Below the pieces are notes generated by a model. It worked only from the letters and a program-made list of their open reading frames with translations, searched no databases and had not been told where the DNA came from. The translations under genes and the position numbers were made by a program. Shown piece after piece: positions 1 to 64,000 of a DNA stretch of 64,000 nucleotides (positions are counted from its first letter, which is position 1; each line of letters opens with the position of its first letter). The stretch is taken from assembly GCF_041821065.1 (NCBI RefSeq), contig NZ_JBGUAX010000007.1, positions 124,001 through 188,000 on the forward strand, in the 5' to 3' direction. This DNA comes from Egicoccus sp. AB-alg2 (GTDB lineage: Bacteria; Actinomycetota; Nitriliruptoria; Nitriliruptorales; Nitriliruptoraceae).

Positions 1-201
1 GGCCGGCATGCCGAGGCGGCTGCCCTTGACGTGGGCGATCAGCCCGAGCGCCATGCCCAGCGGCCCGGCCAGCACCTCGGCGTAGCTGACGACGCTGAGC
101 ACCGCGCAGGCCAGGGCGATGACGGCGAGGATCGTGCCGAAGCGCGGGGACGCGTCGATCGGCGCGAACGGATCGCGCTCGGGATCGGAGGTCTTCGCCA
201 C
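1..201 (-). CDS. Small membrane protein, 3' end cut off by the window
   Basis: An open minus-strand frame starts at GTG 201 and runs off the left edge, giving 67 visible residues. The first 20 or so residues are polar (AKTSDPERDPFAPIDASP). Two hydrophobic stretches follow, around residues 23-40 (TILAVIALACAVLSVVSY) and 45-56, so it is probably a small inner-membrane protein. The family is not recognisable from this fragment. No strong ribosome site is visible before the GTG. It is divergent from the SnoaL-like gene at 307, with about 105 bases between them. Function unknown. Confidence 0.5.
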   Translation of the reverse strand, partial: MAKTSDPERDPFAPIDASPRFGTILAVIALACAVLSVVSYAEVLAGPLGMALGLIAHVKGSRLGMPA

Positions 202-306
202 GGTCGAAAGCTCGCTGGGAGGCGGAGGTGGTCGCCCGGCAGGCTACCGCCGGCAACACACCGCCACGTCCGGCACGCTGCCGAATCCACCGAAGGGGAG
301 CCCACC

Positions 307-711
307 TTGCCCGACGCCACCGCCATCGATCTCGTGCGCACGCTGTACCAGGCGTTCGAGGACGGGGACCACGACGCCATCCGCGACTGCCTCGCCGACG
401 ACCTGCGGTGGCGGCAGGCGGCGTCGGCGGTGCCCGCCGCGGGGCAGGACACGACCGGCGCCGACGAGCTGCTGCGCCGGGTCGTCGTCCACTTCGAGCA
501 GGAGTGGGACGGTTTCACGGAAGAGGTCGACGACGTCTTCGCGGCCGACGGTCGCGTCACCGCCACGGGGACCTACCGCGGCACGTACCTGGCCACCGGT
601 CGTCGCCTCGAGGCCGAGTTCTGTCACCTGTGGTGGGTGGAGGGTGGCAAGATCCGCGGCTTCCGCCAGTTCACCGACACGGCGGCGTTCGCCGCGGTGA
701 TGCGCGGGTGA
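307..711 (+). CDS. SnoaL-like / nuclear transport factor 2-fold protein
   Basis: A 134-residue single-domain protein with the SnoaL-like NTF2-fold pattern: an N-terminal helix (AIDLVRTLYQAFEDGDHDAI), then DDLRW, and late beta strands holding FCHLWWVEGGKIRGFRQF. This fold covers small cyclases, isomerases and ligand-binding proteins, so the reaction cannot be assigned. The start is TTG 307, chosen because GGGGAG lies 6-7 bases upstream and the fold begins right there. The longer upstream frame is arginine-rich and does not look like protein. It lies about 50 bases before the PPOX-type gene on the same strand and may be cotranscribed with it. Confidence 0.75.
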   Translation: MPDATAIDLVRTLYQAFEDGDHDAIRDCLADDLRWRQAASAVPAAGQDTTGADELLRRVVVHFEQEWDGFTEEVDDVFAADGRVTATGTYRGTYLATGRRLEAEFCHLWWVEGGKIRGFRQFTDTAAFAAVMRG

Positions 712-764
712 CGACGCGTGGTCGCGGGCCGGAAGCGCCGGCGACGAGCGGAGGAGGAGCCGGA

Positions 765-1184
765 GTGGGACGGCTGGCGATGGACGACGGCGAACTCGGC
801 GCCTTCCTCGCCGAGCAGCGCGTGCTGCGCCTGGCCACCGTCGACGACGACGGCTGGCCCGCCGTCGTCCCCGTCTGGTTCGTCTGGCACGCCGGCGCGT
901 TCTGGGTGTGGAACCTGGAACGCGCGAAGCGCACGGCGCGGCTGCGGGCCGGCACGCGCTGCGCATTCGTCGTGGACGGCGGGCACGACTACGGCGAACT
1001 GCGCGGCGTGTCGGGCCGGCTCGCCTACGCGTTCGTCGCGGACGACGAGGTGCCGGTCGACGTGCGCCGCGGGTTCGCTCAGCGTTATTTCGGCGTGGAC
1101 GAGCCGCTGCCACCGGCCGACCACCACGCCTGGCTACGACTCGACCCGGTCGGGGTCGCGAGCTGGGACTTCCGCAAGCTCTGA
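765..1184 (+). CDS. PPOX-class pyridoxamine 5'-phosphate oxidase-family flavin/F420 protein
   Basis: A 139-residue split-barrel flavin-binding protein. Visible family features are an N-terminal helix (FLAEQRVLRLATV), the strand pair GWPAVVPVWFVWHAGAFWVW, the ERAKRTARLRAGTRCAFVVD segment and a C-terminal WLRLDPVGVASWDF. Actinobacteria have many such proteins, using FMN or F420 to reduce or oxidise small molecules; the substrate here is unknown. Start GTG 765 follows a GGAGGAGG site by about 8 bases. ATG 780 is the alternative. The last 51 bases overlap the 3' end of the convergent GDPD-PAP2 gene. Confidence 0.8.
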   Translation: MGRLAMDDGELGAFLAEQRVLRLATVDDDGWPAVVPVWFVWHAGAFWVWNLERAKRTARLRAGTRCAFVVDGGHDYGELRGVSGRLAYAFVADDEVPVDVRRGFAQRYFGVDEPLPPADHHAWLRLDPVGVASWDFRKL

Positions 1185-3065
1185 GGTGCCCTGCGGAGCC
1201 GGGTCCGCCAGCCCCAGCCGGCGGAACAGCAGCGGCGCCAGCCCGCCGACCCAGGCGCCGACGAGCAGGTAGCGGAGGTAGCGCAGCAGCAGGGCCACCG
1301 CGTCACCGCCGGCCGGGAACACCGCGCCCAGCCCCTGCCAGAGCACCACCACGCCGACGAGCCCGAGGCCGACGCGCGCCGCGCGGCGGCCCAGCGTCCC
1401 GCCGCTGTCGAACCCGCCGCGCGGAACCAGGACGGCCAGTCCGACGACCAGGCCGGCCAGCGTGGCCGCGGCGGTGACGACGTCGGCGGCGCTGGTGGCC
1501 TCGGTCGGGTCGAGGAGTCCCGGCCAGCCCGGGTCGAAGCCGCGCAACCGGGCCGACAGCAGTACGCCGACCAGGATCAGTGCCCAGGACGCCACCAGGC
1601 CCGCCAGCACCCACTCCACCGGACCGCGCGTGGCGGCCCAGCGGCGCACGCGCGGCTCGAGCAGCCAGAACGCCACGAGCAGCAGTGCCCCGATCGTCCA
1701 GCCGACCAGGACGTCCTCGCGGAAGTGCGCGCCGAGGTGGATGCGGGACCAGCCGATCGCGGCGATCAGCCCGACCAGCGCGACCCGCACGAGCGGATGG
1801 CGCAGGCTCACGGCGAGCAGCCCCCACACGGCGGCGCCGTTCTGGGCGTGCCCGGACGGGACCCCGAACGTCGCTTCCGGCACGCGCTCCAGCGTCGGGT
1901 CGAGGAACGCCGGCCGCGGCGTGGTCGTGACCAGCTTGCCGATCGAGTTGATGCCGGCGGTCAGCAGCAGCATCACGCCCAGCCGGACGCCGAGCCGCCG
2001 GCTCACCGCCCAGTACAGCAACGGGAATACCAGCAGGTAGAACTCCTCGTCACCGAGGAACGTGACCACGTGCAGCAGCGTGGTCCACCACTCGGGCCCG
2101 GCCTGCAGGTCGACCGCCCGCTGCAGCTGCGTCCCGTACCCACCGGGGTCGCGCGCCTGGGCAGCGGCACGGTCGTTCAGCACGTCGACGAGCACGTCGG
2201 GATAATCGGTCATGATCCCGTGCACGCCGGCGTCGAGCAGCCGGTGCATCTGCTCGGGGTCGTTTACGGTCCACACCTGCACGTCGACGCCGAGGCGCTC
2301 GGCGGCGCGCACGAACCGGGGCGTGACGACCCGCCGGCCGTCGTGCACCTCGGGGACCTGGAACAGCTCGCCCGGCGGCGACCACCACGGGTGCAGGCCG
2401 ACGAGCTGCCGCACGTAGAACCCGGTCGTCTCGCCCTCGGGCATGTTGGTGGGCACGTCGGGCAGCTGCTCGCGGACCGGCGCGAGGTAGTCGGTGCTGA
2501 AGCTGGCGACGGTGACGCTGCCGTCGTCGCGGCCGTACTCGCGCAGCAGCGCGACGACCGGGTCGACGATGGCGAGGTCGCCGTCGGTCTTGAGCTCGAC
2601 GATCAGGTGGGTGTCGGGGTAGCGCTCGAGCACCTCGCGCAGCGTCGGGATGCGCACGCCGCGGTCCGCCCACGGACGGTTGCCGGCCGCGTCCTCGAAG
2701 TACCAGCCGGCGTCGAGCTCCTGCAGCTGCGCGAGCGTCAGGCCAGCGACGTCGCCGGACACCCCCGTGGTGCGGTCCACGGTCCCGTCGTGGATGACCA
2801 CGACCTCGCCGTCGGCCGTGATCTGCAGGTCCATCTCCAGGGTGTCGGCACCCTGTTCGAGGGCGAGGTCGAACGCCTCGATGGTGTTGCTGGGGGCGTG
2901 GCCCTGGGCGCCGGCGTGGGCGATGACGCTGACGTCGCGGGCGGCGAAGTGGGCGACGCGTTCCTGCGGCGGCTGCTGGAGCGCCACGGCCAGCAGGCCG
3001 GCCAACAGCAGCAGCCCGACGACGACCAGCCGGCGTCGGCTCCGTGTGCGCGCCCCAGCGACCAC
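1134..3065 (-). CDS. Membrane-bound fusion: glycerophosphodiester phosphodiesterase plus PAP2 phosphatase
   Basis: This 643-residue protein joins two lipid-phosphate enzymes. After a short basic N-terminus and one membrane segment (about residues 12-30) comes a GDPD domain (about 45-325) with IAHAGAQGHAPSNT, EMDLQITADGEVVVIHD and a late VWTVND/GIMTDYPD. A polytopic PAP2 domain follows, with the signature KLVTTTPRP (KX6RP), PSGH and SRIHLGAHFREDV (SRX5HX3D). Further membrane segments fill the C-terminus. The likely role is cleaving glycerophosphodiesters outside the membrane and dephosphorylating lipid phosphates. GTG 3065 was chosen because GGGGAGG lies 8 bases upstream; a longer frame reaches 3143. 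The 3' end overlaps the convergent PPOX gene. Confidence 0.88.
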   Translation of the reverse strand: MVAGARTRSRRRLVVVGLLLLAGLLAVALQQPPQERVAHFAARDVSVIAHAGAQGHAPSNTIEAFDLALEQGADTLEMDLQITADGEVVVIHDGTVDRTTGVSGDVAGLTLAQLQELDAGWYFEDAAGNRPWADRGVRIPTLREVLERYPDTHLIVELKTDGDLAIVDPVVALLREYGRDDGSVTVASFSTDYLAPVREQLPDVPTNMPEGETTGFYVRQLVGLHPWWSPPGELFQVPEVHDGRRVVTPRFVRAAERLGVDVQVWTVNDPEQMHRLLDAGVHGIMTDYPDVLVDVLNDRAAAQARDPGGYGTQLQRAVDLQAGPEWWTTLLHVVTFLGDEEFYLLVFPLLYWAVSRRLGVRLGVMLLLTAGINSIGKLVTTTPRPAFLDPTLERVPEATFGVPSGHAQNGAAVWGLLAVSLRHPLVRVALVGLIAAIGWSRIHLGAHFREDVLVGWTIGALLLVAFWLLEPRVRRWAATRGPVEWVLAGLVASWALILVGVLLSARLRGFDPGWPGLLDPTEATSAADVVTAAATLAGLVVGLAVLVPRGGFDSGGTLGRRAARVGLGLVGVVVLWQGLGAVFPAGGDAVALLLRYLRYLLVGAWVGGLAPLLFRRLGLADPAPQGTSELAEVPARDPDRVES

Positions 3066-3229
3066 CTCAGCGACCTCCCCGCGGAGCGGGCACCCTAGTG
3101 CGCCCACCGGCTGCCCCCGCGGGTCGGTGTCCGGCTGCGGCACCCGGGCCCTCTAGGCTGCCGCATGTCCCGACGGCCACTGTCCGTGCCGTCGTGCCTT
3201 CGAGCGACTTCGGCCCAGGAGAGAGCGCC

Positions 3230-4579
3230 GTGAGCGAGGACGTCCGCACCGAGGAGCGTCGCAGCGACGTGACCTCGAGACTCGACCGCTTCTTCAAGTT
3301 GCGCGAGCACGGCACCGACGTGCGCACGGAACTCGTCGCCGGCCTGACGACGTTCCTCGCGATGGCCTACATCGTGTTCGTCAACCCCGACATCCTGAGC
3401 GCCACCGGCATGGACGCCGGCGCCGTCTTCGTGGCGACCTGCCTCGCCGCCGCGATCGGCACGCTCATCATGGGGTTGTACGCGAACTTCCCCATCGCGC
3501 AGGCGCCGGGCATGGGACTGAACGCGTTCTTCGCGTTCACGGTCGTGCTGGGGCTCGGCGTGCCGTGGCAGACGGCGCTGGCCGGCACGTTCGTGTCCGG
3601 CCTGCTGTTCCTGGTGCTCGCCCTGACCGGGGTGCGCGAGGCCGTCATCACCGCCATCCCGCTGCAGCTCAAGCTGGCCGTCGGCGCCGGCATCGGGCTG
3701 TTCATCGCCTTCATCGGGCTGAAGAACGCCGGCATCGTCGTCGCCGACGAGGCCACCACCGTCACCCTGGGCAACCTCGGGGCGCCCACCACGTTGCTGG
3801 CCATCTTCGGCATCGTCGTCACGTGCCTGTTCCTGATGCGCGGCCTGCGCGGCGCGATCTTCTACGGGATCGTCGCCACGGCCGTGGTCGGCGTGATCTT
3901 CGGCATCAACGAACTCGGCGGCGTCGTCGGCCGGGTCCCCAGCCTCGCCCCGACCTTCGGCGAGGCGTTCGGCGCGCTGCCCGAGCTCCTGACCGTCCAG
4001 ATGCTGGTGGTGGTGTTCACGATGCTGTTCGTGGACTTCTTCGACACCGCCGGGACGCTGATCGCGGTCAGCAACCAGGCCGGCCTGCTCGACGAGCAGG
4101 GCCGCCTGCCCGACGCCAACAAGGCCCTGGTGTCCGACTCGGTCGCCACGATGGGCGGCGCGATGCTCGGCACCTCGACGACCACGTCCTACATCGAGTC
4201 GTCCGCCGGCGTCGGCGCCGGCGGCCGCACGGGGCTCACGTCCGTGGCGACGGCCGGGTTCTTCCTGCTGGCGCTGCTCTTCTCGCCGCTGCTGTCGGTC
4301 ATCAGTGGTGAGGTGACGGCCGCGGCGCTGATCCTGGTCGGCGTCATGATGGCGCGCGGCCTGGGCCAGATCGAGTGGGACCGGCTCGAGTACGCGATCC
4401 CGGCGTTCGTGACCGTCGTCGCGATGCCGCTGACCTACTCGATCGCCACCGGCATCGCCCTGGGGCTGCTGCTGTTCCCGCTGATGATGCTGTTCAAGGG
4501 CCGCGCCCGCGAGGTCAGCCCGATCATGTGGGTCCTGCTCGTGACCTTCGCCGCCTACTTCCTGTGGCTGGTGGAGTAG
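3230..4579 (+). CDS. NCS2-family (AzgA-like) purine permease
   Basis: A 449-residue polytopic transporter with the AzgA-type features of the NCS2 family. These include the N-terminal LREHGTDVRTELVAGLTTFLAMAYIVFVNPDIL, the PGMGLNAFFAF motif in an early helix, FVDFFDTAGTL, and the GTSTTTSYIESSAGV stretch that lines the substrate site in this family. Relatives carry adenine, guanine or hypoxanthine with protons. About 12 membrane helices are visible. Start GTG 3230 has AGGAGAG about 7 bases upstream. The gene stands alone, divergent from the GDPD-PAP2 gene, and is followed by a hairpin at 4603-4635. Confidence 0.9.
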   Translation: MSEDVRTEERRSDVTSRLDRFFKLREHGTDVRTELVAGLTTFLAMAYIVFVNPDILSATGMDAGAVFVATCLAAAIGTLIMGLYANFPIAQAPGMGLNAFFAFTVVLGLGVPWQTALAGTFVSGLLFLVLALTGVREAVITAIPLQLKLAVGAGIGLFIAFIGLKNAGIVVADEATTVTLGNLGAPTTLLAIFGIVVTCLFLMRGLRGAIFYGIVATAVVGVIFGINELGGVVGRVPSLAPTFGEAFGALPELLTVQMLVVVFTMLFVDFFDTAGTLIAVSNQAGLLDEQGRLPDANKALVSDSVATMGGAMLGTSTTTSYIESSAGVGAGGRTGLTSVATAGFFLLALLFSPLLSVISGEVTAAALILVGVMMARGLGQIEWDRLEYAIPAFVTVVAMPLTYSIATGIALGLLLFPLMMLFKGRAREVSPIMWVLLVTFAAYFLWLVE

Positions 4580-4602
4580 CCCGACGCGCCACCGTTCCCG
4601 AC

Positions 4603-4635
4603 CCCCGCCGCGCGGAAACGCTTGACGCGGCGGGG
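4603..4635 (+). terminator. Hairpin terminator after the purine permease
   Basis: Perfect 10-base arms CCCCGCCGCG (4603-4612) and CGCGGCGGGG (4626-4635) with a 13-base loop, starting 24 bases after the permease stop. There is no T-run, which is common for hairpins in high-GC actinobacteria. Confidence 0.55.
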
Positions 4636-4706
4636 CCCGCCCCGGATGCTTCCGCGGGTCGTCCGCGCCGTGGGGGTCGCGGACCTGGGGAACGAGGGGG
4701 CCGACG

Positions 4707-5288
4707 GTGTCGGGCTACTCCGTCGTCGTGTTCGTCCACGTCGTCGCGGCGATCGCCGTCGTGGGAGGGTCGCTGTTCGGCCCGCTGCTCGGGATGTCGG
4801 TGCGACGCGCCGACGACGTCGGCGCGCTGCGCCAGGTCGCCCGTCACCAGGCGGCGGTGAGCACGACCGGCGGCGCCGCCGCGGCGGTCGTGCTGGCCAG
4901 CGGCCTGTTCCTCGCCTTCCGCGGCGGCTGGTGGGGCTCCGGCTGGCTCGAGGTGTCCTTGGGCCTGTTCGCGCTGGCCGGCGTCCTCGCCATGGGGGTG
5001 GTCGACCCGGCGATCAAGCGGCTGCTGGCGGCGCTTGACGAGGCGGGCACCGGGCCGGTGACGCCGGCCGTCGATCGGCTGCGGCGCGAACCGCGCGCCA
5101 CCGTGGCGGATGGCGTCCTGCTGGGCGTCGACGTCACGATCGTGTTCCTGATGACGAACAAGCCGGGCCCGGTGGGGGCCCTGGCGGCCGCGGCTGTCGG
5201 GCTCACCGTCGGCGGGCTGGTCGCCGCCCGCGAGCGACGCCACGACGCCGCGGCGCTCGCCGACGCGGAGGCCGCGCCGGCTGCCTGA
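4707..5288 (+). CDS. Four-helix membrane protein, possibly DUF2269-like
   Basis: A 193-residue protein with four or five hydrophobic helices: residues 4-28 (VVVFVHVVAAIAVVGGSLFG), about 55-70, 80-100 and 135-175. The FVHVVAAIAVVGGS start resembles DUF2269/CopD-like integral membrane proteins, in which a helix-1 histidine is conserved. No catalytic motif can be seen, and the role is unknown. The C-terminus is short and acidic/alanine-rich (RERRHDAAALADAEA). Start GTG 4707 lies 6 bases after GAGGGGG. It is monocistronic, convergent with the clpB side. Confidence 0.65.
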   Translation: MSGYSVVVFVHVVAAIAVVGGSLFGPLLGMSVRRADDVGALRQVARHQAAVSTTGGAAAAVVLASGLFLAFRGGWWGSGWLEVSLGLFALAGVLAMGVVDPAIKRLLAALDEAGTGPVTPAVDRLRREPRATVADGVLLGVDVTIVFLMTNKPGPVGALAAAAVGLTVGGLVAARERRHDAAALADAEAAPAA

Positions 5289-5309
5289 ACGCACCGGCTG
5301 ACGCGGCGG

Positions 5310-5429
5310 TCACTGCTCCAGCGTCAGGTCCAGGGTGACGGGCGCCGGTTCGTCCTCGGCCAAGCCGAGCAGCACGAGCGAACCGTCCGGATCGACGACC
5401 CGGCCACGACACGAAGCCCCCGCATGCAC
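5310..5429 (-). CDS. Possible 39-residue ORF in frame with, and downstream of, clpB
   Basis: Between the clpB stop (5508) and 5310 the clpB frame stays open for 65 further codons before TGA. Its second half reads as a convincing protein with strong third-position GC: CRGRVVDPDGSLVLLGLAED and then an acidic end. A GTG at 5429 could start a 39-residue peptide. No clear ribosome site is seen. It may be a small gene, the remnant of a longer ClpB C-terminus, or chance. No homologue is recognised. Confidence 0.3.
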   Translation of the reverse strand: MHAGASCRGRVVDPDGSLVLLGLAEDEPAPVTLDLTLEQ

Positions 5430-5507
5430 GCCCCCGCACCGCCGCGTGACGGTGCCACGCCGTGCGGCCGGGGAGCGTGCGTCGCTCGGGTGTCGCGCGT
5501 GGGCCGA

Positions 5508-8108
<2,601 letters not shown>

Positions 8109-8216
8109 CTGCTCCCCCTTTCCGTGCGTGTGAGCCGAACGGGAACTCCTCGCCGCAAAGGTAGGAAGGACCCGCGGTCGCATCAGCCCGGATGCGGGAC
8201 CAACGTGCAACCAACC

Positions 8217-8233
8217 TGCGCCAGGGTGGCGCA
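8217..8233. promoter_or_regulatory. Palindrome in the clpB upstream region
   Basis: A perfect inverted repeat, TGCGCCA (8217-8223), GGG, TGGCGCA (8227-8233), lies 109-125 bases upstream of the clpB start. It is a candidate regulator-binding site. It does not match the HAIR or CIRCE heat-shock consensus sequences. Confidence 0.35.
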
Positions 8234-8241
8234 ACGCACGA

Positions 8242-8388
8242 CGCCGGTGACCGGCGGACGCACGTGGCGTCCTGCACGGTCACCGGCGTCGATCTCCGGC
8301 GTGGGTCACCCGGTGTTCAGCGCCCGGTGTGGCTCACCCGGCGTTGGCCGCAGGGCGTGGTCACCGGGCATGGTCACCGGCGTGGATC
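8242..8388. repeat. Degenerate 13-bp tandem repeat between the M14 peptidase and clpB
   Basis: The core GGTCACCGGCGT and close variants begin at 8278, 8304, 8332, 8359 and 8372. Weaker copies fall between them (for example 8291 and 8345), so the underlying period is about 13 bases. The first part also forms an 11-base inverted pair, CGCCGGTGACC (8242-8252) and GGTCACCGGCG (8278-8288). The array lies downstream of the M14 stop and upstream of the clpB promoter region, and has no sensible reading frame. Confidence 0.6.
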
Positions 8389-8389
8389 A

Positions 8390-9523
8390 TCAGTAGCCGA
8401 ACTTGGCCTGGTTCGACAGGAAGCCGCCGCGCGGCAGGATGTCGTCCCAACGGTCGGCGTCGACCGTGTCGATCGAGCCGTCCGCGACCGCGTCGACGAT
8501 CGCCCACAGCGCGTCGACGTTCTGCTTGACCAGGTAGCCGCGGCTCTTCTGCCCGATGCCGCCGCGCGACTCGAAGAACATCGCTCCCCGCGGCGTCCAG
8601 TCCGCGTACTCACCCTCCGGGCCCGGGCCGTTCAGCATCGCGGCCGACACGACGCCCTCGGGGATGTTGATGTACGGGTAGCGGGTCGGGGTGACCGCAC
8701 CGTGCCGTCCGGCGGCGTCGGCGGCGAGCACGCCCATGCGGCGCACGGTGTCCCACTGGTCCGACGACAGCATCAGCTCGTCGAGCGAGATGCCGACGGA
8801 GAACGTCGTCATGTCGTCGGTGTCGCCGGCGTAGTAGGTCCCCTGGTGGTGGATGTCCACCATGTAGTGGGGCCGGAACTCGGCGAACGCGTACCAGAAG
8901 GCCTGTGACTCGACGGCCCGCAGCTGCGTGTAGTTGTCGAACGTCGACTGCGGCAGCGGGTTCTGGCCGCGCTGGACCCGGACGGCGTTGAGCTGGTCGA
9001 AGATGTCCTGGTCGACGCCCCAGTCGCGGTTGAGGTCGATCCGGTGGACCGTGTCCTGGCGGATGTAGGCCTCGGAGCCGTCCGGGTTGTACATCGGGAT
9101 GACCGCGAAGGTGACCTCCGACAGCACCTGGCTGGCGTGCTGGCCACCGGCGACCAGGGTCTTCAGGAACGCGAGTGCCGCGTCGGGGCCGTACGGCTCG
9201 TTGCCGTGGATGCGACCCTGCACCCAGACCCGCTCGTCACCGGTGCCGATCGTGGCCATGTACAGCGGGCGGCCCTCGCCGCTCTGTCCGACCACGTCGA
9301 GCTGCATCGCGCCCTTGCTGCGGCGCTCCAACGCCAGCAACTCGCGCTCGACGTCGTCGGCCGACAGGATCGCGGCACGGTTCGGGTCGCCTTCGGCCGG
9401 CGGTACGAATGGGCCGCCCGGCTTCGACACCGGATCGGCGGCCGCGGACAACGGGATCGCCAGCACCAGGCAGGCGGCGCCGAGCAGCGCCGTCAGGCGG
9501 CGACGGCGTGTGGTGTTCGTCAT
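8390..9523 (-). CDS. Secreted M14-family zinc carboxypeptidase
   Basis: A 377-residue exported metallopeptidase. The N-terminus is a signal peptide (TRRRRLTALLGAACLVLAIP, cleavage near AAA-DP). The M14 zinc site is visible as HGNE (HxxE, in GRIHGNEPYG) and a later His in VDIHHQGTYY. Substrate-binding DLNRDWG and the catalytic Glu in MFFESRGGIG follow. M14 enzymes trim C-terminal residues from peptides or cleave cell-wall peptides; the specificity is unknown. Start ATG 9523 has GGGAGGGGAG 3 bases upstream. It stands alone between clpB and an SDR gene. Confidence 0.88.
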   Translation of the reverse strand: MTNTTRRRRLTALLGAACLVLAIPLSAAADPVSKPGGPFVPPAEGDPNRAAILSADDVERELLALERRSKGAMQLDVVGQSGEGRPLYMATIGTGDERVWVQGRIHGNEPYGPDAALAFLKTLVAGGQHASQVLSEVTFAVIPMYNPDGSEAYIRQDTVHRIDLNRDWGVDQDIFDQLNAVRVQRGQNPLPQSTFDNYTQLRAVESQAFWYAFAEFRPHYMVDIHHQGTYYAGDTDDMTTFSVGISLDELMLSSDQWDTVRRMGVLAADAAGRHGAVTPTRYPYINIPEGVVSAAMLNGPGPEGEYADWTPRGAMFFESRGGIGQKSRGYLVKQNVDALWAIVDAVADGSIDTVDADRWDDILPRGGFLSNQAKFGY

Positions 9524-9640
9524 GTGCTCCCCTCCCAGGGCCGGTCCTCGGGGGTGGACCGGCGCACACGGGAGAGGTCTAGTCCGTTCGGGGGGCCGGT
9601 TCCAGACCTCGTGCGGTCCGGGCGCGCCAGACGAGGTGGC

Positions 9641-10453
9641 TCACCAGCGGGTGTCGTAGCGGCCGAGTGCCGCCGCGACCACCGCGGGGGCCCGGGGACC
9701 GAGCAGCCGCTGCAGGGCGTCGATGACGTGGGCGTCGGTGCCGACGAGGATGCGCGGGCGTCCCCGCCGCACCCCGCGGAGGATCGCGCGGGCCGCCGCG
9801 TCGGGGGACGTCCGCGCGATGCGGTCGAACACCGCCGCGGTGCGCTCGGCGTCCTCCGAGACGCCCACGCGGGCACGGCGGGCGATCTCGGTCCGCACCC
9901 CACCCGGGTGCACGCAGTGGGCGGTCACCGGTGCCCGCGCCAGCGCCAGCTCGCCCTGCAGTGCCTCGGTGTAGCCGCGCACGGCGAACTTGGCCGCGTT
10001 GTAGGCCGACTGCTTCGGCACGCCGACCAGGCCGAACACGCTGGAGACGTTGACGAGGTGCCCGCCGCCCGCGGCCAGCAGCCGCGGCAGGAACGCCTCG
10101 GTGCCGTGGACGACGCCCCAGAAGTCGACGTCGAGGATCCAGCGAACGTCCTCGTGCTCCTGTTCCAGCACGGAGGCGTGCAGGGCGACACCCGCGTTGT
10201 TCACGACCAGGTCGACGCGGCCGAAGCATTCCTCGACCGCCTGTGCGTGGGCCTGCACCGCCGCGCGCTCACGGACGTCGAGGTGCTCCGCGAGGACGGG
10301 CCCGTAGGGCTCGAGCCGGGCGACCGTCTCCTTCAGTCCCGCCTCGTCGACGTCGGAGACCGCCAGGGCGAAGCCGTGGCCGGCCAGGCGCCACGCCAGC
10401 GCCCGCCCGATGCCGGAGCCGGCACCGGTGACCACCGCGACCCTCTGCTGCAT
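9641..10453 (-). CDS. Classical short-chain dehydrogenase/reductase (SDR)
   Basis: A 270-residue NAD(P)-dependent oxidoreductase with TGAGSGIGRALA (Rossmann glycine motif), NNAGVAL, the catalytic serine strand VNVSSVFGLVG and the YNAAKFAVRG active site (YxxxK). The SDVDE end of the second strand favours NAD over NADP. The C-terminus is longer than in minimal SDRs, and the substrate is unknown. ATG 10453 was chosen because GGGAGGCAGG precedes it; a longer frame to 10495 would cover a palindromic operator. It lies just downstream of the Lrp gene on the same strand. Confidence 0.88.
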   Translation of the reverse strand: MQQRVAVVTGAGSGIGRALAWRLAGHGFALAVSDVDEAGLKETVARLEPYGPVLAEHLDVRERAAVQAHAQAVEECFGRVDLVVNNAGVALHASVLEQEHEDVRWILDVDFWGVVHGTEAFLPRLLAAGGGHLVNVSSVFGLVGVPKQSAYNAAKFAVRGYTEALQGELALARAPVTAHCVHPGGVRTEIARRARVGVSEDAERTAAVFDRIARTSPDAAARAILRGVRRGRPRILVGTDAHVIDALQRLLGPRAPAVVAAALGRYDTRW

Positions 10454-10486
10454 CCGTCCTGCCTCCCGGCCACGACCGACGAACCG

Positions 10487-10504
10487 TGACACCATATCGT
10501 GTCA
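10487..10504. promoter_or_regulatory. Palindromic operator candidate upstream of the SDR gene
   Basis: A perfect inverted repeat TGACAC-CATATC-GTGTCA, 34-51 bases upstream of the SDR start and overlapping an AT-rich promoter-like segment. Its size suits a TetR- or GntR-type dimer. The cognate regulator is not obvious; the adjacent Lrp protein is one candidate. Confidence 0.4.
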
Positions 10505-10538
10505 GGGTTTCGGCGCCGCACGCCGGCGTGCTCGCGTC

Positions 10539-11015
10539 TCAGCGTTCGTCGCGGGTCACGACCGGCCAGGCGGTGGACAGCACGTGCTCGTACACGATCG
10601 CCGTCTCCAGGCGGGCCACCTCGGGCCGGGTCGTGAACGCGTCGAGGGCCAGGTCGCGCAGGTGGTCGCTGTCGCGGACGCCGACCCGCACGAGGAAGTC
10701 CATCGGGCCGGTGACGTGGGCGACGGCCAGCGTCTCGGGCAGGGACAGCGCATGCGCGCGGAACGCGGCGAGTGTGTCCCGGGAGTGCTGCGTCAACTGC
10801 ACCTGGATCAGCGCCTGCAACCCGATGCCGACGGCGGCGGGGTCCAACGCGGCGTGGTAGCCGACGATCACGCCCGCCTGCTGCAGGCGCCGGACGCGGT
10901 CGTGCGCGGCCGAGGGCGACAGGCCCGCAGCCGCGCCGAGTTCCTTGACCGTGGCCCGCGCGTCGGCCTGCAGGGCGTGGAGCAACACCCGATCCGTCCG
11001 GTCCAACGGGTACAT
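10539..11015 (-). CDS. Lrp/AsnC-family transcription regulator
   Basis: A 158-residue amino-acid-responsive regulator. The N-terminal winged helix (LDRTDRVLLHALQADARATV, then ELGAAAGLSPSAAHDRVRRL) is followed by the RAM effector domain, with GPMDFLVRVGVRD as the conserved loop. Length is typical. It starts at ATG 11015 and is divergent from the methionine gamma-lyase-like gene. This is the arrangement usually seen when an Lrp protein controls a sulfur-amino-acid lyase, so it probably senses methionine or another amino acid and controls that gene. The 88-base gap between the starts should hold both promoters. Confidence 0.9.
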   Translation of the reverse strand: MYPLDRTDRVLLHALQADARATVKELGAAAGLSPSAAHDRVRRLQQAGVIVGYHAALDPAAVGIGLQALIQVQLTQHSRDTLAAFRAHALSLPETLAVAHVTGPMDFLVRVGVRDSDHLRDLALDAFTTRPEVARLETAIVYEHVLSTAWPVVTRDER

Positions 11016-11103
11016 CGGCGCCTCGATCCGGAAGATGTCCGATGGACGCGCACACTATCCGCTGCGAGGCTGTCTCCTTGGGAGATCGACGGGAGGACGT
11101 CCG

Positions 11104-12273
11104 GTGGCGACGGGTGAGTGCACGACGGCGGTCCACGCGGGCCGCCACGACTTCCGTGACCTCGGGGTGCACGCGCCGCCGCTGGACCGCTCCACGACCT
11201 ATCCGCTGACGAGTCTGGCGACGGGCACGGCGAGCCTGGGGGCGATGGCCGCGGGGGGCGCCCCCCAGGGCTCGCCGGTCTACGCCCGCCTGCACAGCCC
11301 CACCGTGGCGCGCTGGGAGGCGGCGATCGCCGAACTCGAGCGGGCCGACGAGGCGGTCGCGTTCGCCTCCGGGATGGCCGGCATCACGGCCGTCCTGGTC
11401 GCGGCCGGGGCGGTCGGGCGGCACGTGGTCGCGGTCCGGCCGCTGTACGGCTGCACCGACCACCTGCTGCAGAGCGGACTGCTGCGCTGCGAGGTCGACT
11501 GGGTGGAGCCCGACGCCGTCGCCGGCGCGCTGCGACCGGACACCGCGCTGGTGGTGGTGGAGACCCCCGCGAACCCGACGCTGCGGCTGGTCGACCTGCG
11601 GGCACTGGTCGCCGCCGCCGGGGACGTGCCGGTCCTGGTGGACAACACCTTCGCCACGCCGGTGCTCCAGCGCCCGCTCGAGCTGGGCGTCACCTGGTCC
11701 GCCCACAGCGCCACGAAGGCGCTGTCCGGCCACGGTGACGTCATGGCCGGCGTCGTCGCCACCTCGGCCGAGCGGGCCGGCGAGCTCCGCCAGATCCGTA
11801 TCCTGACCGGGGGGCTCCTGGACGCGCAGGCGGCCTACCTGCTGCACCGCAGCCTGCCGACCCTGCCGTTGCGGGTGCGCGCGGCGCAGGCGAACGCGAC
11901 GGAGTTGGCCGCACGGCTGGACCGGCATCCCGCGGTCGCGGCCGTCCACCACCCGAGCCTGCCGGCGTGCGACCCGCTGGGACTCGTCGGACGCCAGATG
12001 GACGGGCCGGGCGGCAACCTCGCCTTCGATCTGCATGGGGGCTACGAGGCCGCGGCACAGGTGATGAAGGCGGTGGAGTTGATCACGCCGGCGGTCAGCC
12101 TGGGCTCGACCGACACGCTGGTGCAGCACCCGGCCGGGCTGACGCACCAGATCGTCGGCGAGGAGGGACGCGCGGCCGGCGGCATCACCCCGGGCATGCT
12201 GCGGCTGTCGGCCGGCATCGAGGACGTCGAGGACCTGTGGCGGGACCTGGCGGCGGCGCTGGAGCTCACCTAG
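11104..12273 (+). CDS. Cys/Met-metabolism PLP enzyme, methionine gamma-lyase-like
   Basis: A 389-residue fold-type I PLP enzyme. YPLTS and the YARLHSPTVARWEAAIAELE region bind cofactor phosphate, VVETPANPTLRLVD is a family strand, and SATKALSGHGDVMAG contains the PLP-binding lysine. The family includes methionine gamma-lyase, cystathionine gamma-lyase and beta-lyase, and O-acylhomoserine sulfhydrylases. The divergent Lrp regulator favours a catabolic methionine gamma-lyase role, but this is inference. Start GTG 11104 has GGGAGGA about 7 bases upstream. Confidence 0.85.
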   Translation: MATGECTTAVHAGRHDFRDLGVHAPPLDRSTTYPLTSLATGTASLGAMAAGGAPQGSPVYARLHSPTVARWEAAIAELERADEAVAFASGMAGITAVLVAAGAVGRHVVAVRPLYGCTDHLLQSGLLRCEVDWVEPDAVAGALRPDTALVVVETPANPTLRLVDLRALVAAAGDVPVLVDNTFATPVLQRPLELGVTWSAHSATKALSGHGDVMAGVVATSAERAGELRQIRILTGGLLDAQAAYLLHRSLPTLPLRVRAAQANATELAARLDRHPAVAAVHHPSLPACDPLGLVGRQMDGPGGNLAFDLHGGYEAAAQVMKAVELITPAVSLGSTDTLVQHPAGLTHQIVGEEGRAAGGITPGMLRLSAGIEDVEDLWRDLAAALELT

Positions 12274-12306
12274 CGCTGCGTTCGGCACTCGCGCCGGCGA
12301 AGAGCA

Positions 12307-12699
12307 TCAGACGGGCTCGAGACGCGCCTCGAGCAGGCAGAAGACGTTGCCTTCGGGGTCGCTCAGGACATGCCACCCCTCGTCGCCTGTCTGGCCGACA
12401 TCGGCCGGGCGCGCCCCGAGCTCCAGCAGACGTTCGAGCTCGTCGGCCTGGTCCCGGTCGGTGGCGTTGAGGTCGATGTGCAGCCGGGATCTGCCCGTCT
12501 CCGGCGCATCCCTCCGAGCGAGGATGATGGTCGGCTGCGGGCCGCCCCACCCTTCGGGCGGCCCGATCTCCACCATCACCGTCGCGCCGTCGTCCTCCTC
12601 GCGATCGAGCTCCACGAAGCCCAGGACCTCGCACCAGAACCGCGCCAGCACCTCCGGCTCGCGGCAGGCGAGCACGAGCTCACCGATACGGCATGCCAT
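12307..12699 (-). CDS. VOC-superfamily (glyoxalase/bleomycin-resistance fold) protein
   Basis: A 130-residue protein of the VOC type used by many actinobacteria: LVLACREPEVLARFWCEVLGF at the N-terminus, SRLHIDLNATDRDQADELERLLELGA in the middle, and WHVLSDPEGNVFCLLEA at the end. The His and Glu expected to bind metal are in HIDL and LLEA. Members are lyases, dioxygenases or antibiotic-binding proteins; the substrate is unknown. ATG 12699 gives a complete domain, but the ribosome site is weak. It is convergent with the PLP enzyme and separated from hspR by 150 bases of unassigned DNA. Confidence 0.8.
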   Translation of the reverse strand: MACRIGELVLACREPEVLARFWCEVLGFVELDREEDDGATVMVEIGPPEGWGGPQPTIILARRDAPETGRSRLHIDLNATDRDQADELERLLELGARPADVGQTGDEGWHVLSDPEGNVFCLLEARLEPV

Positions 12700-12848
12700 C
12701 TTCGGCCCCCACGTTCGGCCCCGGGAGCTTCCGGGGCAGTCACGCGGCAACGTAACGACCTCGGCCGTGAAGGAGCAACGAAGGCGAGGATCGCCCCGGG
12801 AGCGCAGCAAGGCGCTGACGGACGTTACGGTCGCCGCTGCCGGACGGG

Positions 12849-13487
12849 TCAGCCCTCTGCGGCCCGCTGGTCGGGCGGCGGGACGGGCCGGGCGCGCTGC
12901 ACCGGCGGTGACGCGGGCGGGCGCTGGCCCGTGCGGCGCCGCAGCTGGTGCACCTCGACGTCGCGACTGGGCGCCTTGACGATCTCGAAGCGCTCGCCGG
13001 CCGGGCGATGATCCACGCGGGCAGCCAGCACCCGGACCATCTCCTCGAGCTCACCGATGCGCCGGCGGGCGCCCTCGAGCTTCTCGCCGAGGTCGAGCAC
13101 GACGCGGACGCCGGCGAGGTTGAGCCCCTCGTCCTGGGTGAGCGTGCGGATGAACCGCAGGCGCTCGACGTCGCGACGCGAGTAGCGCCGGGTACCGCCC
13201 TCGGTCCGTGCGGGGTGGAGCAGACCCTCGCGCTCGTAGGCACGCAGGGTCTGGGGGTGCAGCCCGGCCAGCTCGGCCGCCACCGAGATCACGTAGACGG
13301 GGGCGTCCTCGTCGTCGGTCTGGCGGAAGCGGGCGGTGGGGTCCGGGTCGGCGTCCTCGCGGCGCCGGGACCAGGACCAGTTCGCGCTGGCGTGCGGCTC
13401 GAGGAAGCGTTGCGGTGCGAGGCCACCCGCGTCCTCCGGACCGGCGGTGGTCTCCGGGGCCTCGTCCGAGGTCGGGGCTGTCGCCAC
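12849..13487 (-). CDS. hspR: Heat-shock repressor HspR (MerR family) with N-terminal extension
   Basis: A 212-residue MerR-type regulator. The DNA-binding core is [20 protein letters not shown] then [27 protein letters not shown], followed by a coiled coil ([20 protein letters not shown]). HspR represses dnaK operons by binding HAIR sequences and uses DnaK as corepressor. The roughly 60-residue N-terminal extension and proline-rich C-terminus make it longer than typical HspR (about 120-150). It is the last gene of the chaperone cluster and starts at GTG 13487, 10 bases after the dnaJ stop. A HAIR-like site stands before dnaK. Confidence 0.92.
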
Positions 13488-13497
13488 GGTCGTCTCC

Positions 13498-14658
13498 TCA
13501 GCTGCCGTCGGCCCCGAACAGGAAGCGCTGACGCTCGTCCGGGGTCGGGTCGTGCTCGGCCAGCTCCTGCAGGAGCCGCTTCTGGTCGCGGCTGAGCTTC
13601 GGCGGCACCTGCACCTTGACGGTCACGAGCAGGTCGCCGTGCCCGCCACCGCGTCGGGGGGCGCCCTCGCCACGGATGCGGAAGGTGCGACCGCTGGACG
13701 TCCCGGCGGGCACCTTGATGGTGCGGGTGTGCGCGTTGGGTGTCGGGACGGTCAGCTTGGTGCCCAGGGCCGCCTCGCTGAAGCTGACGGGCACGTCCAG
13801 GGTCACGTCGTCGCCGCGACGGCCGAAGCGTGGGTGCGGCGCGACGTGGACGGTGACCAGCACGTCGCCGGCCGGTCCGCCGCCGGTGCCCGGCCCACCG
13901 CGGCCCGGGACCCGGATGACCGCGCCGTCCTTCACACCGGCGGGGATCCGGACGTTGAGCTCGCGCGGCTTGACGACCCGGCCGGACCCGCCGCAGGTGG
14001 CGCACGGCGTCTCGATCCGCTGGCCGCGACCACCACAGGCCTGGCAGGGCTGCGCGAACGAGAACGGCCCCTGGTCGATGGTGACCTGCCCGCGCCCGCC
14101 ACAGACGGTGCAGACCGTCGGCGAGGTGCCCGGCGCCGCACCGGACCCGTGGCAGGTGTCGCAGGCGCCGTCACCGGTGACCCGCAGGGTGGTGCGCACC
14201 CCGGCGAGGGCGTCCTCGAACGTCAGGTGCACGTCGGCACGCAGGTCGGCGCCCTTGCGCGACGGGGCACGCCGCCGGTCGAACGGGCTGCCGCCGAACG
14301 GGCTGCCCCGGGACGCGCCCCCGGCGCCGGCGTTGCCGAAGATCTGGGTCAGCAGGTCACCGAGGTCGCCACCGTCGAAGCCGCCGAAGCCACTGGCGCC
14401 GGCGCCGCCGAACCCGGCCGCGCCGAGCCGGCGGATCTCGTCGTACTCACGGCGGCGGGCCTCCTCGCCCAGGACGGCGTAGGCCTCGCCGACCTCCTTG
14501 AAGCGGCGCTCGGCCTGCGGGTCGTCGGGGTTGGCATCGGGATGGTTCTCCCGCGCCAACCGTCGGTAGGCCTTCTTGATGTCGTCGGCGGAGGCGTCCC
14601 GCGCAACGCCGAGGACGTCGTAGTAGTCCTTCTCCAGCCATTCACGCTGTGGTGCCAC
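13498..14658 (-). CDS. dnaJ: Chaperone DnaJ (type I Hsp40)
   Basis: A 386-residue co-chaperone that stimulates DnaK ATPase. The J domain (about 9-75) has the HPD motif at residues 39-41. A Gly/Phe-rich linker (about 80-130) follows, then four CxxCxGxG zinc repeats ([32 protein letters not shown]), then the two beta-sandwich substrate domains. This is the full type I architecture. It lies 43 bases after grpE and 10 bases before hspR on the same strand, as expected for one transcript. Confidence 0.97.
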
Positions 14659-14701
14659 GTCGGCTCACCTCCTTCCGGTTCCGGTCATAGGTCCGCTTCG
14701 C

Positions 14702-15376
14702 TCACTGCTCGACGACGACCATCGCGGGGCGCAGCACGCGCTCGCCCATGCGGTAGCCGGGGCGGAACACCTGCGCGACGACGGGGTGCTCGGCGGGTTC
14801 GTCGGCCGGCTGCTGGCTGACGGCCTCGTGGTGGTTGGGGTCGAAGTGCACGCCGGTGTCGTCGACGCGTTCCAGGCCCAGGCCCTGCAGTGTGCGCACC
14901 AGCTTCTCGGCCACGAGCTGGACGCCCTTGGCCAGGTTCTCGTCCGAGGACTGTTCGGCGGCCTCCACGGTGCGGTCGAGGTCGTCCAGCACCTCGAGCA
15001 GCGCGCCGGTCACGTCGGCCTTGCCGACGTCGCGCTGGGCCGCGGCCTCGCGGGCGGTCCGCTTGCGGAAGTTCTCGAACTCCGCCCAGGCGCGGCGCAG
15101 GTCGTCGAGGTACTGGTCGCGCTGGCTCTCCGCGGCGGCCAGCTCGGCGAGCAGCTCCTCGCGCGAGCGCGGGTCCTCGACCGGTTCGACGTCGTGCGGC
15201 TCGGCGGCGTCGTCGGCGTCGGGCGTGGCGGGGGTGGCGGTGGGGTCTCCGGTGGCGGGGCCCGCCGCCGCGTCGGTGTCGGCCGCCTCGGCAGCGACGT
15301 CGGCCAGGTCCTCGGAGGCGGTCTGCGGGCCCGTCTCGGCCTCGTCCATCGGGATCGGCTCGCCGGCGTCGGTCAC
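14702..15376 (-). CDS. grpE: Nucleotide exchange factor GrpE
   Basis: A 224-residue protein that releases ADP from DnaK. The first 70 residues are acidic, alanine- and threonine-rich and probably disordered. A long coiled coil follows (SREELLAELAAAESQRDQYL to EFENFRKRTAREAAAQ). The C-terminal beta domain ends with the family pattern FDPNHHEAVSQQ and VVAQVFRPGYRMGERVLRPAMVVV. Start GTG 15376 has AGGAG 6 bases upstream. In this cluster hsp20 stands between dnaK and grpE. Confidence 0.96.
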   Translation of the reverse strand: MTDAGEPIPMDEAETGPQTASEDLADVAAEAADTDAAAGPATGDPTATPATPDADDAAEPHDVEPVEDPRSREELLAELAAAESQRDQYLDDLRRAWAEFENFRKRTAREAAAQRDVGKADVTGALLEVLDDLDRTVEAAEQSSDENLAKGVQLVAEKLVRTLQGLGLERVDDTGVHFDPNHHEAVSQQPADEPAEHPVVAQVFRPGYRMGERVLRPAMVVVEQ

Positions 15377-15479
15377 GTCTCGCTCCTGCGGGGGTGGACT
15401 ACGGGGATGAGCTGGCGGTGTTTCGGGGGAGTGTTCGGGCGGTGGGGGTCCGGGCCAGCGGGTGGGTCTGCGGGTGAGC

Positions 15480-15504
15480 GGGGCGGCGCCGTCGGCGCCG
15501 CCCC
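15480..15504 (-). terminator. Strong hairpin between hsp20 and grpE
   Basis: Perfect 11-base arms GGGGCGGCGCC (15480-15490) and GGCGCCGCCCC (15494-15504) with loop GTC, 17 bases after the hsp20 stop on the minus strand. It probably ends or weakens transcription before grpE, so grpE-dnaJ-hspR may have their own promoter in 15377-15479. Confidence 0.65.
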
Positions 15505-15521
15505 GTCACGTCCTTCTGGTA

Positions 15522-15959
15522 TCAGCCGTTCTGGACGGTGATCCGGCGCGGCTTGGCCTCCTCGGCCTTCGGGACCTCGATCGTCAGCAAGCCGTCGCGA
15601 TAGGTCGCGGTGACGCGCCCACCGTCGACCCGGTCGGGCAGCCGCACGGCGCGGTGGAACCGGCCGAAGTGGCGCTCGATGCGACGGAAGCCGTCGGCGT
15701 TCCTGTCGTCGTAGAACCGACGCTCGCCGGCGATGGTCAGCACGTTCTCCTCGAGCGACACCTCGACGTCGTCCGCGGCGACCCCGGGCAGCTCCACGTG
15801 CAGCGTGAAGCCGTCCTCGGTCTCCTCGACGTCGAGCGCCGGGCTGAAGGCCCCGGCGGTCGCGGCGCCCTGCCCGAAGGCGGTGCGGAAGACGCGCTCG
15901 ACCTCGTCCTGGAGCGACGCGACGTCGCGGAACGGCTCGTAGCGGGACAGCGTGTTCAT
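15522..15959 (-). CDS. Small heat-shock protein Hsp20 (alpha-crystallin family)
   Basis: A 145-residue holdase. The N-terminal arm (LSRYEPFRDVASLQDEVERVF) leads into an alpha-crystallin domain (about 42-135) with FTLHVELPGVAADDVEVSLE, ENVLTIAGER, FRRIERHFGRFHRAVRLPD and a C-terminal YRDGLLTIEVPKAEE. It ends PRRITVQNG, where the I-x-V in RITV matches the anchoring motif. ATG 15959 follows AGAGGAGG. Its place inside the dnaK cluster suggests joint heat-shock control with DnaK. A 15-bp tandem repeat fills its upstream region. Confidence 0.95.
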   Translation of the reverse strand: MNTLSRYEPFRDVASLQDEVERVFRTAFGQGAATAGAFSPALDVEETEDGFTLHVELPGVAADDVEVSLEENVLTIAGERRFYDDRNADGFRRIERHFGRFHRAVRLPDRVDGGRVTATYRDGLLTIEVPKAEEAKPRRITVQNG

Positions 15960-15972
15960 CACGTCCTCCTCT

Positions 15973-16041
15973 CGGTGGTGCGTGTTTCGGTGGTGCGTGT
16001 TTCGGTGGTGCGGTGTTTCGGTGGTCGGTGTTTCAGTGTTT
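15973..16041. repeat. 15-bp tandem repeat in the hsp20 leader
   Basis: Unit CGGTGGTGCGTGTTT occurs exactly at 15973-15987 and 15988-16002, then as variants at 16003-16018 and 16019-16033 and a partial copy to 16041. Weaker relatives continue to about 16076. It occupies the space between the dnaK stop and the hsp20 ribosome site. A frame through it gives only low-complexity His/Arg/Asn/Thr, so it is not read as coding. Confidence 0.75.
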
Positions 16042-16088
16042 CGGTGCTTCACGAGTGCGGGGTTTCGGTGCTGCGGGGTGGTGTGGCG

Positions 16089-16125
16089 CCGGGACGGCGA
16101 ACGTCGATTCGATCTGCCGTCCCGG
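16089..16125 (-). terminator. Hairpin after dnaK
   Basis: Perfect 10-base arms CCGGGACGGC (16089-16098) and GCCGTCCCGG (16116-16125) with a 17-base loop, 22 bases downstream of the dnaK stop. A terminator or attenuator here would let dnaK exceed the downstream chaperones. Confidence 0.5.
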
Positions 16126-16146
16126 ACGTCGGGTGCCGGGCCGGGC

Positions 16147-18006
<1,860 letters not shown>

Positions 18007-18080
18007 CTTCGAGCCTCCTCGCGGGCAGCAGAGTCTTGTCTACGGCGGGTGCGGACCACGTTCGGCCCGCTCGGGCCTCA

Positions 18081-18108
18081 ACGGTACGCCTGCACATCCG
18101 TCACGCAA
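18081..18108 (-). promoter_or_regulatory. Possible dnaK promoter
   Basis: On the minus strand TTGCGT (18108-18103) and TACCGT (18086-18081) are separated by 16 bases, a plausible vegetative-type -35/-10 pair about 75 bases before the start codon and 22 bases downstream of the HAIR-like site. Confidence 0.35.
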
Positions 18109-18129
18109 CCCGCAGACGAAGGGTGCATG

Positions 18130-18164
18130 CATGAAATCTGAGCCGAGCCGACTCAGATTTCATG
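18130..18164. promoter_or_regulatory. HAIR-like HspR operator upstream of dnaK
   Basis: A perfect 13-base inverted repeat, CATGAAATCTGAG (18130-18142) and CTCAGATTTCATG (18152-18164), with a 9-base spacer. The core TGAG-N9-CTCA has the spacing of the HspR-associated inverted repeat CTTGAGT-N7-ACTCAAG, though the outer bases differ. Together with hspR at the end of the operon this is very probably the HspR autoregulatory site. It is strikingly AT-rich for this DNA. Confidence 0.75.
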
Positions 18165-18285
18165 GTCGCGCGTGTACGACCGAACGGGCCTCACTCTGCG
18201 TCCGGCGGTCCGCATACCAGGCACCGGCCGCGCCAGCCCCCTCGGGACGGCGTCGCGGGCCCGCCAGACCGCGACGGCGGGCGCG

Positions 18286-18456
18286 TCAGTGGTGCTCGTC
18301 GTGACCCTCGACGTGGGGGTGGTACTGCCGGTGCCAGGGCCGCGGCAGCGGGCGGCCCTGGTAGTCGAGGCGCTCGCGCTCTGGCCAGAAGTCGACCATC
18401 AGCACCAGGGGTGCGAGGGCCAGCCCGATGAACAGCACGACCTGCCACAGCTCCAC
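18286..18456 (-). CDS. Small single-pass membrane protein (56 residues)
   Basis: GTG 18456 opens 56 codons ending TGA at 18286, preceded by GGAGGTGG 4-6 bases upstream. The protein has one hydrophobic helix near the N-terminus ([19 protein letters not shown]), then a basic, aromatic, histidine-rich tail ([20 protein letters not shown] and a terminal DEHH). Third-position GC is strong. It lies 76 bases after the beta-hydroxyacid dehydrogenase on the same strand and may be cotranscribed. No family is recognised. The histidine-rich tail could bind metal, but that is only a guess. Confidence 0.65.
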
Positions 18457-18532
18457 CGCGCCACCTCCACCACGGGCTCGTCGGCCAAGCCTACGCCGCC
18501 GTCGGCGTCGGGCCGCAACCGGCGCCCGCCCG

Positions 18533-19405
18533 TCAGTGCAGTTCCACGCCGGTGGCCCGCTCGACCATGCGCACCAGCTCCGTGTGGTCGACGTCGGGGC
18601 CCAGGGCGCTGGCCGCGGCGGCGGTCAGACGGTCGACGAGGTGCAGCACGGGCCCCTCCACCTCGGCGGCGTCCAGCGTGGCCCGCGCCAGCCCGACGTC
18701 CTTGGCCAGCAGCCCCAGCGCGAAGGTGTTCGGGAAGGCGCGGGTCACCACCCGCTGCGGGAAGAGGTTCTCCGTGCCGTTGGAGCGCCCGGACGAGGCG
18801 TTGACCACCTCGAGCGCCACCGAGGTCGGCACGCCGGCCTTCTCCAGCGCGGCGAAACCCTCCGCGGCCGCCCACAGCGCGGCCGCCAGCAGCGCGTTGT
18901 TGACCGCCTTGACGGCCATGCCGGCACCGGACGGACCGACGTGCACGACCCGGCCGGCGACGGCGTCCAGCACGTCGCCCACCTCGGCCAGCGCGTCCCT
19001 GTCGCCGCCGACCATCACCGTCAGCGTGCCGGCCCGGGCACCGTCGGTGCCGCCGGACACGGGCGCGTCGAGGTAGTCGACCCCCTGTCCGCCGAGCCAC
19101 GCCGCCAGGTCGCGGGCCTGCTGCGGGTCACCGCTGGTGTGGTCCAGCCAGACCGTGCCCTCCTCCAGGGCCGGCGCGAGCACCCGCGCGACCGCCTCCA
19201 CCTCGACGGTCGTCGGCAGGCACGAGCAGACCACGTCGACCCCGGCCAGGTCGGTCAGCTCCTCCACGGCCTGGCTGCCGTGGGCGTCGGCATGTGCCTG
19301 GGCGACCGTCGCGGTGCGGTTCCACACCCGCGTGTCCAGGCGTGCGGCCAGGTTCGCCGCCATGGGAGCGCCCATGGCGCCCAGCCCGATGAACCCGACC
19401 TGCAT
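18533..19405 (-). CDS. NAD(P)-dependent beta-hydroxyacid dehydrogenase (3-hydroxyisobutyrate dehydrogenase family)
   Basis: A 290-residue enzyme. The N-terminal Rossmann fold has [16 protein letters not shown] and [26 protein letters not shown] is the substrate-binding signature of the family. [19 protein letters not shown] carries the catalytic lysine (GxGxxxKxxxN type), and LLAKDVGLA lies in the C-terminal helical domain. Family members oxidise 3-hydroxyisobutyrate or related short hydroxyacids, or reduce tartronate semialdehyde; which applies here cannot be told. Start ATG 19405 follows GAGGAG. Confidence 0.88.
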
Positions 19406-19467
19406 CCGCTGCTCCTCGTCTCGGATCGTCCTGCTCGCGCGCCGACGCCGCCCGGCCCGCCGACGCC

Positions 19468-20151
19468 CTAGCCGCCGGTGTCGCCGCCCGCGGTGGGCAC
19501 CGGCTCCCACGTCAGCTCGTCGCCCTCCTCGATGCCCACCTGCGCGAACCAGCCCTGGGGCACCTCGAGGGCGCTCTGGTAGCTCAACCCCGGGTCGTAG
19601 ACCTCGCAGGGGTCCTCGGTGCACGGCTCCATGGCGAGGATGGAGCGGATCTCGCCGTCGGGTCCCACGTAGGCGATGTCGAGCGGCACGAGGGTGTTCT
19701 TCATCCAGAACCCGCCGGTGCGCTCGTCCTCGAACACGAACAGCATCCCGGTGCCGTCCGGCAGCTCCTCGACCTCCATCAGCCCGTGCTGCCGCCGGTC
19801 GGCGGTGTCGGCCAGCTTGACGTGGAGCACCTCGGTGGCGTCCGCGCCGGTGAGCTCGACGCGGGCCTCGGGGTAGTCGTCGACCGACGGGTGCAGTGGG
19901 GGCACCTCGCCACCCGAGGTTGCCTCGGGGGCGCCGTCGTCCGTGGTGGCGGGTTCGTCGTCCGCGACCGCGGGTTCGTCGTCCGCGACCGCGGGTTCGT
20001 CGGCCGCGACCGCGGGCTCGTCCGTCTGGCCGTCGTCCGCCGTGGGCGGTGCCTCGGTCGTGGTGGCCGGTTCGTCGGCCGTGCCGGCACAGCCGGCCGC
20101 GAGGGTCAGCACGAGGACCGTGACGGAAAGGGGACGCGGGAGTCGGCGCAT
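19468..20151 (-). CDS. DUF192 lipoprotein with repetitive linker
   Basis: A 227-residue exported protein. The signal ends in a lipobox (LTLAAGC, Cys about residue 21), so it should be lipid-anchored outside the membrane. A 60-residue acidic linker repeats DEPAVAD-type units. The rest is a DUF192 domain with VKLADTADRRQHGLMEVEEL, GMLFVFEDE, GGFWMKNTLVPLDIAYVGPDG and ALEVPQGWFAQVGIEEGDEL. The biochemical role of DUF192 is unknown. Start ATG 20151. It is divergent from the ACT-domain gene at 20221. Confidence 0.85.
   Translation of the reverse strand: MRRLPRPLSVTVLVLTLAAGCAGTADEPATTTEAPPTADDGQTDEPAVAADEPAVADDEPAVADDEPATTDDGAPEATSGGEVPPLHPSVDDYPEARVELTGADATEVLHVKLADTADRRQHGLMEVEELPDGTGMLFVFEDERTGGFWMKNTLVPLDIAYVGPDGEIRSILAMEPCTEDPCEVYDPGLSYQSALEVPQGWFAQVGIEEGDELTWEPVPTAGGDTGG
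19951..20013. repeat. Three 21-bp direct repeats inside the DUF192 lipoprotein gene
   Basis: Units at 19951-19971, 19972-19992 and 19993-20013 (GGGTTCGTCGTCCGCGACCG with a final C; the third differs by one base) encode the repeated acidic linker. Being a multiple of three, copy-number change would lengthen or shorten the linker without a frameshift. Confidence 0.8.
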
Positions 20152-20220
20152 GGCCGGGGACGCTACCGCCGGGTCGTCTAGGCTCGCACGCTCCGTGCGC
20201 CTTCGAGGAGAACGACTGCC

Positions 20221-20733
20221 GTGGCCGAACTCGCCGTCACCGCGGTCGGTGCCGACCGCCCCGGCATCGTCGCCGCCGTCGCGGACGTCCTGCACGAGCG
20301 CGGCGGCAACGTCGAGGACTCGGCCATGACCATCCTCGGCGGCCACTTCGCCATCGTGCTGATCGTCAGGACCGACGACCAGCCGCAGGAGCTGCGCGAG
20401 GCGCTGGAGTCGGCCACCTCCGGGCTCGGGCTGGTCGTCTCGGTCAGCCGCGCGGAGGGCACCCGCCGGCCGGCCGAGCCTACGCACCTGCTGTCGGTGT
20501 ACGGCGCGGACCGGCCGGGGATCGTGGCCGGGGTCACCCGCACGCTGGCCGAGCTCGGCGCCAACATCACGGACCTGGAGACCCAGGTCATCGGGCAGGA
20601 CGAGCCCGTCTACGCGATGGTGATCGAGCTGGTCGCCGACGAGGAGAGCCAGCTCGACGACCGGCTGCGCACGGTCTGCGCCGGCCTGGGCGTGGACTAC
20701 ACGCTGCGCACCATCGAGGCGGAGACCTACTGA
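20221..20733 (+). CDS. Two-ACT-domain regulatory protein (GcvR-like)
   Basis: A 170-residue protein made of two ACT domains (about 3-80 and 88-165), both starting with the same pattern: VTAVGADRPGIVAAVADVL and LSVYGADRPGIVAGVTRTL. Each continues with GGNVEDSAM or GANITDLET. ACT domains bind amino acids. The layout matches GcvR-type proteins, which affect glycine cleavage genes in enterobacteria, but no gcv gene is nearby and the ligand is unknown. Start GTG 20221 follows GAGGAGAA. It lies 58 bases before def on the same strand. Confidence 0.82.
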   Translation: MAELAVTAVGADRPGIVAAVADVLHERGGNVEDSAMTILGGHFAIVLIVRTDDQPQELREALESATSGLGLVVSVSRAEGTRRPAEPTHLLSVYGADRPGIVAGVTRTLAELGANITDLETQVIGQDEPVYAMVIELVADEESQLDDRLRTVCAGLGVDYTLRTIEAETY

Positions 20734-20791
20734 GCCGGGACGCCGGTGCGCGGGGCAACGCGCGCGCCGGTCACGGAAAGGAACGTCCACG

Positions 20792-21319
20792 GTGGCCGCC
20801 AAGCGGGTCGTCCACTACCCCGCCCGCGTCCTGAAGGGCCTGGCCGGGCCGGTCGGCGAGATCGGTGACCGCGAGCGCCAGCTCGCCCAGGACCTCGTCG
20901 ACACGATGTACGACTCCCCCGGCTGCGTCGGGCTGGCCGCCCCACAGATCGGCGTGCCGCTGCGGGCCTTCGTCCTGGACGTGTCGGTGATGCGCAAGCC
21001 GCCGAAGGGCAACCACGGCCTGGTGGTGCTGCTCGACCCGGAGCTGCTGCTGGCCAGCGGGTCCGACTACCGCCGCGAGGGCTGCATGTCGGTGCCCGAC
21101 TACACCTGCGACGTGCGCCGGGCGACCCAGGTGGTGGTGCGTGGCACGACGCCGGAGGGCGTGCCGCGGGTCGTGGAGGCGACCGGCTTCGAGGCGCGCG
21201 CGTTCCAGCACGAGCTCGATCACCTCGACGGCCTGCTGATCCTCGACCGGGTCGCGTCCGCCCGCACCGACGTCTTCCGTCGCAAGCGCTACGCGGACCG
21301 GGGCCAGCACCTGACGTGA
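20792..21319 (+). CDS. def: Peptide deformylase
   Basis: A 175-residue metalloenzyme that removes the formyl group from the N-terminus of new proteins. The three motifs are GCVGLAAPQIG (motif 1, GxGLAAPQ), EGCMSVP (motif 2, EGCxS; the Cys binds metal) and FQHELDHLDG (motif 3, HExDH; two His bind metal and the Glu is catalytic). Length is normal. Start GTG 20792 has AAGGAA about 7 bases upstream. It probably shares a transcript with the preceding ACT-domain gene. Confidence 0.95.
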   Translation: MAAKRVVHYPARVLKGLAGPVGEIGDRERQLAQDLVDTMYDSPGCVGLAAPQIGVPLRAFVLDVSVMRKPPKGNHGLVVLLDPELLLASGSDYRREGCMSVPDYTCDVRRATQVVVRGTTPEGVPRVVEATGFEARAFQHELDHLDGLLILDRVASARTDVFRRKRYADRGQHLT

Positions 21320-21344
21320 GCCGCCGCCCGCGACGCGGCCCGGT

Positions 21345-21803
21345 TCAGGTGTAGGGCTGCACCACCTCGGTGCGGTGCCTGGACGGGTCGGGTTCCGTGT
21401 CGGGGTCGGTGTGGTACTCCTCCCACGGTGCGGCGGCCGGCTCGTGCCCGTGCTCGGCCAGCCAGACGTGCGCGGCCTCGTAGGCGGCGCCGACCTCGTC
21501 GTAGCGACCGATGTGCACCACGACGGCGGCCGGTCCGCCCGGCAGGCTGCCGGTCTGCAGCCGCGGCCCTGGTTCGACGGTCGCGGCGAGGGCGATGCCG
21601 GCCTCGACCTCGAAGACCCCCTCCGACAGGGTCCGGTAGCGGGCGAACGGCATGCCGGCGGCGGTCGCGGCGCTCGCCTCGACCTGCGCCATCACCAGCG
21701 CGTAGGTCTCGCCCAGCCAGCTCGGCAGGTCACCGACACCGAGCTTCGCGCGACGGACCAGGGTGGGATGCTCCTGCCGTTCGCGGGTCTCCACCTCGTA
21801 CAC
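21345..21803 (-). CDS. GyrI-like / AraC effector-binding domain protein
   Basis: A 152-residue stand-alone effector-binding domain. It starts YEVETRERQEHPTLVRRAKL and has PFARYR, FEVEAGIALA and LPGGPAAVVVHIGRYDEVGAAYEAAHVWL. It ends PWEEYHTDPDTEPDPSRHRTEVVQP, the usual C-terminal strand with the conserved Glu. Such SHS2-fold proteins bind hydrophobic or cationic small molecules, and GyrI inhibits gyrase; the ligand here is unknown. GTG 21803 was chosen because GGAGG sits 5 bases upstream. It is convergent with def and divergent from the EtfD-like gene. Confidence 0.82.
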   Translation of the reverse strand: MYEVETRERQEHPTLVRRAKLGVGDLPSWLGETYALVMAQVEASAATAAGMPFARYRTLSEGVFEVEAGIALAATVEPGPRLQTGSLPGGPAAVVVHIGRYDEVGAAYEAAHVWLAEHGHEPAAAPWEEYHTDPDTEPDPSRHRTEVVQPYT

Positions 21804-21942
21804 GTCGACCTCCGTCCTGGCGGGGCGCGCGCCGCCCCCGCGGCCGCTCCGACCCCGAGCGTCCGCAGCTCCCGGACCGCGAGCCAGGGGCGATGGCCCC
21901 GGCGTGCCGTGCCCGGCCGTCCGGCCCGACACGGGCGTCACG

Positions 21943-21971
21943 TTGGGTGCCCGATAGCGCGCACCTACACT
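21943..21971 (+). promoter_or_regulatory. Promoter candidate for the EtfD-like gene
   Basis: TTGGGT (21943-21948), a 17-base spacer and TACACT (21966-21971), 51 bases before the GTG start at 22023. A vegetative-type promoter by eye only. Confidence 0.4.
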
Positions 21972-22022
21972 CGATCCACCCCCGCCTTCCCGCCGGGCGA
22001 GGCTCGAGGAGAGGGACCGCGC

Positions 22023-24257
22023 GTGAACGAAGACGTGCTGCTGACGCTGATCCGTATCGGGGGCGCCGTGGCGCTGGTCGCCGTGGTCGGCACGCTGGCC
22101 GCCCGCCGGGTCCAGTTCCTCTACGGCCTGGTCAAGGTCGCCCGCCCGCAGCCCGAGCGCGTCACCCGCGACGCCATCATGGGCAACGTCAAGTACCTGT
22201 TCACCAAGATCCTCGGCCAGCAGAAGCTGCTGCGCTGGTCGCTGCCCGGCATCGCCCACTTCTTCGTGTTCTGGTCGTTCCTCGTCATCCAGACGACGCT
22301 GATCGAGGCGGTCGGGGAACTGTTCGACCCGACGTTCCAGATCCCGTTCCTCAATCGCATCGCGCTGTTCGGGGTCACCGCCTACGACCTGCTCGGGTTC
22401 CTGCAGGACAGCTTCATCCTGCTGACCACCGTGGGCATCGCGATCTTCGCCGTGATCCGCCTGGCGCTCGACCCCCGAAGGATCGGCCGTCGCAGCCGCT
22501 TCTCCGGCTCGAACCTCAACCAGGGCTGGTGGGTCCTGATGGGCGAGTTCCTGGTCGTGTGGACGCTGCTGGTCGCCCACGGCGTCCGGGCGGCGCTGGA
22601 CCACGCCCCCACCGAGGCCGCCTTCCTCTCGATCCGCTTCGGCGAGCTGTTCGCGGGCATGAGCCCGTTCGCGCTGGAGCTCACCAGCGCGATCATGCTG
22701 ATCGCCCACCTCGGCATCGTCGGCTGGTTCCTGCTGTTCACGCTCAACTCGAAGCACCTGCACATCGCCACGATCCCGTTCCAGGAGCTGTTCGCCCGCC
22801 AGCCCAAGGCGCTGGGCAAGCTCCCGACCGAGATCATCGACATGGAGAACATGGACGAGGACACGGTCCTCGGCGTGGGCAAGATCGAGGACTTTGGGTT
22901 CAAGCACGTCTTCGACATGTACACCTGCACGGAGTGCGGGCGCTGCCAGTCGCAGTGCCCGGCCTGGAACACCGGCAAGCCGCTGTCGCCCAAGATGCTG
23001 GTCATGGACCTGCGCGACCACCTCTACGCCAAGGGTCCCTTCCTGCTCGGCAAGCAGACCGAGGAGCAGGCCGCGGACGTGCTGAACATGCAGCTCGTCG
23101 GTGACACGCCCGGCCAGGACAACGCGGTCATCGACTACGACGTGCTGTGGTCGTGCACCACCTGCGGCGCCTGCGTCGAGGAGTGCCCGGTCGACATCGA
23201 GCACGTCGACATGATCATGGAGATGCGCCGCTACAAGACCATGATGGAGTCGAGCTTCCCGCAGGAGGCCGGCGTCATGCTCCGCAACGTGGAGAACGCC
23301 GGCGACCCGTGGGGCGTCGGACAGTCCAAGCGCGAGGAGTGGACGCAGAAGCTGGACTTCGACATCCCCGTGCTCACGCCCGGCACCGAGGCACCGGCCG
23401 ACGTCGAGTACCTGTTCTGGACCGGGTGCGCGGGCGCGGTCGACGACCGCTCGAAGAAGATCACGCAGGCCACGGCGCAACTGCTGCACGACGCCGGGGT
23501 GTCGTTCGCGATCCTCGGCAAGAACGAGACCTGCAACGGTGACCCGGCCCGGCGTCTGGGCATGGAGTACCTGTTCCAGATGCTCGCGCAGCAGAACGTG
23601 GAGACGCTGAAGTCGATCGGCGCGGACACCACCAACCCGCGCGCGTCGGGCAACCACCTCAAGATCATCGCCTGGTGCCCGCACTGCTTCAACACGCTGA
23701 AGAACGAGTACCCGGACTTCGACGGGCACTTCGAGGTGCTGCACCACTCCGAGGTCCTGGCCCACCTGATCGACGAGGGTCGCCTGGTGGCGACCAAGGA
23801 GATCGAGGCCAAGATCACCTACCACGACCCGTGCTACCTCGGTCGCCACAACGAGGTGTATTCGACCCCGCGCAAGGTGGTCGACGCCGTCCCGGGGCTG
23901 CAGCCGACCGAGATGGGCCGCTGCCGGTCCAACGGCTTCTGCTGCGGCGCCGGTGGGGCCCGCATGTGGGTCGAGGAGCACATCGGCAAGCGGGTCAACA
24001 TGGAGCGGGTCGAGGAGGCCCTCGAGATGGACCCGGACCTGATCTCCACCGCGTGCCCGTTCTGCACGACGATGCTGTCCGACGGCATCGCGCAGAAGGT
24101 CCAGGAGGGTTCGCTGGAGGAGGGCAAGGTCGAGGTGCTCGACATCTCCGAGGTGCTCCAGCGCGGCCGGCTGCTGCCGATGGCGACGCAGGGGGTCAAG
24201 GGCGGCGGCGGTGCCAGCGACCCGGCCCCGACCCAGGAGCCGGCCGGCCAGGCCTGA
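22023..24257 (+). CDS. Membrane-bound iron-sulfur reductase, EtfD-like
   Basis: A 744-residue protein in three parts. An N-terminal membrane domain has five or so helices and histidines suited to haem b. A ferredoxin-like centre carries two CxxCxxCxxxC clusters (CTECGRCQSQC and CTTCGACVEEC). Two CCG domains of the heterodisulfide-reductase type follow, with CPHCFNTLKNEYP and CRSNGFCCGAGGARMW. The same layout is seen in mycobacterial Rv0338c (EtfD), which passes electrons from acyl-CoA dehydrogenases via ETF to the quinone pool. ETF genes are not in this window, but an acyl-CoA dehydrogenase is at 33.3 kb. The C-terminus is a short Gly/Pro/Ala tail. GTG 22023 follows GAGGAGAGGG. Confidence 0.88.
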   Translation: MNEDVLLTLIRIGGAVALVAVVGTLAARRVQFLYGLVKVARPQPERVTRDAIMGNVKYLFTKILGQQKLLRWSLPGIAHFFVFWSFLVIQTTLIEAVGELFDPTFQIPFLNRIALFGVTAYDLLGFLQDSFILLTTVGIAIFAVIRLALDPRRIGRRSRFSGSNLNQGWWVLMGEFLVVWTLLVAHGVRAALDHAPTEAAFLSIRFGELFAGMSPFALELTSAIMLIAHLGIVGWFLLFTLNSKHLHIATIPFQELFARQPKALGKLPTEIIDMENMDEDTVLGVGKIEDFGFKHVFDMYTCTECGRCQSQCPAWNTGKPLSPKMLVMDLRDHLYAKGPFLLGKQTEEQAADVLNMQLVGDTPGQDNAVIDYDVLWSCTTCGACVEECPVDIEHVDMIMEMRRYKTMMESSFPQEAGVMLRNVENAGDPWGVGQSKREEWTQKLDFDIPVLTPGTEAPADVEYLFWTGCAGAVDDRSKKITQATAQLLHDAGVSFAILGKNETCNGDPARRLGMEYLFQMLAQQNVETLKSIGADTTNPRASGNHLKIIAWCPHCFNTLKNEYPDFDGHFEVLHHSEVLAHLIDEGRLVATKEIEAKITYHDPCYLGRHNEVYSTPRKVVDAVPGLQPTEMGRCRSNGFCCGAGGARMWVEEHIGKRVNMERVEEALEMDPDLISTACPFCTTMLSDGIAQKVQEGSLEEGKVEVLDISEVLQRGRLLPMATQGVKGGGGASDPAPTQEPAGQA

Positions 24258-24297
24258 GCCGGCCGGCCAGGACTTGACCGGGCCGGCGAGATCGACG

Positions 24298-24328
24298 AAG
24301 CGGGTGCGGCCGGAGGCCGCACCCGCTT
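24298..24328. terminator. Bidirectional terminator between convergent genes
   Basis: Perfect 14-base arms AAGCGGGTGCGGCC (24298-24311) and GGCCGCACCCGCTT (24315-24328), loop GGA. It sits between the EtfD-like stop and the EamA stop, and the AA/TT ends give a short T-run in either direction. Confidence 0.85.
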
Positions 24329-24341
24329 CACGTCTCGGTGA

Positions 24342-25292
24342 TCAGCGGTGCAGAGCGGGTTCGGGTGCCTCTGCCTCGACGCCCACGTGCTCGTAGCCGC
24401 GTTGCGACAGGCGGCTGAGGACGACCAGCGTGCCCGCCAGCAGCCCGATGCCGAGCCACTGCGTGGCGGTGAGCGTGGTCCCGAACGCGAACCGGTTGAT
24501 GATGATGGCGCTCAAGGGGAAGGCGAGCTCCGCGAGCGTGGCGGCGGAGGCGGGCGTACCCGCGAGGCCGCGGTAGTACAGCCACAACGCCAGCAGCCCC
24601 GGGACGGCCGCGAGGGCGAGCAGCGCGGGCACGTCGGTGGCCTGGACCACCGTGAAGCCCACCGGGCCCTCGTCGACCAGCAGGATCAGCGCGCTGGCCG
24701 GCAGCCCGATGGTGAAGCGCAGCGCGGTCAGCTCGGCCGGTGCGAACGTCGTCGACATGCCGCGCCCGAGGACCGTGCCGAGCCCCCACAGCGTCGCCGC
24801 GCCAACGGCCAGCAGCGCGGGCGCCAGCTGGGCGACGCTCGCCTGCGTCGGCTGCGGGATGCTGATGAGGTAGGCGCCGAGGATCGCGACGGCCGCGAAC
24901 CCGCCCAGGCGTACGCGCGGGCGCTCGCCCAGCAGGGCCCAGGCGGCCGCGATCGCGATCAGCGGCTGCAGCTTCTGCAGCAGCAGCGGCGTCGTGGGGT
25001 CGCCGTAGCGGAACGCCATCGTGAACAGGAACGTCGCGGTCGCGGACGCCCCGATGCCGATCAGCGCCAGCGACGCGATCACGCGCGGCGTCCACTGCAC
25101 GCGTCGCCAGGGGATCCGGGCCAGGAGCGGGATCGTCGCGAGCGTCAGGAACAGGTGTTCGTAGAAGACGACCACGCTGGCGGGCAGCTCCAGCGCGAGC
25201 CCGCGACGGAACAGGGCGTCCGTGCCCCACAGCGCGGCGGCGAGCGCCACGAAGACGATGCCGGGGACCACGCGGCGGCGGGCTGCGGACAC
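24342..25292 (-). CDS. EamA/DMT-family transporter
   Basis: A 316-residue membrane protein with about ten helices in two EamA repeats. The first contains AALWGTDALFRRGLAL, and its end has LLLQKLQPLIAIAAAWALLGERP. The second contains GAATLWGLGTVLGR, and its end has AELAFPLSAIIINRFAFGTTLTATQWLGIGLL. The substrate is unknown; relatives export amino acids or other metabolites. GTG 25292 was chosen because GGGAGG lies 5 bases upstream and the membrane domain starts shortly after. A longer frame reaches 25388. Confidence 0.87.
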   Translation of the reverse strand: MSAARRRVVPGIVFVALAAALWGTDALFRRGLALELPASVVVFYEHLFLTLATIPLLARIPWRRVQWTPRVIASLALIGIGASATATFLFTMAFRYGDPTTPLLLQKLQPLIAIAAAWALLGERPRVRLGGFAAVAILGAYLISIPQPTQASVAQLAPALLAVGAATLWGLGTVLGRGMSTTFAPAELTALRFTIGLPASALILLVDEGPVGFTVVQATDVPALLALAAVPGLLALWLYYRGLAGTPASAATLAELAFPLSAIIINRFAFGTTLTATQWLGIGLLAGTLVVLSRLSQRGYEHVGVEAEAPEPALHR

Positions 25293-25366
25293 GGTGACCT
25301 CCCACCGGTGAGGGGACGAGGAACCGTAACGCCTCGGCACGACGGCGCGCGGTCCGAACACGAAGC

Positions 25367-25397
25367 GGGCCCCCGGTGTGGAGAGCACCGGGGGCCC
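25367..25397. terminator. Isolated 12-base-pair hairpin in a 313-base gene-free stretch
   Basis: Perfect arms GGGCCCCCGGTG (25367-25378) and CACCGGGGGCCC (25386-25397), loop of 7. It lies about 210 bases downstream of the dcd stop on the minus strand and 75 bases upstream of the EamA start. The rest of 25293-25605 shows no credible gene. Confidence 0.6.
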
Positions 25398-25605
25398 AAA
25401 CGACCCGAGTTACAGGGATGTCCACGGGGCCCGGAGGGGACGTCCAGGCTCCCGGGGCGACCGTGAAGCCGCGAATCGGGTCGACCGTGAATCGACGAGG
25501 ACGGGTCCGGGACAAAGACCGTGCCCTCGTGCTACCGCACCATACCGCGCCGGTAGCCCGATGTCACTAGTCCGTGACTGTCCGTATCGCCACGGCTGCG
25601 AAACG

Positions 25606-26199
25606 TCAGTGCCCGGCGGGTGTCGCCCGCGGGTCGTCGATCCGGTTGAGGTGGTAGCGCGAGGCGGTCGGCCCGCGCTGGCCCTGATACTTCGAGCCCG
25701 GCGCGTCGCTGCCGTAGGGGTGCTCGGCCGGCCGGTCGAGCTGGAAGAACGCGAACTGGGCGATGCGCATCCCCGGGTAGAGCAGGATCGGCAGCGTCGC
25801 CACGTTGGACAGCTCCAGCGTCACGTCCCCGTCGAAGCCGGCGTCGACGAACCCGGCCGTGCTGTGGATCACCAGGCCGAGCCGCGCGAGCGAACTCTTG
25901 CCCTCGATGCGGGCCACGAGGTCGTCGGGCAGGCCGATGCGCTCCAGCGTCGAACCCAGCACGAACTCACCCGGGTGGAGCACGAACGGCTCGCCGGCCG
26001 GGACCTCGACGAGGTCGGTCAGGTCCGGCTGCTCCTGGCGGACGTCGATCATCGCGTAGCGGTGGTTGGCGAAGACCCGGAATTGCGACGCGAGCCGCAC
26101 GTCGACGCTGGAAGGCTGCACCGCACCCTCGCCGAGCGGATCGACGATCAGCCGGCCGGCGTCGAGGGCGTCGCGGATGGAACGGTCGGACAGGATCAC
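25606..26199 (-). CDS. dcd: dCTP deaminase (bifunctional dCTP deaminase/dUTPase type)
   Basis: A 197-residue enzyme making dUMP or dUTP from dCTP for thymidylate synthesis. It has [36 protein letters not shown], the catalytic segment [26 protein letters not shown], and a C-terminal [19 protein letters not shown] that closes over the nucleotide. The sequence follows the mycobacterial enzyme, which both deaminates and removes pyrophosphate. GTG 26199 was chosen because it makes the start (V)ILSDRSIRD align with other Dcd proteins and has CGGAG 5 bases upstream; ATG 26217 is the alternative. It lies beside tRNA-Gly. Confidence 0.92.
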
Positions 26200-26342
26200 G
26201 CGGGCTCCGGCTGGCATCGGGGTGGCGCGTTCCGGCCGCGTGTCGCGTTGCCAGCGCGCCCGTCGGGGCAGTACCTTCCGCAGCCGCGCCGGAGTGGTGG
26301 ACGACCCTGCGATCCAGGGACGGGCGCCGCTCAGCGCGACCC

Positions 26343-26413
26343 GCGGGTGTAGCTCAATGGTAGAGCCCCAGCTTCCCAAGCTGGTGACGGGGGTTCGATT
26401 CCCCTCACCCGCT
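26343..26413 (+). tRNA. tRNA-Gly (anticodon CCC)
   Basis: A 71-base cloverleaf. The acceptor GCGGGTG pairs with CACCCGC (26406-26412), the D arm has GCTC/GAGC, and the anticodon stem CCAGC/GCTGG encloses TTCCCAA (anticodon CCC). The T arm is GGGGG-TTCGATT-CCCCT. CCA is not encoded. It is divergent from dcd. Confidence 0.95.
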
Positions 26414-26542
26414 CCGTCCGTCCGTCCGCCGGCGATTGCCCGCTGGACTTCGGGGTCAGCCCCACCGTCCGTGAGCTGCCGTGCGATCGCGCTCGCCGGT
26501 GAGCCTCCGCTCTCGTCCGCCCCGGAACCGCTCTCTCGTCCT

Positions 26543-26719
26543 TCACGCCGGGTGGATCGCCGCCTCCAGCGCCGACCGCGTCGACGCATCGATCTCGGTC
26601 AGTCCGTGAGCGTCGGCGGCGTGCGCCGACGCCAGGCGGAGCACCTCCTCCCGGCTCTCGGCGGCGACGACCCCGTCGCATCCGCCCACGACATCGCCAC
26701 AGCGCAGTTCCAACGTCAT
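26543..26719 (-). CDS. DUF1059 small protein (58 residues)
   Basis: ATG 26719 opens 58 codons reading [20 protein letters not shown], then a helix with [20 protein letters not shown] and a C-terminal helix ending AIHPA. The pattern CGDVVxGC, then a helix with HAxxxHG, is that of DUF1059. These are tiny proteins of unknown function whose Cys and His residues might bind metal. It lies 27 bases after a second DUF1059-like gene on the same strand, between tRNA-Gly and a BTAD regulator. Upstream purines (GAGG) are close to the ATG. Confidence 0.75.
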
Positions 26720-26746
26720 CGCCCTCGCCCGCTCCTCGTCAACTCC

Positions 26747-26905
26747 TCAGGTGGGTCTCGCCATCGCGAGGGCCTGCTCACGCGTCAGCTGCTGTTCGTG
26801 GATGTTCCGCGCGTGTTCCTGCGCGGCGGCCACCACCTCGTCATCGTCCTGCCCGTGCAGCGTGTAGCCGCAGGGGCACCGGATGAGCTTCGCGGATCCA
26901 CTCAC
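26747..26905 (-). CDS. DUF1059-like small protein (52 residues)
   Basis: GTG 26905 has GGAGGAGG 5 bases upstream and opens 52 codons: SGSAKLIRCPCGYTLHGQDD, then a helix with EVVAAAQEHARNIHEQQLTR. The CPCG plus HARxxH layout again matches DUF1059. It probably forms one transcript with the following DUF1059 gene. It is divergent from the BTAD regulator at 26945 with only 39 bases between starts, so the two promoters must overlap. Function unknown. Confidence 0.75.
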   Translation of the reverse strand: MSGSAKLIRCPCGYTLHGQDDDEVVAAAQEHARNIHEQQLTREQALAMARPT

Positions 26906-26944
26906 ACCGACCTCCTCCGTGCGAGACTGAGCCCATCCTCGTCC

Positions 26945-27859
26945 ATGGAGGTTGGCGAGACGTTGGCGTCGAACGTGCTGCGCTTCTACCTCACCGGCCG
27001 ACTCGCGATCGAGGGTGCCCGCACGGTCGACCAAGCCGACTTGCCGGGGCGGCAAGGGCGGCTCGCACTCGTCTACCTCGTGCTCGAACGACATCGGCCC
27101 GTCCCGGTCGAGGAGCTGGCGGACGCGCTGTGGGGTGACACCCTCCCGCCCAGCTGGGACCGGTCCCTACGCGTCGTGGTCAGCAAGCTCCGCAGGGTGC
27201 TCCTCGCCGCTGTCGGACCGAGCGCACCCCCGGGCGACGGTCCCCCCGCCGGTCGCGACGAGACGGCCATCGATCGAAGCCCAGCCGACGAGGTGCTGGT
27301 CACGAGCGATTCCGGCTGTTACCAGGCACGACTCGGGGGCGCATGGATCGACGTCGAGGCAGCGGCCAACGCCGTCGACCGCGCCGGCGGCGCCTGGCGG
27401 CGGGGCGCCGTGGACGTCGTGTGGTCGGAAGCGACGGTGGCGGCGGCGATCACCCGCCGGCCATTGCTGCTCGGGGAGGACGGGCGACCGTGGATTCTGT
27501 CCGAGCGAGCACGACTCGACGGGCTACGTCGGCGCGCCCTGGAGTTGCTGGCCTCGGTGCATCTCGCCCGCAACGACATGGATCTCGCCCGTGACGTCGC
27601 CACGGAGCTGCTCACGCTCGATCCGCTTCGCGAGGCGAGCCACCGCCTGCTGATGCGGATTCATGCCGCCGCTGGCGACCGGGGCGAAGCGCTCCGCGTC
27701 CACCAGCGGCTGCGCGAGACACTGACCGAAGAGCTCGGGGTCGATCCGTCCTCGGAGACCCTCGAGCTCCACCGGGCCATCCTCCAGAGCGGCACGCCGG
27801 GGGCCGCGGGACCGTCCAGCCAGCACGACCACACCGGAGCGGAGCCGGAGACGAGCTGA
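26945..27859 (+). CDS. AfsR/SARP-type regulator (winged helix plus BTAD domain)
   Basis: A 304-residue regulator. An OmpR/PhoB-like winged helix comes first (VLRFYLTGRLAIEGA, LALVYLVLERHRPVPVEELADALWG, WDRSLRVVVSKLRRVL). A bacterial transcriptional activation domain follows, built of TPR-like helices (ALELLASVHLARNDMDLARD, LRETLTEELGVDPSSETLEL). It lacks the NB-ARC ATPase of large AfsR proteins. Relatives activate antibiotic or stress genes, but no biosynthetic cluster is nearby. Its nearest targets would be the divergent DUF1059 pair. ATG 26945 has no strong ribosome site. A TTG at 26963 could also serve as start. Confidence 0.82.
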   Translation: MEVGETLASNVLRFYLTGRLAIEGARTVDQADLPGRQGRLALVYLVLERHRPVPVEELADALWGDTLPPSWDRSLRVVVSKLRRVLLAAVGPSAPPGDGPPAGRDETAIDRSPADEVLVTSDSGCYQARLGGAWIDVEAAANAVDRAGGAWRRGAVDVVWSEATVAAAITRRPLLLGEDGRPWILSERARLDGLRRRALELLASVHLARNDMDLARDVATELLTLDPLREASHRLLMRIHAAAGDRGEALRVHQRLRETLTEELGVDPSSETLELHRAILQSGTPGAAGPSSQHDHTGAEPETS

Positions 27860-27895
27860 CACCGGCGTCGCGAAGACCCCTCTGCGAGGCACGAA

Positions 27896-27933
27896 ACGCC
27901 CAGGTCAGTGCGGTTGTCCGCCGACCTGGGCGT
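27896..27933. terminator. Bidirectional hairpin between convergent genes
   Basis: Perfect arms ACGCCCAGGTC (27896-27906) and GACCTGGGCGT (27923-27933), loop of 16, between the BTAD regulator stop and the membrane protein stop at 27985. Confidence 0.7.
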
Positions 27934-27984
27934 CGTCGTTCCCGCCCGATGACGGGACGTGACCGATGCCGGTGTTGCCTGGGC

Positions 27985-28701
27985 TCAGGCCGGCCTACTC
28001 GCTGGCGCGGTGGCCTGCAGCATGCGCGTCAGTGCGATCGCCAGTGCGATCGTGCCCACGGCGAAGGGGATGCCCGGCGCGAAGGGCGGCAGACCCAGGT
28101 TGAAGCCGAGGTTGACCCCGATCGGCGTGAGTAGGACGACGATGCCGAGCCAGCGCGGGAGCGCACGGGAGCGCAGGAGCCCACCACCCACGAGGAACAT
28201 CCCGACCGACACCAGCATCGGTCCCGTGTTGACCGCCAGGATGGCCGGGTGCTCGAAGTAGGCCCCGTGGATTTCGAAGGACGTCGCCGGGTCGACCTCG
28301 GTGAGCGCGAACCCGACGGCACCGTGGGCGATGTCGCCGACGGCCATCGTGATGGCTCCCAGCGTCATGGCGATGGCGCCCATCGCCGTCAGGGTGGCGC
28401 CCCGGTCACGCCGCAGGGCGTGAAGGAGGCCGGCCGCGCCGACGGCCACGATGGCGAAGCCGAACCCGAGCAGCAGGTGCGACGCCAGCCAGCGGGTCGG
28501 CGCCTCGGCGATCGCGATCGTGAGACCCACGTCCTCCGCCATCGCCGGCAGGTGCAGCGCCATCCCGGCGGCGGCGAGCAGCGACCCGACCACCAGGGCG
28601 GCAGGAGCACCGCGTCGGGCGATCGGGTGCGGTGACGACGAGCGCGACGACGCGGGGCCCGCGGTCGCGGAGCTGGTCGCCGTCGGTGACGTGCCGGACA
28701 T
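27985..28701 (-). CDS. Polytopic membrane protein of unknown function
   Basis: A 238-residue protein. A Ser/Thr/Ala-rich cytoplasmic start (about 1-30) is followed by six or so hydrophobic helices, including PAALVVGSLLAAAGMALHLP, HLLLGFGFAIVAVGAAGLL, MTLGAITMAVGDI, MLVSVGMFLVGGGLL and PFAVGTIALAIALTRML. No catalytic motif is evident. Start ATG 28701 has TGGAGG 5 bases upstream. It is divergent from a two-component system at 28918, which could control it; such pairings are common for NarL-type systems and small membrane proteins. Family not identified. Confidence 0.6.
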   Translation of the reverse strand: MSGTSPTATSSATAGPASSRSSSPHPIARRGAPAALVVGSLLAAAGMALHLPAMAEDVGLTIAIAEAPTRWLASHLLLGFGFAIVAVGAAGLLHALRRDRGATLTAMGAIAMTLGAITMAVGDIAHGAVGFALTEVDPATSFEIHGAYFEHPAILAVNTGPMLVSVGMFLVGGGLLRSRALPRWLGIVVLLTPIGVNLGFNLGLPPFAPGIPFAVGTIALAIALTRMLQATAPASRPA

Positions 28702-28917
28702 GTGGACCTCCAGGGTCGGTGTCGGATCCCGTGCTCGGGTGTGCCGTCCACCCTGCTGGCGGGCGCCTCGCCGCGCGTCCACTGCCGGTCGTCACCTGGA
28801 GGCTTCCCGGGCGGATCTCCAGCCCCACGTGTCCGCCCGCTCGGACGACCTGGGTCGTACCTCGATGACGACCTGGATCTGACGTTCGGAGCGACCCTCC
28901 TTCGCTATCGTCGGCCG

Positions 28918-30141
28918 ATGATCGCCATCTTCCGCCGACTGCCGCGCCCGCCGGCCACCGACGTCGCCATCGCCGCGGCGTTCGTCGCCATCGGCCAGGC
29001 CATCCACTGGGGCCAGCTGGACGGTCAGGTGACCTGGAGCGCGTCGCGTCCACTGAACGCGACGATGAACCTGCTCTTCCTCGTGCCGTTGGCGTGGCGG
29101 CGTCGCGCCCCGCTGGCCGCCGTGTCCTTCGCGGTGGCCGTGTACCTGTTGACCATGCCGGTCCTCGGGCACGACATCACGTTTCTGACGGGTGGCGTGC
29201 CGCTGATTCTGATGACTGCCTCCGCCGCCTACTGCTGCCCCCGCCCTCGGGCTGTGCTCGCGGCCATCGTCGGCGTCCTGGGACTGGCCGCCGCGTCGCT
29301 GTCCACGCCCGAGCTCAACCACTGGGACGCCTTCGCCTGGAACCTCGGGTTCCTGCTCGTCCCCTGGCTTGGGGCGCGCGGCATCCGTGTGCGCGAGCGC
29401 CGGGCCGCGGCGCTCGCCACCGAGCTCGCCGAGGAGCGGGCGGCCAGGGACGCTGCCCGGCGTGAGGCCGCCGCGGCGGAACGCGCCCACATCGCCCGCG
29501 AACTGCACGACATCGTCGCCCACAGCGTGTCGATGATGGTCATCCAGGTCGGCGCGGCACGGATGCGGTTGCAGCTCGGGGACGCCGAGGCGGAAACCCC
29601 GCTGCTCGACGCCGAGGAGGCCGGCAGGCAGACGCTCGACGACCTGCGCCGCCTCCTCGGGGTGCTGCGCGCCGACGAAGGCCTCGCCGGGGCCGGCGCG
29701 CATCCCGCGCCGCCGCAACCTGGCCTGGCGAGACTCGAGACGCTGATCGGGCCGGTCCGTGAGGCGGGGCTCGACGTCGACGTGCAGATCGCGGGCGACC
29801 CGGTGGCGCTCCCCGCCGGCCTCGACCTCACGGCCTACCGGATCGTGCAGGAGTCGCTGACCAACACGCTCAAGCACAGCGGCGCGGGCACGGCGACGGT
29901 ACGACTCACCTACACGCCCACGACCCTGTCCATCGAGGTCGGCGACGACGGGGTGGTCGGCCCCCCGTCCGACGGCACCGGGCACGGCCTGGTCGGCATC
30001 GGCGAGCGGGTGGCGCTGTACGGCGGCACCGTCACCGTCGGACGCGACGAGCACGGCGCCGGCTGGCATGTGCGTACCGAGCTGCCCCTGCCGCCGCCTG
30101 CCGACGATCGGCACGCCGCAGCGGCCGTTCCCACCTCGTGA
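28918..30141 (+). CDS. NarL-type sensor histidine kinase
   Basis: A 407-residue membrane kinase. The N-terminal part has five to six helices (about 15-165) and no obvious extracellular sensor domain. A coiled linker (ALATELAEERAARDAARREA) leads to the HisKA_3 dimerisation box IARELHDIVAHSVSMMVIQ with its phospho-accepting His. The ATPase domain has YRIVQESLTNTLKHSG and GHGLVGIGERV. The stop overlaps the regulator start by 4 bases, so the two are translationally coupled. TATCGT at 28903-28908 is only 9 bases before ATG 28918 and no ribosome site is seen, which suggests a leaderless transcript. Confidence 0.9.
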   Translation: MIAIFRRLPRPPATDVAIAAAFVAIGQAIHWGQLDGQVTWSASRPLNATMNLLFLVPLAWRRRAPLAAVSFAVAVYLLTMPVLGHDITFLTGGVPLILMTASAAYCCPRPRAVLAAIVGVLGLAAASLSTPELNHWDAFAWNLGFLLVPWLGARGIRVRERRAAALATELAEERAARDAARREAAAAERAHIARELHDIVAHSVSMMVIQVGAARMRLQLGDAEAETPLLDAEEAGRQTLDDLRRLLGVLRADEGLAGAGAHPAPPQPGLARLETLIGPVREAGLDVDVQIAGDPVALPAGLDLTAYRIVQESLTNTLKHSGAGTATVRLTYTPTTLSIEVGDDGVVGPPSDGTGHGLVGIGERVALYGGTVTVGRDEHGAGWHVRTELPLPPPADDRHAAAAVPTS

Positions 30142-30797
30142 TCCGCGTCCTCGTCGCCGACGACCAGGCACTCGTGCGTGGTGGGCTCGGCATGATCCTC
30201 GCCGCCCAGCCGGACATCGAGGTGGTCGGGATGGCGGAGGACGGCGCGCAGGCCGTCGACCTCGCGGCGGAGCTCGTGCCCGACCTCGTGCTGATGGACG
30301 TGCGCATGCCGGTGATGGACGGCCTGGAGGCCACCCGGCGGATCCTGGCCTCGTCGGGCGTGCGCCCGAAGGTGGTCATGCTCACGACCTTCGACGCCGA
30401 CGAGTACGTGTACGAAGCCCTCGCGGCGGGGGCGTCGGGATTCCTGCTCAAGGAGACCCGTCCCGAGGTGCTCGCGGACTCGGTGCGCACGGTGGTCGGC
30501 GGCGAAGCCCTGCTGGCGCCGGCCGTCCTGCGCCGACTCGTGGACCGGCACGCCCCGACGTCCGACGGCGTCGATGCCAGCCGGCTCGCGGTACTGACCG
30601 ACCGCGAGGTGGAGGTGCTGCGCCTGATCGCGCGCGGCGCGAGCAACGCGGAGCTGGCACGGACGCTGTGGATCAGCGAACCCACCGTGAAGACGCACAT
30701 CACGCGCATCTTCCGGAAGCTGGACCTGCGTGACCGGGCCCAGGCCGTCGTGCTCGCCTACGAGACCGGCCTCGTGAAGCCCGGCGAACCCGGCTGA
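30138..30797 (+). CDS. NarL/LuxR-family response regulator
   Basis: A 219-residue partner of the preceding kinase. The receiver domain (1-120) has VLVADDQALVRGGL, the phospho-accepting Asp in DLVLMDVRMPVMDG and the K of FLLKE. The C-terminal LuxR helix-turn-helix has LTDREVEVLRLIARGASNAE and ISEPTVKTHITRIFRKL. GTG 30138 overlaps the kinase stop (GTGA). Probable targets include its own operon and the divergent membrane protein. Confidence 0.93.
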   Translation: MIRVLVADDQALVRGGLGMILAAQPDIEVVGMAEDGAQAVDLAAELVPDLVLMDVRMPVMDGLEATRRILASSGVRPKVVMLTTFDADEYVYEALAAGASGFLLKETRPEVLADSVRTVVGGEALLAPAVLRRLVDRHAPTSDGVDASRLAVLTDREVEVLRLIARGASNAELARTLWISEPTVKTHITRIFRKLDLRDRAQAVVLAYETGLVKPGEPG

Positions 30798-30840
30798 CAG
30801 CCTCCCCGCTTCGCGGGCGAACCGACCGGCGCCCGTCACT

Positions 30841-31152
30841 TCACGCCGATCGCACCATCGACACGAGGTCGTCCGGCACGAGATGGAGGTAACGCGAGGC
30901 GTCCTCGGCGATGACCTTGCGCACGAAGGGGCATCTCGGCACGACCGCCAGCCCACGTTCCTCGACGTCAGCGAGCATGCCGGTCACGAGCTCCTTGCCG
31001 AGCCCTTCGCCGGCGTACGCCTCCTCGACCTCGGTGTGCAGGAACGTGATGCGCTGCCCGTCGAGCTGGTAGCCGGCGAACCCGGCGACCTCGCCGTCGA
31101 CCACGATCTCGTAGCGGTGCTCGTCGGGGTCGTCGCGCACGGTCGCGTTCAT
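30841..31152 (-). CDS. Small GNAT-fold N-acetyltransferase (YjdJ-like)
   Basis: A 103-residue single-domain protein of the short GNAT type: RYEIVVDGEVAGFAGYQLDG, FLHTEVEEAYAGEGLGKELV (acetyl-CoA loop GEGLGKEL) and VVPRCPFVRKVIAED. These small acetyltransferases are widespread and their substrates are unknown. Start ATG 31152 with no strong ribosome site. Convergent with the response regulator. Confidence 0.85.
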   Translation of the reverse strand: MNATVRDDPDEHRYEIVVDGEVAGFAGYQLDGQRITFLHTEVEEAYAGEGLGKELVTGMLADVEERGLAVVPRCPFVRKVIAEDASRYLHLVPDDLVSMVRSA

Positions 31153-31236
31153 GGGGGCCCTTCGGGCTCGGCGTCGTGGCCGAGGGTGCCACCGGTAGCG
31201 ACGTGCCTCGCGACCCGATCCCTCCGTTCGGGCCCC

Positions 31237-31695
31237 TCAACCGGCCCAGCGGTCGGCGAGGAGCACCTCGAGGTGGTCCAGGACGTCGTGGCGCTCGACG
31301 GCGGAGCGGCCCTCGAGGTCGCACGCGGCCCGCGCCCGCTCCTGCACCTCCGCCACCGTCGCCTGCTGCTGGTCCCACGGCTCCGACTCGACCACGTCGG
31401 CGGCCTCGCGCATCTGCCGGCACGCACGCTCCTCGGCGCCGGTCCCGGCAGGGCCCCAGACGACCCCGTTGAGCTCATCATGGGCGGACGCGACGAGCGC
31501 GTACGTCGCCGAGTCCGGGCCACCGAGTCCGAGCAGCTCGCGGACCACGCCCGGACGGTCGTGCCCTCCTCGGACGCGCTCGCCACCGGTCAGGCCCTCC
31601 AGGGCCCACAGGCCGGCGGCCACCACCCCGAGGAGGCCGACCACCACGACGCCCGTCCGCCGCCCGGACCGGCGGGTCGTCTGCTGCTTCGTCAC
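31237..31695 (-). CDS. Hypothetical protein with one N-terminal membrane helix
   Basis: A 152-residue protein. The basic start (TKQQTTRRSGRRTG) and one hydrophobic helix (VVVVGLLGVVAAGLWAL) resemble a signal anchor, so the rest is probably outside the cell. The remainder is soluble and helical, with SATYALVASAHDELNGVVWG, a Cys in RACRQMREAADVV and another in RAACDLEGRS, which might form a disulfide. No family is recognised. Start GTG 31695. It lies 68 bases after the VanZ-like gene on the same strand. Confidence 0.55.
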   Translation of the reverse strand: MTKQQTTRRSGRRTGVVVVGLLGVVAAGLWALEGLTGGERVRGGHDRPGVVRELLGLGGPDSATYALVASAHDELNGVVWGPAGTGAEERACRQMREAADVVESEPWDQQQATVAEVQERARAACDLEGRSAVERHDVLDHLEVLLADRWAG

Positions 31696-31763
31696 GCCGC
31701 TGCTCGCCCCTCGCTCGCCTGCGCAGGGACCCTAGTGGGCGCCGAAACGTCGGGCGGAGCGCC

Positions 31764-32321
31764 TCAACCCGTGCCCATGGGTTCGCGGCCGCGGCGGTCC
31801 CGGCGACTGCCGACGGCACGTCGGCGGCTGGGGCGCAGCGGTCGTGCCATGGCGCCCAGCAGCCCGCCGACGACCACGCCGGCGGTGTTCAGGATCAGGT
31901 CGTCGACGTTGGTGCCGCGCTCGGGGTGCAGCAGCTGCAGCACCTCGATGATCAGCGACACCGACGCACCGCCGGCGACGGCCGCGAGGTAGCGGGGACG
32001 CCGGCCCCGGAGCACGAAGAGGAAGCCGAGCGGCGCGAGCAGCAGGGTGTTGACCACCGCATAGGCGACCGGCGCGCCGTGCAGACGCTCGAACGGCGTG
32101 AGCACCACGTCGGGGCGGCCGCCGACCTCGAGGAAGGCGTCGAGCGGCGTGAGGGTCGCCACCGCGACGGCGACCAGCCAGCCCACGATGGCGCCGTCGA
32201 TCCAGGCGTCGCTGGTCGCCCGGTGCGCCGCGCGACGGCGCCGCCAGACGAGCACGCCGACGAGGACACCGACGGGCAACGCCGCGGACGCGGCGGCGAC
32301 GACGTCGATGGGGCCGAACAC
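31764..32321 (-). CDS. VanZ-like membrane protein
   Basis: A 185-residue protein with four to five membrane helices and the VanZ-family pattern: LVAVAVATLTPLDAF, PFERLHGAPVAYAVVNTLLLAPLGFLFVL, GASVSLIIEVLQLLHPERGTNVDDLILNTAGVVVGGLLG. VanZ homologues are linked to teicoplanin resistance in enterococci, but most family members have no known role. The C-terminus is strongly basic. GTG 32321 begins the membrane domain and has GAGG 10 bases upstream; the frame is open further to 32489. Divergent from the TetR gene. Confidence 0.82.
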   Translation of the reverse strand: MFGPIDVVAAASAALPVGVLVGVLVWRRRRAAHRATSDAWIDGAIVGWLVAVAVATLTPLDAFLEVGGRPDVVLTPFERLHGAPVAYAVVNTLLLAPLGFLFVLRGRRPRYLAAVAGGASVSLIIEVLQLLHPERGTNVDDLILNTAGVVVGGLLGAMARPLRPSRRRAVGSRRDRRGREPMGTG

Positions 32322-32450
32322 CGGTGCAGGACCTCGGGCACGAAGATGAGCGCAACGGGCCCACGCTATCCGCCGAGCACCGTCTGCTCCGCGGTCCGGG
32401 TGCAGACCGACGTCGGCGGTGCTGGCGCTTTCGTCCCGGCCGCCGGACCT

Positions 32451-32477
32451 TTCGGTCGGTCGGTCCGACCGGCCGAA
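32451..32477. promoter_or_regulatory. 27-base palindrome between VanZ-like and TetR genes
   Basis: Twelve of thirteen pairs match around a central T at 32464: TTCGGTCGGTCGG (32451-32463) and CCGACCGGCCGAA (32465-32477). It is a strong operator candidate, probably for the TetR protein encoded 126 bases downstream. Confidence 0.55.
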
Positions 32478-32602
32478 GCGCCGTGGCAACGCACGGTCGC
32501 GTGCGCTGTAGGCGTGGACGGCTGACCAACGACCAGGATGGCTACAGTCTGGTGCCGGGCCCGTCGAGACCGTTGCGGGTCCGGTCCGGAGCCGGTTTGA
32601 CC

Positions 32603-33235
32603 GTGCAACGCACCCGACGGAGCGTCAACGAGCGTCGTGAGGAGCTCGTGGACGCCACGTTGGCGATCCTTGCGACCGAAGGCCTGTCGGCGGCCACCAC
32701 CCGCCGCATCACCGACGAAGCCGACATGGCACTCGGTGCCTTTCATTACGCGTTTCGCTCCAAGGACGAGTTGCTGCGTGCCGTCATCGAGCGGATGGCG
32801 AACCAGATCGACGACGCCATACGCGCCGCCGTGGCCGCCGATGGGGAGAACCTCGCCAGCGCCCTCGAAGCGATCGTGCAGGCGTACTGGGACTACGTCG
32901 AAGGCACGCCGCACGTCCAGCTCGCGCAGTTCGAACTCACCATCCACGCCTTGCGCGACCCGGACCTCGAGCCCCTCGCCGCGTGGCACTACCAGCGGTT
33001 GGCCGGCACCGTGTCCTCGGTCATCGCGACCGTTCCCGGGGCACCGGACGAGCTCGAGCGCGAGCAACTGGCTCGCTACCTCATCGCCACGATGGACGGG
33101 CTGATCCTGCACCACTGCGTGCAGGCCGACCTCACGTCCGCACGTGACCGGTTGCAGCGCTACCTCGCGGCTCTCCACGCGGCACCGTGGGCGCAGCACG
33201 TCAACGGCCAGGCGCGACCCGGCACCCCGGCCTAG
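32603..33235 (+). CDS. TetR-family transcription regulator
   Basis: A 210-residue repressor. The N-terminal helix-turn-helix has ERREELVDATLAILATEGLS, AATTRRITDEADMALGAFHY and AFRSKDELLRAVIERM. The C-terminal ligand domain has LEAIVQAYWDYVEGTPHVQL and LARYLIATMDGLILHHCVQAD. It is convergent with an acyl-CoA dehydrogenase 29 bases away, and such neighbours often sense acyl-CoA or other lipids; this is inference. GTG 32603 fits the usual start; the ribosome site (CGGAG) is about 11 bases upstream. Confidence 0.88.
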   Translation: MQRTRRSVNERREELVDATLAILATEGLSAATTRRITDEADMALGAFHYAFRSKDELLRAVIERMANQIDDAIRAAVAADGENLASALEAIVQAYWDYVEGTPHVQLAQFELTIHALRDPDLEPLAAWHYQRLAGTVSSVIATVPGAPDELEREQLARYLIATMDGLILHHCVQADLTSARDRLQRYLAALHAAPWAQHVNGQARPGTPA

Positions 33236-33263
33236 CCGGAGCGGCGTCTGCGGCCCGACGCGC

Positions 33264-34409
33264 TCAGAGGCCCATCGAGCGGCCGATGATCTCCTTCATG
33301 ATCTCGTTCGTGCCGCCGTAGATGCGCTGCACGCGGGCGTCCACGAAGGCCCGCGCGATCGGGTACTCGCGCATGTAGCCGTAGCCGCCGTGCAGCTGCA
33401 CGCACTGGTCGACCACCCGTCCGAGCAGCTCCGTCGTCCAGTACTTGGCCATCGCGGCCTCGTCGACCCCGAGCCGTCCCTCGGTGTGCAGTTCGATGCA
33501 ACGATCGACGAACTGCTGGCCGATCGTGACCTCGGTGCGCAGTTCGGCGAGGACGAAGCGCGAGTTCTGGAACGAGCCGATCGCGCGGCCGAACGCCTGC
33601 CGCTCCTTGCAGTAGGTGATCGTCTGCTCGAGCGCTGCCGCTGCCCCGGCGATGGCCGCGACGGCGATGGACAGCCGCTCCTGCGGAAGCGCCTGCATGA
33701 GGTGGACGAACCCGTGGCCCTCCTCGCCGAGGAGGTGGTCGGCGGGCACGCGCACGTCCTCGAAGAACAACTCGGCCGTGTCCTGCGCGTGCATGCCGAT
33801 CTTGTCGAGCTTGCGGCCCCGCGTGAAGCCGGGCATGCCCTCCTCGACCAGGAGCAGGCTGATCCCGCCGTGCGCCGCGGACGGGTCGGTCTTGGCCACC
33901 ACGATCACGAGGTCGGCGAGGATGCCGTTGGTGATGAAGGTCTTGGCCCCGTTCAGCAGGTAGCTGCCGTCGGGCTGACGCAGCGCGGTGGTGGCGACCG
34001 CGCCCAGGTCCGAGCCGGTGGCGGGTTCGGTCATCGCGATCGCCGTGACCGTGTCGCCGCTGGCCATCGCCGGCAGCCACCGCTTCTTCTGCTCGTCGGT
34101 GGCGTGCGCGAGCAGGTAGGGCACGACCACGTCGTTGTGCAGTGGGAAGCCCACCCCGCTGGCGCCGACGCGACTCAGCTCCTCGGTGATCACGACGTTG
34201 TAGCGGAAGTCCGGGACACCACCTCCGCCGTACTCCTCGGGGACGTCGGTGCACAGCAGCCCCTGCGCGCCGGCACGCCGCCACAGTTCGCGTGGCACGT
34301 GCCCCTGCTGCTCCCAGTCAGCGTGGTGGGGCGCGATCTCCTCGTCGACGAAACGCGCGACCGTGGCCCGGAAGGCCTCGTGCTCCTCGCCGAAGATGCG
34401 TCGCTCCAC
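33264..34409 (-). CDS. Acyl-CoA dehydrogenase
   Basis: A 381-residue FAD enzyme. The helical N-terminal domain is followed by the FAD/substrate loop AIAMTEPATGSDLGAVATTA and FITNGILADLVIVVAKTD. The C-terminal helical domain has ERQAFGRAIGSFQNSRFVLA, VDQCVQLHGGYGYMREYPIARAFVDARVQRIYGGTNEIMKEIIGR. The Glu of YGGTNEIM is the usual catalytic base position. Substrate chain length is unknown. Electrons would go to ETF and then probably to the EtfD-like reductase at 22 kb. GTG 34409 is chosen because GGAGAG lies 8 bases upstream; GTG 34430 is possible. Confidence 0.93.
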   Translation of the reverse strand: MERRIFGEEHEAFRATVARFVDEEIAPHHADWEQQGHVPRELWRRAGAQGLLCTDVPEEYGGGGVPDFRYNVVITEELSRVGASGVGFPLHNDVVVPYLLAHATDEQKKRWLPAMASGDTVTAIAMTEPATGSDLGAVATTALRQPDGSYLLNGAKTFITNGILADLVIVVAKTDPSAAHGGISLLLVEEGMPGFTRGRKLDKIGMHAQDTAELFFEDVRVPADHLLGEEGHGFVHLMQALPQERLSIAVAAIAGAAAALEQTITYCKERQAFGRAIGSFQNSRFVLAELRTEVTIGQQFVDRCIELHTEGRLGVDEAAMAKYWTTELLGRVVDQCVQLHGGYGYMREYPIARAFVDARVQRIYGGTNEIMKEIIGRSMGL

Positions 34410-34433
34410 GACCGGCTCTCTCCCGTCCACTCG

Positions 34434-34456
34434 GAACGATCCCTGACAGATCGTTC
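34434..34456. promoter_or_regulatory. Palindromic operator candidate upstream of the acyl-CoA dehydrogenase
   Basis: A perfect inverted repeat GAACGATC (34434-34441), 7-base spacer, GATCGTTC (34449-34456), 25-47 bases upstream of the acyl-CoA dehydrogenase start and near the divergent M14 gene. Size and place suit a TetR-type site. Confidence 0.5.
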
Positions 34457-34591
34457 GCCCTCCCAGGCGACGGTAGCGCCTTCGCGGCCCTCGGCGTCAT
34501 CCGTGGCGCACGGTTCCTCGCCACCCCTTGGCACCGGACCTTCGTCCAGGGTAGGAACACCCCCGCTATTCACCGGGGGATGGGAGTCCCT

Positions 34592-37159
34592 GTGACGATG
34601 GGAGCACACGTGTTCAGACGCCGATTGGCGGCCGCACTGGCCGCCGCAGCCCTGCCCTTGTCCGCACTACCGACGGTGGCGGTCGCCCAGGAGGCCGCGC
34701 CGGGAGCCTCGGAGAACGCGCCGTTCGGGCGCCTGCCCGAGGACCGTGGCCCGGCCATCGATGTCCCGGGGCGCCGCGTGGTGGAGTCGACGCCGCGCGA
34801 GACCCTGCCAGGGCAGCCGCGCAACGACGTGATCGAGGACGTGCCGGTCGACCCCGGCGACGCCTCGATCCCGCTCAACCTGATCCCGTACCACGAGATC
34901 CCGCCGGCGCTGCGCGCTCTGCAGGAGAGCGACCGGATCAGCGTGGAGATCATCGGGCAGTCGGTGCAGGGCCGCGACCTGCACCTCGTGGTCGCCACCA
35001 GCCCGATGAGCAACGCCGAGTGGGCGGAGTGGCAGGAGCTGTCGGACCTGCGCACGGCCGACCCCGACGCGGCCATGGCCCTGCTCGAGGCCGGCGGGTA
35101 CGACGACTGGAAGTCGCCGCTGTTCATCAACAACAACATCCACGGCAACGAGTGGGAGGGCACCGACGCGGCGCTGGAGGTGCTTGAGGACCTGGCGTTC
35201 TCCGACGACGCGGAGACCGTCAAGTTGCTCGACGAGCACGTGATCGCCTTCGTGGTCACCAACAACCCGGACGGGCGCGTGAACGCGACGCGGGCGAACG
35301 CCAACGGCTTCGACATGAACCGCGACTACATCACGCAGTCGCAGCCCGAGGTCCGCATCGTCCGTGACCAGATCATCCGCTACGACCCGCTGACGTTCCT
35401 CGACCAGCACGGCTACGTGGGCTGCACGCTGATCGAGCCGACCACCGGGCCGCACGGCGACAACTACGAGTACGACCTCTACATCCGTCACGCGCTGCGC
35501 AACGCGCTGTCGATGGAGCAGGCCGTCGTCGCGCTGGGCCAGACCTATCCGAACGCGACGTGTTCCGACGGGCAGGGCGGCCAGCGCACCCGCATCCCCT
35601 ACCGCAACAACACCACCGGCTGGGACGACTGGCCGCCGATCTTCACCCCGATGTACGCGATGTACCACGGCTCGGTCGGGCACACCATCGAGTTCCCGTT
35701 GAACCCGCGCAGCAGCGCCCTGACGGAAGCCGACCGGCACGAGCGGACCCGGATCAACACCGCCATCTCGCGCGCCACGATGGAGGGCAACTTCGCCTAC
35801 GCCAACGAGAACCGGATCGAGCTGCTCAGGGACCAGATCGAGATCTACCGCCGCGGCGTCCACGGTGAGCCGCTGCGCCCGATCGACGACCCGCTCGCCC
35901 TCGAGTTGGCGGCCGGCGACAACGCCCAGACGGTGGAGATCGACCTGCCCCGTGCCTACGTGATCCCGGTCGGCGACGTCCAGCGCAGCGACTCGGCGGC
36001 GGCACGCGTCGTGCAGTTCCTGCTCGACAACGACGTCGAGGTGCAGCGGGCCGAGAAGGCGTTCACGCTGAACGGCACGCGCTACCCGGCGGGCTCGTAC
36101 GTGGTCGACGGGCACCAGGCCAAGCGCGGCATGGCCAACGTCATCCTCGACACCGGCCGTGACGTCACCGACGCCTACCCGACGATGTACGACATCGCGG
36201 CGTGGAGCATCGGTGAGCTGTGGGGTGCCCGCGTGGACCGCATCGCGGACGGCAGCCTCGACAACGTGCGTTCGGCCCCGATCCACGCGCCGGTCCGGAC
36301 CGGGTCGGTCGCACCGGGCAACCGCTCGCACTACGCCTTCACCGTGGACTCGAAGTTCGGCGTGCAGGCCGTCAACGACCTGCTGACCGCGGGCGTCGAG
36401 CTGTCGCGGACGCCGGACGGCACGTTCGTCGTGCCCGGCTCGGCGCTCGCACAGATCCGTGAACTGGCCACGACCCGTGGGATCGTCTTCGAGGCGATCA
36501 CCCCCGCACGGGTGCGGACGGCGGAGCCGTTCGACACCTTCCGGATCGGCATCAGTGCGCCGAACGACGAGGCGTACGCGCTGCGCGAACTCGGCTACGA
36601 CGTCACGGTCGTCAACCACACGGGCTTCAACAACGGCTCGTACGCGTTCGACGACTTCGATGCCTTCTACGTCAGCAGCACGGCGTTCAACCCGCTGAAC
36701 CTGAACGCCACCCAGCAGCAGGCCTTCGCGGACTGGCTGGCGGCGGGCAACGCGGTCGCGCTGCGTGGCGCGAACGGCAAGACCTTCAGCGACCGTGCCC
36801 AGCTCTTGGTCACGGAGCTGGGTCCGGTCCGCAGCGACGCCAACGGCATCGTGGCGGTGGTCAACGATCCCGACTCCCGGATCACCGGTGACGCCGGGCC
36901 ACGCTCGTTCGTGAACTCGCCGCGCTGGTTCACGAGCTACCCGGAGACCGCGAACGTCGACCAGCACCTGGCCGAGGGGGACTTCTTCCTCGCCGGCCAC
37001 TGGATCGGCAACGCGGCCGCGGCGGGACAGCCGGTGGTGATCAGTGACACGGCGCGCGGCGCCCACGTCACGATGTTCACCACCGAGCCGCTGTACCGCA
37101 ACCACTCGGAGGGCCTGTTCATCCAGGTCGCCGAGGCGTTGTGGGCCACGGCCGACTGA
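34592..37159 (+). CDS. Large secreted M14-family metallocarboxypeptidase
   Basis: An exported protein of about 855 residues. The signal peptide contains RRRLAAALAAAALPLSAL and ends near VAVAQ. The M14 domain (about 70-400) has the zinc motif NNNIHGNEWEG, substrate-binding NANGFDMNRDY, a later zinc His in FLDQHGYVGC and the catalytic Glu in GHTIEFPLN. The second half (about 430-855) includes a region like a class I glutamine-amidotransferase or ThuA fold (FDAFYVSSTAFNPLNLNATQ, then FADWLAAGNAVALRG). Substrate unknown. Start is uncertain: GTG 34592, ATG 34598 and GTG 34610 are in frame, the two GTGs each 5 bases after GGGAG. ATG 34580 is also in frame. Confidence 0.88.
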   Translation: MTMGAHVFRRRLAAALAAAALPLSALPTVAVAQEAAPGASENAPFGRLPEDRGPAIDVPGRRVVESTPRETLPGQPRNDVIEDVPVDPGDASIPLNLIPYHEIPPALRALQESDRISVEIIGQSVQGRDLHLVVATSPMSNAEWAEWQELSDLRTADPDAAMALLEAGGYDDWKSPLFINNNIHGNEWEGTDAALEVLEDLAFSDDAETVKLLDEHVIAFVVTNNPDGRVNATRANANGFDMNRDYITQSQPEVRIVRDQIIRYDPLTFLDQHGYVGCTLIEPTTGPHGDNYEYDLYIRHALRNALSMEQAVVALGQTYPNATCSDGQGGQRTRIPYRNNTTGWDDWPPIFTPMYAMYHGSVGHTIEFPLNPRSSALTEADRHERTRINTAISRATMEGNFAYANENRIELLRDQIEIYRRGVHGEPLRPIDDPLALELAAGDNAQTVEIDLPRAYVIPVGDVQRSDSAAARVVQFLLDNDVEVQRAEKAFTLNGTRYPAGSYVVDGHQAKRGMANVILDTGRDVTDAYPTMYDIAAWSIGELWGARVDRIADGSLDNVRSAPIHAPVRTGSVAPGNRSHYAFTVDSKFGVQAVNDLLTAGVELSRTPDGTFVVPGSALAQIRELATTRGIVFEAITPARVRTAEPFDTFRIGISAPNDEAYALRELGYDVTVVNHTGFNNGSYAFDDFDAFYVSSTAFNPLNLNATQQQAFADWLAAGNAVALRGANGKTFSDRAQLLVTELGPVRSDANGIVAVVNDPDSRITGDAGPRSFVNSPRWFTSYPETANVDQHLAEGDFFLAGHWIGNAAAAGQPVVISDTARGAHVTMFTTEPLYRNHSEGLFIQVAEALWATAD

Positions 37160-37181
37160 CCCACGCGCACGCAGCAGGACC

Positions 37182-37212
37182 GGTGGGCCGGCGCGATTCG
37201 CGCCGGCCCACC
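37182..37212. terminator. Bidirectional terminator after the large M14 gene
   Basis: Perfect 14-base arms GGTGGGCCGGCGCG (37182-37195) and CGCGCCGGCCCACC (37199-37212), loop ATT, followed by GCCGTTTCTCC. It lies 22 bases after the M14 stop and 17 bases after the end of the convergent small membrane gene. Confidence 0.85.
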
Positions 37213-37229
37213 GCCGTTTCTCCGTCGGG

Positions 37230-37469
37230 TCAGATGAGACCCTGACGTTGCAGGGCGACCACGCCGATCACGGTCAGCACCGCGCCCACCCCGACACGCA
37301 GCCAGAGCGCGATCAGCCGGCCGCGCGGCAGCTCCTCGCCGGCCGTGGCGCCCGGGAACTCGCCGGTGCGCCGGTAGCGCAGCAGGGCGGCCAGCGTGCC
37401 GAGCGCCATCGCCGCCCCCACCGCCGCGAAGCTGCCGACCAGCAGGAAGGACCAGGACGGGTCACTCAT
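37230..37469 (-). CDS. Small two-helix membrane protein
   Basis: A 79-residue protein with two hydrophobic helices (about 7-31, SFLLVGSFAAVGAAMALGTLA; and about 55-73, WLRVGVGAVLTVIGVVAL) joined by a basic loop (RYRRTGEFPGATAGEELPRG). No recognised family. ATG 37469 is preceded by GAGAG. Divergent from the lipoprotein gene at 37552. Confidence 0.65.
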   Translation of the reverse strand: MSDPSWSFLLVGSFAAVGAAMALGTLAALLRYRRTGEFPGATAGEELPRGRLIALWLRVGVGAVLTVIGVVALQRQGLI

Positions 37470-37551
37470 GGACGACTCTCGAAGGCGGCGATTCGAACGC
37501 GACAGTCTACGGTGACGGGCAGGACCCCCGATCACGATGCGAGGCACCTGC

Positions 37552-38028
37552 ATGTCCCGGAACCGCCGCCCGCGCTCGTTGGCCGGCCTGCTGCTGGCCG
37601 CCTGTGTGCTCGTCGTCGGCTGCGGCGACCAGGAGGCCGCCGACCAGCCGCCGGGACTGGACGCCGGCGATCCCGAGGCGACCGAACCGGCGCCGGGCGA
37701 GGACGAGGGTGAGACCGGGGCCGAGGAGGACTTCATGCCGCTGGACGGTGATCCCGAGGAGCTGGTCATCCGCGACGCCGCCGACCGCGCGGGTGTCGAG
37801 CTGGGCGAGGTCCAGGTCGTCAGCAACGAACCGGTGACCTGGTCCGACGGCTCGCTCGGCTGCCCGGAGGAGGGCCAGTTCTACACGCAGGCGCTGGTCG
37901 AGGGCTACCGCATCGTGGTCGAGGCCGGCGGCGAGTCCATGGAGTACCACGGCCAGGCCGGCCAGGCGCCGTTCTACTGCGAGGACCCACAGGAGCCGGT
38001 GCAGGACGAAGGCACCGTCGAGGAGTGA
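37552..38028 (+). CDS. Hypothetical lipoprotein
   Basis: A 158-residue exported protein. A basic start and hydrophobic core lead to a lipobox (LVVGC), so the Cys near residue 25 should carry lipid. A 45-residue acidic, Pro/Glu-rich spacer follows. The C-terminal domain has VTWSDGSLGCPEEGQFYTQA, LVEGYRIVVEAGGESMEYHG and a final FYCED, so two Cys may form a disulfide. This compact domain looks conserved but I cannot name it. ATG 37552 has GAGG 7 bases upstream; ATG 37537 is an alternative. Confidence 0.7.
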   Translation: MSRNRRPRSLAGLLLAACVLVVGCGDQEAADQPPGLDAGDPEATEPAPGEDEGETGAEEDFMPLDGDPEELVIRDAADRAGVELGEVQVVSNEPVTWSDGSLGCPEEGQFYTQALVEGYRIVVEAGGESMEYHGQAGQAPFYCEDPQEPVQDEGTVEE

Positions 38029-38032
38029 CGGG

Positions 38033-38590
38033 TCAGTTCAGGGAGGGGTCGGCGGGGAAGGTCGAGAACAACGCCAGCTCGTCGCGCTGGCGGCGCAGGA
38101 CCGCCTGCCAGAGTCGGTCGGGCTGGTGCGTGAAGACGTCGGTCGGCTCGGCGTCGACGGTGAACCACGCCCCCGCGTCGATCTCGCTCTCCAGCTGCCC
38201 GGGACCCCAGCCGGCGTAGCCGGCGAACACCCGCACCCGTTCCAGGTCGGTCGCCGCCAGCACCGGGTCGTCGGCGAGGTCGACGAGGCGCACCCGGTCG
38301 AGTCGGGTCGAGAAGCCCTCGTCGGCCGGCACGGCCGCGTGGGCGCGGCCGAGCGCCACCACGGCCGTAGGCTCGACCGGCCCGCCGCCGAAGACGACGG
38401 GAGGTGACGCGACCAGGTCGCTCCAGCCCGTCAGCGTGTCGTCCACCGCCAGGTCCGACGCGCGGTTGAGCACGACCCCCAGGGCCCCGTCGTCGTCGTG
38501 GTCCAGGACGAGCACCACGGAGCGGGCGAAGTTGGGATCCTCGAGTGCGGGTGTCGCGACGAGGAGCCGTCCGGTCTGCCAGTCGTGCAT
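38033..38590 (-). CDS. YqgE/AlgH-family protein (DUF179)
   Basis: A 185-residue protein with the family pattern: GRLLVATPALEDPNFARSVV at the start, LVLDHDDDGALGVVLNRAS, VVFGGGPVEPTAVVALG and the highly conserved VFAGYAGWGPGQLESEIDAGAWFTV. Structures of this family are known but the function is not; AlgH has been linked to alginate and quorum regulation in Pseudomonas. Complete and normal length. Start ATG 38590. Convergent with the lipoprotein gene, with 4 bases between stops. Confidence 0.92.
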   Translation of the reverse strand: MHDWQTGRLLVATPALEDPNFARSVVLVLDHDDDGALGVVLNRASDLAVDDTLTGWSDLVASPPVVFGGGPVEPTAVVALGRAHAAVPADEGFSTRLDRVRLVDLADDPVLAATDLERVRVFAGYAGWGPGQLESEIDAGAWFTVDAEPTDVFTHQPDRLWQAVLRRQRDELALFSTFPADPSLN

Positions 38591-38645
38591 GTCGGTCGCC
38601 TCCGCTCGCGGAAAAACCGTACCGCGAACCGGGGGCCTCGCGTGA

Positions 38646-38669
38646 CCGACCGGCGGTGCCGCCGGTCGG
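38646..38669 (-). terminator. Hairpin after rocD
   Basis: Near-perfect palindrome CCGACCGGCGG (38646-38656), TG, CCGCCGGTCGG (38659-38669), 31 bases downstream of the rocD stop on the minus strand. Confidence 0.6.
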
Positions 38670-38700
38670 CCACGCGGACGGTCTCAGCCCGGGGAGCCGG

Positions 38701-39897
38701 TCAGCCGATCGCGTCGGCCAGCACCTCGACGAGCCGGTCGACCTCGGACTCGGTCACGACCAGCGGCGGCGCCAGGCGGACGGTGGTCTCGTGGGTGTCC
38801 TTGGCGAGCACGCCGTTCGCCAGCATCCGCTCGCAGACGTCCCGCGCCGGCCTGCCCGGCACCAGCTCGATGCCGGCCCACAGACCGATCGTTCGCACCT
38901 CGGCGACCTTGTCGGACGGCAGCGCGTGCAGCCCGGCCGCCAGGCGGGCGCCCAGCTCGCGGCCGCGGGCCTGGAACTCGCCGGTCTCCAGCAGGCCGAT
39001 GACGGCGCGGCCGACGGCGCAGGCCAGCGGGTTGCCCCCGAAGGTGCTGCCGTGCGAGCCGGGGGTGAACACGTCCATCAGCTCGCGGCGGGCGGTGATG
39101 GCGGACACCGGCACCACGCCGCCGCCCAGGGCCTTGCCGAGCAGGAAGACGTCCGGCACGACGTCCTCGAGCTCGCAGGCGAACGTCGTCCCCGTGCGCC
39201 CCAGTCCCGACTGGATCTCGTCGGCGAGGAACAGCACGCCGCGCTCGTGGGTGATGCGGCGCACCTCGCGCAGGTAACCGGCCGGCGGGATGCGGATGCC
39301 CGCCTCGCCCTGGACCGGCTCGAGGAGCACGGCCACGGTGGTGTCGTCGATGGCCGCCTCGATCGCGGCCGCGTCGCCGTAGGGCACCTGGCGGAACCCG
39401 GGCGCATAGGGGCCGAAGTCGTCGCGGGCGTCGGGGTCGGTGGAGAAGCCCACGATCGTGGTGGTGCGGCCGTGGAAGTTCTCGCGCGCGACCAGGATGG
39501 TCGCCTGGTCACGCGGGACGCCCTTGACGCGATAGCCCCAACGACGGGCCAGCTTGATGGCGGTCTCCACCGCCTCGGCGCCGGTGTTCATCGGCAGGAC
39601 GGCGTCCATGCCGGTGAGGCGGGCCAGGTCGCTGCAGAACGGCCCGAACTGGTCGTGGTGGAAGGCGCGGCTGGTGAGCGTCACCCGGCGCAGCTGCGCC
39701 TCGGCCGCACCGATCAGCGTGGGGTGCCGGTGCCCGAAGTTGAGCGCCGAGTAGCCGGCGAGCGCGTCGAGGTAGCGCCGGCCGTGCACGTCGGTGACCC
39801 ACGCGCCCTCGGCCTCGGCGATGACCACGGGCAGCGGGTGGTAGTTGTGCGCCGCGTGGGCCTCGAGCGCGTGCAGGTCGGTGGTGGTCGTGGTCAC
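38701..39897 (-). CDS. rocD: Ornithine aminotransferase
   Basis: A 398-residue class III PLP aminotransferase moving the delta-amino group of ornithine to 2-oxoglutarate to give glutamate semialdehyde. It has YLDALAGYSALNFGHRHP, NTGAEAVETAIKLARRWGY, NFHGRTTTIVGFS, EPVQGEAGIRIPP, LADEIQSGLGRTG (aspartate to the PLP ring) and LLGKALGGGVVPVSA with the PLP lysine. The GTG start overlaps the ddaH stop by 4 bases, so translation is coupled. It forms an arginine/ornithine catabolic unit with ddaH and the divergent AsnC gene. Confidence 0.93.
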   Translation of the reverse strand: MTTTTTDLHALEAHAAHNYHPLPVVIAEAEGAWVTDVHGRRYLDALAGYSALNFGHRHPTLIGAAEAQLRRVTLTSRAFHHDQFGPFCSDLARLTGMDAVLPMNTGAEAVETAIKLARRWGYRVKGVPRDQATILVARENFHGRTTTIVGFSTDPDARDDFGPYAPGFRQVPYGDAAAIEAAIDDTTVAVLLEPVQGEAGIRIPPAGYLREVRRITHERGVLFLADEIQSGLGRTGTTFACELEDVVPDVFLLGKALGGGVVPVSAITARRELMDVFTPGSHGSTFGGNPLACAVGRAVIGLLETGEFQARGRELGARLAAGLHALPSDKVAEVRTIGLWAGIELVPGRPARDVCERMLANGVLAKDTHETTVRLAPPLVVTESEVDRLVEVLADAIG

Positions 39898-40907
39898 GAC
39901 AGCTCCTCTTGGGTCACTCCGGGCGCGGGGTGCAGGTCGTATGCCCCGGGCGCGGGGTGCAGGTCGAAGGCCTCGTGCCCGAGGCTCTGATCGGGGGTCT
40001 CGGGCGCGGGCCGCAGTTCCAGTGTGCAGCACTTCACGCCGCCGCCGGACTTCCGAAGCTCCGACAGGTCGATCGGGATCGGGACGTAGCCGCGCTCGGC
40101 CAACCGGTGGACGAGGTGGTCGGCCTCGTGCGCGACGACGACGTGCCGGCCGTCGCTGACGGCGTTCAATCCCAGCACCAGCGCGTCCTGCTCGCTGGCC
40201 ACGATCGCGTCCGGGTAGCGGCGCGCCAGCTCGGCCCGCCCGACGTCGTCGAACGCCCCCGGGTAGTAGGCGACGTTGTCGTCGTCCAGGGCGAACACGG
40301 CGACGTCGAGATGGTAGAAGCGCGGATCCACCAGCCGCAGGGACACGACCTCGCGCCCGGTGAGGCGCGCCAACTCGGCGTGGGCACGGATGTCGGTGCG
40401 GAACCCGGTCCCGGCCAGGATCGTGTCGCCGACGACGACGTAGTCGCCTTCGCCCTCGTTGACGTACGACGGTTCGTGCACCACCTCGATGCCGGCGTCG
40501 GAGAGCGCCTCGCGGTAGAGCGCGGCCTCCGGCGCCCGCTGCGGTGTGGCGAACCTGGCGCCGACCGCGATGCCGCCCACGACCACCCCGCCGTTGGCGG
40601 CGAACACCATGTCGGGCAGCCCGGGTGCGGGGGTGGCACGCACGACGTCGTGGCCGAGGCTCTCGTAGACGGCGACGAGGTCCTCCCACTGGCGAATCGC
40701 GCGCTGGCGGTCGACCGGCGCCGACGGGTCCATCCACGCATTGATCGCGTAGGCCACCTCGAAGTGGGTGGGCGGCGTCATCAGGAAGCGACGGCGCGTG
40801 GCCTGGCGGTCGGTCTGCTCGGGCGCCGGCTGCATCAGCGGGGGCTGCCGGCCATCGGCGACGGACACGTCGGGTCGCCGGCCGTCGGGGACGGCGGGAA
40901 CGCTCAC
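39894..40907 (-). CDS. Amidinotransferase/DDAH-family arginine-modifying hydrolase
   Basis: A 337-residue pentein-fold enzyme: HFEVAYAINAWMDPS, PDMVFAANGGVVVGG (substrate Asp/Asn loop), EGEGDYVVVGD, FYHLDVAVFALDDDNVAYYP with the catalytic His, and GGGVKCCTLEL with the nucleophilic Cys. Relatives convert dimethylarginine or arginine to citrulline or directly to ornithine. The rocD and AsnC neighbours match mycobacterial Rv2321c-Rv2324, so a role feeding ornithine to RocD is likely. The first 40 or so residues (from GTG 40907, GGAGG upstream) and the last 25 are unusual repetitive additions; the tail repeats DLHPAPG. Confidence 0.87.
   Translation of the reverse strand: MSVPAVPDGRRPDVSVADGRQPPLMQPAPEQTDRQATRRRFLMTPPTHFEVAYAINAWMDPSAPVDRQRAIRQWEDLVAVYESLGHDVVRATPAPGLPDMVFAANGGVVVGGIAVGARFATPQRAPEAALYREALSDAGIEVVHEPSYVNEGEGDYVVVGDTILAGTGFRTDIRAHAELARLTGREVVSLRLVDPRFYHLDVAVFALDDDNVAYYPGAFDDVGRAELARRYPDAIVASEQDALVLGLNAVSDGRHVVVAHEADHLVHRLAERGYVPIPIDLSELRKSGGGVKCCTLELRPAPETPDQSLGHEAFDLHPAPGAYDLHPAPGVTQEELS
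39919..39966. repeat. Duplicated 21-bp segment at the ddaH-family 3' end
   Basis: CCGGGCGCGGGGTGCAGGTC plus G occurs at 39919-39939 and again at 39946-39966 (27-base period). It encodes the doubled DLHPAPG near the C-terminus, just upstream of the rocD ribosome site. Confidence 0.8.
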
Positions 40908-41009
40908 GGGGGCACACCTCCTGCACACGGTGCGGCGATCGAAGCGCGCAACGTACGCTGTGGTCAGATGTCCCAACATCGGCGAGACTTGCGAACCAGG
41001 AGCGAATCG

Positions 41010-41474
41010 TTGCGTCTTGATGGGCTGGACGAGCGGATCGTTGCGTGGCTGTCCAGCGACGCACGGGCGAGCTACCGGGAGATCGGCGACGCGATCGGGC
41101 TCTCCGCGCCGGCGGTGAAACGCCGGGTCGACCGTCTGGTCGACGAGGGCGTGATCGAACGCTTCTCCGCGGTCATCGACCCGCGCGCGCTGGGATGGAC
41201 GACCGAGGCCTTCATCGAGCTGTTCTGTGAGGGCCGGACCCCACCCACGCTGATCGGTACGGCCCTGTCCCGCCACCCCGAGGTGGTGGGCGCCTACACC
41301 ATCACCGGGGACCCGGACGCGCTCGTCCACGTCCGCGCGCGGGACACCGCGCACCTCGAGGAGACCCTCGAACAGATCCGCAGCGAGCCGTTCGTGGCGC
41401 GGACGCGGTCCGTGCTGGTCCTCTCGCGCCTGCTCGAACGCCAGGTCCGGCCGACGGAGCGAGGTGGCACCTGA
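41010..41474 (+). CDS. AsnC/Lrp-family regulator of the arginine unit
   Basis: A 154-residue regulator. The winged helix has LDGLDERIVAWLSSDARASY, REIGDAIGLSAPAVKRRVDRLVDEGVIERF. The RAM domain has GAYTITGDPDALVHVRARDT. It is divergent from the ddaH-rocD pair, the same arrangement as Rv2324 in mycobacteria, so it probably senses arginine or ornithine and controls that pair. TTG 41010 is preferred because AGGAG lies 7 bases upstream; ATG 40968 is in frame and sits 8 bases after TACGCT, so a leaderless longer form is possible. Confidence 0.88.
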   Translation: MRLDGLDERIVAWLSSDARASYREIGDAIGLSAPAVKRRVDRLVDEGVIERFSAVIDPRALGWTTEAFIELFCEGRTPPTLIGTALSRHPEVVGAYTITGDPDALVHVRARDTAHLEETLEQIRSEPFVARTRSVLVLSRLLERQVRPTERGGT

Positions 41475-42770
41475 TCAGTCGCGCGCCGGACGGTCCTCGC
41501 GCGGCGCGCTGACGGCCGCGACGGTCTCGTCCGCCCCGTCGGCGGCGGCCGTCGCCTGTTCGATGGCCGCGGCGTCGACCGGCCGCAGCAGGAGCCGGCC
41601 GAGCAGGACGCAGGTGGTGGCCAGCAGCGCGGGCCAGCGCACGCCGTACGCCTCCGCCACCAGTCCGCCGGTCAGGCCGCCGAGGGGTGCGGCGATCAGG
41701 GCCACGAAAGCGCTGGTGGCGGTCACCCGCCCGAGCAGCGAAGCGGGGACCAGCTGTTGGCGCAGGACACGCACGCCGACGTTCCAGGTCATCCCGGTCG
41801 CGCCCAGCAGCATGACGCCCACGGCCGTGACGGCGGGGTCGGCGACCAGCGCGATCGTGGCGACGACGCCGGCGACGAACACCGAGGTCCGCCGCAGCAG
41901 GCGCGACAACCCGACACGGCGAAGCAGCCGGTCGGCGACCAGGGAGCCGAGCACGCCGCCCAACGCGACCGCCGCCAGGAACCAGCCGTAGGCCTGGGCG
42001 GGCAGTCCGAGCGGTCCGACCACGAAGACCGGGAACACCGCGAAGAACGCCATGTTCCCGAAGTTGACGATCCCGGCCACGATCGCGAGGCGACGCAGCA
42101 CGACATGACGGCCGAGGTAGCCGACCCCGTCGCGCAGGTCCCGGCGCAGCTGGCCGCGGGCGTGCGGCTCCGGCGTGGCGGCCGCGCGGAGGCGCAGACG
42201 CGCCACGAGCGCCGCGGCGAGGGCGAACAGCAGCGCCGGCCCGCCCAGGACGAGCGCCGCGCCGGCGCCGGCGAGGAAGCTGCCGACCGGAGCACCGACG
42301 GCGTCGTTCATGACCACCTGGGTGCCGCCGAGGCGGGCATTGGCCCGGCCCAGGTCCTCGCGTGGGACCAGCATGGGCACCGCGGTCTGTGCCGTCGTGT
42401 CGACGACGATCTCGCTGCCGCCCGCCAGCGCGGCGACGGCGTAGACGAGGGCGAGGTGCAACTCGCCCAGGACGACGGCGACGGTGGCCGCCAGCAGGCC
42501 AACGACGCGCAGGACGTTGAAGGCGACGAGCAGGTGGCGGCGGTCCACACGGTCGGCCAGGACGCCGGCCGGCAGGGCGGTGAGCGCCATCGGCAGTTGC
42601 AGGGCGACGGCAACACCGGCGACCAGCGCGGGCGAGTCGGTCACCTGCAGCGCCAGCACCGGCAGGCCGGCGAACAGGATCCCGTCCGCGAGGTTGGACG
42701 CGCCGGCTCCCAGCCACAGCTGCCCGAAGCCGGCGCGTTGACCGACGCTGGCGGTCGCCGGCGCCGTCAT
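41475..42770 (-). CDS. MFS drug/metabolite exporter
   Basis: A 431-residue transporter with about 12 helices. The loop after helix 2 carries the MFS signature LADRVDRRHLLVA, and a similar VADRLLRRVGLSRLL appears in the second half. The overall pattern (enterobactin exporter EntS-like, DHA3-type) starts FGQLWLGAGASNLADGILFAGLPVL. Substrate unknown. Start ATG 42770 overlaps the stop of the upstream 67-residue gene (ATGA). Both are divergent from an ArsR-type regulator with an array of operators between them, so expression is probably inducer-dependent. Confidence 0.9.
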   Translation of the reverse strand: MTAPATASVGQRAGFGQLWLGAGASNLADGILFAGLPVLALQVTDSPALVAGVAVALQLPMALTALPAGVLADRVDRRHLLVAFNVLRVVGLLAATVAVVLGELHLALVYAVAALAGGSEIVVDTTAQTAVPMLVPREDLGRANARLGGTQVVMNDAVGAPVGSFLAGAGAALVLGGPALLFALAAALVARLRLRAAATPEPHARGQLRRDLRDGVGYLGRHVVLRRLAIVAGIVNFGNMAFFAVFPVFVVGPLGLPAQAYGWFLAAVALGGVLGSLVADRLLRRVGLSRLLRRTSVFVAGVVATIALVADPAVTAVGVMLLGATGMTWNVGVRVLRQQLVPASLLGRVTATSAFVALIAAPLGGLTGGLVAEAYGVRWPALLATTCVLLGRLLLRPVDAAAIEQATAAADGADETVAAVSAPREDRPARD

Positions 42771-42970
42771 CGATCGGTCGCCTGGCCGCCGTCGCGGCGC
42801 GGCCGGGTGTCGACCGGTCGCGTGCTCCCCTGCCGGCGGTCGCGCCGGGCCTGGCGGCGGGCGCTGCGCTCGGTGCGACGCGCGCGGCGGGTCTGGCGGC
42901 GAGCCGCGGCGTCCGCCCGGGCCGCGGCGGTCTCGAGTGTGGCGAGGTCGGCGAGTTGGTCCGGGTGCAT
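42767..42970 (-). CDS. Arginine/alanine-rich 67-residue protein coupled to the MFS gene
   Basis: ATG 42970 has CAGGAG 6 bases upstream, and the ORF ends TGA at 42767, overlapping the MFS start by 4 bases. The first 20 residues form an amphipathic helix (HPDQLADLATLETAAARADA). The rest is strongly basic (TRRARRTERSARRQARRDRR). It could bind nucleic acid or the membrane surface, or serve only to couple translation. The operator array lies directly upstream. No homologue is recognised. Confidence 0.6.
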   Translation of the reverse strand: MHPDQLADLATLETAAARADAAARRQTRRARRTERSARRQARRDRRQGSTRPVDTRPRRDGGQATDR

Positions 42971-42995
42971 GGCGCGCTCCTGCGGTACGGTGACT

Positions 42996-43074
42996 GCAAA
43001 GATTTCTTTGCGATGACGTCACCCTACACCGCAAAGAGATCTTTGCAAACACTTCTTTGCAAAGTTCGCTTTGC
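42996..43074. promoter_or_regulatory. Array of four 16-bp operators GCAAAG-N4-CTTTGC
   Basis: Sites at 42996-43011 (N4 ATTT), 43031-43046 (AGAT), 43045-43060 (left arm GCAAAC) and 43059-43074 (TTCG). The last three share two bases with their neighbour, giving a 14-base period; the first is 35 bases away. They fill the 120 bases between the divergent starts of the 67-residue/MFS unit and the ArsR-type regulator, and form an AT-rich island in GC-rich DNA. Very probably bound by that regulator. Confidence 0.85.
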
Positions 43075-43090
43075 GATCGGGAGCGCGCGC

Positions 43091-43774
43091 GTGACGGACC
43101 AGAAGACGATCGGCGAGGAGCGGCCGGTGTGGCCGCCGGCCGACGACCGGGTGCTGGACGCGGCGGCGCTGAAGGCGCTCGCACATCCGGTGCGATTCCA
43201 GTTGGTGGAGCTCCTCGGCGAGCACGGCCCGTCGACCGCCAGTGCGCTCGGCCGGATGATCGGCGAGAACAGCGGCTCCACGAGCTACCACCTGCGCCAG
43301 CTCGCGGCCCAGGGGCTCATCGAGGAGGCGACGGAGCTGGGCTCCAAGCGCGACCGGTACTGGCGGCTCGTGCGTGGCGGGTGGACGCTGGAGGGCTTCG
43401 AGCTCCTCGAGCGCGAGGACACCCGTGACGACGCCCTGATGGTGCTGGACGAGGTCCTGCGTGCCCGCTTCAACAGCCTTCGCCGGTGGCATCGCGACGG
43501 CAAGCGGTGGGGCGACGACTGGGTGGAGTCCACGATCGAGATGACGGGCCGGTTCCGTCTGACCCGCGACGAGTTGCGCGACATGCGCGACGAACTGGTC
43601 GCCGTCATCGACCGCTATCGCGACCTGCAGGCCGACCGGCGCGAGAGGCCGGGTGCCGAGCCGTCCGACGTCGTGCCCGTGCGCGTGCAGGTGGACGCCT
43701 ACCCGACCGGCGACCCGCCGGACGACGCCGACGGCGGCGCCGCTGCCGAGGCCGCCTCGGACGACGCCCCCTGA
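43091..43774 (+). CDS. ArsR-type (HTH_20) transcription regulator
   Basis: A 227-residue regulator. The winged helix is LDAAALKALAHPVRFQLVEL, STASALGRMIGENSGSTSYHLRQLAAQGLIEEATE, with a basic wing (GSKRDRYWRLV). A helical C-terminal part follows (VLRARFNSLRRWHRDGKRWG, RDELRDMRDELVAVIDRYRD), then an acidic Ala/Asp tail. No metal-binding Cys pair is seen, so it is not a classic metal sensor. It is divergent from an MFS exporter, a frequent pairing in actinobacteria in which the exporter is repressed. GTG 43091 has GGGAG 7 bases upstream. Confidence 0.88.
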   Translation: MTDQKTIGEERPVWPPADDRVLDAAALKALAHPVRFQLVELLGEHGPSTASALGRMIGENSGSTSYHLRQLAAQGLIEEATELGSKRDRYWRLVRGGWTLEGFELLEREDTRDDALMVLDEVLRARFNSLRRWHRDGKRWGDDWVESTIEMTGRFRLTRDELRDMRDELVAVIDRYRDLQADRRERPGAEPSDVVPVRVQVDAYPTGDPPDDADGGAAAEAASDDAP

Positions 43775-43790
43775 CACGCGACACCGGACC

Positions 43791-43972
43791 GCGAGCGCCG
43801 TGAGGTTTCCGTCGCCCGCGACGGCTTCCCCTCGCCGGCGGGCGTCGCAGCCGCGAACGCCGTGAGGTTTCCGTCGCCTGCGACGGCTTCCCCGCGCCAG
43901 CGGGTGTCGCAGCCGCGAACGCCAAGAGGTTTCCGTCGCCCGCGACGGCTCCCCTCGTCGGCCCCGCTGCCG
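43791..43972. repeat. 62-bp tandem repeat, about 2.9 copies, with internal hairpins
   Basis: Copies begin at 43791, 43853 and 43915 with GCGA(A/G)CGCC and continue with GAGGTTTCCGTCGC. Each contains the palindrome CCGTCGC-N2-GCGACGG (43809-43824, 43871-43886, 43933-43948) followed by GGCTTCCCC or a variant. The array fills the gap between the convergent ArsR-type gene and dnaB. It may act as a multiple terminator or be a REP-like element. Confidence 0.85.
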
Positions 43973-46879
43973 CTACATCGGCGTGGGCATCCCGCCGGCC
44001 CCGCCGCCACCGGGCGCGCCGGACGAGCCCCGCGCGAGGTTGGCGAACTTGGTGAGGTGGTTGAGGAAGGCCAGCTTGACCACGCCGGTGGCACCGTTGC
44101 GGTGCTTGGAGATGATCAGCTCCGCAATGCCCTTGTCCGGGCTGTCCTCGTCGTAGACCTCGTCGCGGTAGATGAAGCTGACGATGTCGGCATCCTGCTC
44201 GATGGAACCGCTTTCACGAAGGTCGGCGAGCTGTGGGCGCTTGTCGGTGCGCGACTCGGGCTGGCGGGAGAGCTGCGACAGCGCGATGACCGGGACGTCG
44301 AGTTCCTTCGCGAGCATCTTCATGCCACGCGAGATCTCCGAGACCTCCTGCTGGCGCGAGTCGGTCTTCTTGTGCGACTGCATCAGCTGCAGGTAGTCGA
44401 CGATCACCAGATCGAGCCCGTGCTTCTGCTTCAGGCGGCGGCACTTCGCACGGATCTCCATCAGGGAGATCGACGGCGTGTCGTCGATGAACAGCGGCGC
44501 CTCCGACAACGCCCCCAGGGCGTCGCCGAGCTTGCGCCAGTCGGTGTCCTCCAACCGGCCGGTACGTAGCTTGGAGGAGTCGATCCGCGCCTCGGAGGAG
44601 AGCATGCGGTTGACGATCTCCAGCTTGCTCATCTCCAGGCTGAAGATGATCGCCGGACGCCGCAGCTTCACGGTCACGAACTGCGCGATCCCGAGGCTGA
44701 GCGAGGAGTTGTGCACGATCAGGTCGTCGGCCACGAAGTTGTGCAGCCCGGGCACCGTGAGGTCGAAGACCCGTTCCTCACCGGCAGGCTCGACCGAAAC
44801 GACCTCGTCCCAGAACACGTCCGAGGTGGCCACCTCGTGTAGCGCCTGGCTGCCGAGGGCTTCGGCGAGCTCCGCCACGAGGCGCCGGGACGGGCGGCGC
44901 TTGCCGACGTGCCAGTTGTGGTTGCGCGGTCGTCCGGTCGTCTCGGAGACGTCGGCCCAGGACCGCTGACCCTTCTCGGCGAGGATCAGGTCCCACACCT
45001 CGATCGGTAACAGGTCGGTGTTGTCGCCCCACGCGCGCGGCGCATCGGAAGTGTGGGGCACGCCGCGACGCTCGACGTACTCGAGCACCTTGGCGCACTG
45101 CTCCTCCTTGGAGAAGATCCCGATCTCCGTCAAGAAGCGCCGGACGTTGGCGGCGTCGCGGATCTCGAGTTCGAACGCTCGGTTGTGGCCCTCGAGGTAC
45201 TTCACCTGCCGTTCCCGGATCCGCGACAGGATCCCGAACCGCAGGAGCAGGTGTTGCACGTCGTGGATGAGCTGCTCCGACACCGAGCAGTAGCTGATGC
45301 CGAAGTAGCCGTGCTCCTCCGCGACCCAGGCGCTGCCATCCGTCGCGAACAGCCGCGACAGGAACAGCGCCATCTGCTCACGGGGGAGCGTGAAGATCGG
45401 CGCGGGCACGAACTTGGTGTGGCTGTCCCTGCCGGCCAGCCCGAGCTCCTCGAGCCGCTGCTGCAGGAAGTTGTCAGCATGGCGGCCGGTGTAATCGAGG
45501 TCCGCAGCCGCTGCGCGGATGCGGGTCACGAGTTCCGCGCTCAGGCCGCGTCGGCCCGACAGCGCCTGGCTCACGACCGAGATGGTGGTGCCGGCTCGTG
45601 CGGCTACATCAGCCCGCGTGACGCGGTCGTGCGCCAGGCCGAAACGGATCGTCCTGGCCTGGGTTCCCTGCTTCGGCTGTACCACACCGATGGTGCCGAA
45701 GGCTGCAGCACAGGCGAGCGCCTCCATTTCGACAGCGACCGATTCCGTGGTCAGTTCCGGCGCGTTCTTCGTGAGGCAGCCATCACCGAGGAGATAGCCG
45801 AGCAGCTTCACCTCAGCAGCGGGAAGGCGCTGGTCACCGAAGAAGTCGATTCGTCGCGGCGCCGCAATGAGATCGCCCGGGCGCAGATCGGTGAGTTGCC
45901 GCCACCCGCGGGGCGTCAGAAATGGGTGATTCGCGGTCGCTCTCGTGCGACGCCCGCTCCGGGTTCGCAAGAGGAAGACGCTTCGAGTGCCGTTGTCGTG
46001 GAACTCCGTGGCATCGACGCCGACCAGCACCCCTGACTCGTCGAGGGCCGCGACCTGGATGGCTTCGCCAGACCGACCGCGCTCGACGAGTTGCTCGATT
46101 GGCGCCCACTCCCCGGTCTTGACGGAAAGTGCTCGGGAACCCACGCTCAGGCACTTGCCCATCGCCGGCCTGGCGGCCAGGATGATCAGGTTCTGGGGCT
46201 GCAGGCCGGCGGTGAGGCGGTCGAGGTCGTCGAAGCCGGTGGACAGGCCGGTGACCTCGGAGTTCTGCTCGGCGAGCTTCTCGATCTGCTCGAACGACTC
46301 GTTGAGCAGGTCGCCGAGACGGGCGTAGTCGGCCGTGGTCGAGGTCTGGGCGACCTCGTAGATGATGGACTCGGCCCGGTCGACGACCGTCTCCGCGTCC
46401 TCGGTCGCCTCGTAGCCGAGCTTGGCGACCGCCGTGCCCGCGTCGATGAGGCGACGCAGCAACGCCCGCTCGCGCACGATGCGGGCGTAGAAGGCGGCGT
46501 TGGCCGCGGTCGGCACGGCGACCGTCAGGTCGTGCAGCGCCGCCGGGCCGCCCACCTCGTCGAGGCGGTCGCGGCGGGCGAGCCACTCCGTCAGCGTGAC
46601 GGTGTCGATGGGCTCGCCGGCGGCCAGCAGGTCGCGGATGCCCTCGAAGACGGTGCGGTGCGCGTTGCGGTAGAAGTGCTCGGGTTCGAGCACCTCGATC
46701 GCCTCGCTGGCCGCGTTGCGCGACAGCAACGCGGCACCGAGGACGGAGACCTCGGCCTCCAGCGAGTGCGGCGGGACGCGGTCGTAACCACGTCCCGCCG
46801 ACCCGTTGGCGCGCGGGCCTGCTGGTGGTGCTGCCGGCGCGTCGAGTGGTCCGCTCGGTGGCGGGGGGAAGTCACTCAT
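43973..46879 (-). CDS. dnaB: Replicative DNA helicase DnaB with an intein in the Walker A motif
   Basis: A 968-codon ORF that should yield a 486-residue DnaB after splicing. The N-terminal domain (about 30-150) has [21 protein letters not shown]. The helicase domain starts [20 protein letters not shown] and reaches AARPAMGK, where the P-loop is interrupted by the intein. It resumes with [11 protein letters not shown] and [15 protein letters not shown], then VDYLQLM (Walker B), [23 protein letters not shown] and [10 protein letters not shown] Pro/Ala-rich start and Gly-rich C-terminus are extra. It is the last gene of the rpsF-ssb-rpsR-rplI-dnaB unit, 44 bases after rplI. Confidence 0.96.
44708..46153 (-). 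mobile_element. DnaB intein (482 residues) with LAGLIDADG endonuclease and extra HTH regions
   Basis: The intein spans DnaB residues 243-724, from Cys (CLSVGSRAL, block A) to the His-Asn end ([20 protein letters not shown]), with Ser as +1 residue. Block B is [14 protein letters not shown]. The LAGLIDADG motifs are LLGYLLGDG (about 359-367) and [11 protein letters not shown] (about 505-515). Between them, residues 419-463 ([40 protein letters not shown]) closely resemble the DNA-binding domain of LacI-family repressors. A second HTH-like stretch lies at 638-676. All splicing residues look intact, so splicing should work. Confidence 0.95.
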
Positions 46880-46923
46880 GCGGGTGTGCGTCCGTGGACG
46901 TCGGCCACCTCACGAGAACCTCC

Positions 46924-47586
46924 TCACGCCTCCTCGGCGTCCTCACCCTCGACGACCGTGGCGGCGCCCTCGGTCGCTTCCGTGTCCGCCTCGGTCTGCT
47001 GCTCGTCGAACTCGGCAGCAGCCTCGAGGGCCTGTTCGGTCAGCGCCTCCACGTCAGTGTCGCTGGAGGCTGCGACGTCCTGCGCCGCCTCCACGACCGC
47101 CTCGGCGTCCACGATCGCGCCGTCGCGCAGGCTGATGCGGCCCTCGGCGTCGACGACCTCGACCGTCACCGTCGCGGTGACCTGCGGGTGCACCCGGACC
47201 GGGATCTCGTAGGCGCCGATCGACTTGATGGTGCCCTTGAGCTCGATGCGCTTGCGCTCGATCTCGTGGCCGCGCTCGCGCAGCACACGCTCGACGTCGT
47301 GGGCGCTGACCGAGCCGTAGAGGTGACCGCGTTCGTCGACGCGGGCCTCGATGCGCAGCGTGCGGGACTCGAGCGCGTCCTTGGCGGCCTGTGCGGAGCC
47401 CAGGGTCTTGGACTCCTTGGCCTTGCGCGACCGGGTCAGGGCCTCGGCTTCCTTCATCGCACCCTTGGTGGCCAGGATGGCCAGCCCACGGGGCAGCAGG
47501 AAGTTGCGGCCGTAGCCGTCAGCGACCTCGACGACGTCGCCCGCCAGCCCGAGGTTGTCGACCTCGTCCTTCAGGATGACCTTCAT
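46924..47586 (-). CDS. rplI: Ribosomal protein bL9 with long acidic tail
   Basis: A 220-residue large-subunit protein. The N-terminal RNA-binding domain MKVILKDEVDNLGLAGDVVEVADGYGRNFLLPRGLA is canonical, as is the connecting helix and the C-terminal domain (LYGSVSAHDVERVL, IELKGTIKSIGAYEIPVRVHPQV). Normal bL9 is about 150 residues; here about 65 further residues, rich in Ala, Glu and Asp (EALTEQALEAAAEFDEQQTE and on), extend the C-terminus. It lies 10 bases after rpsR. Confidence 0.96.
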   Translation of the reverse strand: MKVILKDEVDNLGLAGDVVEVADGYGRNFLLPRGLAILATKGAMKEAEALTRSRKAKESKTLGSAQAAKDALESRTLRIEARVDERGHLYGSVSAHDVERVLRERGHEIERKRIELKGTIKSIGAYEIPVRVHPQVTATVTVEVVDAEGRISLRDGAIVDAEAVVEAAQDVAASSDTDVEALTEQALEAAAEFDEQQTEADTEATEGAATVVEGEDAEEA

Positions 47587-47596
47587 CGGGCGACTC

Positions 47597-47836
47597 CTAG
47601 CGGGTCGTGTAGGGGATCAGCGCCATCTCGCGGGCGTTCTTGATCGCCCCGGACAGCTGGGCCTGGTGCTGCGCACAGACGCCCGACGTGCGGCGCGCCT
47701 TGATCTTCGCGCGCTCGTTCAGGAACGGCTTGAGCAGCGACAGGTCCTTGTAGTCGACGTACTCGATGCCCTGGACGCACACCGGACAGGGCTTGTCCTT
47801 CTTCGGCTTGCGTGCCTTCTTGGGCTTGGGAGGCAT
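47597..47836 (-). CDS. rpsR: Ribosomal protein bS18 (zinc-binding form)
   Basis: A 79-residue small-subunit protein. It has a lysine-rich start (PKPKKARKPKKDK), YKDLSLLKPFLNERAKIKARRTSG, and an end LSGAIKNAREMALIPYTTR. CPVC near the N-terminus and CAQH later make the four-ligand C+ zinc form; many bacteria have a zinc-free paralogue as well. ATG 47836 follows GAGGAG. Part of the rpsF-ssb-rpsR-rplI-dnaB unit. Confidence 0.96.
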   Translation of the reverse strand: MPPKPKKARKPKKDKPCPVCVQGIEYVDYKDLSLLKPFLNERAKIKARRTSGVCAQHQAQLSGAIKNAREMALIPYTTR

Positions 47837-47891
47837 GTGGCTTCTCCTCGAAGGCCCGGCGCATGGCGCTCGGGCGAAGGTCGATGTCGGA

Positions 47892-48323
47892 TCAGAACGG
47901 GACGTCGTCGTCGGACGGCGGCGGAGGTGCGAAGTCGCTGGTGCCGCCGCCACCGCCGGAGCCGCTGGTACGCGACACCTGGGCGCGGGCCCACCGCAGA
48001 CTCGGGGCGATCTCGTCGGCCTCGATCTCCGTGACCCAGACGGTCTGTCCCTGCTGGTTCTCGTAGCTGCGCACGCGCACCCGGCCGATCACGATGACAC
48101 GGTCGCCCTTGTGCAGGGACTCGGCCGCGTTCTCCGCCAGGTCACGCCAGCAGTTGACGTTGAGGTAGGTCGTCTCCTCCTGCTGCTGACCGGAACGGTC
48201 CGTGTAGCGGCGGTTGGAGGCGACGCGCAACGTGGACACGGCGGCCCCGCCACCGGTGAAGCGCAGTTCGGGGTCGTCGGTCAGGTTGCCGATGAAGGTG
48301 ATGAAGTTGCTCTCGAACGCCAC
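47892..48323 (-). CDS. ssb: Single-stranded DNA-binding protein
   Basis: A 143-residue SSB. The OB fold (1-110) has ITFIGNLTDDPELRFTGGGAAV, YLNVNCWRDLAENAAESLHKGDRVIVIGRV and VWVTEIEADEIAPSLRWA. A short Gly/Pro linker ends in SDDDVPF, the acidic tip that recruits replication partners. GTG 48323 follows GAGGAG. Its linker is shorter than in many SSBs. Confidence 0.95.
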   Translation of the reverse strand: MAFESNFITFIGNLTDDPELRFTGGGAAVSTLRVASNRRYTDRSGQQQEETTYLNVNCWRDLAENAAESLHKGDRVIVIGRVRVRSYENQQGQTVWVTEIEADEIAPSLRWARAQVSRTSGSGGGGGTSDFAPPPPSDDDVPF

Positions 48324-48382
48324 GGTGGGCTCCTCGCGTCGAGCGGCTGATCAGGGTCGCGTGAGCGGACGCGGTCCCGGCG

Positions 48383-48688
48383 TCAGGCGCTGGTGCGGAC
48401 GCGGAGCTCCGGGCGCACCGTCTTGAAGCGGACGATGTCGTCGGAGATCTTGAGCAGGCGCTCGAGCTCGTCCACGGCCTCGGCGGTGGCCTCGAAGTCG
48501 AGGACGCCGTAGTAGCCGAAGTCGCGCTTGTTGATCTCGTAGGCCAGCTTGCGGCGGCCCCACCAGGCTTCGTCGAGGACCGTCCCGCCCTGCTGGGCGA
48601 GGATGTCCTTGGCCCGGTCGAAAGCCGCGCGGGCGGCCTCTTCCTCGAGCGTGTCGGTGACGATGATCATTATCTCGTAGCGGCGCAC
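48383..48688 (-). CDS. rpsF: Ribosomal protein bS6
   Basis: A 101-residue small-subunit protein: RRYEIMIIVTDTLEEEAARA at the start, LDEAWWGRRKLAYEINKRDFGYYGVLDFEA in the middle and a basic end. The GTG start at 48688 has GGGAGG 6-7 bases upstream. It is the first gene of the rpsF-ssb-rpsR-rplI-dnaB transcript. Confidence 0.95.
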   Translation of the reverse strand: MRRYEIMIIVTDTLEEEAARAAFDRAKDILAQQGGTVLDEAWWGRRKLAYEINKRDFGYYGVLDFEATAEAVDELERLLKISDDIVRFKTVRPELRVRTSA

Positions 48689-48915
48689 AGTGCACCTCCC
48701 ATGGTCTCTGATCCGCCCGCACCGGGTGGCGCGGCCGATGCCGCCGTCGAGGCGCGCGGACGCGACCGACGGCGGCGGGGTGGCTCCCGCGGACGCGGCC
48801 CGCGTGCGCGCACGCAGGGCCGCCGGTGGGAGCAGGGGTGCTGCCTGGGAGCGACGCCGAACGCCACTCCGCCGGCACGCACGCAGCACGCGCACGCCGG
48901 ACACAGGACCTCGGA

Positions 48916-48944
48916 ACCGTACCGGACACCCCGTCCGCTCACAA
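48916..48944 (-). promoter_or_regulatory. Promoter candidate for the rpsF-dnaB operon
   Basis: On the minus strand TTGTGA (48944-48939), a 17-base spacer and TACGGT (48921-48916), about 228 bases before the rpsF start. The 330-base gap 48689-49018 has no credible gene, so this is likely a long 5' leader that could host ribosomal-protein or other RNA control. Confidence 0.5.
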
Positions 48945-49018
48945 CCGCGCACGGTAGGCAGACCCGGTGACATCCCGCCCGATCGGTGCCGGCGGCGCTG
49001 TGGAGAACCCGGGAAGGA

Positions 49019-50539
49019 TCAGTCGTCGACGTCGACCCAGCCGAGGGTGCGCTCGACCGCCTTCTTCCAGCGCGCGTGGCCGGCGCTGCGCTGGGCGTCG
49101 TCCCAGGTCGGCTCCCAGCGCCGGTCCTCGTGCCAGTTCTCGCGCAGCTCGTCGGTGTCCTTCCAGAACCCGACCGCCAGCCCGGCCGCGTAGGCGGCCC
49201 CCAGAGCGGTCGTCTCCGCCACGACCGGCCGGCTGACGGGCACGCCCAGCACGTCGGCCTGGATCTGCATGCACAGGTCGTTGGCGGTCACGCCGCCGTC
49301 GACCTTGAGCACCTCGAGGGCCACGCCCGAGTCCTGCGCCATGGCGTCGGCGACGTCCTTGGACTGGTAGCAGATGGCCTCGAGGGTGGCGCGTGCCAGG
49401 TGGGCGTTGGTGTTGAACCGCGACAGCCCGACGATCGCGCCGCGCGCGTCGGAGCGCCAGTAGGGCGCGAACAGGCCGGAGAAGGCGGGGACGAACACGA
49501 TCCCGCCGCTGTCGGGCACCTGGCGGGCCAGCGACTCGGACTCGGCCGCACCGCTGATGATGCCGAGCTGGTCGCGCAGCCACTGCACCGCCGAGCCGGT
49601 CACGGCGATCGAGCCCTCCAGCGCGTAGACCGGCGCCTGGTCCCCGAACCGGTAGCAGACGGTCGTCAGCAGGCCGGCCTGGGAGCGGACCACCTCGGTG
49701 CCGGTGTTCAGCAGCAGGAAGTTGCCGGTGCCGTAGGTGTTCTTCGCCTCGCCGGGCGCGAAGCAGACCTGACCGACCATCGCGGCCTGCTGGTCGCCGA
49801 GCGCACCGGTCAGCGGCACCTCGGCTTCCAACGGCCCGCCCGGGCGCGTGACGCCGTAGGACGCCGGGTCGGACGACGGCCGGATCTCCGGCAGCATGGC
49901 TCGAGGGACGCCGAACAGGGCGAGCAGTTCGTCGTCCCAGTCGAGGGTCTCCAGGTCCATCAGCATCGTGCGGCTGGCGTTGGTCACGTCGGTGACGTGC
50001 ACCCCGCCGTCGGCTCCGCCGGTCAGGTGCCACAGCAGCCAGGAATCGGTCGTGCCGAACAGCGCCTCGCCCCGTTCCGCGTCCTCCCGTAGACCGTCGA
50101 CGTGCTCCAGCAGCCACTGGAGCTTGCCGCCGGCGAAGTAGGTGGCCGGTGGCAGACCGGCGCGAGCACGGATCAGGTCGCCGGCACCCTCGCGTTCGAG
50201 GCGCGCCGCGATGCGGTCCGTGCGGGTGTCCTGCCACACGATCGCGTTGTGGTACGGCCGGCCGCTGCGGCGGTTCCAGACGACGGTCGTCTCGCGCTGG
50301 TTGGTGATCCCGAGCGCCGCCAGGTCACGGCCGGACAGCCCCAGCCGGTTGAGGGTCGTGCGCAGCACCGACGACGTCCGTTCCCAGATCTCCACCGGGT
50401 TGTGCTCGACCCAGCCGGCCCGCGGCAGGATCTGCTCGTGCTCGAGCTGGTGACGGCCGACCTCGTTGCCGTCGTGGTCGAACACCATGAACCGCGTCGA
50501 GGTGGTGCCCTGGTCGACCGCGCCGACGAACTCCGCCAT
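49019..50539 (-). CDS. glpK: Glycerol kinase
   Basis: A 506-residue FGGY kinase that phosphorylates glycerol with ATP. It has [21 protein letters not shown], the glycerol loop [96 protein letters not shown] and [19 protein letters not shown]. Length and motifs are complete. No glycerol facilitator or glycerol-3-phosphate dehydrogenase gene is adjacent. Start ATG 50539 has GGAGGAG 5-6 bases upstream. Confidence 0.96.
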
Positions 50540-50629
50540 GTTGTCGCTCCTCCTCCGGTTGCCCGACCTCCGCCGCGGCGTCCTTCGCGTACCCCGCCCG
50601 GCCCCGCGCGGGAGCCGGCCACCGACGCT

Positions 50630-51277
50630 TCAGTCCAGGCCGTGGTCGACCGCGTAGCGGATCAACTCCTGGCGCCGGTTGAGCTGCAGCTTGTCGAGGA
50701 TGTTGCGCACGTGGTTCTCGACCGTCTTCGGCGAGATGTGCAGTCGCTCGCCGACCTCCTTGTACGGGTACCCGCGCGCGACGTGCTGCAGCACCTCCCG
50801 CTCGCGTTCGGTCAAGGGGTTGGCGCCGGTGGCCTGCTTGGCCAGTCGCCGGAACTCGCCCAGCACCAGCATCGCCAGCGAGGAGGAGAACACCGGCTCA
50901 CCCGCGGCGGCCTTGCGAAGCGAGGTCCGCAGCTCGTCGCCGGGCGTCGCCTTCGTGAGGTAGCCGACCGCGCCGGCGGCGACCGCGTCCAACAGATCGC
51001 GTTCCTGCTCGCTGACGGTCAGCATCACGATCCGGGTCTGCTGGGCACACGCCCGCACGACCGCCAACCCGCCGCCTTCGGGCATCTGCACGTCGCAGAC
51101 GACCAGGTCGGGCCGCGTCTCGCGGACCACCCGTATCGCTTCCTCGGCGTCCGAGGCCTCTCCGACCACCTCGAAGCCGCTGCCCAGGTCCGCCTTCACC
51201 CCGTCGCGCCACACCGGGTGGTCGTCGACCAGCACGACCCGGATCGGTGGTCGACGCACGCTGGCTCGCTGTTCCAC
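50630..51277 (-). CDS. NarL/LuxR-family response regulator
   Basis: A 215-residue regulator. The receiver has RVVLVDDHPVWRDGV, the phospho-accepting Asp in DLVVCDVQMPEGGG and the K of GYLTKATPGDEL. The LuxR helix-turn-helix has LTEREREVLQHVARGYPYKE and ISPKTVENHVRNILDKL. Its probable partner kinase is at 51884-53038 on the same strand, separated by a small kinase gene on the other strand. GTG 51277 is 7 bases after GGGAG; GTG 51280 is adjacent. Confidence 0.92.
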   Translation of the reverse strand: MEQRASVRRPPIRVVLVDDHPVWRDGVKADLGSGFEVVGEASDAEEAIRVVRETRPDLVVCDVQMPEGGGLAVVRACAQQTRIVMLTVSEQERDLLDAVAAGAVGYLTKATPGDELRTSLRKAAAGEPVFSSSLAMLVLGEFRRLAKQATGANPLTEREREVLQHVARGYPYKEVGERLHISPKTVENHVRNILDKLQLNRRQELIRYAVDHGLD

Positions 51278-51357
51278 CACGACGCTCCCTTCCCGGCGGC
51301 ACCGCAGCCTAGAGGCGGCTAGCGTCGATCGGCTCGCGGCCGCAACGGGAGGCAGGC

Positions 51358-51909
51358 ATGCAACGGATCGCGGTCGTCGGCAACGCCGGCAGCGGCAAGT
51401 CGACGCTCGCCCGGCGACTGGCCGACGGGCTCGGGCTGCGCCACGTCGAACTCGACGCCATCTTCCACCAGCCCGGGTGGCAGCCGTTGCCCGAGGCGAC
51501 GTTCCGGGCGCGCGTCGAGGACGCCGTCCGGGCCGACCGCTGGGTCGTCTGCGGCAATTACGGCGCGGTCCGCGACCTGGTGTGGCCGCGAGCGGACACG
51601 ATCGTGTGGCTCGACCTGCCACGCCGGGTGGTCACGCCCCGGATCGTCCGCCGCAGCGTCGTGCGCGCCATCACCCGCCGCGAGCTGTGGAACGGCAACC
51701 GCGAGGAGTGGCGCAACCTGCTCAGCGCGGACCCGGAACGCTCCATCGTGCTCTGGTCGATCACCCAGCACGCCACCAACCGGGCCGGCTACCGGCGGCG
51801 GCTGCTCGACGACCCGCCGCAGGACGTCGAGGTGGTGCACCTGCGCTCGCCGGGAGCGGTCCGCCGGTGGCTGCGGGCGACCCTCAGCGCCGCGCGTCCG
51901 GCGGGCTGA
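51358..51909 (+). CDS. P-loop small-molecule kinase (FlaR/topology-modulation type)
   Basis: A 183-residue P-loop NTPase related to shikimate and adenylate kinases: RIAVVGNAGSGKSTLARRLA (Walker A), HVELDAIFHQPGWQPLPEATF, RWVVCGNYG, TIVWLDLPRRVV and WNGNREEWRNLLS. The family is annotated as DNA topology modulation protein FlaR-like, but its substrate is unsettled. It lies on the opposite strand between the response regulator and its kinase, and its last 26 bases overlap the 3' end of the kinase gene. Confidence 0.87.
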   Translation: MQRIAVVGNAGSGKSTLARRLADGLGLRHVELDAIFHQPGWQPLPEATFRARVEDAVRADRWVVCGNYGAVRDLVWPRADTIVWLDLPRRVVTPRIVRRSVVRAITRRELWNGNREEWRNLLSADPERSIVLWSITQHATNRAGYRRRLLDDPPQDVEVVHLRSPGAVRRWLRATLSAARPAG

Positions 51910-53038
51910 ACGGGACCGTGAGGCGGATCTCCGCACCGCGCCCTGGCGCCGCGTCCACCTCGACCTCGCCGCCGACCTCGGTGATGCGGCCGCGGACCGA
52001 GCGGGACAACCCGACCCCCTCGCGGGCGTGGGCCGGGTCGAACCCGGCGCCGTCGTCACGGACGGAGCAGAACACGGCGTCGTCCAGCGGCTCGAGATAG
52101 ACCACGACCCGGCTGGCGGCGCCGTGCTTGCCCGCGTTGGTGAGCGCCTCGCCGACGGCACCGACCAGGGCCTGCTGCACCGGCGCGGCCAGCGGCGGCA
52201 GGTCCTCGGGCACCAGCACCTCGGCGCGGGCGTCGAAGGCGGTCTCGAACCGCTGGGCGGCGGCCTGCAGGTCCGTGACGAGGTCGACGCTCGCCGAGGA
52301 CGCCGGCGGCCCGAACAGGTAGCGGCGCAGGTCGCGCTCCTGCTCGCGCGCCATCGCGGCCAGCCGTGGATCGTCGGCGCGACGCTCGACCAGCGCCAGG
52401 GTCTGCAGCACACCGTCGTGCAGGCGGCGGGCGACGTCCTCGCGGGCCCGCGCGTCGGCGAGCTCGCGCTCCGCCGTGGCGATGCGGTCCTCGCCGGCAC
52501 GGATCAGCCGCATCGCGTGGCCGCCGACGCCACCCGCGAGCCCGTACAGGACCATGGTGGTGACCAGCGACAGCAGCTGGACGGGCTCGATGCCCAGCAG
52601 CACGACCTCCGAGGTCGGCGGCGGGGCGTGCCACAGCGACGACACGGCCCGGCCGGCGCCGACCAGTACGCCCGTCGCGCCACCCACCAGCGGGCCGAAG
52701 GCGATGCCGGCCGACAGCACGGTCGCGATCGGCCAGGCGACGCCCAGCGGCTGCGCGCCGGAGAAGACGTGCGGCGCCCGGTACACGAACCCATCCGCGA
52801 GCTGCAACCCCAGGGCGACCCCGACCTCGACGCCCACGACCTGCGGGCGGCACAGGCGGGCAGGGTCACGACGCAGCAGCGAGGTGGTCCAGATCGTCAC
52901 GGCCAGCGCGGCTCCCACCAGCAGCACGGCCGCGACCGGTCGTTCCAGCGCACGGCGCGCCAGCACCAGCACGATCGCCATCCACACCCATGCCGCCCAG
53001 CGGAACACCGCCAGGCCGCGCAGCACCGTCTGCTGCAC
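51884..53038 (-). CDS. DegS/LiaS-type sensor histidine kinase
   Basis: A 384-residue membrane kinase. The N-terminal half has six or so helices (VWMAIVLVLARRALERPVAAVLLVGAAL and others to about 175). A coiled linker (RIATAERELADARAREDVA) leads to the phospho-accepting box RRLHDGVLQTLALVERR, then the ATPase domain with VGAVGEALTNAGKHG and DDGAGFDPAHAREGVGLSRSVRGR. It probably signals to the response regulator downstream. Start GTG 53038 with GGGG just upstream. Confidence 0.9.
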   Translation of the reverse strand: MQQTVLRGLAVFRWAAWVWMAIVLVLARRALERPVAAVLLVGAALAVTIWTTSLLRRDPARLCRPQVVGVEVGVALGLQLADGFVYRAPHVFSGAQPLGVAWPIATVLSAGIAFGPLVGGATGVLVGAGRAVSSLWHAPPPTSEVVLLGIEPVQLLSLVTTMVLYGLAGGVGGHAMRLIRAGEDRIATAERELADARAREDVARRLHDGVLQTLALVERRADDPRLAAMAREQERDLRRYLFGPPASSASVDLVTDLQAAAQRFETAFDARAEVLVPEDLPPLAAPVQQALVGAVGEALTNAGKHGAASRVVVYLEPLDDAVFCSVRDDGAGFDPAHAREGVGLSRSVRGRITEVGGEVEVDAAPGRGAEIRLTVPFSPPDARR

Positions 53039-53132
53039 CCCGGTCAGCCAGTCCGGCGGGCACGCGCGTCACCGCCGCAGGCCCGCAGCATGCCGCACGG
53101 ACGGCGACGGGCGCGGCTGCGCCGACGTCGGG

Positions 53133-54488
53133 TCAGTGGAAGCGGGCGAGGTAGTAGCGCTTCTTGCCGACGCGGATGACCATGGTCCGGTCGCTGGCGA
53201 GGTGTTCGGGCCCGACCTGGACGGCAGAATCCTCGATCAGGGCGTTGTTGATCCGGACCGCGCCCTGCTGCACGAGGCGCCGCGCCTCACCGTTGGACCT
53301 GCTGGCACCCACCTCGGTCAGCAGTTCGAGCAGGCCGAGCCCGTCGTCGAGGCGGCTGCGCGTGAGCACCACCGACGGCGCCTCCTCGAACGCGGCGCTG
53401 AGGGTGGCGTCGTCGAGGCCGGAGAACGGCTGGTCGCCGAACAGCACGCCCGTGGCACGCTCGGCCGCCTCCACCCCGGCGTCGCCGTGGATGACCCGGG
53501 TGGCCTCGCGGGCCAGGGTCCGGTGGGCGACCCGCGCGGAGGGGTCCTCGAGGTGGCGCTTCTCCAGGTCGGCGATCTCGTCCAGCTCGAGGTACGTGAA
53601 GAGCTTGAGGAACCGGACGACGTCCGCGTCGGCCGCGTTGAGCCAGAACTGGTAGTAGGCGTAGGGCGAGGTCATGTCCGGGTCGAGCCACACCGCGTTG
53701 CCGGCCGACTTGCCGAACTTGGCGCCGTCGGCGGTGGTCAGCAGCGGCCAGGTCAGCCCGTAGACCTGCGCACCGTGCAGTCGGCGGGTGAGGTCGATGC
53801 CCGCGGTGATGTTGCCCCATTGGTCCGAGCCGCCGCCCTGCAGCCGGCATCCGCGCGTCCGGTACAGGTGCGCGAAGTCGTTCGCCTGCAGCAGTTGGTA
53901 GCTGAACTCCGTGAACGACAATCCCTGTTCGCGGGTGTCCAGCCGGCGCTTCACCGACTCGCGCGAGAGCATCGCGTTCACCGAGACGTGCTTGCCGACG
54001 TCGCGCAGGAAGTCGAGGAAGTTGAGCTGGCCGGTCCAGTCGAAGTTGTCGACGAGGACCCCGCGTCCCTCGGTGAGGTCGACGACCTGCCCCAGCTGGC
54101 GCCGGATCGCCGCGAGGTTGGTCTGCAGCGCCTCCTCGTCGAGGATCTCCCGCTCGGTGTCCCGCCCGGAGGGGTCGCCGATGCGACCCGTCGCGCCGCC
54201 GGACAGCGCGATCGGGTGGTGGCCCAGGCGCTGCAGCCACGACATCGCCATCATGCCGACCAGGTTGCCGGCATGCAGGGACGCGGCGGTCGGGTCGAAG
54301 CCGACGTAGAAGGTGACCGGACCGGCGTCGAACAGCTCGCGCAGCCCGTCTTCGTCGGTGACGTCCTGTACGAACCCGCGGGCCTGCAACACGTCGAGGG
54401 CGTTGACGTCCGACGCGTGACCCGCGACCGGGGTGGCCGGCGGGTCCAGGTCGGGCGCGGGGCTGGGATGGGGGGTCTGGTCGCTCAT
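53133..54488 (-). CDS. tyrS: Tyrosyl-tRNA synthetase
   Basis: A 451-residue class I synthetase. A 25-residue Pro/Ala-rich start precedes DVLQARGFVQDVTDEDGLRE. The catalytic domain has VTFYVGFDPTAASLHAGNLV, where HAGN replaces HIGH, then GGATGRIGDPSGRD, QGGGSDQWGNITAGIDL and KFGKS (the KMSKS equivalent). The C-terminal S4 RNA-binding domain includes SNGEARRLVQQGAVRINNALI. Complete length. Start ATG 54488. Confidence 0.96.
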   Translation of the reverse strand: MSDQTPHPSPAPDLDPPATPVAGHASDVNALDVLQARGFVQDVTDEDGLRELFDAGPVTFYVGFDPTAASLHAGNLVGMMAMSWLQRLGHHPIALSGGATGRIGDPSGRDTEREILDEEALQTNLAAIRRQLGQVVDLTEGRGVLVDNFDWTGQLNFLDFLRDVGKHVSVNAMLSRESVKRRLDTREQGLSFTEFSYQLLQANDFAHLYRTRGCRLQGGGSDQWGNITAGIDLTRRLHGAQVYGLTWPLLTTADGAKFGKSAGNAVWLDPDMTSPYAYYQFWLNAADADVVRFLKLFTYLELDEIADLEKRHLEDPSARVAHRTLAREATRVIHGDAGVEAAERATGVLFGDQPFSGLDDATLSAAFEEAPSVVLTRSRLDDGLGLLELLTEVGASRSNGEARRLVQQGAVRINNALIEDSAVQVGPEHLASDRTMVIRVGKKRYYLARFH

Positions 54489-54540
54489 GGCAGCAGAAGC
54501 TACCGGTCGCGGCCCGTCACCGGGATCCCGCGCAGGTCCG

Positions 54541-54753
54541 TCAGTGCCAGCCCTCGAGGCGCTCGCGCACCTCGGCCGGCGGCGTCACCGCCGGCACCTC
54601 GCGCGCGGGCAGCCAGTCGGGCATGCCGTCCGCCCACACGTAGGTGTCGGGCCTGACGGTGCCGTGCAGGACCAGGCGACGCATGGTGTCGAGGTCCAGC
54701 GGTCCGTGCTGGTCCTGACCCTGTAGGTGGTACCAGCGGGCCGGCTCGTTCAC
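54541..54753 (-). CDS. GYF_2-domain small protein (DUF4339)
   Basis: A 70-residue protein: PARWYHLQGQDQHGPLDLDT, then MRRLVLHGTVRPDTYVWADG and MPDWLPAREVP. The WYH..GPLD...L...G.....T.VW..GM..W pattern is that of GYF_2/DUF4339, presumed to bind proline-rich peptides. The partner is unknown. GTG 54753 has CAGGAG upstream. Confidence 0.82.
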   Translation of the reverse strand: MNEPARWYHLQGQDQHGPLDLDTMRRLVLHGTVRPDTYVWADGMPDWLPAREVPAVTPPAEVRERLEGWH

Positions 54754-54809
54754 GTTCGCGTCACTCCTGGATCCCGCACGTCAGCGAGAAGCTATCCGCT
54801 GCCGCGCGA

Positions 54810-54869
54810 CTGGTCGGACGGGAGCTGGTCGGACGGGAGCGGGGCGGACGGTTGCTCGTCGGACGGGAG
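54810..54869. repeat. Four 15-bp tandem repeats
   Basis: CTGGTCGGACGGGAG at 54810-54824 and 54825-54839, then CGGGGCGGACGGTTG (54840-54854) and CTCGTCGGACGGGAG (54855-54869). They lie directly beside the terminator of the heptad-repeat protein, in DNA with no credible gene. Confidence 0.75.
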
Positions 54870-54899
54870 CGGGGCGGGGCCGTCGTGGCCCCGCCCCGC
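54869..54899 (-). terminator. Terminator after the heptad-repeat protein gene
   Basis: Thirteen-base arms around loop GTCGT: GGGGCGGGGCC (54871-54881) with GGCCCCGCCCC (54887-54897), extended by two more pairs outward. It begins 20 bases after the stop at 54920 on the minus strand. Confidence 0.75.
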
Positions 54900-54919
54900 C
54901 CTCGCTGTCCGCGGGCCGG

Positions 54920-57643
54920 TCAGGCCAGCCGGCGACGCAGCCCGAGCCCGAGGGCCCCGGCGGCGAGGAACGCGCCGATCGCGATCGCGGCCCGGACCGG
55001 CGCCGAGGTGCCGTCGTCGGCGCGGCTGCCGACACCCGCGATCTCGAACTTGTAGACCGCGCTGGCGTCGGCGCCGTCGACGGTGCCGTACGCGAGTCCG
55101 TCGCCGTTGGCACCGCGTGCGTCGATCGCCTTGATGGTGTTGTAGAGCAGCGAGGAGCCGGCCGAGGCGTCGCTGACGCCTTCGATCAGCTTCTGCATGC
55201 CGGCCTCCGACAGCTTGACCGTGCCGTCGGCGATCTGCTGACCGCCGTCGGCCGCGGCGTCCAGACCCTCGGCGATCTGGCCGGCGCCGTCACCGGCGTC
55301 GCCCAGGCCGTCGGCGAGCTGGTTGGCGCCGTCGTCGATCTGCACCAGGCCGTCGGCGAGCTCGTTGCCGCCGGTGGCCGCGGTGCGGGCGCCGTCGGCC
55401 AGCTTGCGGCCGCCGTCGTCCAGCTGCCCGAGCCCGCTGGACAGCTCACGCCCACCGCCGGCGGCGGTCTTCGCGCCGTCCGCCAGCTTCTTGGCGCCGT
55501 CGTCCAGCTGGCCGAGCCCGCCGGCGAGGTCCTTGCCGCCCTTGGCCGCCGAACCGGTGCCGGCGTTCAGCGCCTTCGCGCCGTCGTCGAGCTGGCCCAG
55601 GCCGCTGGCGAGCGTGCCGGCCCCCTTGCGGGCGGCACTGGCACCGTCGGCGAGTGCCGGCAGCTTGCCGGCGAGCGTGGCCGTGCCGTCCGCCAGCGGG
55701 ACCAGCGCGTCGGCGCGGAACTGCTGCAGACCGCCGTGGAGGTCCGCCGAGCCCTGCTTCAGGTCCCGGACACCCTTCAGCAGTGCACCGGGCTTCTCGG
55801 GCGAGCCGAGGTTGGCGGCGTAGGCCTCGAGGAGCGGCACGATCCCGGTCAACGCCTGGGCGCCGGCGACCAGCTGGTCGACCTGGCCCTTGGCGGCGGT
55901 CAGGTTCGTGACCGAGCCACCGACGATCTGGTGCGCACCGCCGACGCCCTGGCAGACCGCGGCGTACGGCGAACCCTCGGCGCACGCGCCGACAGCGTTG
56001 AGGCCGGCCATCACGTCCTGGAGCAGGCCGTTCGCCACCTTCAGCGAACCCAGCAGGCCGCACTGGCCGTTCTGGACCGCCGTGAGCGTGCACCCGTCGG
56101 CGTTGGCGTAGATCGTCCCCGACAGGTCAGAGAGGCCACCGGCGACCTGCGGGAGGCCGGCGATGGCCGCCGGCGCGCCCTGCGCCGTGCCCGCCGCCAA
56201 CTGCGTGAGGCCACCCTCGATGAGGACCAGACCGTCCTCGATCTTCTCCGCGCCGGGGAGGATGAGCTTCTCGAAGCTCTTGCGCGCCTCGGCCGCGCCG
56301 TCCGCGATCTGCCCGGCACCCGCCGTGGCGTCGCCGGCGCCCGCCGCGATCTGCGAGAGCCCGTCGGCCAGGTCCTTGCTGCCGACCCGTGCCGAACCGG
56401 TTCCCTCGGCCAGCTTGCCGGCGCCGTCGTTCAGGTCGCCGAGCCCCTTGGCGAGCGTGCCGGCGCCGGTGCGGGCCGCGCCGGTGCCGTCGGCGAGCTG
56501 GCCGGCACCGCCGGACAGCTCACCCAGACCGGCGGCCAACTTCCCGCCGCCGTCGCGCGCGCTGCCGAGCCCGTCGGACAGCTGCGTGGCCCCGGCACCG
56601 AGATCGTTGAGACCGTTGGCCAGCTGCCGGCTGCCGCCGCGCGCCTTGGAGGTGCCGTCGGCCAGCTGGCGCGCGCCCGGCACGGCCGTGCCGTTCAGGC
56701 CCTCGGCCAGCTGCGTGGCACCGTCGGAGAGCTGCCCCAACCCGTCGAGGAGCTGGGCCGCTCCCGCCGCGAGCAGCTGCACGTTGCCGTCGATCAGCAC
56801 GCCGTTGATCGTCAGGGTGCGGGTCGACTCGACCGCGCCCTTGTAGGACTCGGCCGTCGAGCGCAGCGAACCGAAGGACTTGGAGTCGACCGGCAGGACC
56901 TGCGCGACCGCCTCGGGAACGACCGCGTCGGTCACGTGTGCGGTGTAGCTGACGGTCTGCTCCTCGTCGCCCAGCGGCGAGAACAGCAGCAGCGACCACT
57001 GCACGACCGTGTTGCCCCGCCCGTCACCGGCGACGGAGGCACCCGGCGCCTTGACGTCGAGGAAGCGCCCGTCGAGGGTCGTGGACACCGTGCCCACCAT
57101 GGGCACGGCCACGTCGACCGTCTCCGTGCGCTCCTGCTGGCGGCCGTCGAAGTAGCGGATCTCGGTCGGCTGGGCGGTGAGGTTGCGGACGGTGTAGGTC
57201 ACCGTCACCTCGCCCGACCGTCCGACGAGGGCCTTCGGCTCGATGGGCTCGCCGTCGAGGGCGTAGGAGATCTCCACGCTCAGCGGCAGGTCGGCGGTGT
57301 TGTCCGCGACCGTGCGCTCGGAGACGCCGGACCGCGAGGCAGCCATGCGGTAGACGACCTGGTCGCCGTCGACCCGTGGCTTGCCGAAACCGTCGAGGTT
57401 GCGCAGGCCCTTGGTGGCTTGGTCGGGCAGGGCCAGCTCGACCTCGCCGTCGCCGGCGACGGTGAGCTGCGTGAACACGCGCGAGGTGCGGACCTCACCG
57501 GTGGGGGACACCTCGGTCAGCACCGACTGGCGGTGGGTGACGTCGGCACCGCTGGCGGACTGCGCCAGGGCCGGCAGGCTGGTGGGGACGACGGTGACGG
57601 CGGCGATGAGGCCGAGCGTCAGGACACGACGGGTGGCACGCAT
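54920..57643 (-). CDS. Secreted, membrane-anchored LxxG heptad-repeat protein (YhgE/Pip-like)
   Basis: A 907-residue exported protein. The signal peptide has VLTLGLIAAVTVVPTSLPAL. A beta-rich N-terminal region (about 35-270) follows, including VTYTVRNLTAQPTEIRYFDG. Then come dozens of heptads of the form xxxLxxG (QLADGTGAARTGAGTLAKGL and similar) in two blocks, about 280-430 and 610-830. A Cys-containing middle (DGCTLTAVQNGQCG, GACAEGSPYAAVCQG) separates them. The C-terminal helix RAAIAIGAFLAAGALGLGL with a basic end anchors it. The heptads resemble the stalks of YhgE/Pip proteins, which assist secretion or phage contact. The start overlaps the upstream gene by one base. Confidence 0.85.
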   Translation of the reverse strand: MRATRRVLTLGLIAAVTVVPTSLPALAQSASGADVTHRQSVLTEVSPTGEVRTSRVFTQLTVAGDGEVELALPDQATKGLRNLDGFGKPRVDGDQVVYRMAASRSGVSERTVADNTADLPLSVEISYALDGEPIEPKALVGRSGEVTVTYTVRNLTAQPTEIRYFDGRQQERTETVDVAVPMVGTVSTTLDGRFLDVKAPGASVAGDGRGNTVVQWSLLLFSPLGDEEQTVSYTAHVTDAVVPEAVAQVLPVDSKSFGSLRSTAESYKGAVESTRTLTINGVLIDGNVQLLAAGAAQLLDGLGQLSDGATQLAEGLNGTAVPGARQLADGTSKARGGSRQLANGLNDLGAGATQLSDGLGSARDGGGKLAAGLGELSGGAGQLADGTGAARTGAGTLAKGLGDLNDGAGKLAEGTGSARVGSKDLADGLSQIAAGAGDATAGAGQIADGAAEARKSFEKLILPGAEKIEDGLVLIEGGLTQLAAGTAQGAPAAIAGLPQVAGGLSDLSGTIYANADGCTLTAVQNGQCGLLGSLKVANGLLQDVMAGLNAVGACAEGSPYAAVCQGVGGAHQIVGGSVTNLTAAKGQVDQLVAGAQALTGIVPLLEAYAANLGSPEKPGALLKGVRDLKQGSADLHGGLQQFRADALVPLADGTATLAGKLPALADGASAARKGAGTLASGLGQLDDGAKALNAGTGSAAKGGKDLAGGLGQLDDGAKKLADGAKTAAGGGRELSSGLGQLDDGGRKLADGARTAATGGNELADGLVQIDDGANQLADGLGDAGDGAGQIAEGLDAAADGGQQIADGTVKLSEAGMQKLIEGVSDASAGSSLLYNTIKAIDARGANGDGLAYGTVDGADASAVYKFEIAGVGSRADDGTSAPVRAAIAIGAFLAAGALGLGLRRRLA

Positions 57644-58197
57644 CAGACCGCCTCTCCTTCTGCGAGTTGGGCGGTCGGCGTCGGCTCGACGACCGGGGAC
57701 GACGACGAGCGGTCGGCGAGGTTCGCGGTCACCAGTTCCGCCAGCGTCGCGGCGGCGGCGCCGAGCGCCGTCGCCAGCAGCACGGTCACGAACGCGACCG
57801 GAGCCTCGGCGAGGAATGCCGTGGGACGGTCCGCGTACATCGGCTCGTACAGCGCCGCGAAAGCGGCGTAGCCGGCCAACCCCGCCCACAGCGGGACCCG
57901 GTCACCCGAGACGGCGGCCACGACCGTCAGCACGACGATCACGACGATCAGCACGATGGCCTGCGCCGAGGGCAGGGCCGGCAGCACACCGGCCTGGACG
58001 GCCATCGCCACGAAGGCGGCGACGCTGCCGATCACGAAGCCCGCGACCCGGCCGATGGTCACGTGACCGCCGGCCAGCCCGATCGCCGCGGCCAGCAGCA
58101 CCGGCCACAGCGTCGTGATGCCGAGCGCGCCTCCGGCGACGGCCAGACCGGCCGCGACGAGCGCGATCACGGCACCGGTGAGTACGGTGCGTGTCAA
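57643..58197 (-). CDS. Polytopic membrane partner of the heptad-repeat protein
   Basis: A 184-residue protein with five or so helices (TGAVIALVAAGLAVAGGALG, TTLWPVLLAAAIGLAGG, VAGFVIGSVAAFVAMAV, AIVLIVVIVVLTVVAAV, VAFVTVLLATALGAAAATLA). It then has a polar C-terminus (ADRSSSSPVVEPTPTAQLAE). No family is recognised. TTG 58197 has GGGGAGAA 5 bases upstream. Its stop and the next start share one base (TGATG), so the two proteins are made together and probably interact. Confidence 0.7.
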   Translation of the reverse strand: MTRTVLTGAVIALVAAGLAVAGGALGITTLWPVLLAAAIGLAGGHVTIGRVAGFVIGSVAAFVAMAVQAGVLPALPSAQAIVLIVVIVVLTVVAAVSGDRVPLWAGLAGYAAFAALYEPMYADRPTAFLAEAPVAFVTVLLATALGAAAATLAELVTANLADRSSSSPVVEPTPTAQLAEGEAV

Positions 58198-58372
58198 TCG
58201 AGTTCTCCCCGACAAGGGCACGCCGTGATCGCCACCACGCCGTGCTTCCCCTCCCGGCACACTGGTCGTGCACCGAGTGCCGACCATCCGCCGGTCGCGG
58301 GGATGATCCGGGGCACGACGGACCAGATGCCATGCCCCGTTCGGGCCATCTTTGGCGTCCGACCGGGTTGAA

Positions 58373-58389
58373 CGATCCCGGCGGGATCG
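58373..58389. promoter_or_regulatory. Palindrome upstream of the 68-residue gene
   Basis: CGATCCC (58373-58379), GGC, GGGATCG (58383-58389), 54-70 bases before ATG 58443 and overlapping a possible -35 (TTGAAC 58369-58374). A candidate operator for the small genes at 58443 and 58679. Confidence 0.4.
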
Positions 58390-58442
58390 AATCGCCGAAG
58401 CCGCCATCAAGCGCCGAACACCGCGCCGAAGGAACGAAACCG

Positions 58443-58649
58443 ATGGAATCGTGCCGCTGCGACGTCCTCAACGTCCTCAGTGGTCCGCTGGCACAGGACT
58501 ACGTCCGCGGCCATCTGGAGGGTGCACGGGTCGACGGGCTCGGCCGGCAGGTCCACCGTTGCGCGCGGACCGGCATCGAGTGGACCGAGGACCGCAACCC
58601 GGACGGGTACGCGGAGAACGTCCTGGTTCTTCGGCGCGTGCTCCGCTGA
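58443..58649 (+). CDS. Small hypothetical protein (68 residues)
   Basis: ATG 58443 has AAGGA about 8 bases upstream. The protein begins MESCRCDVLNVLSGPLAQDY and has an Arg/His/Cys segment (GRQVHRCARTGIEW). Three Cys (positions 4, 6 and about 40) and a His could bind metal. No family is recognised. It precedes the zinc-ribbon gene by 29 bases on the same strand. Confidence 0.6.
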   Translation: MESCRCDVLNVLSGPLAQDYVRGHLEGARVDGLGRQVHRCARTGIEWTEDRNPDGYAENVLVLRRVLR

Positions 58650-58678
58650 CGACCGACCGCCACCCCAGGAGGACCGCC

Positions 58679-58900
58679 ATGGCGTTCCTGGACCCGAAGA
58701 AGCAGGACGACCCGAACGACGTGCTGCCCGGCGCGCCCGGTCTGCACCTCGACCTCGACGTCCGGGTCTGCCCCGACTGTCGCCTGCAGACGCCACCGTG
58801 GGTCGGGCACTGTCCCGAGTGCGGCGTGGCGACCGTGGCTCCGGGGGAGGTGCCCGCCACCCGCTTCCAGCTGCCCGACCTCGACGACGAGTCGGAGTGA
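58679..58900 (+). CDS. Small zinc-ribbon protein (73 residues)
   Basis: ATG 58679 has AGGAGG 5 bases upstream. After an acidic start (AFLDPKKQDDPNDVLPGAPG) two CxxC knuckles, CPDCRLQTPPWVGHCPECG, form a rubredoxin-like zinc ribbon, followed by an acidic tail. Such short ribbons often act as adaptors for nucleic acids or protein complexes; the role is unknown. Probably cotranscribed with the 68-residue gene. Confidence 0.7.
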   Translation: MAFLDPKKQDDPNDVLPGAPGLHLDLDVRVCPDCRLQTPPWVGHCPECGVATVAPGEVPATRFQLPDLDDESE

Positions 58901-58942
58901 GCGGCGTCTGACGCGGGCCTGACGACGCGCCCCGGCGGAGCG

Positions 58943-59656
58943 TCACTCCAGGCGCAGGCGGATGCGCCGGAAGCCCTTGCCCTTCGACTCGACCTTGGCG
59001 ACGCGCACCCGCCCGACCTCGGTGGTGTCGGCCACGTGGGTGCCGCCGTCGGCCTGCCGGTCCAGCCCGACGATGTCGATGACCCGCACCTCGCGCAGGC
59101 TCGGCGGCAGCAGCGACACCTTCGTCCGGATCAGCGACGGGTCCTCGTCCGCCTCCTCGCGAGGCAGGAAGGACACCTCCACGGGCCGGGCCGCGGCCAG
59201 CTGCCGGTTGAGCTCCTCCTCCAGCGGGTCGCGGTCCTCGGGATCCCAGTCCGGCAGTTCGAAGTCCAGCCTGCCCTCACCGGGTTCCATGTTCCCGCCG
59301 GTGACCGGGCTGGCGAACCGGTTCCACACCACCCCGCACAGGGCGTGCATCGCGGTGTGGGTGCGCATCAGCCGGTAGCGCCGGTCCCAGTCGACGACGG
59401 CCCGCACGTCCTGACCGGTGCCGGGCAGGTCGCCCGCCAACCAGTGCCACACGCCGCGGGCGTCCTGGGTGACCCGGACCACCTCGAGGCGGTCGTCGCC
59501 GATCCGCAGCTCGCCGATGTCATGGGGCTGTCCGCCCCCGCCCGGGTAGAAGACCGTGCGGTCGAGCAGCACGCGGCCGTCGTCGGGATCGACGTCCACG
59601 ACGGTCGCGCCCGTCTCGCGCTCGTACTGGCGGGTGGAGTAGATGCGCTCGGTCAC
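58943..59656 (-). CDS. AlaX-type alanyl-tRNA editing protein
   Basis: A 237-residue stand-alone editing protein that clears Ser or Gly mischarged on tRNA-Ala. It has TVFYPGGGGQPHDIGEL, the metal motif THTAMH (HxxxH), and VGLDRQADGGTHVADTTEVG with the second metal His. The position before GGTHV that is Cys in many AlaX proteins is Asp here, as in some archaeal-type sequences. The C-terminus (VRVAKVESKGKGFRRIRLRL) is the usual end strand. GTG 59656 begins MTERIYS. Divergent from the zinc-ribbon membrane gene at 59695. Confidence 0.9.
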   Translation of the reverse strand: MTERIYSTRQYERETGATVVDVDPDDGRVLLDRTVFYPGGGGQPHDIGELRIGDDRLEVVRVTQDARGVWHWLAGDLPGTGQDVRAVVDWDRRYRLMRTHTAMHALCGVVWNRFASPVTGGNMEPGEGRLDFELPDWDPEDRDPLEEELNRQLAAARPVEVSFLPREEADEDPSLIRTKVSLLPPSLREVRVIDIVGLDRQADGGTHVADTTEVGRVRVAKVESKGKGFRRIRLRLE

Positions 59657-59694
59657 GTCGTCTCCTTCGGCACGGACGCCGTAGCCTTGCACCG

Positions 59695-60273
59695 ATGCAC
59701 TGTCCACGCTGCCACGCCGAGTACGAACCCCACGCGATCCGCTGCGCGGACTGTGGGGTCGACCTGGTGTCCGAGGACGGCGAGGTGCTGGCCCCCGCAC
59801 CGCCGGGCGCGACGGCCCCGCTGGGCACCTTCCACGCCACGATGGCCGAGCACGTGGCCGCCCTGCTGACGCGGCGGAAGATCGCGTTCGAGACCCGTAC
59901 GGAACCCGACGGCGTGCGCGTCCTGGTCGACCCGGCCTGGCGCGACGAGTTGCGCGCCGAGCTCACGCTGGCGTGGGGCGACCTGGTGCGCGGCCTGCCG
60001 GAGGAGCAGGTGCTGGAGGTGCTGGGCACGGGCGGCACGGCGCCGGGCTGGTACGACGCCCCGCGCGGCGGCCACGTCGACCGGGCGGGCCGGCTGGTCG
60101 TGGAGGCCGGCGACGACGAGGAGGCCGCCCGTGACGCGGCCCGGATCGCCGGGCCGGCACTCTTGACGCTGGGTGCGATCCTGGCCGTGTCCGGCTGGTA
60201 CGTCTTCGACTCCACTGCGGTGCTGCTCGCCGGGGTGGCGCTGGTGGCGCTCGGCCTGTTCAGCCCGAAGTAG
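59695..60273 (+). CDS. Zinc-ribbon membrane protein of unknown function
   Basis: A 192-residue protein. The N-terminal zinc ribbon is MHCPRCHAEYEPHAIRCADCG. A middle domain (about 45-100) resembles a DUF2007-like small-signal domain (FHATMAEHVAALLTRRKIAF, VRVLVDPAWRDELRAELT). Two C-terminal membrane helices end it (IAGPALLTLGAILAVSGWYVF and AVLLAGVALVALGLF). Start ATG 59695, 38 bases from the divergent AlaX start. No known function. Confidence 0.65.
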   Translation: MHCPRCHAEYEPHAIRCADCGVDLVSEDGEVLAPAPPGATAPLGTFHATMAEHVAALLTRRKIAFETRTEPDGVRVLVDPAWRDELRAELTLAWGDLVRGLPEEQVLEVLGTGGTAPGWYDAPRGGHVDRAGRLVVEAGDDEEAARDAARIAGPALLTLGAILAVSGWYVFDSTAVLLAGVALVALGLFSPK

Positions 60274-60290
60274 CCCACGCGGCGGCGACG

Positions 60291-60680
60291 TCAGCCGGAC
60301 GTCGCGGAGTCCGCGTCGGGATCGCGTGCCAACAGCAGGTACGACTCGACGAGGTGGTGCCAGTGACAGGCCAGGCACACCTCGACCGTGTAGACGGTCA
60401 GATCGCCGTAGCGCTCCTGCTGGCTGGCGAGGTGCTCACGCCGCACGGCCCGACCGCCCTGCGACTTCGGCGTCCGGCCGTCGAACACGTAGTGGACGTG
60501 GCGGACCTCGTCCTCGTCGCACACCGGGCAGGCGTCGGACACCGGCGACCCGATGTGGGTACCGGCGCGGAGCAGGTCGGGATGCGCGTCGCAGACGTCC
60601 TCGCGCGAACGCAGTCCTGACGCGACGTCACGCAGCACCGACCGGCGTTGCATGCGGTAGTCGATCCGGCCCTTGCGCAC
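60291..60680 (-). CDS. DUF5318-family zinc-binding protein
   Basis: A 129-residue actinobacterial protein of unknown role. Family pattern: IDYRMQRRSVLRDVASGLRS, EDVCDAHPDLLRAGTHIGSP, CPVC, VRHVHYVFDG and VYTVEVCLACHWHHLVESYLL. The two CxxC pairs probably hold zinc. GTG 60680 was chosen because this makes the start match other DUF5318 proteins. Convergent with the zinc-ribbon membrane gene. Confidence 0.85.
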   Translation of the reverse strand: MRKGRIDYRMQRRSVLRDVASGLRSREDVCDAHPDLLRAGTHIGSPVSDACPVCDEDEVRHVHYVFDGRTPKSQGGRAVRREHLASQQERYGDLTVYTVEVCLACHWHHLVESYLLLARDPDADSATSG

Positions 60681-60843
60681 CGGTGGCTCGCTCCTGGCCC
60701 GGCCGCGGCACCTCGCCACGGACGATCCGCGAAGGGTACGGGCCGTCGGGGCGGCGCGCTCGGCGAGTCGTCCACGACCATGACGTGCCGGGCTGGCTAG
60801 CGTCGGCGCCCACCTGCACCGACACCACCTCGAGGAAGCCGCC

Positions 60844-63054
60844 GTGCCGACGCCGACGCCGCCCGACAGCCGCCGTGACGACCTCGTCGAGGACCTCCAC
60901 GGCCACCGGGTCGCCGACCCCTACCGCTGGCTGGAGGACGCGGGCGCCGACGGCGTCGCCGCCTGGATCGCCGCGCAGAACGAGGCCACGTTCGCGCACC
61001 TGGCGCAACTGCCGGCCCGGGCGGTGTTCCGCGAGCGGCTCGCCGCCCTGTGGGACCATCCCCGTCGCGGCGCGCCGTGGCGACGTGGTGAGACCTGGTT
61101 CCAGATCCGCAACGACGGCCTGCAGGACCAGGACGTGCTGTGGTGCGCTGCAGGTGTCGGCGGCGAGGTACCACCGGTCGAGGGCTGGCGGGTACTGGTC
61201 GACCCCAACGGGTGGACCGCCGACGGGACCGCCTCGCTGTCGGCGGTGTCCGTCAGCGACGACGGCACGCGGTTGGCGTTCGCGCGCTCGGACGCCGGAT
61301 CCGACTGGCTGACCTGGCGGGTCGTTGACACCGCCACCGGCCAGGTCCACGACGACGTGGTGCCGTGGGCCAAGTTCGCCACCGCGGCGTGGTTGCCCGA
61401 CGGCAAGGGGTTCCTGTACGGCGCCTTCACGCCACCCGCGGAGGGCGGTGAGCACGCCGCCGCCAACCGTGACCAGCAGTTGCGCCTGCACCGCCTCGGG
61501 ACCGACGCGGCCGAGGACGTGCTCGTCCACCAGCGGCCCGACCAGCCCGAGTGGATGTTCCACCCGACGACCTCGCACGACGGCCGCTGGCTCGTGCTGA
61601 CCGTCAGTCACGGCACCCGCCCGGAGACGCGCGTCCACGTCGCCGCGATCGAGGACGGCGCCGTCGGTGACGTCATCCCGGTGCTCGACCGGGGCGACGC
61701 GGCCTACGAGGTGCTCGGCGTCCTCGACGACCGGCTGCTGCTGTCAACGGACCTCGACGCGCCGCTCGGACGGGTGGTCGCCGTCGACCTGGCGCCCTAC
61801 CGCGGCAGGCCCGGGCCGCAGCCGCCGCGGCTGGTCGAGGTGGTGGCCGAGGGCGCCGAGCGCCTGCAGGGCGTCACGCTGGTCGGCGGCGCGAGCGACG
61901 CCGACGTCGCCTGGCTCGTCTGTCACCGGCTGCGCCACGCGACCTCCCGCCTGGCGGTCCACGACGCCCGCGACGGCGCGCACCTGCACGACCTCGACCT
62001 GCCGGGCGTCGGGTCGGTGATGGAGGTCGCCGGCGGGCGCACGCGGACCAGCCTCGACCTCACCTTCGAGACCTTCGACGCCCCCGCCCGCGTACTGCAC
62101 CACGACCTCACGGCCGCGGTGCTCACCTCCGCGCCGGAGCCCGTCGGGACGGCGCCGACCGTCCACGACGTCCCGATCGTCACCGAGCAGGTGCAGGTCC
62201 TGCACGACGGCGTCGCCGTGCCGCTGTTCCTCGTCCACCGTGGCGACGTGGCGCCGACCGGCGCGGTGCCGACCGTGCTGTGGGGCTACGGCGGGTTCGA
62301 CATCCCGGTCGGCCCGATGCACCGGCCCGGCTGGCGGGCGTGGGTGGAGACGGGCGGGCTGCTCGCCGTGGCCTGCCTGCGCGGTGGCGGCGAGTACGGC
62401 CGCGCCTGGCACGACGACGGGCGGCTGCGCAACAAGCAGCACGTGTTCGACGACGCGCTGGCCTGCGCCGCCTGGCTGACCGGCCGTCGACGCGACGAGG
62501 TGGCCGCCGTCGCCCTGACCGAGGACACCGACCCGGCCGGGGTGTGGACCGCGCCTTCGCACCTCGGCATCGAGGGGCGTTCCAACGGGGGGCTGCTGGT
62601 CGGTGCCTGCCTGACCCAGGAGCCGGAGGCGTTCGGCAGCGCCGTGCCGGAGGTGGGCGTGCTGGACCTGACCCGCTTCCACCGCTTCACGATCGGCTGG
62701 GCCTGGATCTCCGACTACGGCGACCCCGACGACCCCGACGACCTCGAGGTGCTGCTGCGCTACTCGCCGTACCACAACGTCGAGCCCGGCATGGGTGGGC
62801 CCTGGGGCAGGCCCGGCCGCGCCTACCCGGCGACCCTGATCACGACCGGCGACACCGACGACCGCGTGGTGCCGCTGCACTCCTACAAGTTCGCCGCCGC
62901 TCTGCAGCACGCGCAAGGCGGCGAGGCACCGGTCCTGCTCCGGATCGACACCTCCGCCGGGCACGGGGCGGGCAAGCCGGTCGGCAAGCTGCTGGACGAG
63001 CGCGCCGACGTGCTCGCCTTCCACGCCCACCACCTCGGCCTCGCCCCCGGCTGA
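60844..63054 (+). CDS. Prolyl oligopeptidase-family serine peptidase (S9A-like)
   Basis: A 736-residue cytoplasmic-type peptidase (no signal). An N-terminal segment DDLVEDLHGHRVADPYRWLEDAG is typical. A beta-propeller follows (about 70-430, SDDGTRLAFARSDAGSDWLT, WLPDGKGFLYG), then the alpha/beta hydrolase domain. Catalytic Ser is in GIEGRSNGGLLVG, Asp in TGDTDDRVVPLHSYKFAA and His in TSAGHGAGKP. It cleaves short peptides after proline in known relatives. Start GTG 60844 has GAGGAAG 6 bases upstream. Confidence 0.93.
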   Translation: MPTPTPPDSRRDDLVEDLHGHRVADPYRWLEDAGADGVAAWIAAQNEATFAHLAQLPARAVFRERLAALWDHPRRGAPWRRGETWFQIRNDGLQDQDVLWCAAGVGGEVPPVEGWRVLVDPNGWTADGTASLSAVSVSDDGTRLAFARSDAGSDWLTWRVVDTATGQVHDDVVPWAKFATAAWLPDGKGFLYGAFTPPAEGGEHAAANRDQQLRLHRLGTDAAEDVLVHQRPDQPEWMFHPTTSHDGRWLVLTVSHGTRPETRVHVAAIEDGAVGDVIPVLDRGDAAYEVLGVLDDRLLLSTDLDAPLGRVVAVDLAPYRGRPGPQPPRLVEVVAEGAERLQGVTLVGGASDADVAWLVCHRLRHATSRLAVHDARDGAHLHDLDLPGVGSVMEVAGGRTRTSLDLTFETFDAPARVLHHDLTAAVLTSAPEPVGTAPTVHDVPIVTEQVQVLHDGVAVPLFLVHRGDVAPTGAVPTVLWGYGGFDIPVGPMHRPGWRAWVETGGLLAVACLRGGGEYGRAWHDDGRLRNKQHVFDDALACAAWLTGRRRDEVAAVALTEDTDPAGVWTAPSHLGIEGRSNGGLLVGACLTQEPEAFGSAVPEVGVLDLTRFHRFTIGWAWISDYGDPDDPDDLEVLLRYSPYHNVEPGMGGPWGRPGRAYPATLITTGDTDDRVVPLHSYKFAAALQHAQGGEAPVLLRIDTSAGHGAGKPVGKLLDERADVLAFHAHHLGLAPG

Positions 63055-63089
63055 CCCCGCGGTGACCCGGCCGCCGCGGCTGACGGCCG

Positions 63090-63419
63090 CTAGACGGCGG
63101 CCCGGTGCGTGCCGACGAGGTCGTAGTGCTGCGAGTGGGTGTCGAAGCGGGACAGGAGCCGGCGAGCCGGCTCCGGGACCACGGACGACGTCCCGCCGGG
63201 GCCGGCGAACGCCTCGACCGCCTGCCAGTCCTCGAACCGCATGATCGTGACGAACTCGACCTCGCCGCGGTCGGATCGGGCCCGCCGCACGATCTCGACG
63301 TCGAGGAGGCCGGGGATGCCGCGCCGCAGGATGGCCGGCACGATCGAGCCGTCGACGAGTCGCTCGTAGTCGTCGGCATCCGCCGGGGTCGTCCAGCCGT
63401 GCCAGATGCGAAGGATCAT
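63090..63419 (-). CDS. ABM-like (antibiotic biosynthesis monooxygenase fold) protein
   Basis: A 109-residue ferredoxin-like-fold protein: ILRIWHGWTTPADADDYERL, then GIPGLLDVEIVRRARSDRGE and VEFVTIMRFEDWQAVEAFAG. It ends FDTHSQHYDLVGT with the His/Tyr typical of ABM/haem-degrading-like families. Its reaction is unknown. It is divergent from a MarR regulator with a shared palindromic operator, so it is probably induced by that regulator's ligand. ATG 63419 follows GGGAGT. Confidence 0.82.
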   Translation of the reverse strand: MILRIWHGWTTPADADDYERLVDGSIVPAILRRGIPGLLDVEIVRRARSDRGEVEFVTIMRFEDWQAVEAFAGPGGTSSVVPEPARRLLSRFDTHSQHYDLVGTHRAAV

Positions 63420-63441
63420 GGCGTCGCACTCCCTTTGTCGA

Positions 63442-63480
63442 CTTGACAGCACACTGCCATGATGACAGCCTGCTGTCAAG
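63442..63480. promoter_or_regulatory. MarR-type operator between the ABM and MarR genes
   Basis: A perfect 10-base inverted repeat CTTGACAGCA (63442-63451) and TGCTGTCAAG (63471-63480), 19 bases apart, with a further TGACAGC inside. Each arm contains TTGACA, a consensus -35 for transcription in its direction, so one bound dimer could block both promoters. Confidence 0.7.
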
Positions 63481-63524
63481 AGCCGTGAGCGCGACGCCGA
63501 TGATCGTCGCGGGGAGGTCGGTAC

Positions 63525-63962
63525 GTGACGAATCGGGTCGAGGCCTACCGGCGCCTGGTCGCTGATGTCTACGAACTCGCCGGGATCTCCCGCGAGACCA
63601 GCGAGACGCTCGCCAGCGAGGTCGGTCAGACCGCGGCCCGTTGGCACGTCATGAGCGCCATCAGCGAACAGGCCCTGCCCGTGCCGGCCATCGCCCGGCG
63701 CCTCGGGCTCGCACGCCAGAGCGTGCAGCGCGTGATCGACGACCTCGCCGCGTCGGGGCTGGTGACGACGCGGCCGAACCCCGAACACCGGCGCTCACCG
63801 CTGTTCTCGCTCTCCGAGGAGGGCCAGGCGGTCACCGAGGAGCTCTTCCGCCGCTCCGAGGCCTCACGCGCCGAACTGCTCCGCCGTGCGCGCGTCAGCA
63901 CGGACGACCTGGAGGGCGCCCGTCGGGTGCTGCGCGCACTCGTCGCCGCGTTCGAGTCCTGA
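63525..63962 (+). CDS. MarR-family transcription regulator
   Basis: A 145-residue winged-helix regulator. RYG-like helices open it (VEAYRRLVADVYELAG), then QTAARWHVMSAISEQALPVP, AIARRLGLARQSVQRVIDDLAASGLVTTRPNPEHRRSPLFSLSEEG with the wing, and a C-terminal dimer helix. It is divergent from the ABM-like gene, which it probably represses together with itself. GTG 63525 has GGGGAGG 6 bases upstream. Confidence 0.9.
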   Translation: MTNRVEAYRRLVADVYELAGISRETSETLASEVGQTAARWHVMSAISEQALPVPAIARRLGLARQSVQRVIDDLAASGLVTTRPNPEHRRSPLFSLSEEGQAVTEELFRRSEASRAELLRRARVSTDDLEGARRVLRALVAAFES

Positions 63963-64000
63963 CGGGCGCCGACGGACGCTGACACGCCGCGAGCCGCGTC

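Follow-up and report, generated by a model that had tools for sequence, protein, structure and literature searches.

Dispersed intergenic arrays of a 26-bp palindrome at a near-constant pitch of about 62 bp in Egicoccus

Downstream of dnaB in Egicoccus sp. AB-alg2 lies a short tandem repeat with a palindrome in every copy, and the question raised by this locus is what such an array does there. In the window (the whole stretch of DNA analyzed, 64,000 nucleotides), TRF together with repeat finding placed the array at 43789-43962, with a 62-bp period, 2.8 copies, 89% matches, and a score of 285. The copies start at 43789, 43851, and 43913; the second is 92% identical to the first, and the third shows 71% identity across the full 62 bp, the repeat giving out near 43962. 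CCGTCGC-N2-GCGACGG is present in every copy and forms the middle of a 26-bp palindrome (12+2+12 bp) located at 43804-43829 (where the central dinucleotide is CC), 43866-43891, and 43928-43953. The two 36-bp spacers between these palindromes (43830-43865 and 43892-43927) are identical at 31/36 positions, and the right arms are degenerate: GACGGCTTCC. The array takes up nearly all of the gap between the stop, at 43774, of a plus-strand gene for an HTH_20 (ArsR/MarR-like winged-helix) protein (42956-43774; ORF as listed, start position provisional) and the stop, at 43973, of the convergent minus-strand gene for the intein-containing replicative helicase DnaB (43973-46879). The nearly three hairpin-bearing copies and the convergent arrangement described in the first-pass annotation were thus confirmed. 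The intein of this DnaB has Intein_splicing and LAGLIDADG_3 domains as well as a LacI-like/HTH_3 stretch at residues 421 to 464, which scored under the LacI cut-off.

The search for further copies, a check proposed at first pass, showed that the window array is not unique. The window's own genome (G000; 4.84 Mb, 29 contigs, a draft 98.5% complete) holds 13 arrays of two to four palindromes each, 38 palindromes in all, and the congener G003 (3.98 Mb, one contig) holds seven arrays and two single copies. A covariance model built from 40 units found 12 of the G000 arrays, and all listed G000 matches with E < 0.005 fell within these. A looser pattern, GGTTTCC-N12-GGAAACC with up to two mismatches, hit 34 places in G000 compared with 1 for the reversed pattern used as the control, and added the 13th array (A13; C10:133401/133463/133526), which has a different inner sequence. 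All 26 G000 places with at most one mismatch were in arrays, none being solitary, while the eight with two mismatches were divided between arrays (two) and scattered positions (six); in G003, 9/10 places with at most one mismatch were in arrays. The exact 12-mer GGTTTCCGTCGC occurred 18 times in G000 (8 forward, 10 reverse) compared with 0 for its control. The model missed A13 and a single G003 copy (B9s), both caught by the looser pattern, and members that have diverged further may still be missing from the count.

No array was found in the other two congeners, G001 (77% complete) and G002, where the best covariance-model match reached only E 0.0089. The pattern search gave 0 places in the incomplete G001 (control, 3) and 6 in G002, every one with two mismatches (control, 1). 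Since neither genome yielded an array, members of the genus can do without the family. Class-wide, 9/66 genomes, G000 and G003 included, had a model match at E <= 0.001; the seven beyond these two had single matches, and there was no array among the eight loci read. The first-pass annotation had also stressed the closeness of the array to a replication operon. The position is correct, but its significance looks incidental, because sister arrays lie beside many other genes and because no match of at least 17/24 was found at the dnaB 3' end at 28/29 loci of relatives, the remaining locus having one chance-level 17/24 match more than 1 kb off.

The conserved unit is the 26-bp palindrome GGTTTCC-N12-GGAAACC, with a 12-bp arm on each side of a free dinucleotide and three positions invariant across the 40 units. 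The inner arm comes as GTCGC or CGCGC, and within the 40 units one arm changes without the other; in A13 and B9s, which are outside this alignment, both arms differ at the inner-arm position. No arm covariation was found in the 40 units (82.7% paired cells versus 83.4% in shuffles; score, 0.102 versus 0.115). This independent variation favors recognition of the arms in DNA, as half-sites, over the upkeep of an RNA stem.

The spacing between palindromes proved particularly strict. Palindromes were called in 6- to 9-kb loci regardless of spacing, leaving out weak solitary matches at distances of hundreds of bases or more, and the 35 intervals of 20 arrays were 61 bp (2 intervals), 62 bp (17), or 63 bp (16), with a mean of 62.4 bp. 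Intervals within one array are often copies by descent, so that the independent sample is nearer 20 than 35; the mean of the array means was 62.44 (standard error, 0.11), corresponding to 6.00 helical turns at an assumed 10.4 bp per turn (5.95 at 10.5). The three intervals of array A2 are 62, 61, and 63 bp and sum to three times 62. In a scan for pairs of alike 26-bp palindromes 35 to 100 bp apart, 12/15 pairs in the G000 sample were at 62 or 63 bp (the others at 48, 66, and 82) and 3/4 in the G003 sample were at 62 (the other at 90), these samples including stretches picked for known arrays. An indel simulation of the pitch, run with assumed rates, serves as an illustration.

The spacers are 35 to 37 bp long and, in the 13 arrays with at least two of them, are alike within an array (25/37 to 37/37 identity in the better of the left and right registers), with the exception of one of the three spacers of A2. 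Some are near-identical (A7, 37/37; A10, 36/36) and others have diverged (A9, 27/36; A12, 25/37), and the pitch of the diverged arrays is as strict as that of the fresh ones. Between arrays the likeness is slight: the mean best local score was 9.58, where dinucleotide shuffles scored 9.00 ± 0.16 and genomic pieces of matched GC content 8.90 ± 0.26; from this small excess, the arrays may share an origin. Two arrays are common to G000 and G003, and at both of them the palindromes have diverged less than the spacers. A9 and its counterpart B1 occupy the same junction with three copies at a 62-bp pitch in each species; aligned ungapped and in register, their palindromes are identical at 57/78 positions (73%) and their spacers at 20/72 (28%; shuffle mean, 25.9; standard deviation, 3.5; chance, 36%), and their 40-bp flanks agree at 30/80 positions. 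For A11 and B8, the facing palindromes agree at 20/26 and 21/26 positions (41/52, 79%) and the spacer, still recognizable, at 21/36 (58%; shuffle mean, 11.7; standard deviation, 2.5). Given this recognizable spacer and the slight between-array excess, shared descent may account for part of the pitch.

Several known systems were compared. CRISPR arrays, in which palindromic repeats are separated by spacers unique within the array, are suggested by the 26-bp palindromic repeat and the 35- to 37-bp spacers but were ruled out, since here the two to four repeats enclose spacers that are near-copies of one another (13 arrays with at least two spacers). Mycobacterial MIRU/VNTR loci are likewise actinobacterial tandem arrays that are short, lie between genes, and differ in copy number, but their unit length differs from locus to locus, whereas it is 61 to 63 bp at all 20 arrays here.

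The REP/BIME likeness suggested at first pass holds as a description, the elements being dispersed, extragenic, palindromic, and regular in pitch, and breaks down at the end tags and the transposase. As with REPs, the palindromes are short, dispersed, and, by heuristic gene calls, mostly extragenic. REPs usually exceed 100 copies per genome (PMC2817692), and 38 copies were found in G000. The unpaired GTAG or CGTC end tag by which REP superfamilies are described (PMC3733652) was absent from the 40 units with their flanks. No Y1 tyrosine transposase (RAYT; PF01797) was found in G000, while 5/14 control genomes were positive, and a RAYT-driven REP was ruled out on this basis. CGTC-tagged REPs (PMC3733652) are also dispersed palindromes, mostly downstream of genes and with no dedicated transposase, but they have an end tag, 8- to 9-bp stems, and mostly head-to-head dimers; here CGTC lies within the 12-bp arm and the end tag is missing. 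BIME-2 elements of Escherichia coli are tandem REP arrays bound by DNA gyrase (PMC2817692 and PMC6379681). Like the G000 arrays, they are short extragenic palindromes in evenly spaced tandem groups of variable copy number, but their units alternate in orientation and go with RAYT transposases, whereas the G000 arrays repeat one near-symmetric palindrome, for which orientation is undefined, at a fixed 62.4-bp pitch. The inter-REP segments of Stenotrophomonas BIMEs are reportedly of substantially variable length, compared with 35 to 37 bp here. The arrays resemble the known REP/BIME kind but differ in the fixed pitch, the missing end tag, and the Y1 transposase, which was not found; by analogy, they may work like BIME-2 but fall outside the tagged REPs on end tag and transposase. 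No report of these arrays was found in the open PMC literature, as judged mostly from listings.

The favored, still tentative, reading is that the array is a phased binding platform for a putative dimeric protein, to which we assign a probability of about 0.42. It is built on the palindromes, their pitch and dispersal, the stronger conservation of palindrome than spacer at two arrays, and the independent variation of the arms. A dimeric DNA-binding protein would recognize the 26-bp palindrome through the half-site GGTTTCCGTCGC, leaving the 2 bp at its center free. With two to four sites spaced six helical turns apart, the bound dimers would come to lie on the same face of the DNA, so that they could bind together or wrap it. 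From intergenic gaps, mostly right behind stop codons, the arrays would then act on supercoiling or chromosome structure, as reported for the gyrase-binding BIME-2 of E. coli. The protein-binding array proposed at first pass thus fits as a description of palindromes at regular pitch, the binding itself being predicted. Counting against the platform, non-coding repeats of 60 to 64 bp that lack this palindrome also occur, as described below; two G003 copies stand alone, which phased sites do not predict; the family was not found in G001 or G002; A12, the dnaX-recR array, is absent in 3/3 congeners (G001, G002, and G003); and the right arms in the window are degenerate.

The strongest rival, although rather unlikely, is passive tandem duplication, in which replication or repair in this genus would duplicate the DNA between genes about 62 bp at a time, more readily around palindromes; these would be 3'-end hairpins of the ordinary kind, or relics, and the pitch would be mutational and unselected. 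The near-copies within arrays such as A7 and A10, together with spacers that differ between arrays, are what such a process would leave, as is a copy number of 1 to 3 at shared places. Further support came from TRF, which found non-coding 60- to 64-bp repeats without the family palindrome in G000 (C9:46130, 62 bp; C12:53540, 64 bp, with a called ORF over 43% of it), G003 (5121, 61 bp; 926265, 60 bp), and G002 (C1:278504, 62 bp). The G000 (854,628 bp) and G003 (400 kb, 8/20 stretches) samples were partly chosen for known family members, and those of G002 and of G010, a member of another genus (400 kb each), without knowledge of them; A7 was dropped from the non-coding count because a spurious ORF gave it a coding look. 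Since repeats of this size occur without the palindrome in three congeners, the pitch is not tied to the GGTTTCC site, and it seems to be a trait of the genus Egicoccus, wider than the palindrome. Periods 61, 62, and 64 were not seen in 116 loci (824,213 bp) of other bacteria that had been selected in a scan for a different motif, which makes the pitch look genus specific and also suits duplication; period 63 appeared in 8 rows and period 60 in 2, coding sequence possibly included. A collection-wide scan for GACGGAAACC pairs 48 to 78 bp apart, in which records near the window's genome may be absent, gave, among the matches listed, no pair at period 61 or 62 and four at 63, and 22/40 pairs read had an unrelated CRISPR-like repeat ending CCCC..GGGGACGGAAACC. 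Duplication is opposed by the diverged arrays A9 and A12, which hold the pitch as strictly as fresh ones, by the better conservation of the palindrome, and by the other non-coding periods in the same samples (30, 32, 33, 38, 45, 57, 82, and 135 bp in G000; 33 and 38 bp in G003). To our knowledge, no duplication process has a fixed 62-bp step.

Some of these other repeats are worth recording individually. The 64-bp repeat of G000 contig C12 (L331:13540-13740; 3.1 copies) contains another inverted repeat, TGAAGGCCC..GGGCCTTCA, and sits between genes read from their ORFs as folB-like and folK-like. In G002, where no GGTTTCC array was found, a 62-bp repeat (L366:18504-18732; 3.7 copies) has a weak hairpin by eye. 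Non-coding 38-bp repeats form a second size class in three members of the bacterial family: G000 (L321:19270-19885 and L323:10503-10844), G003 (L356:15973-16096), and G010 (L399:1452-1576, the one non-coding repeat seen there). G000 also has a 76-bp repeat (L310:6636-6813) and an 82-bp repeat with the hairpin GTACTTCAA..TTGAAGTAC (L322:18450-18630), both with 100% matches.

The next rival, that the arrays are bidirectional terminators or 3' RNA-stabilizing hairpins doubled or tripled for strength, is considered unlikely. It draws on the surroundings, as a called gene end lies within 131 bp at 17/20 places (heuristic gene calls; A13 and B9s left out). Convergent gaps were assigned to A3, A6, A8, A10, B5, and B7s, and further to A9 and B1 (reverse-strand reading by eye) and to B9s as the A8 ortholog; the A2 gap is divergent, and the remaining arrays are co-directional or unsettled. 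At the A8 junction, where G000 has two copies, G003 has a single perfect 12-bp family hairpin, and G002 has a strong hairpin that is unrelated to the family and whose tail is T-rich. Folded as RNA, the window array does slightly better than shuffled sequence for either strand (z, -1.99 each; 5 and 8 of 200 shuffles folded as well), and no separate stem of at least 8 bp lies within 150 bp of it. On the other hand, no T-tract was seen by eye after family copies in the 40 units with flanks, no terminator-like site was called at the window array, the arms do not covary, and termination does not call for a fixed pitch of six turns. Separate perfect stems of 9 to 15 bp lie within 150 bp at 6/22 places (A7, A10, B2, B3, B4, and B8), the A10/B8 stem being conserved between species and one B2 stem having a T-rich tail; these strong hairpins argue that termination would be served elsewhere at those six places. 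The triple terminator proposed at first pass is thus unsupported, and intrinsic termination was rejected as the main function in view of the missing T-tract, the lack of a called site, the lack of covariation, and the separate stems; at the window array, which has no such stem, the copies may still act in termination. A structured RNA is likewise unsupported, as there were no compensatory stem changes and an Rfam scan of seven loci (8/13 arrays, window included) gave no match overlapping an array.

The weakest of these rivals, also quite unlikely, is that a recombinase or transposase targets the 12+2+12 palindrome and thereby spreads the arrays and rearranges them. Its support comes from congeners whose gaps are empty or shorter at A3 (absent in G002 and G003), A7 (absent in G002), and A12, and from an inversion. 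The gene-sized segment between A10 and A11 stands inverted relative to its neighbors in G003. In G000 the homologous block (1329 aligned columns, 72.8%) extends between palindrome 3 of A10 and palindrome 2 of A11; its limits in G003 are B7s and palindrome 2 of B8. Since the block ends inside palindromes at both sides, the inversion endpoints lie within the arrays. Ordinary recombination between inverted repeats would also yield such an inversion, however, and mobility is further opposed by the lack of PF01797 in G000, by gaps at A3, A7, and A12 that showed no target duplication by eye, and by the nearly unrelated spacers of different arrays. In the inverted segment (L076:3692-4990 and L129:4070-5360), the reading frame is longer in G003 and looks interrupted in G000.

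A bolder form of the phased platform, which we hold to be unlikely, would define the element class by its pitch and not by its sequence. A single architectural protein would use the intergenic arrays of the genus with a six-turn period (60 to 64 bp) as platforms for wrapping DNA. The palindrome would change from array to array and from species to species at an unchanged pitch, and the arrays would double as hot junctions for gene inversion.

REP-like elements have mostly been defined by sequence and transposase, whereas the strictest trait here is an absolute distance, close to six helical turns, that persists as the spacer sequence turns over. A half-turn shift of the pitch makes testable the old question of whether arrays of extragenic palindromes are selfish or are platforms that structure the chromosome, and the arrays would also supply a worked case of inversion at such elements.
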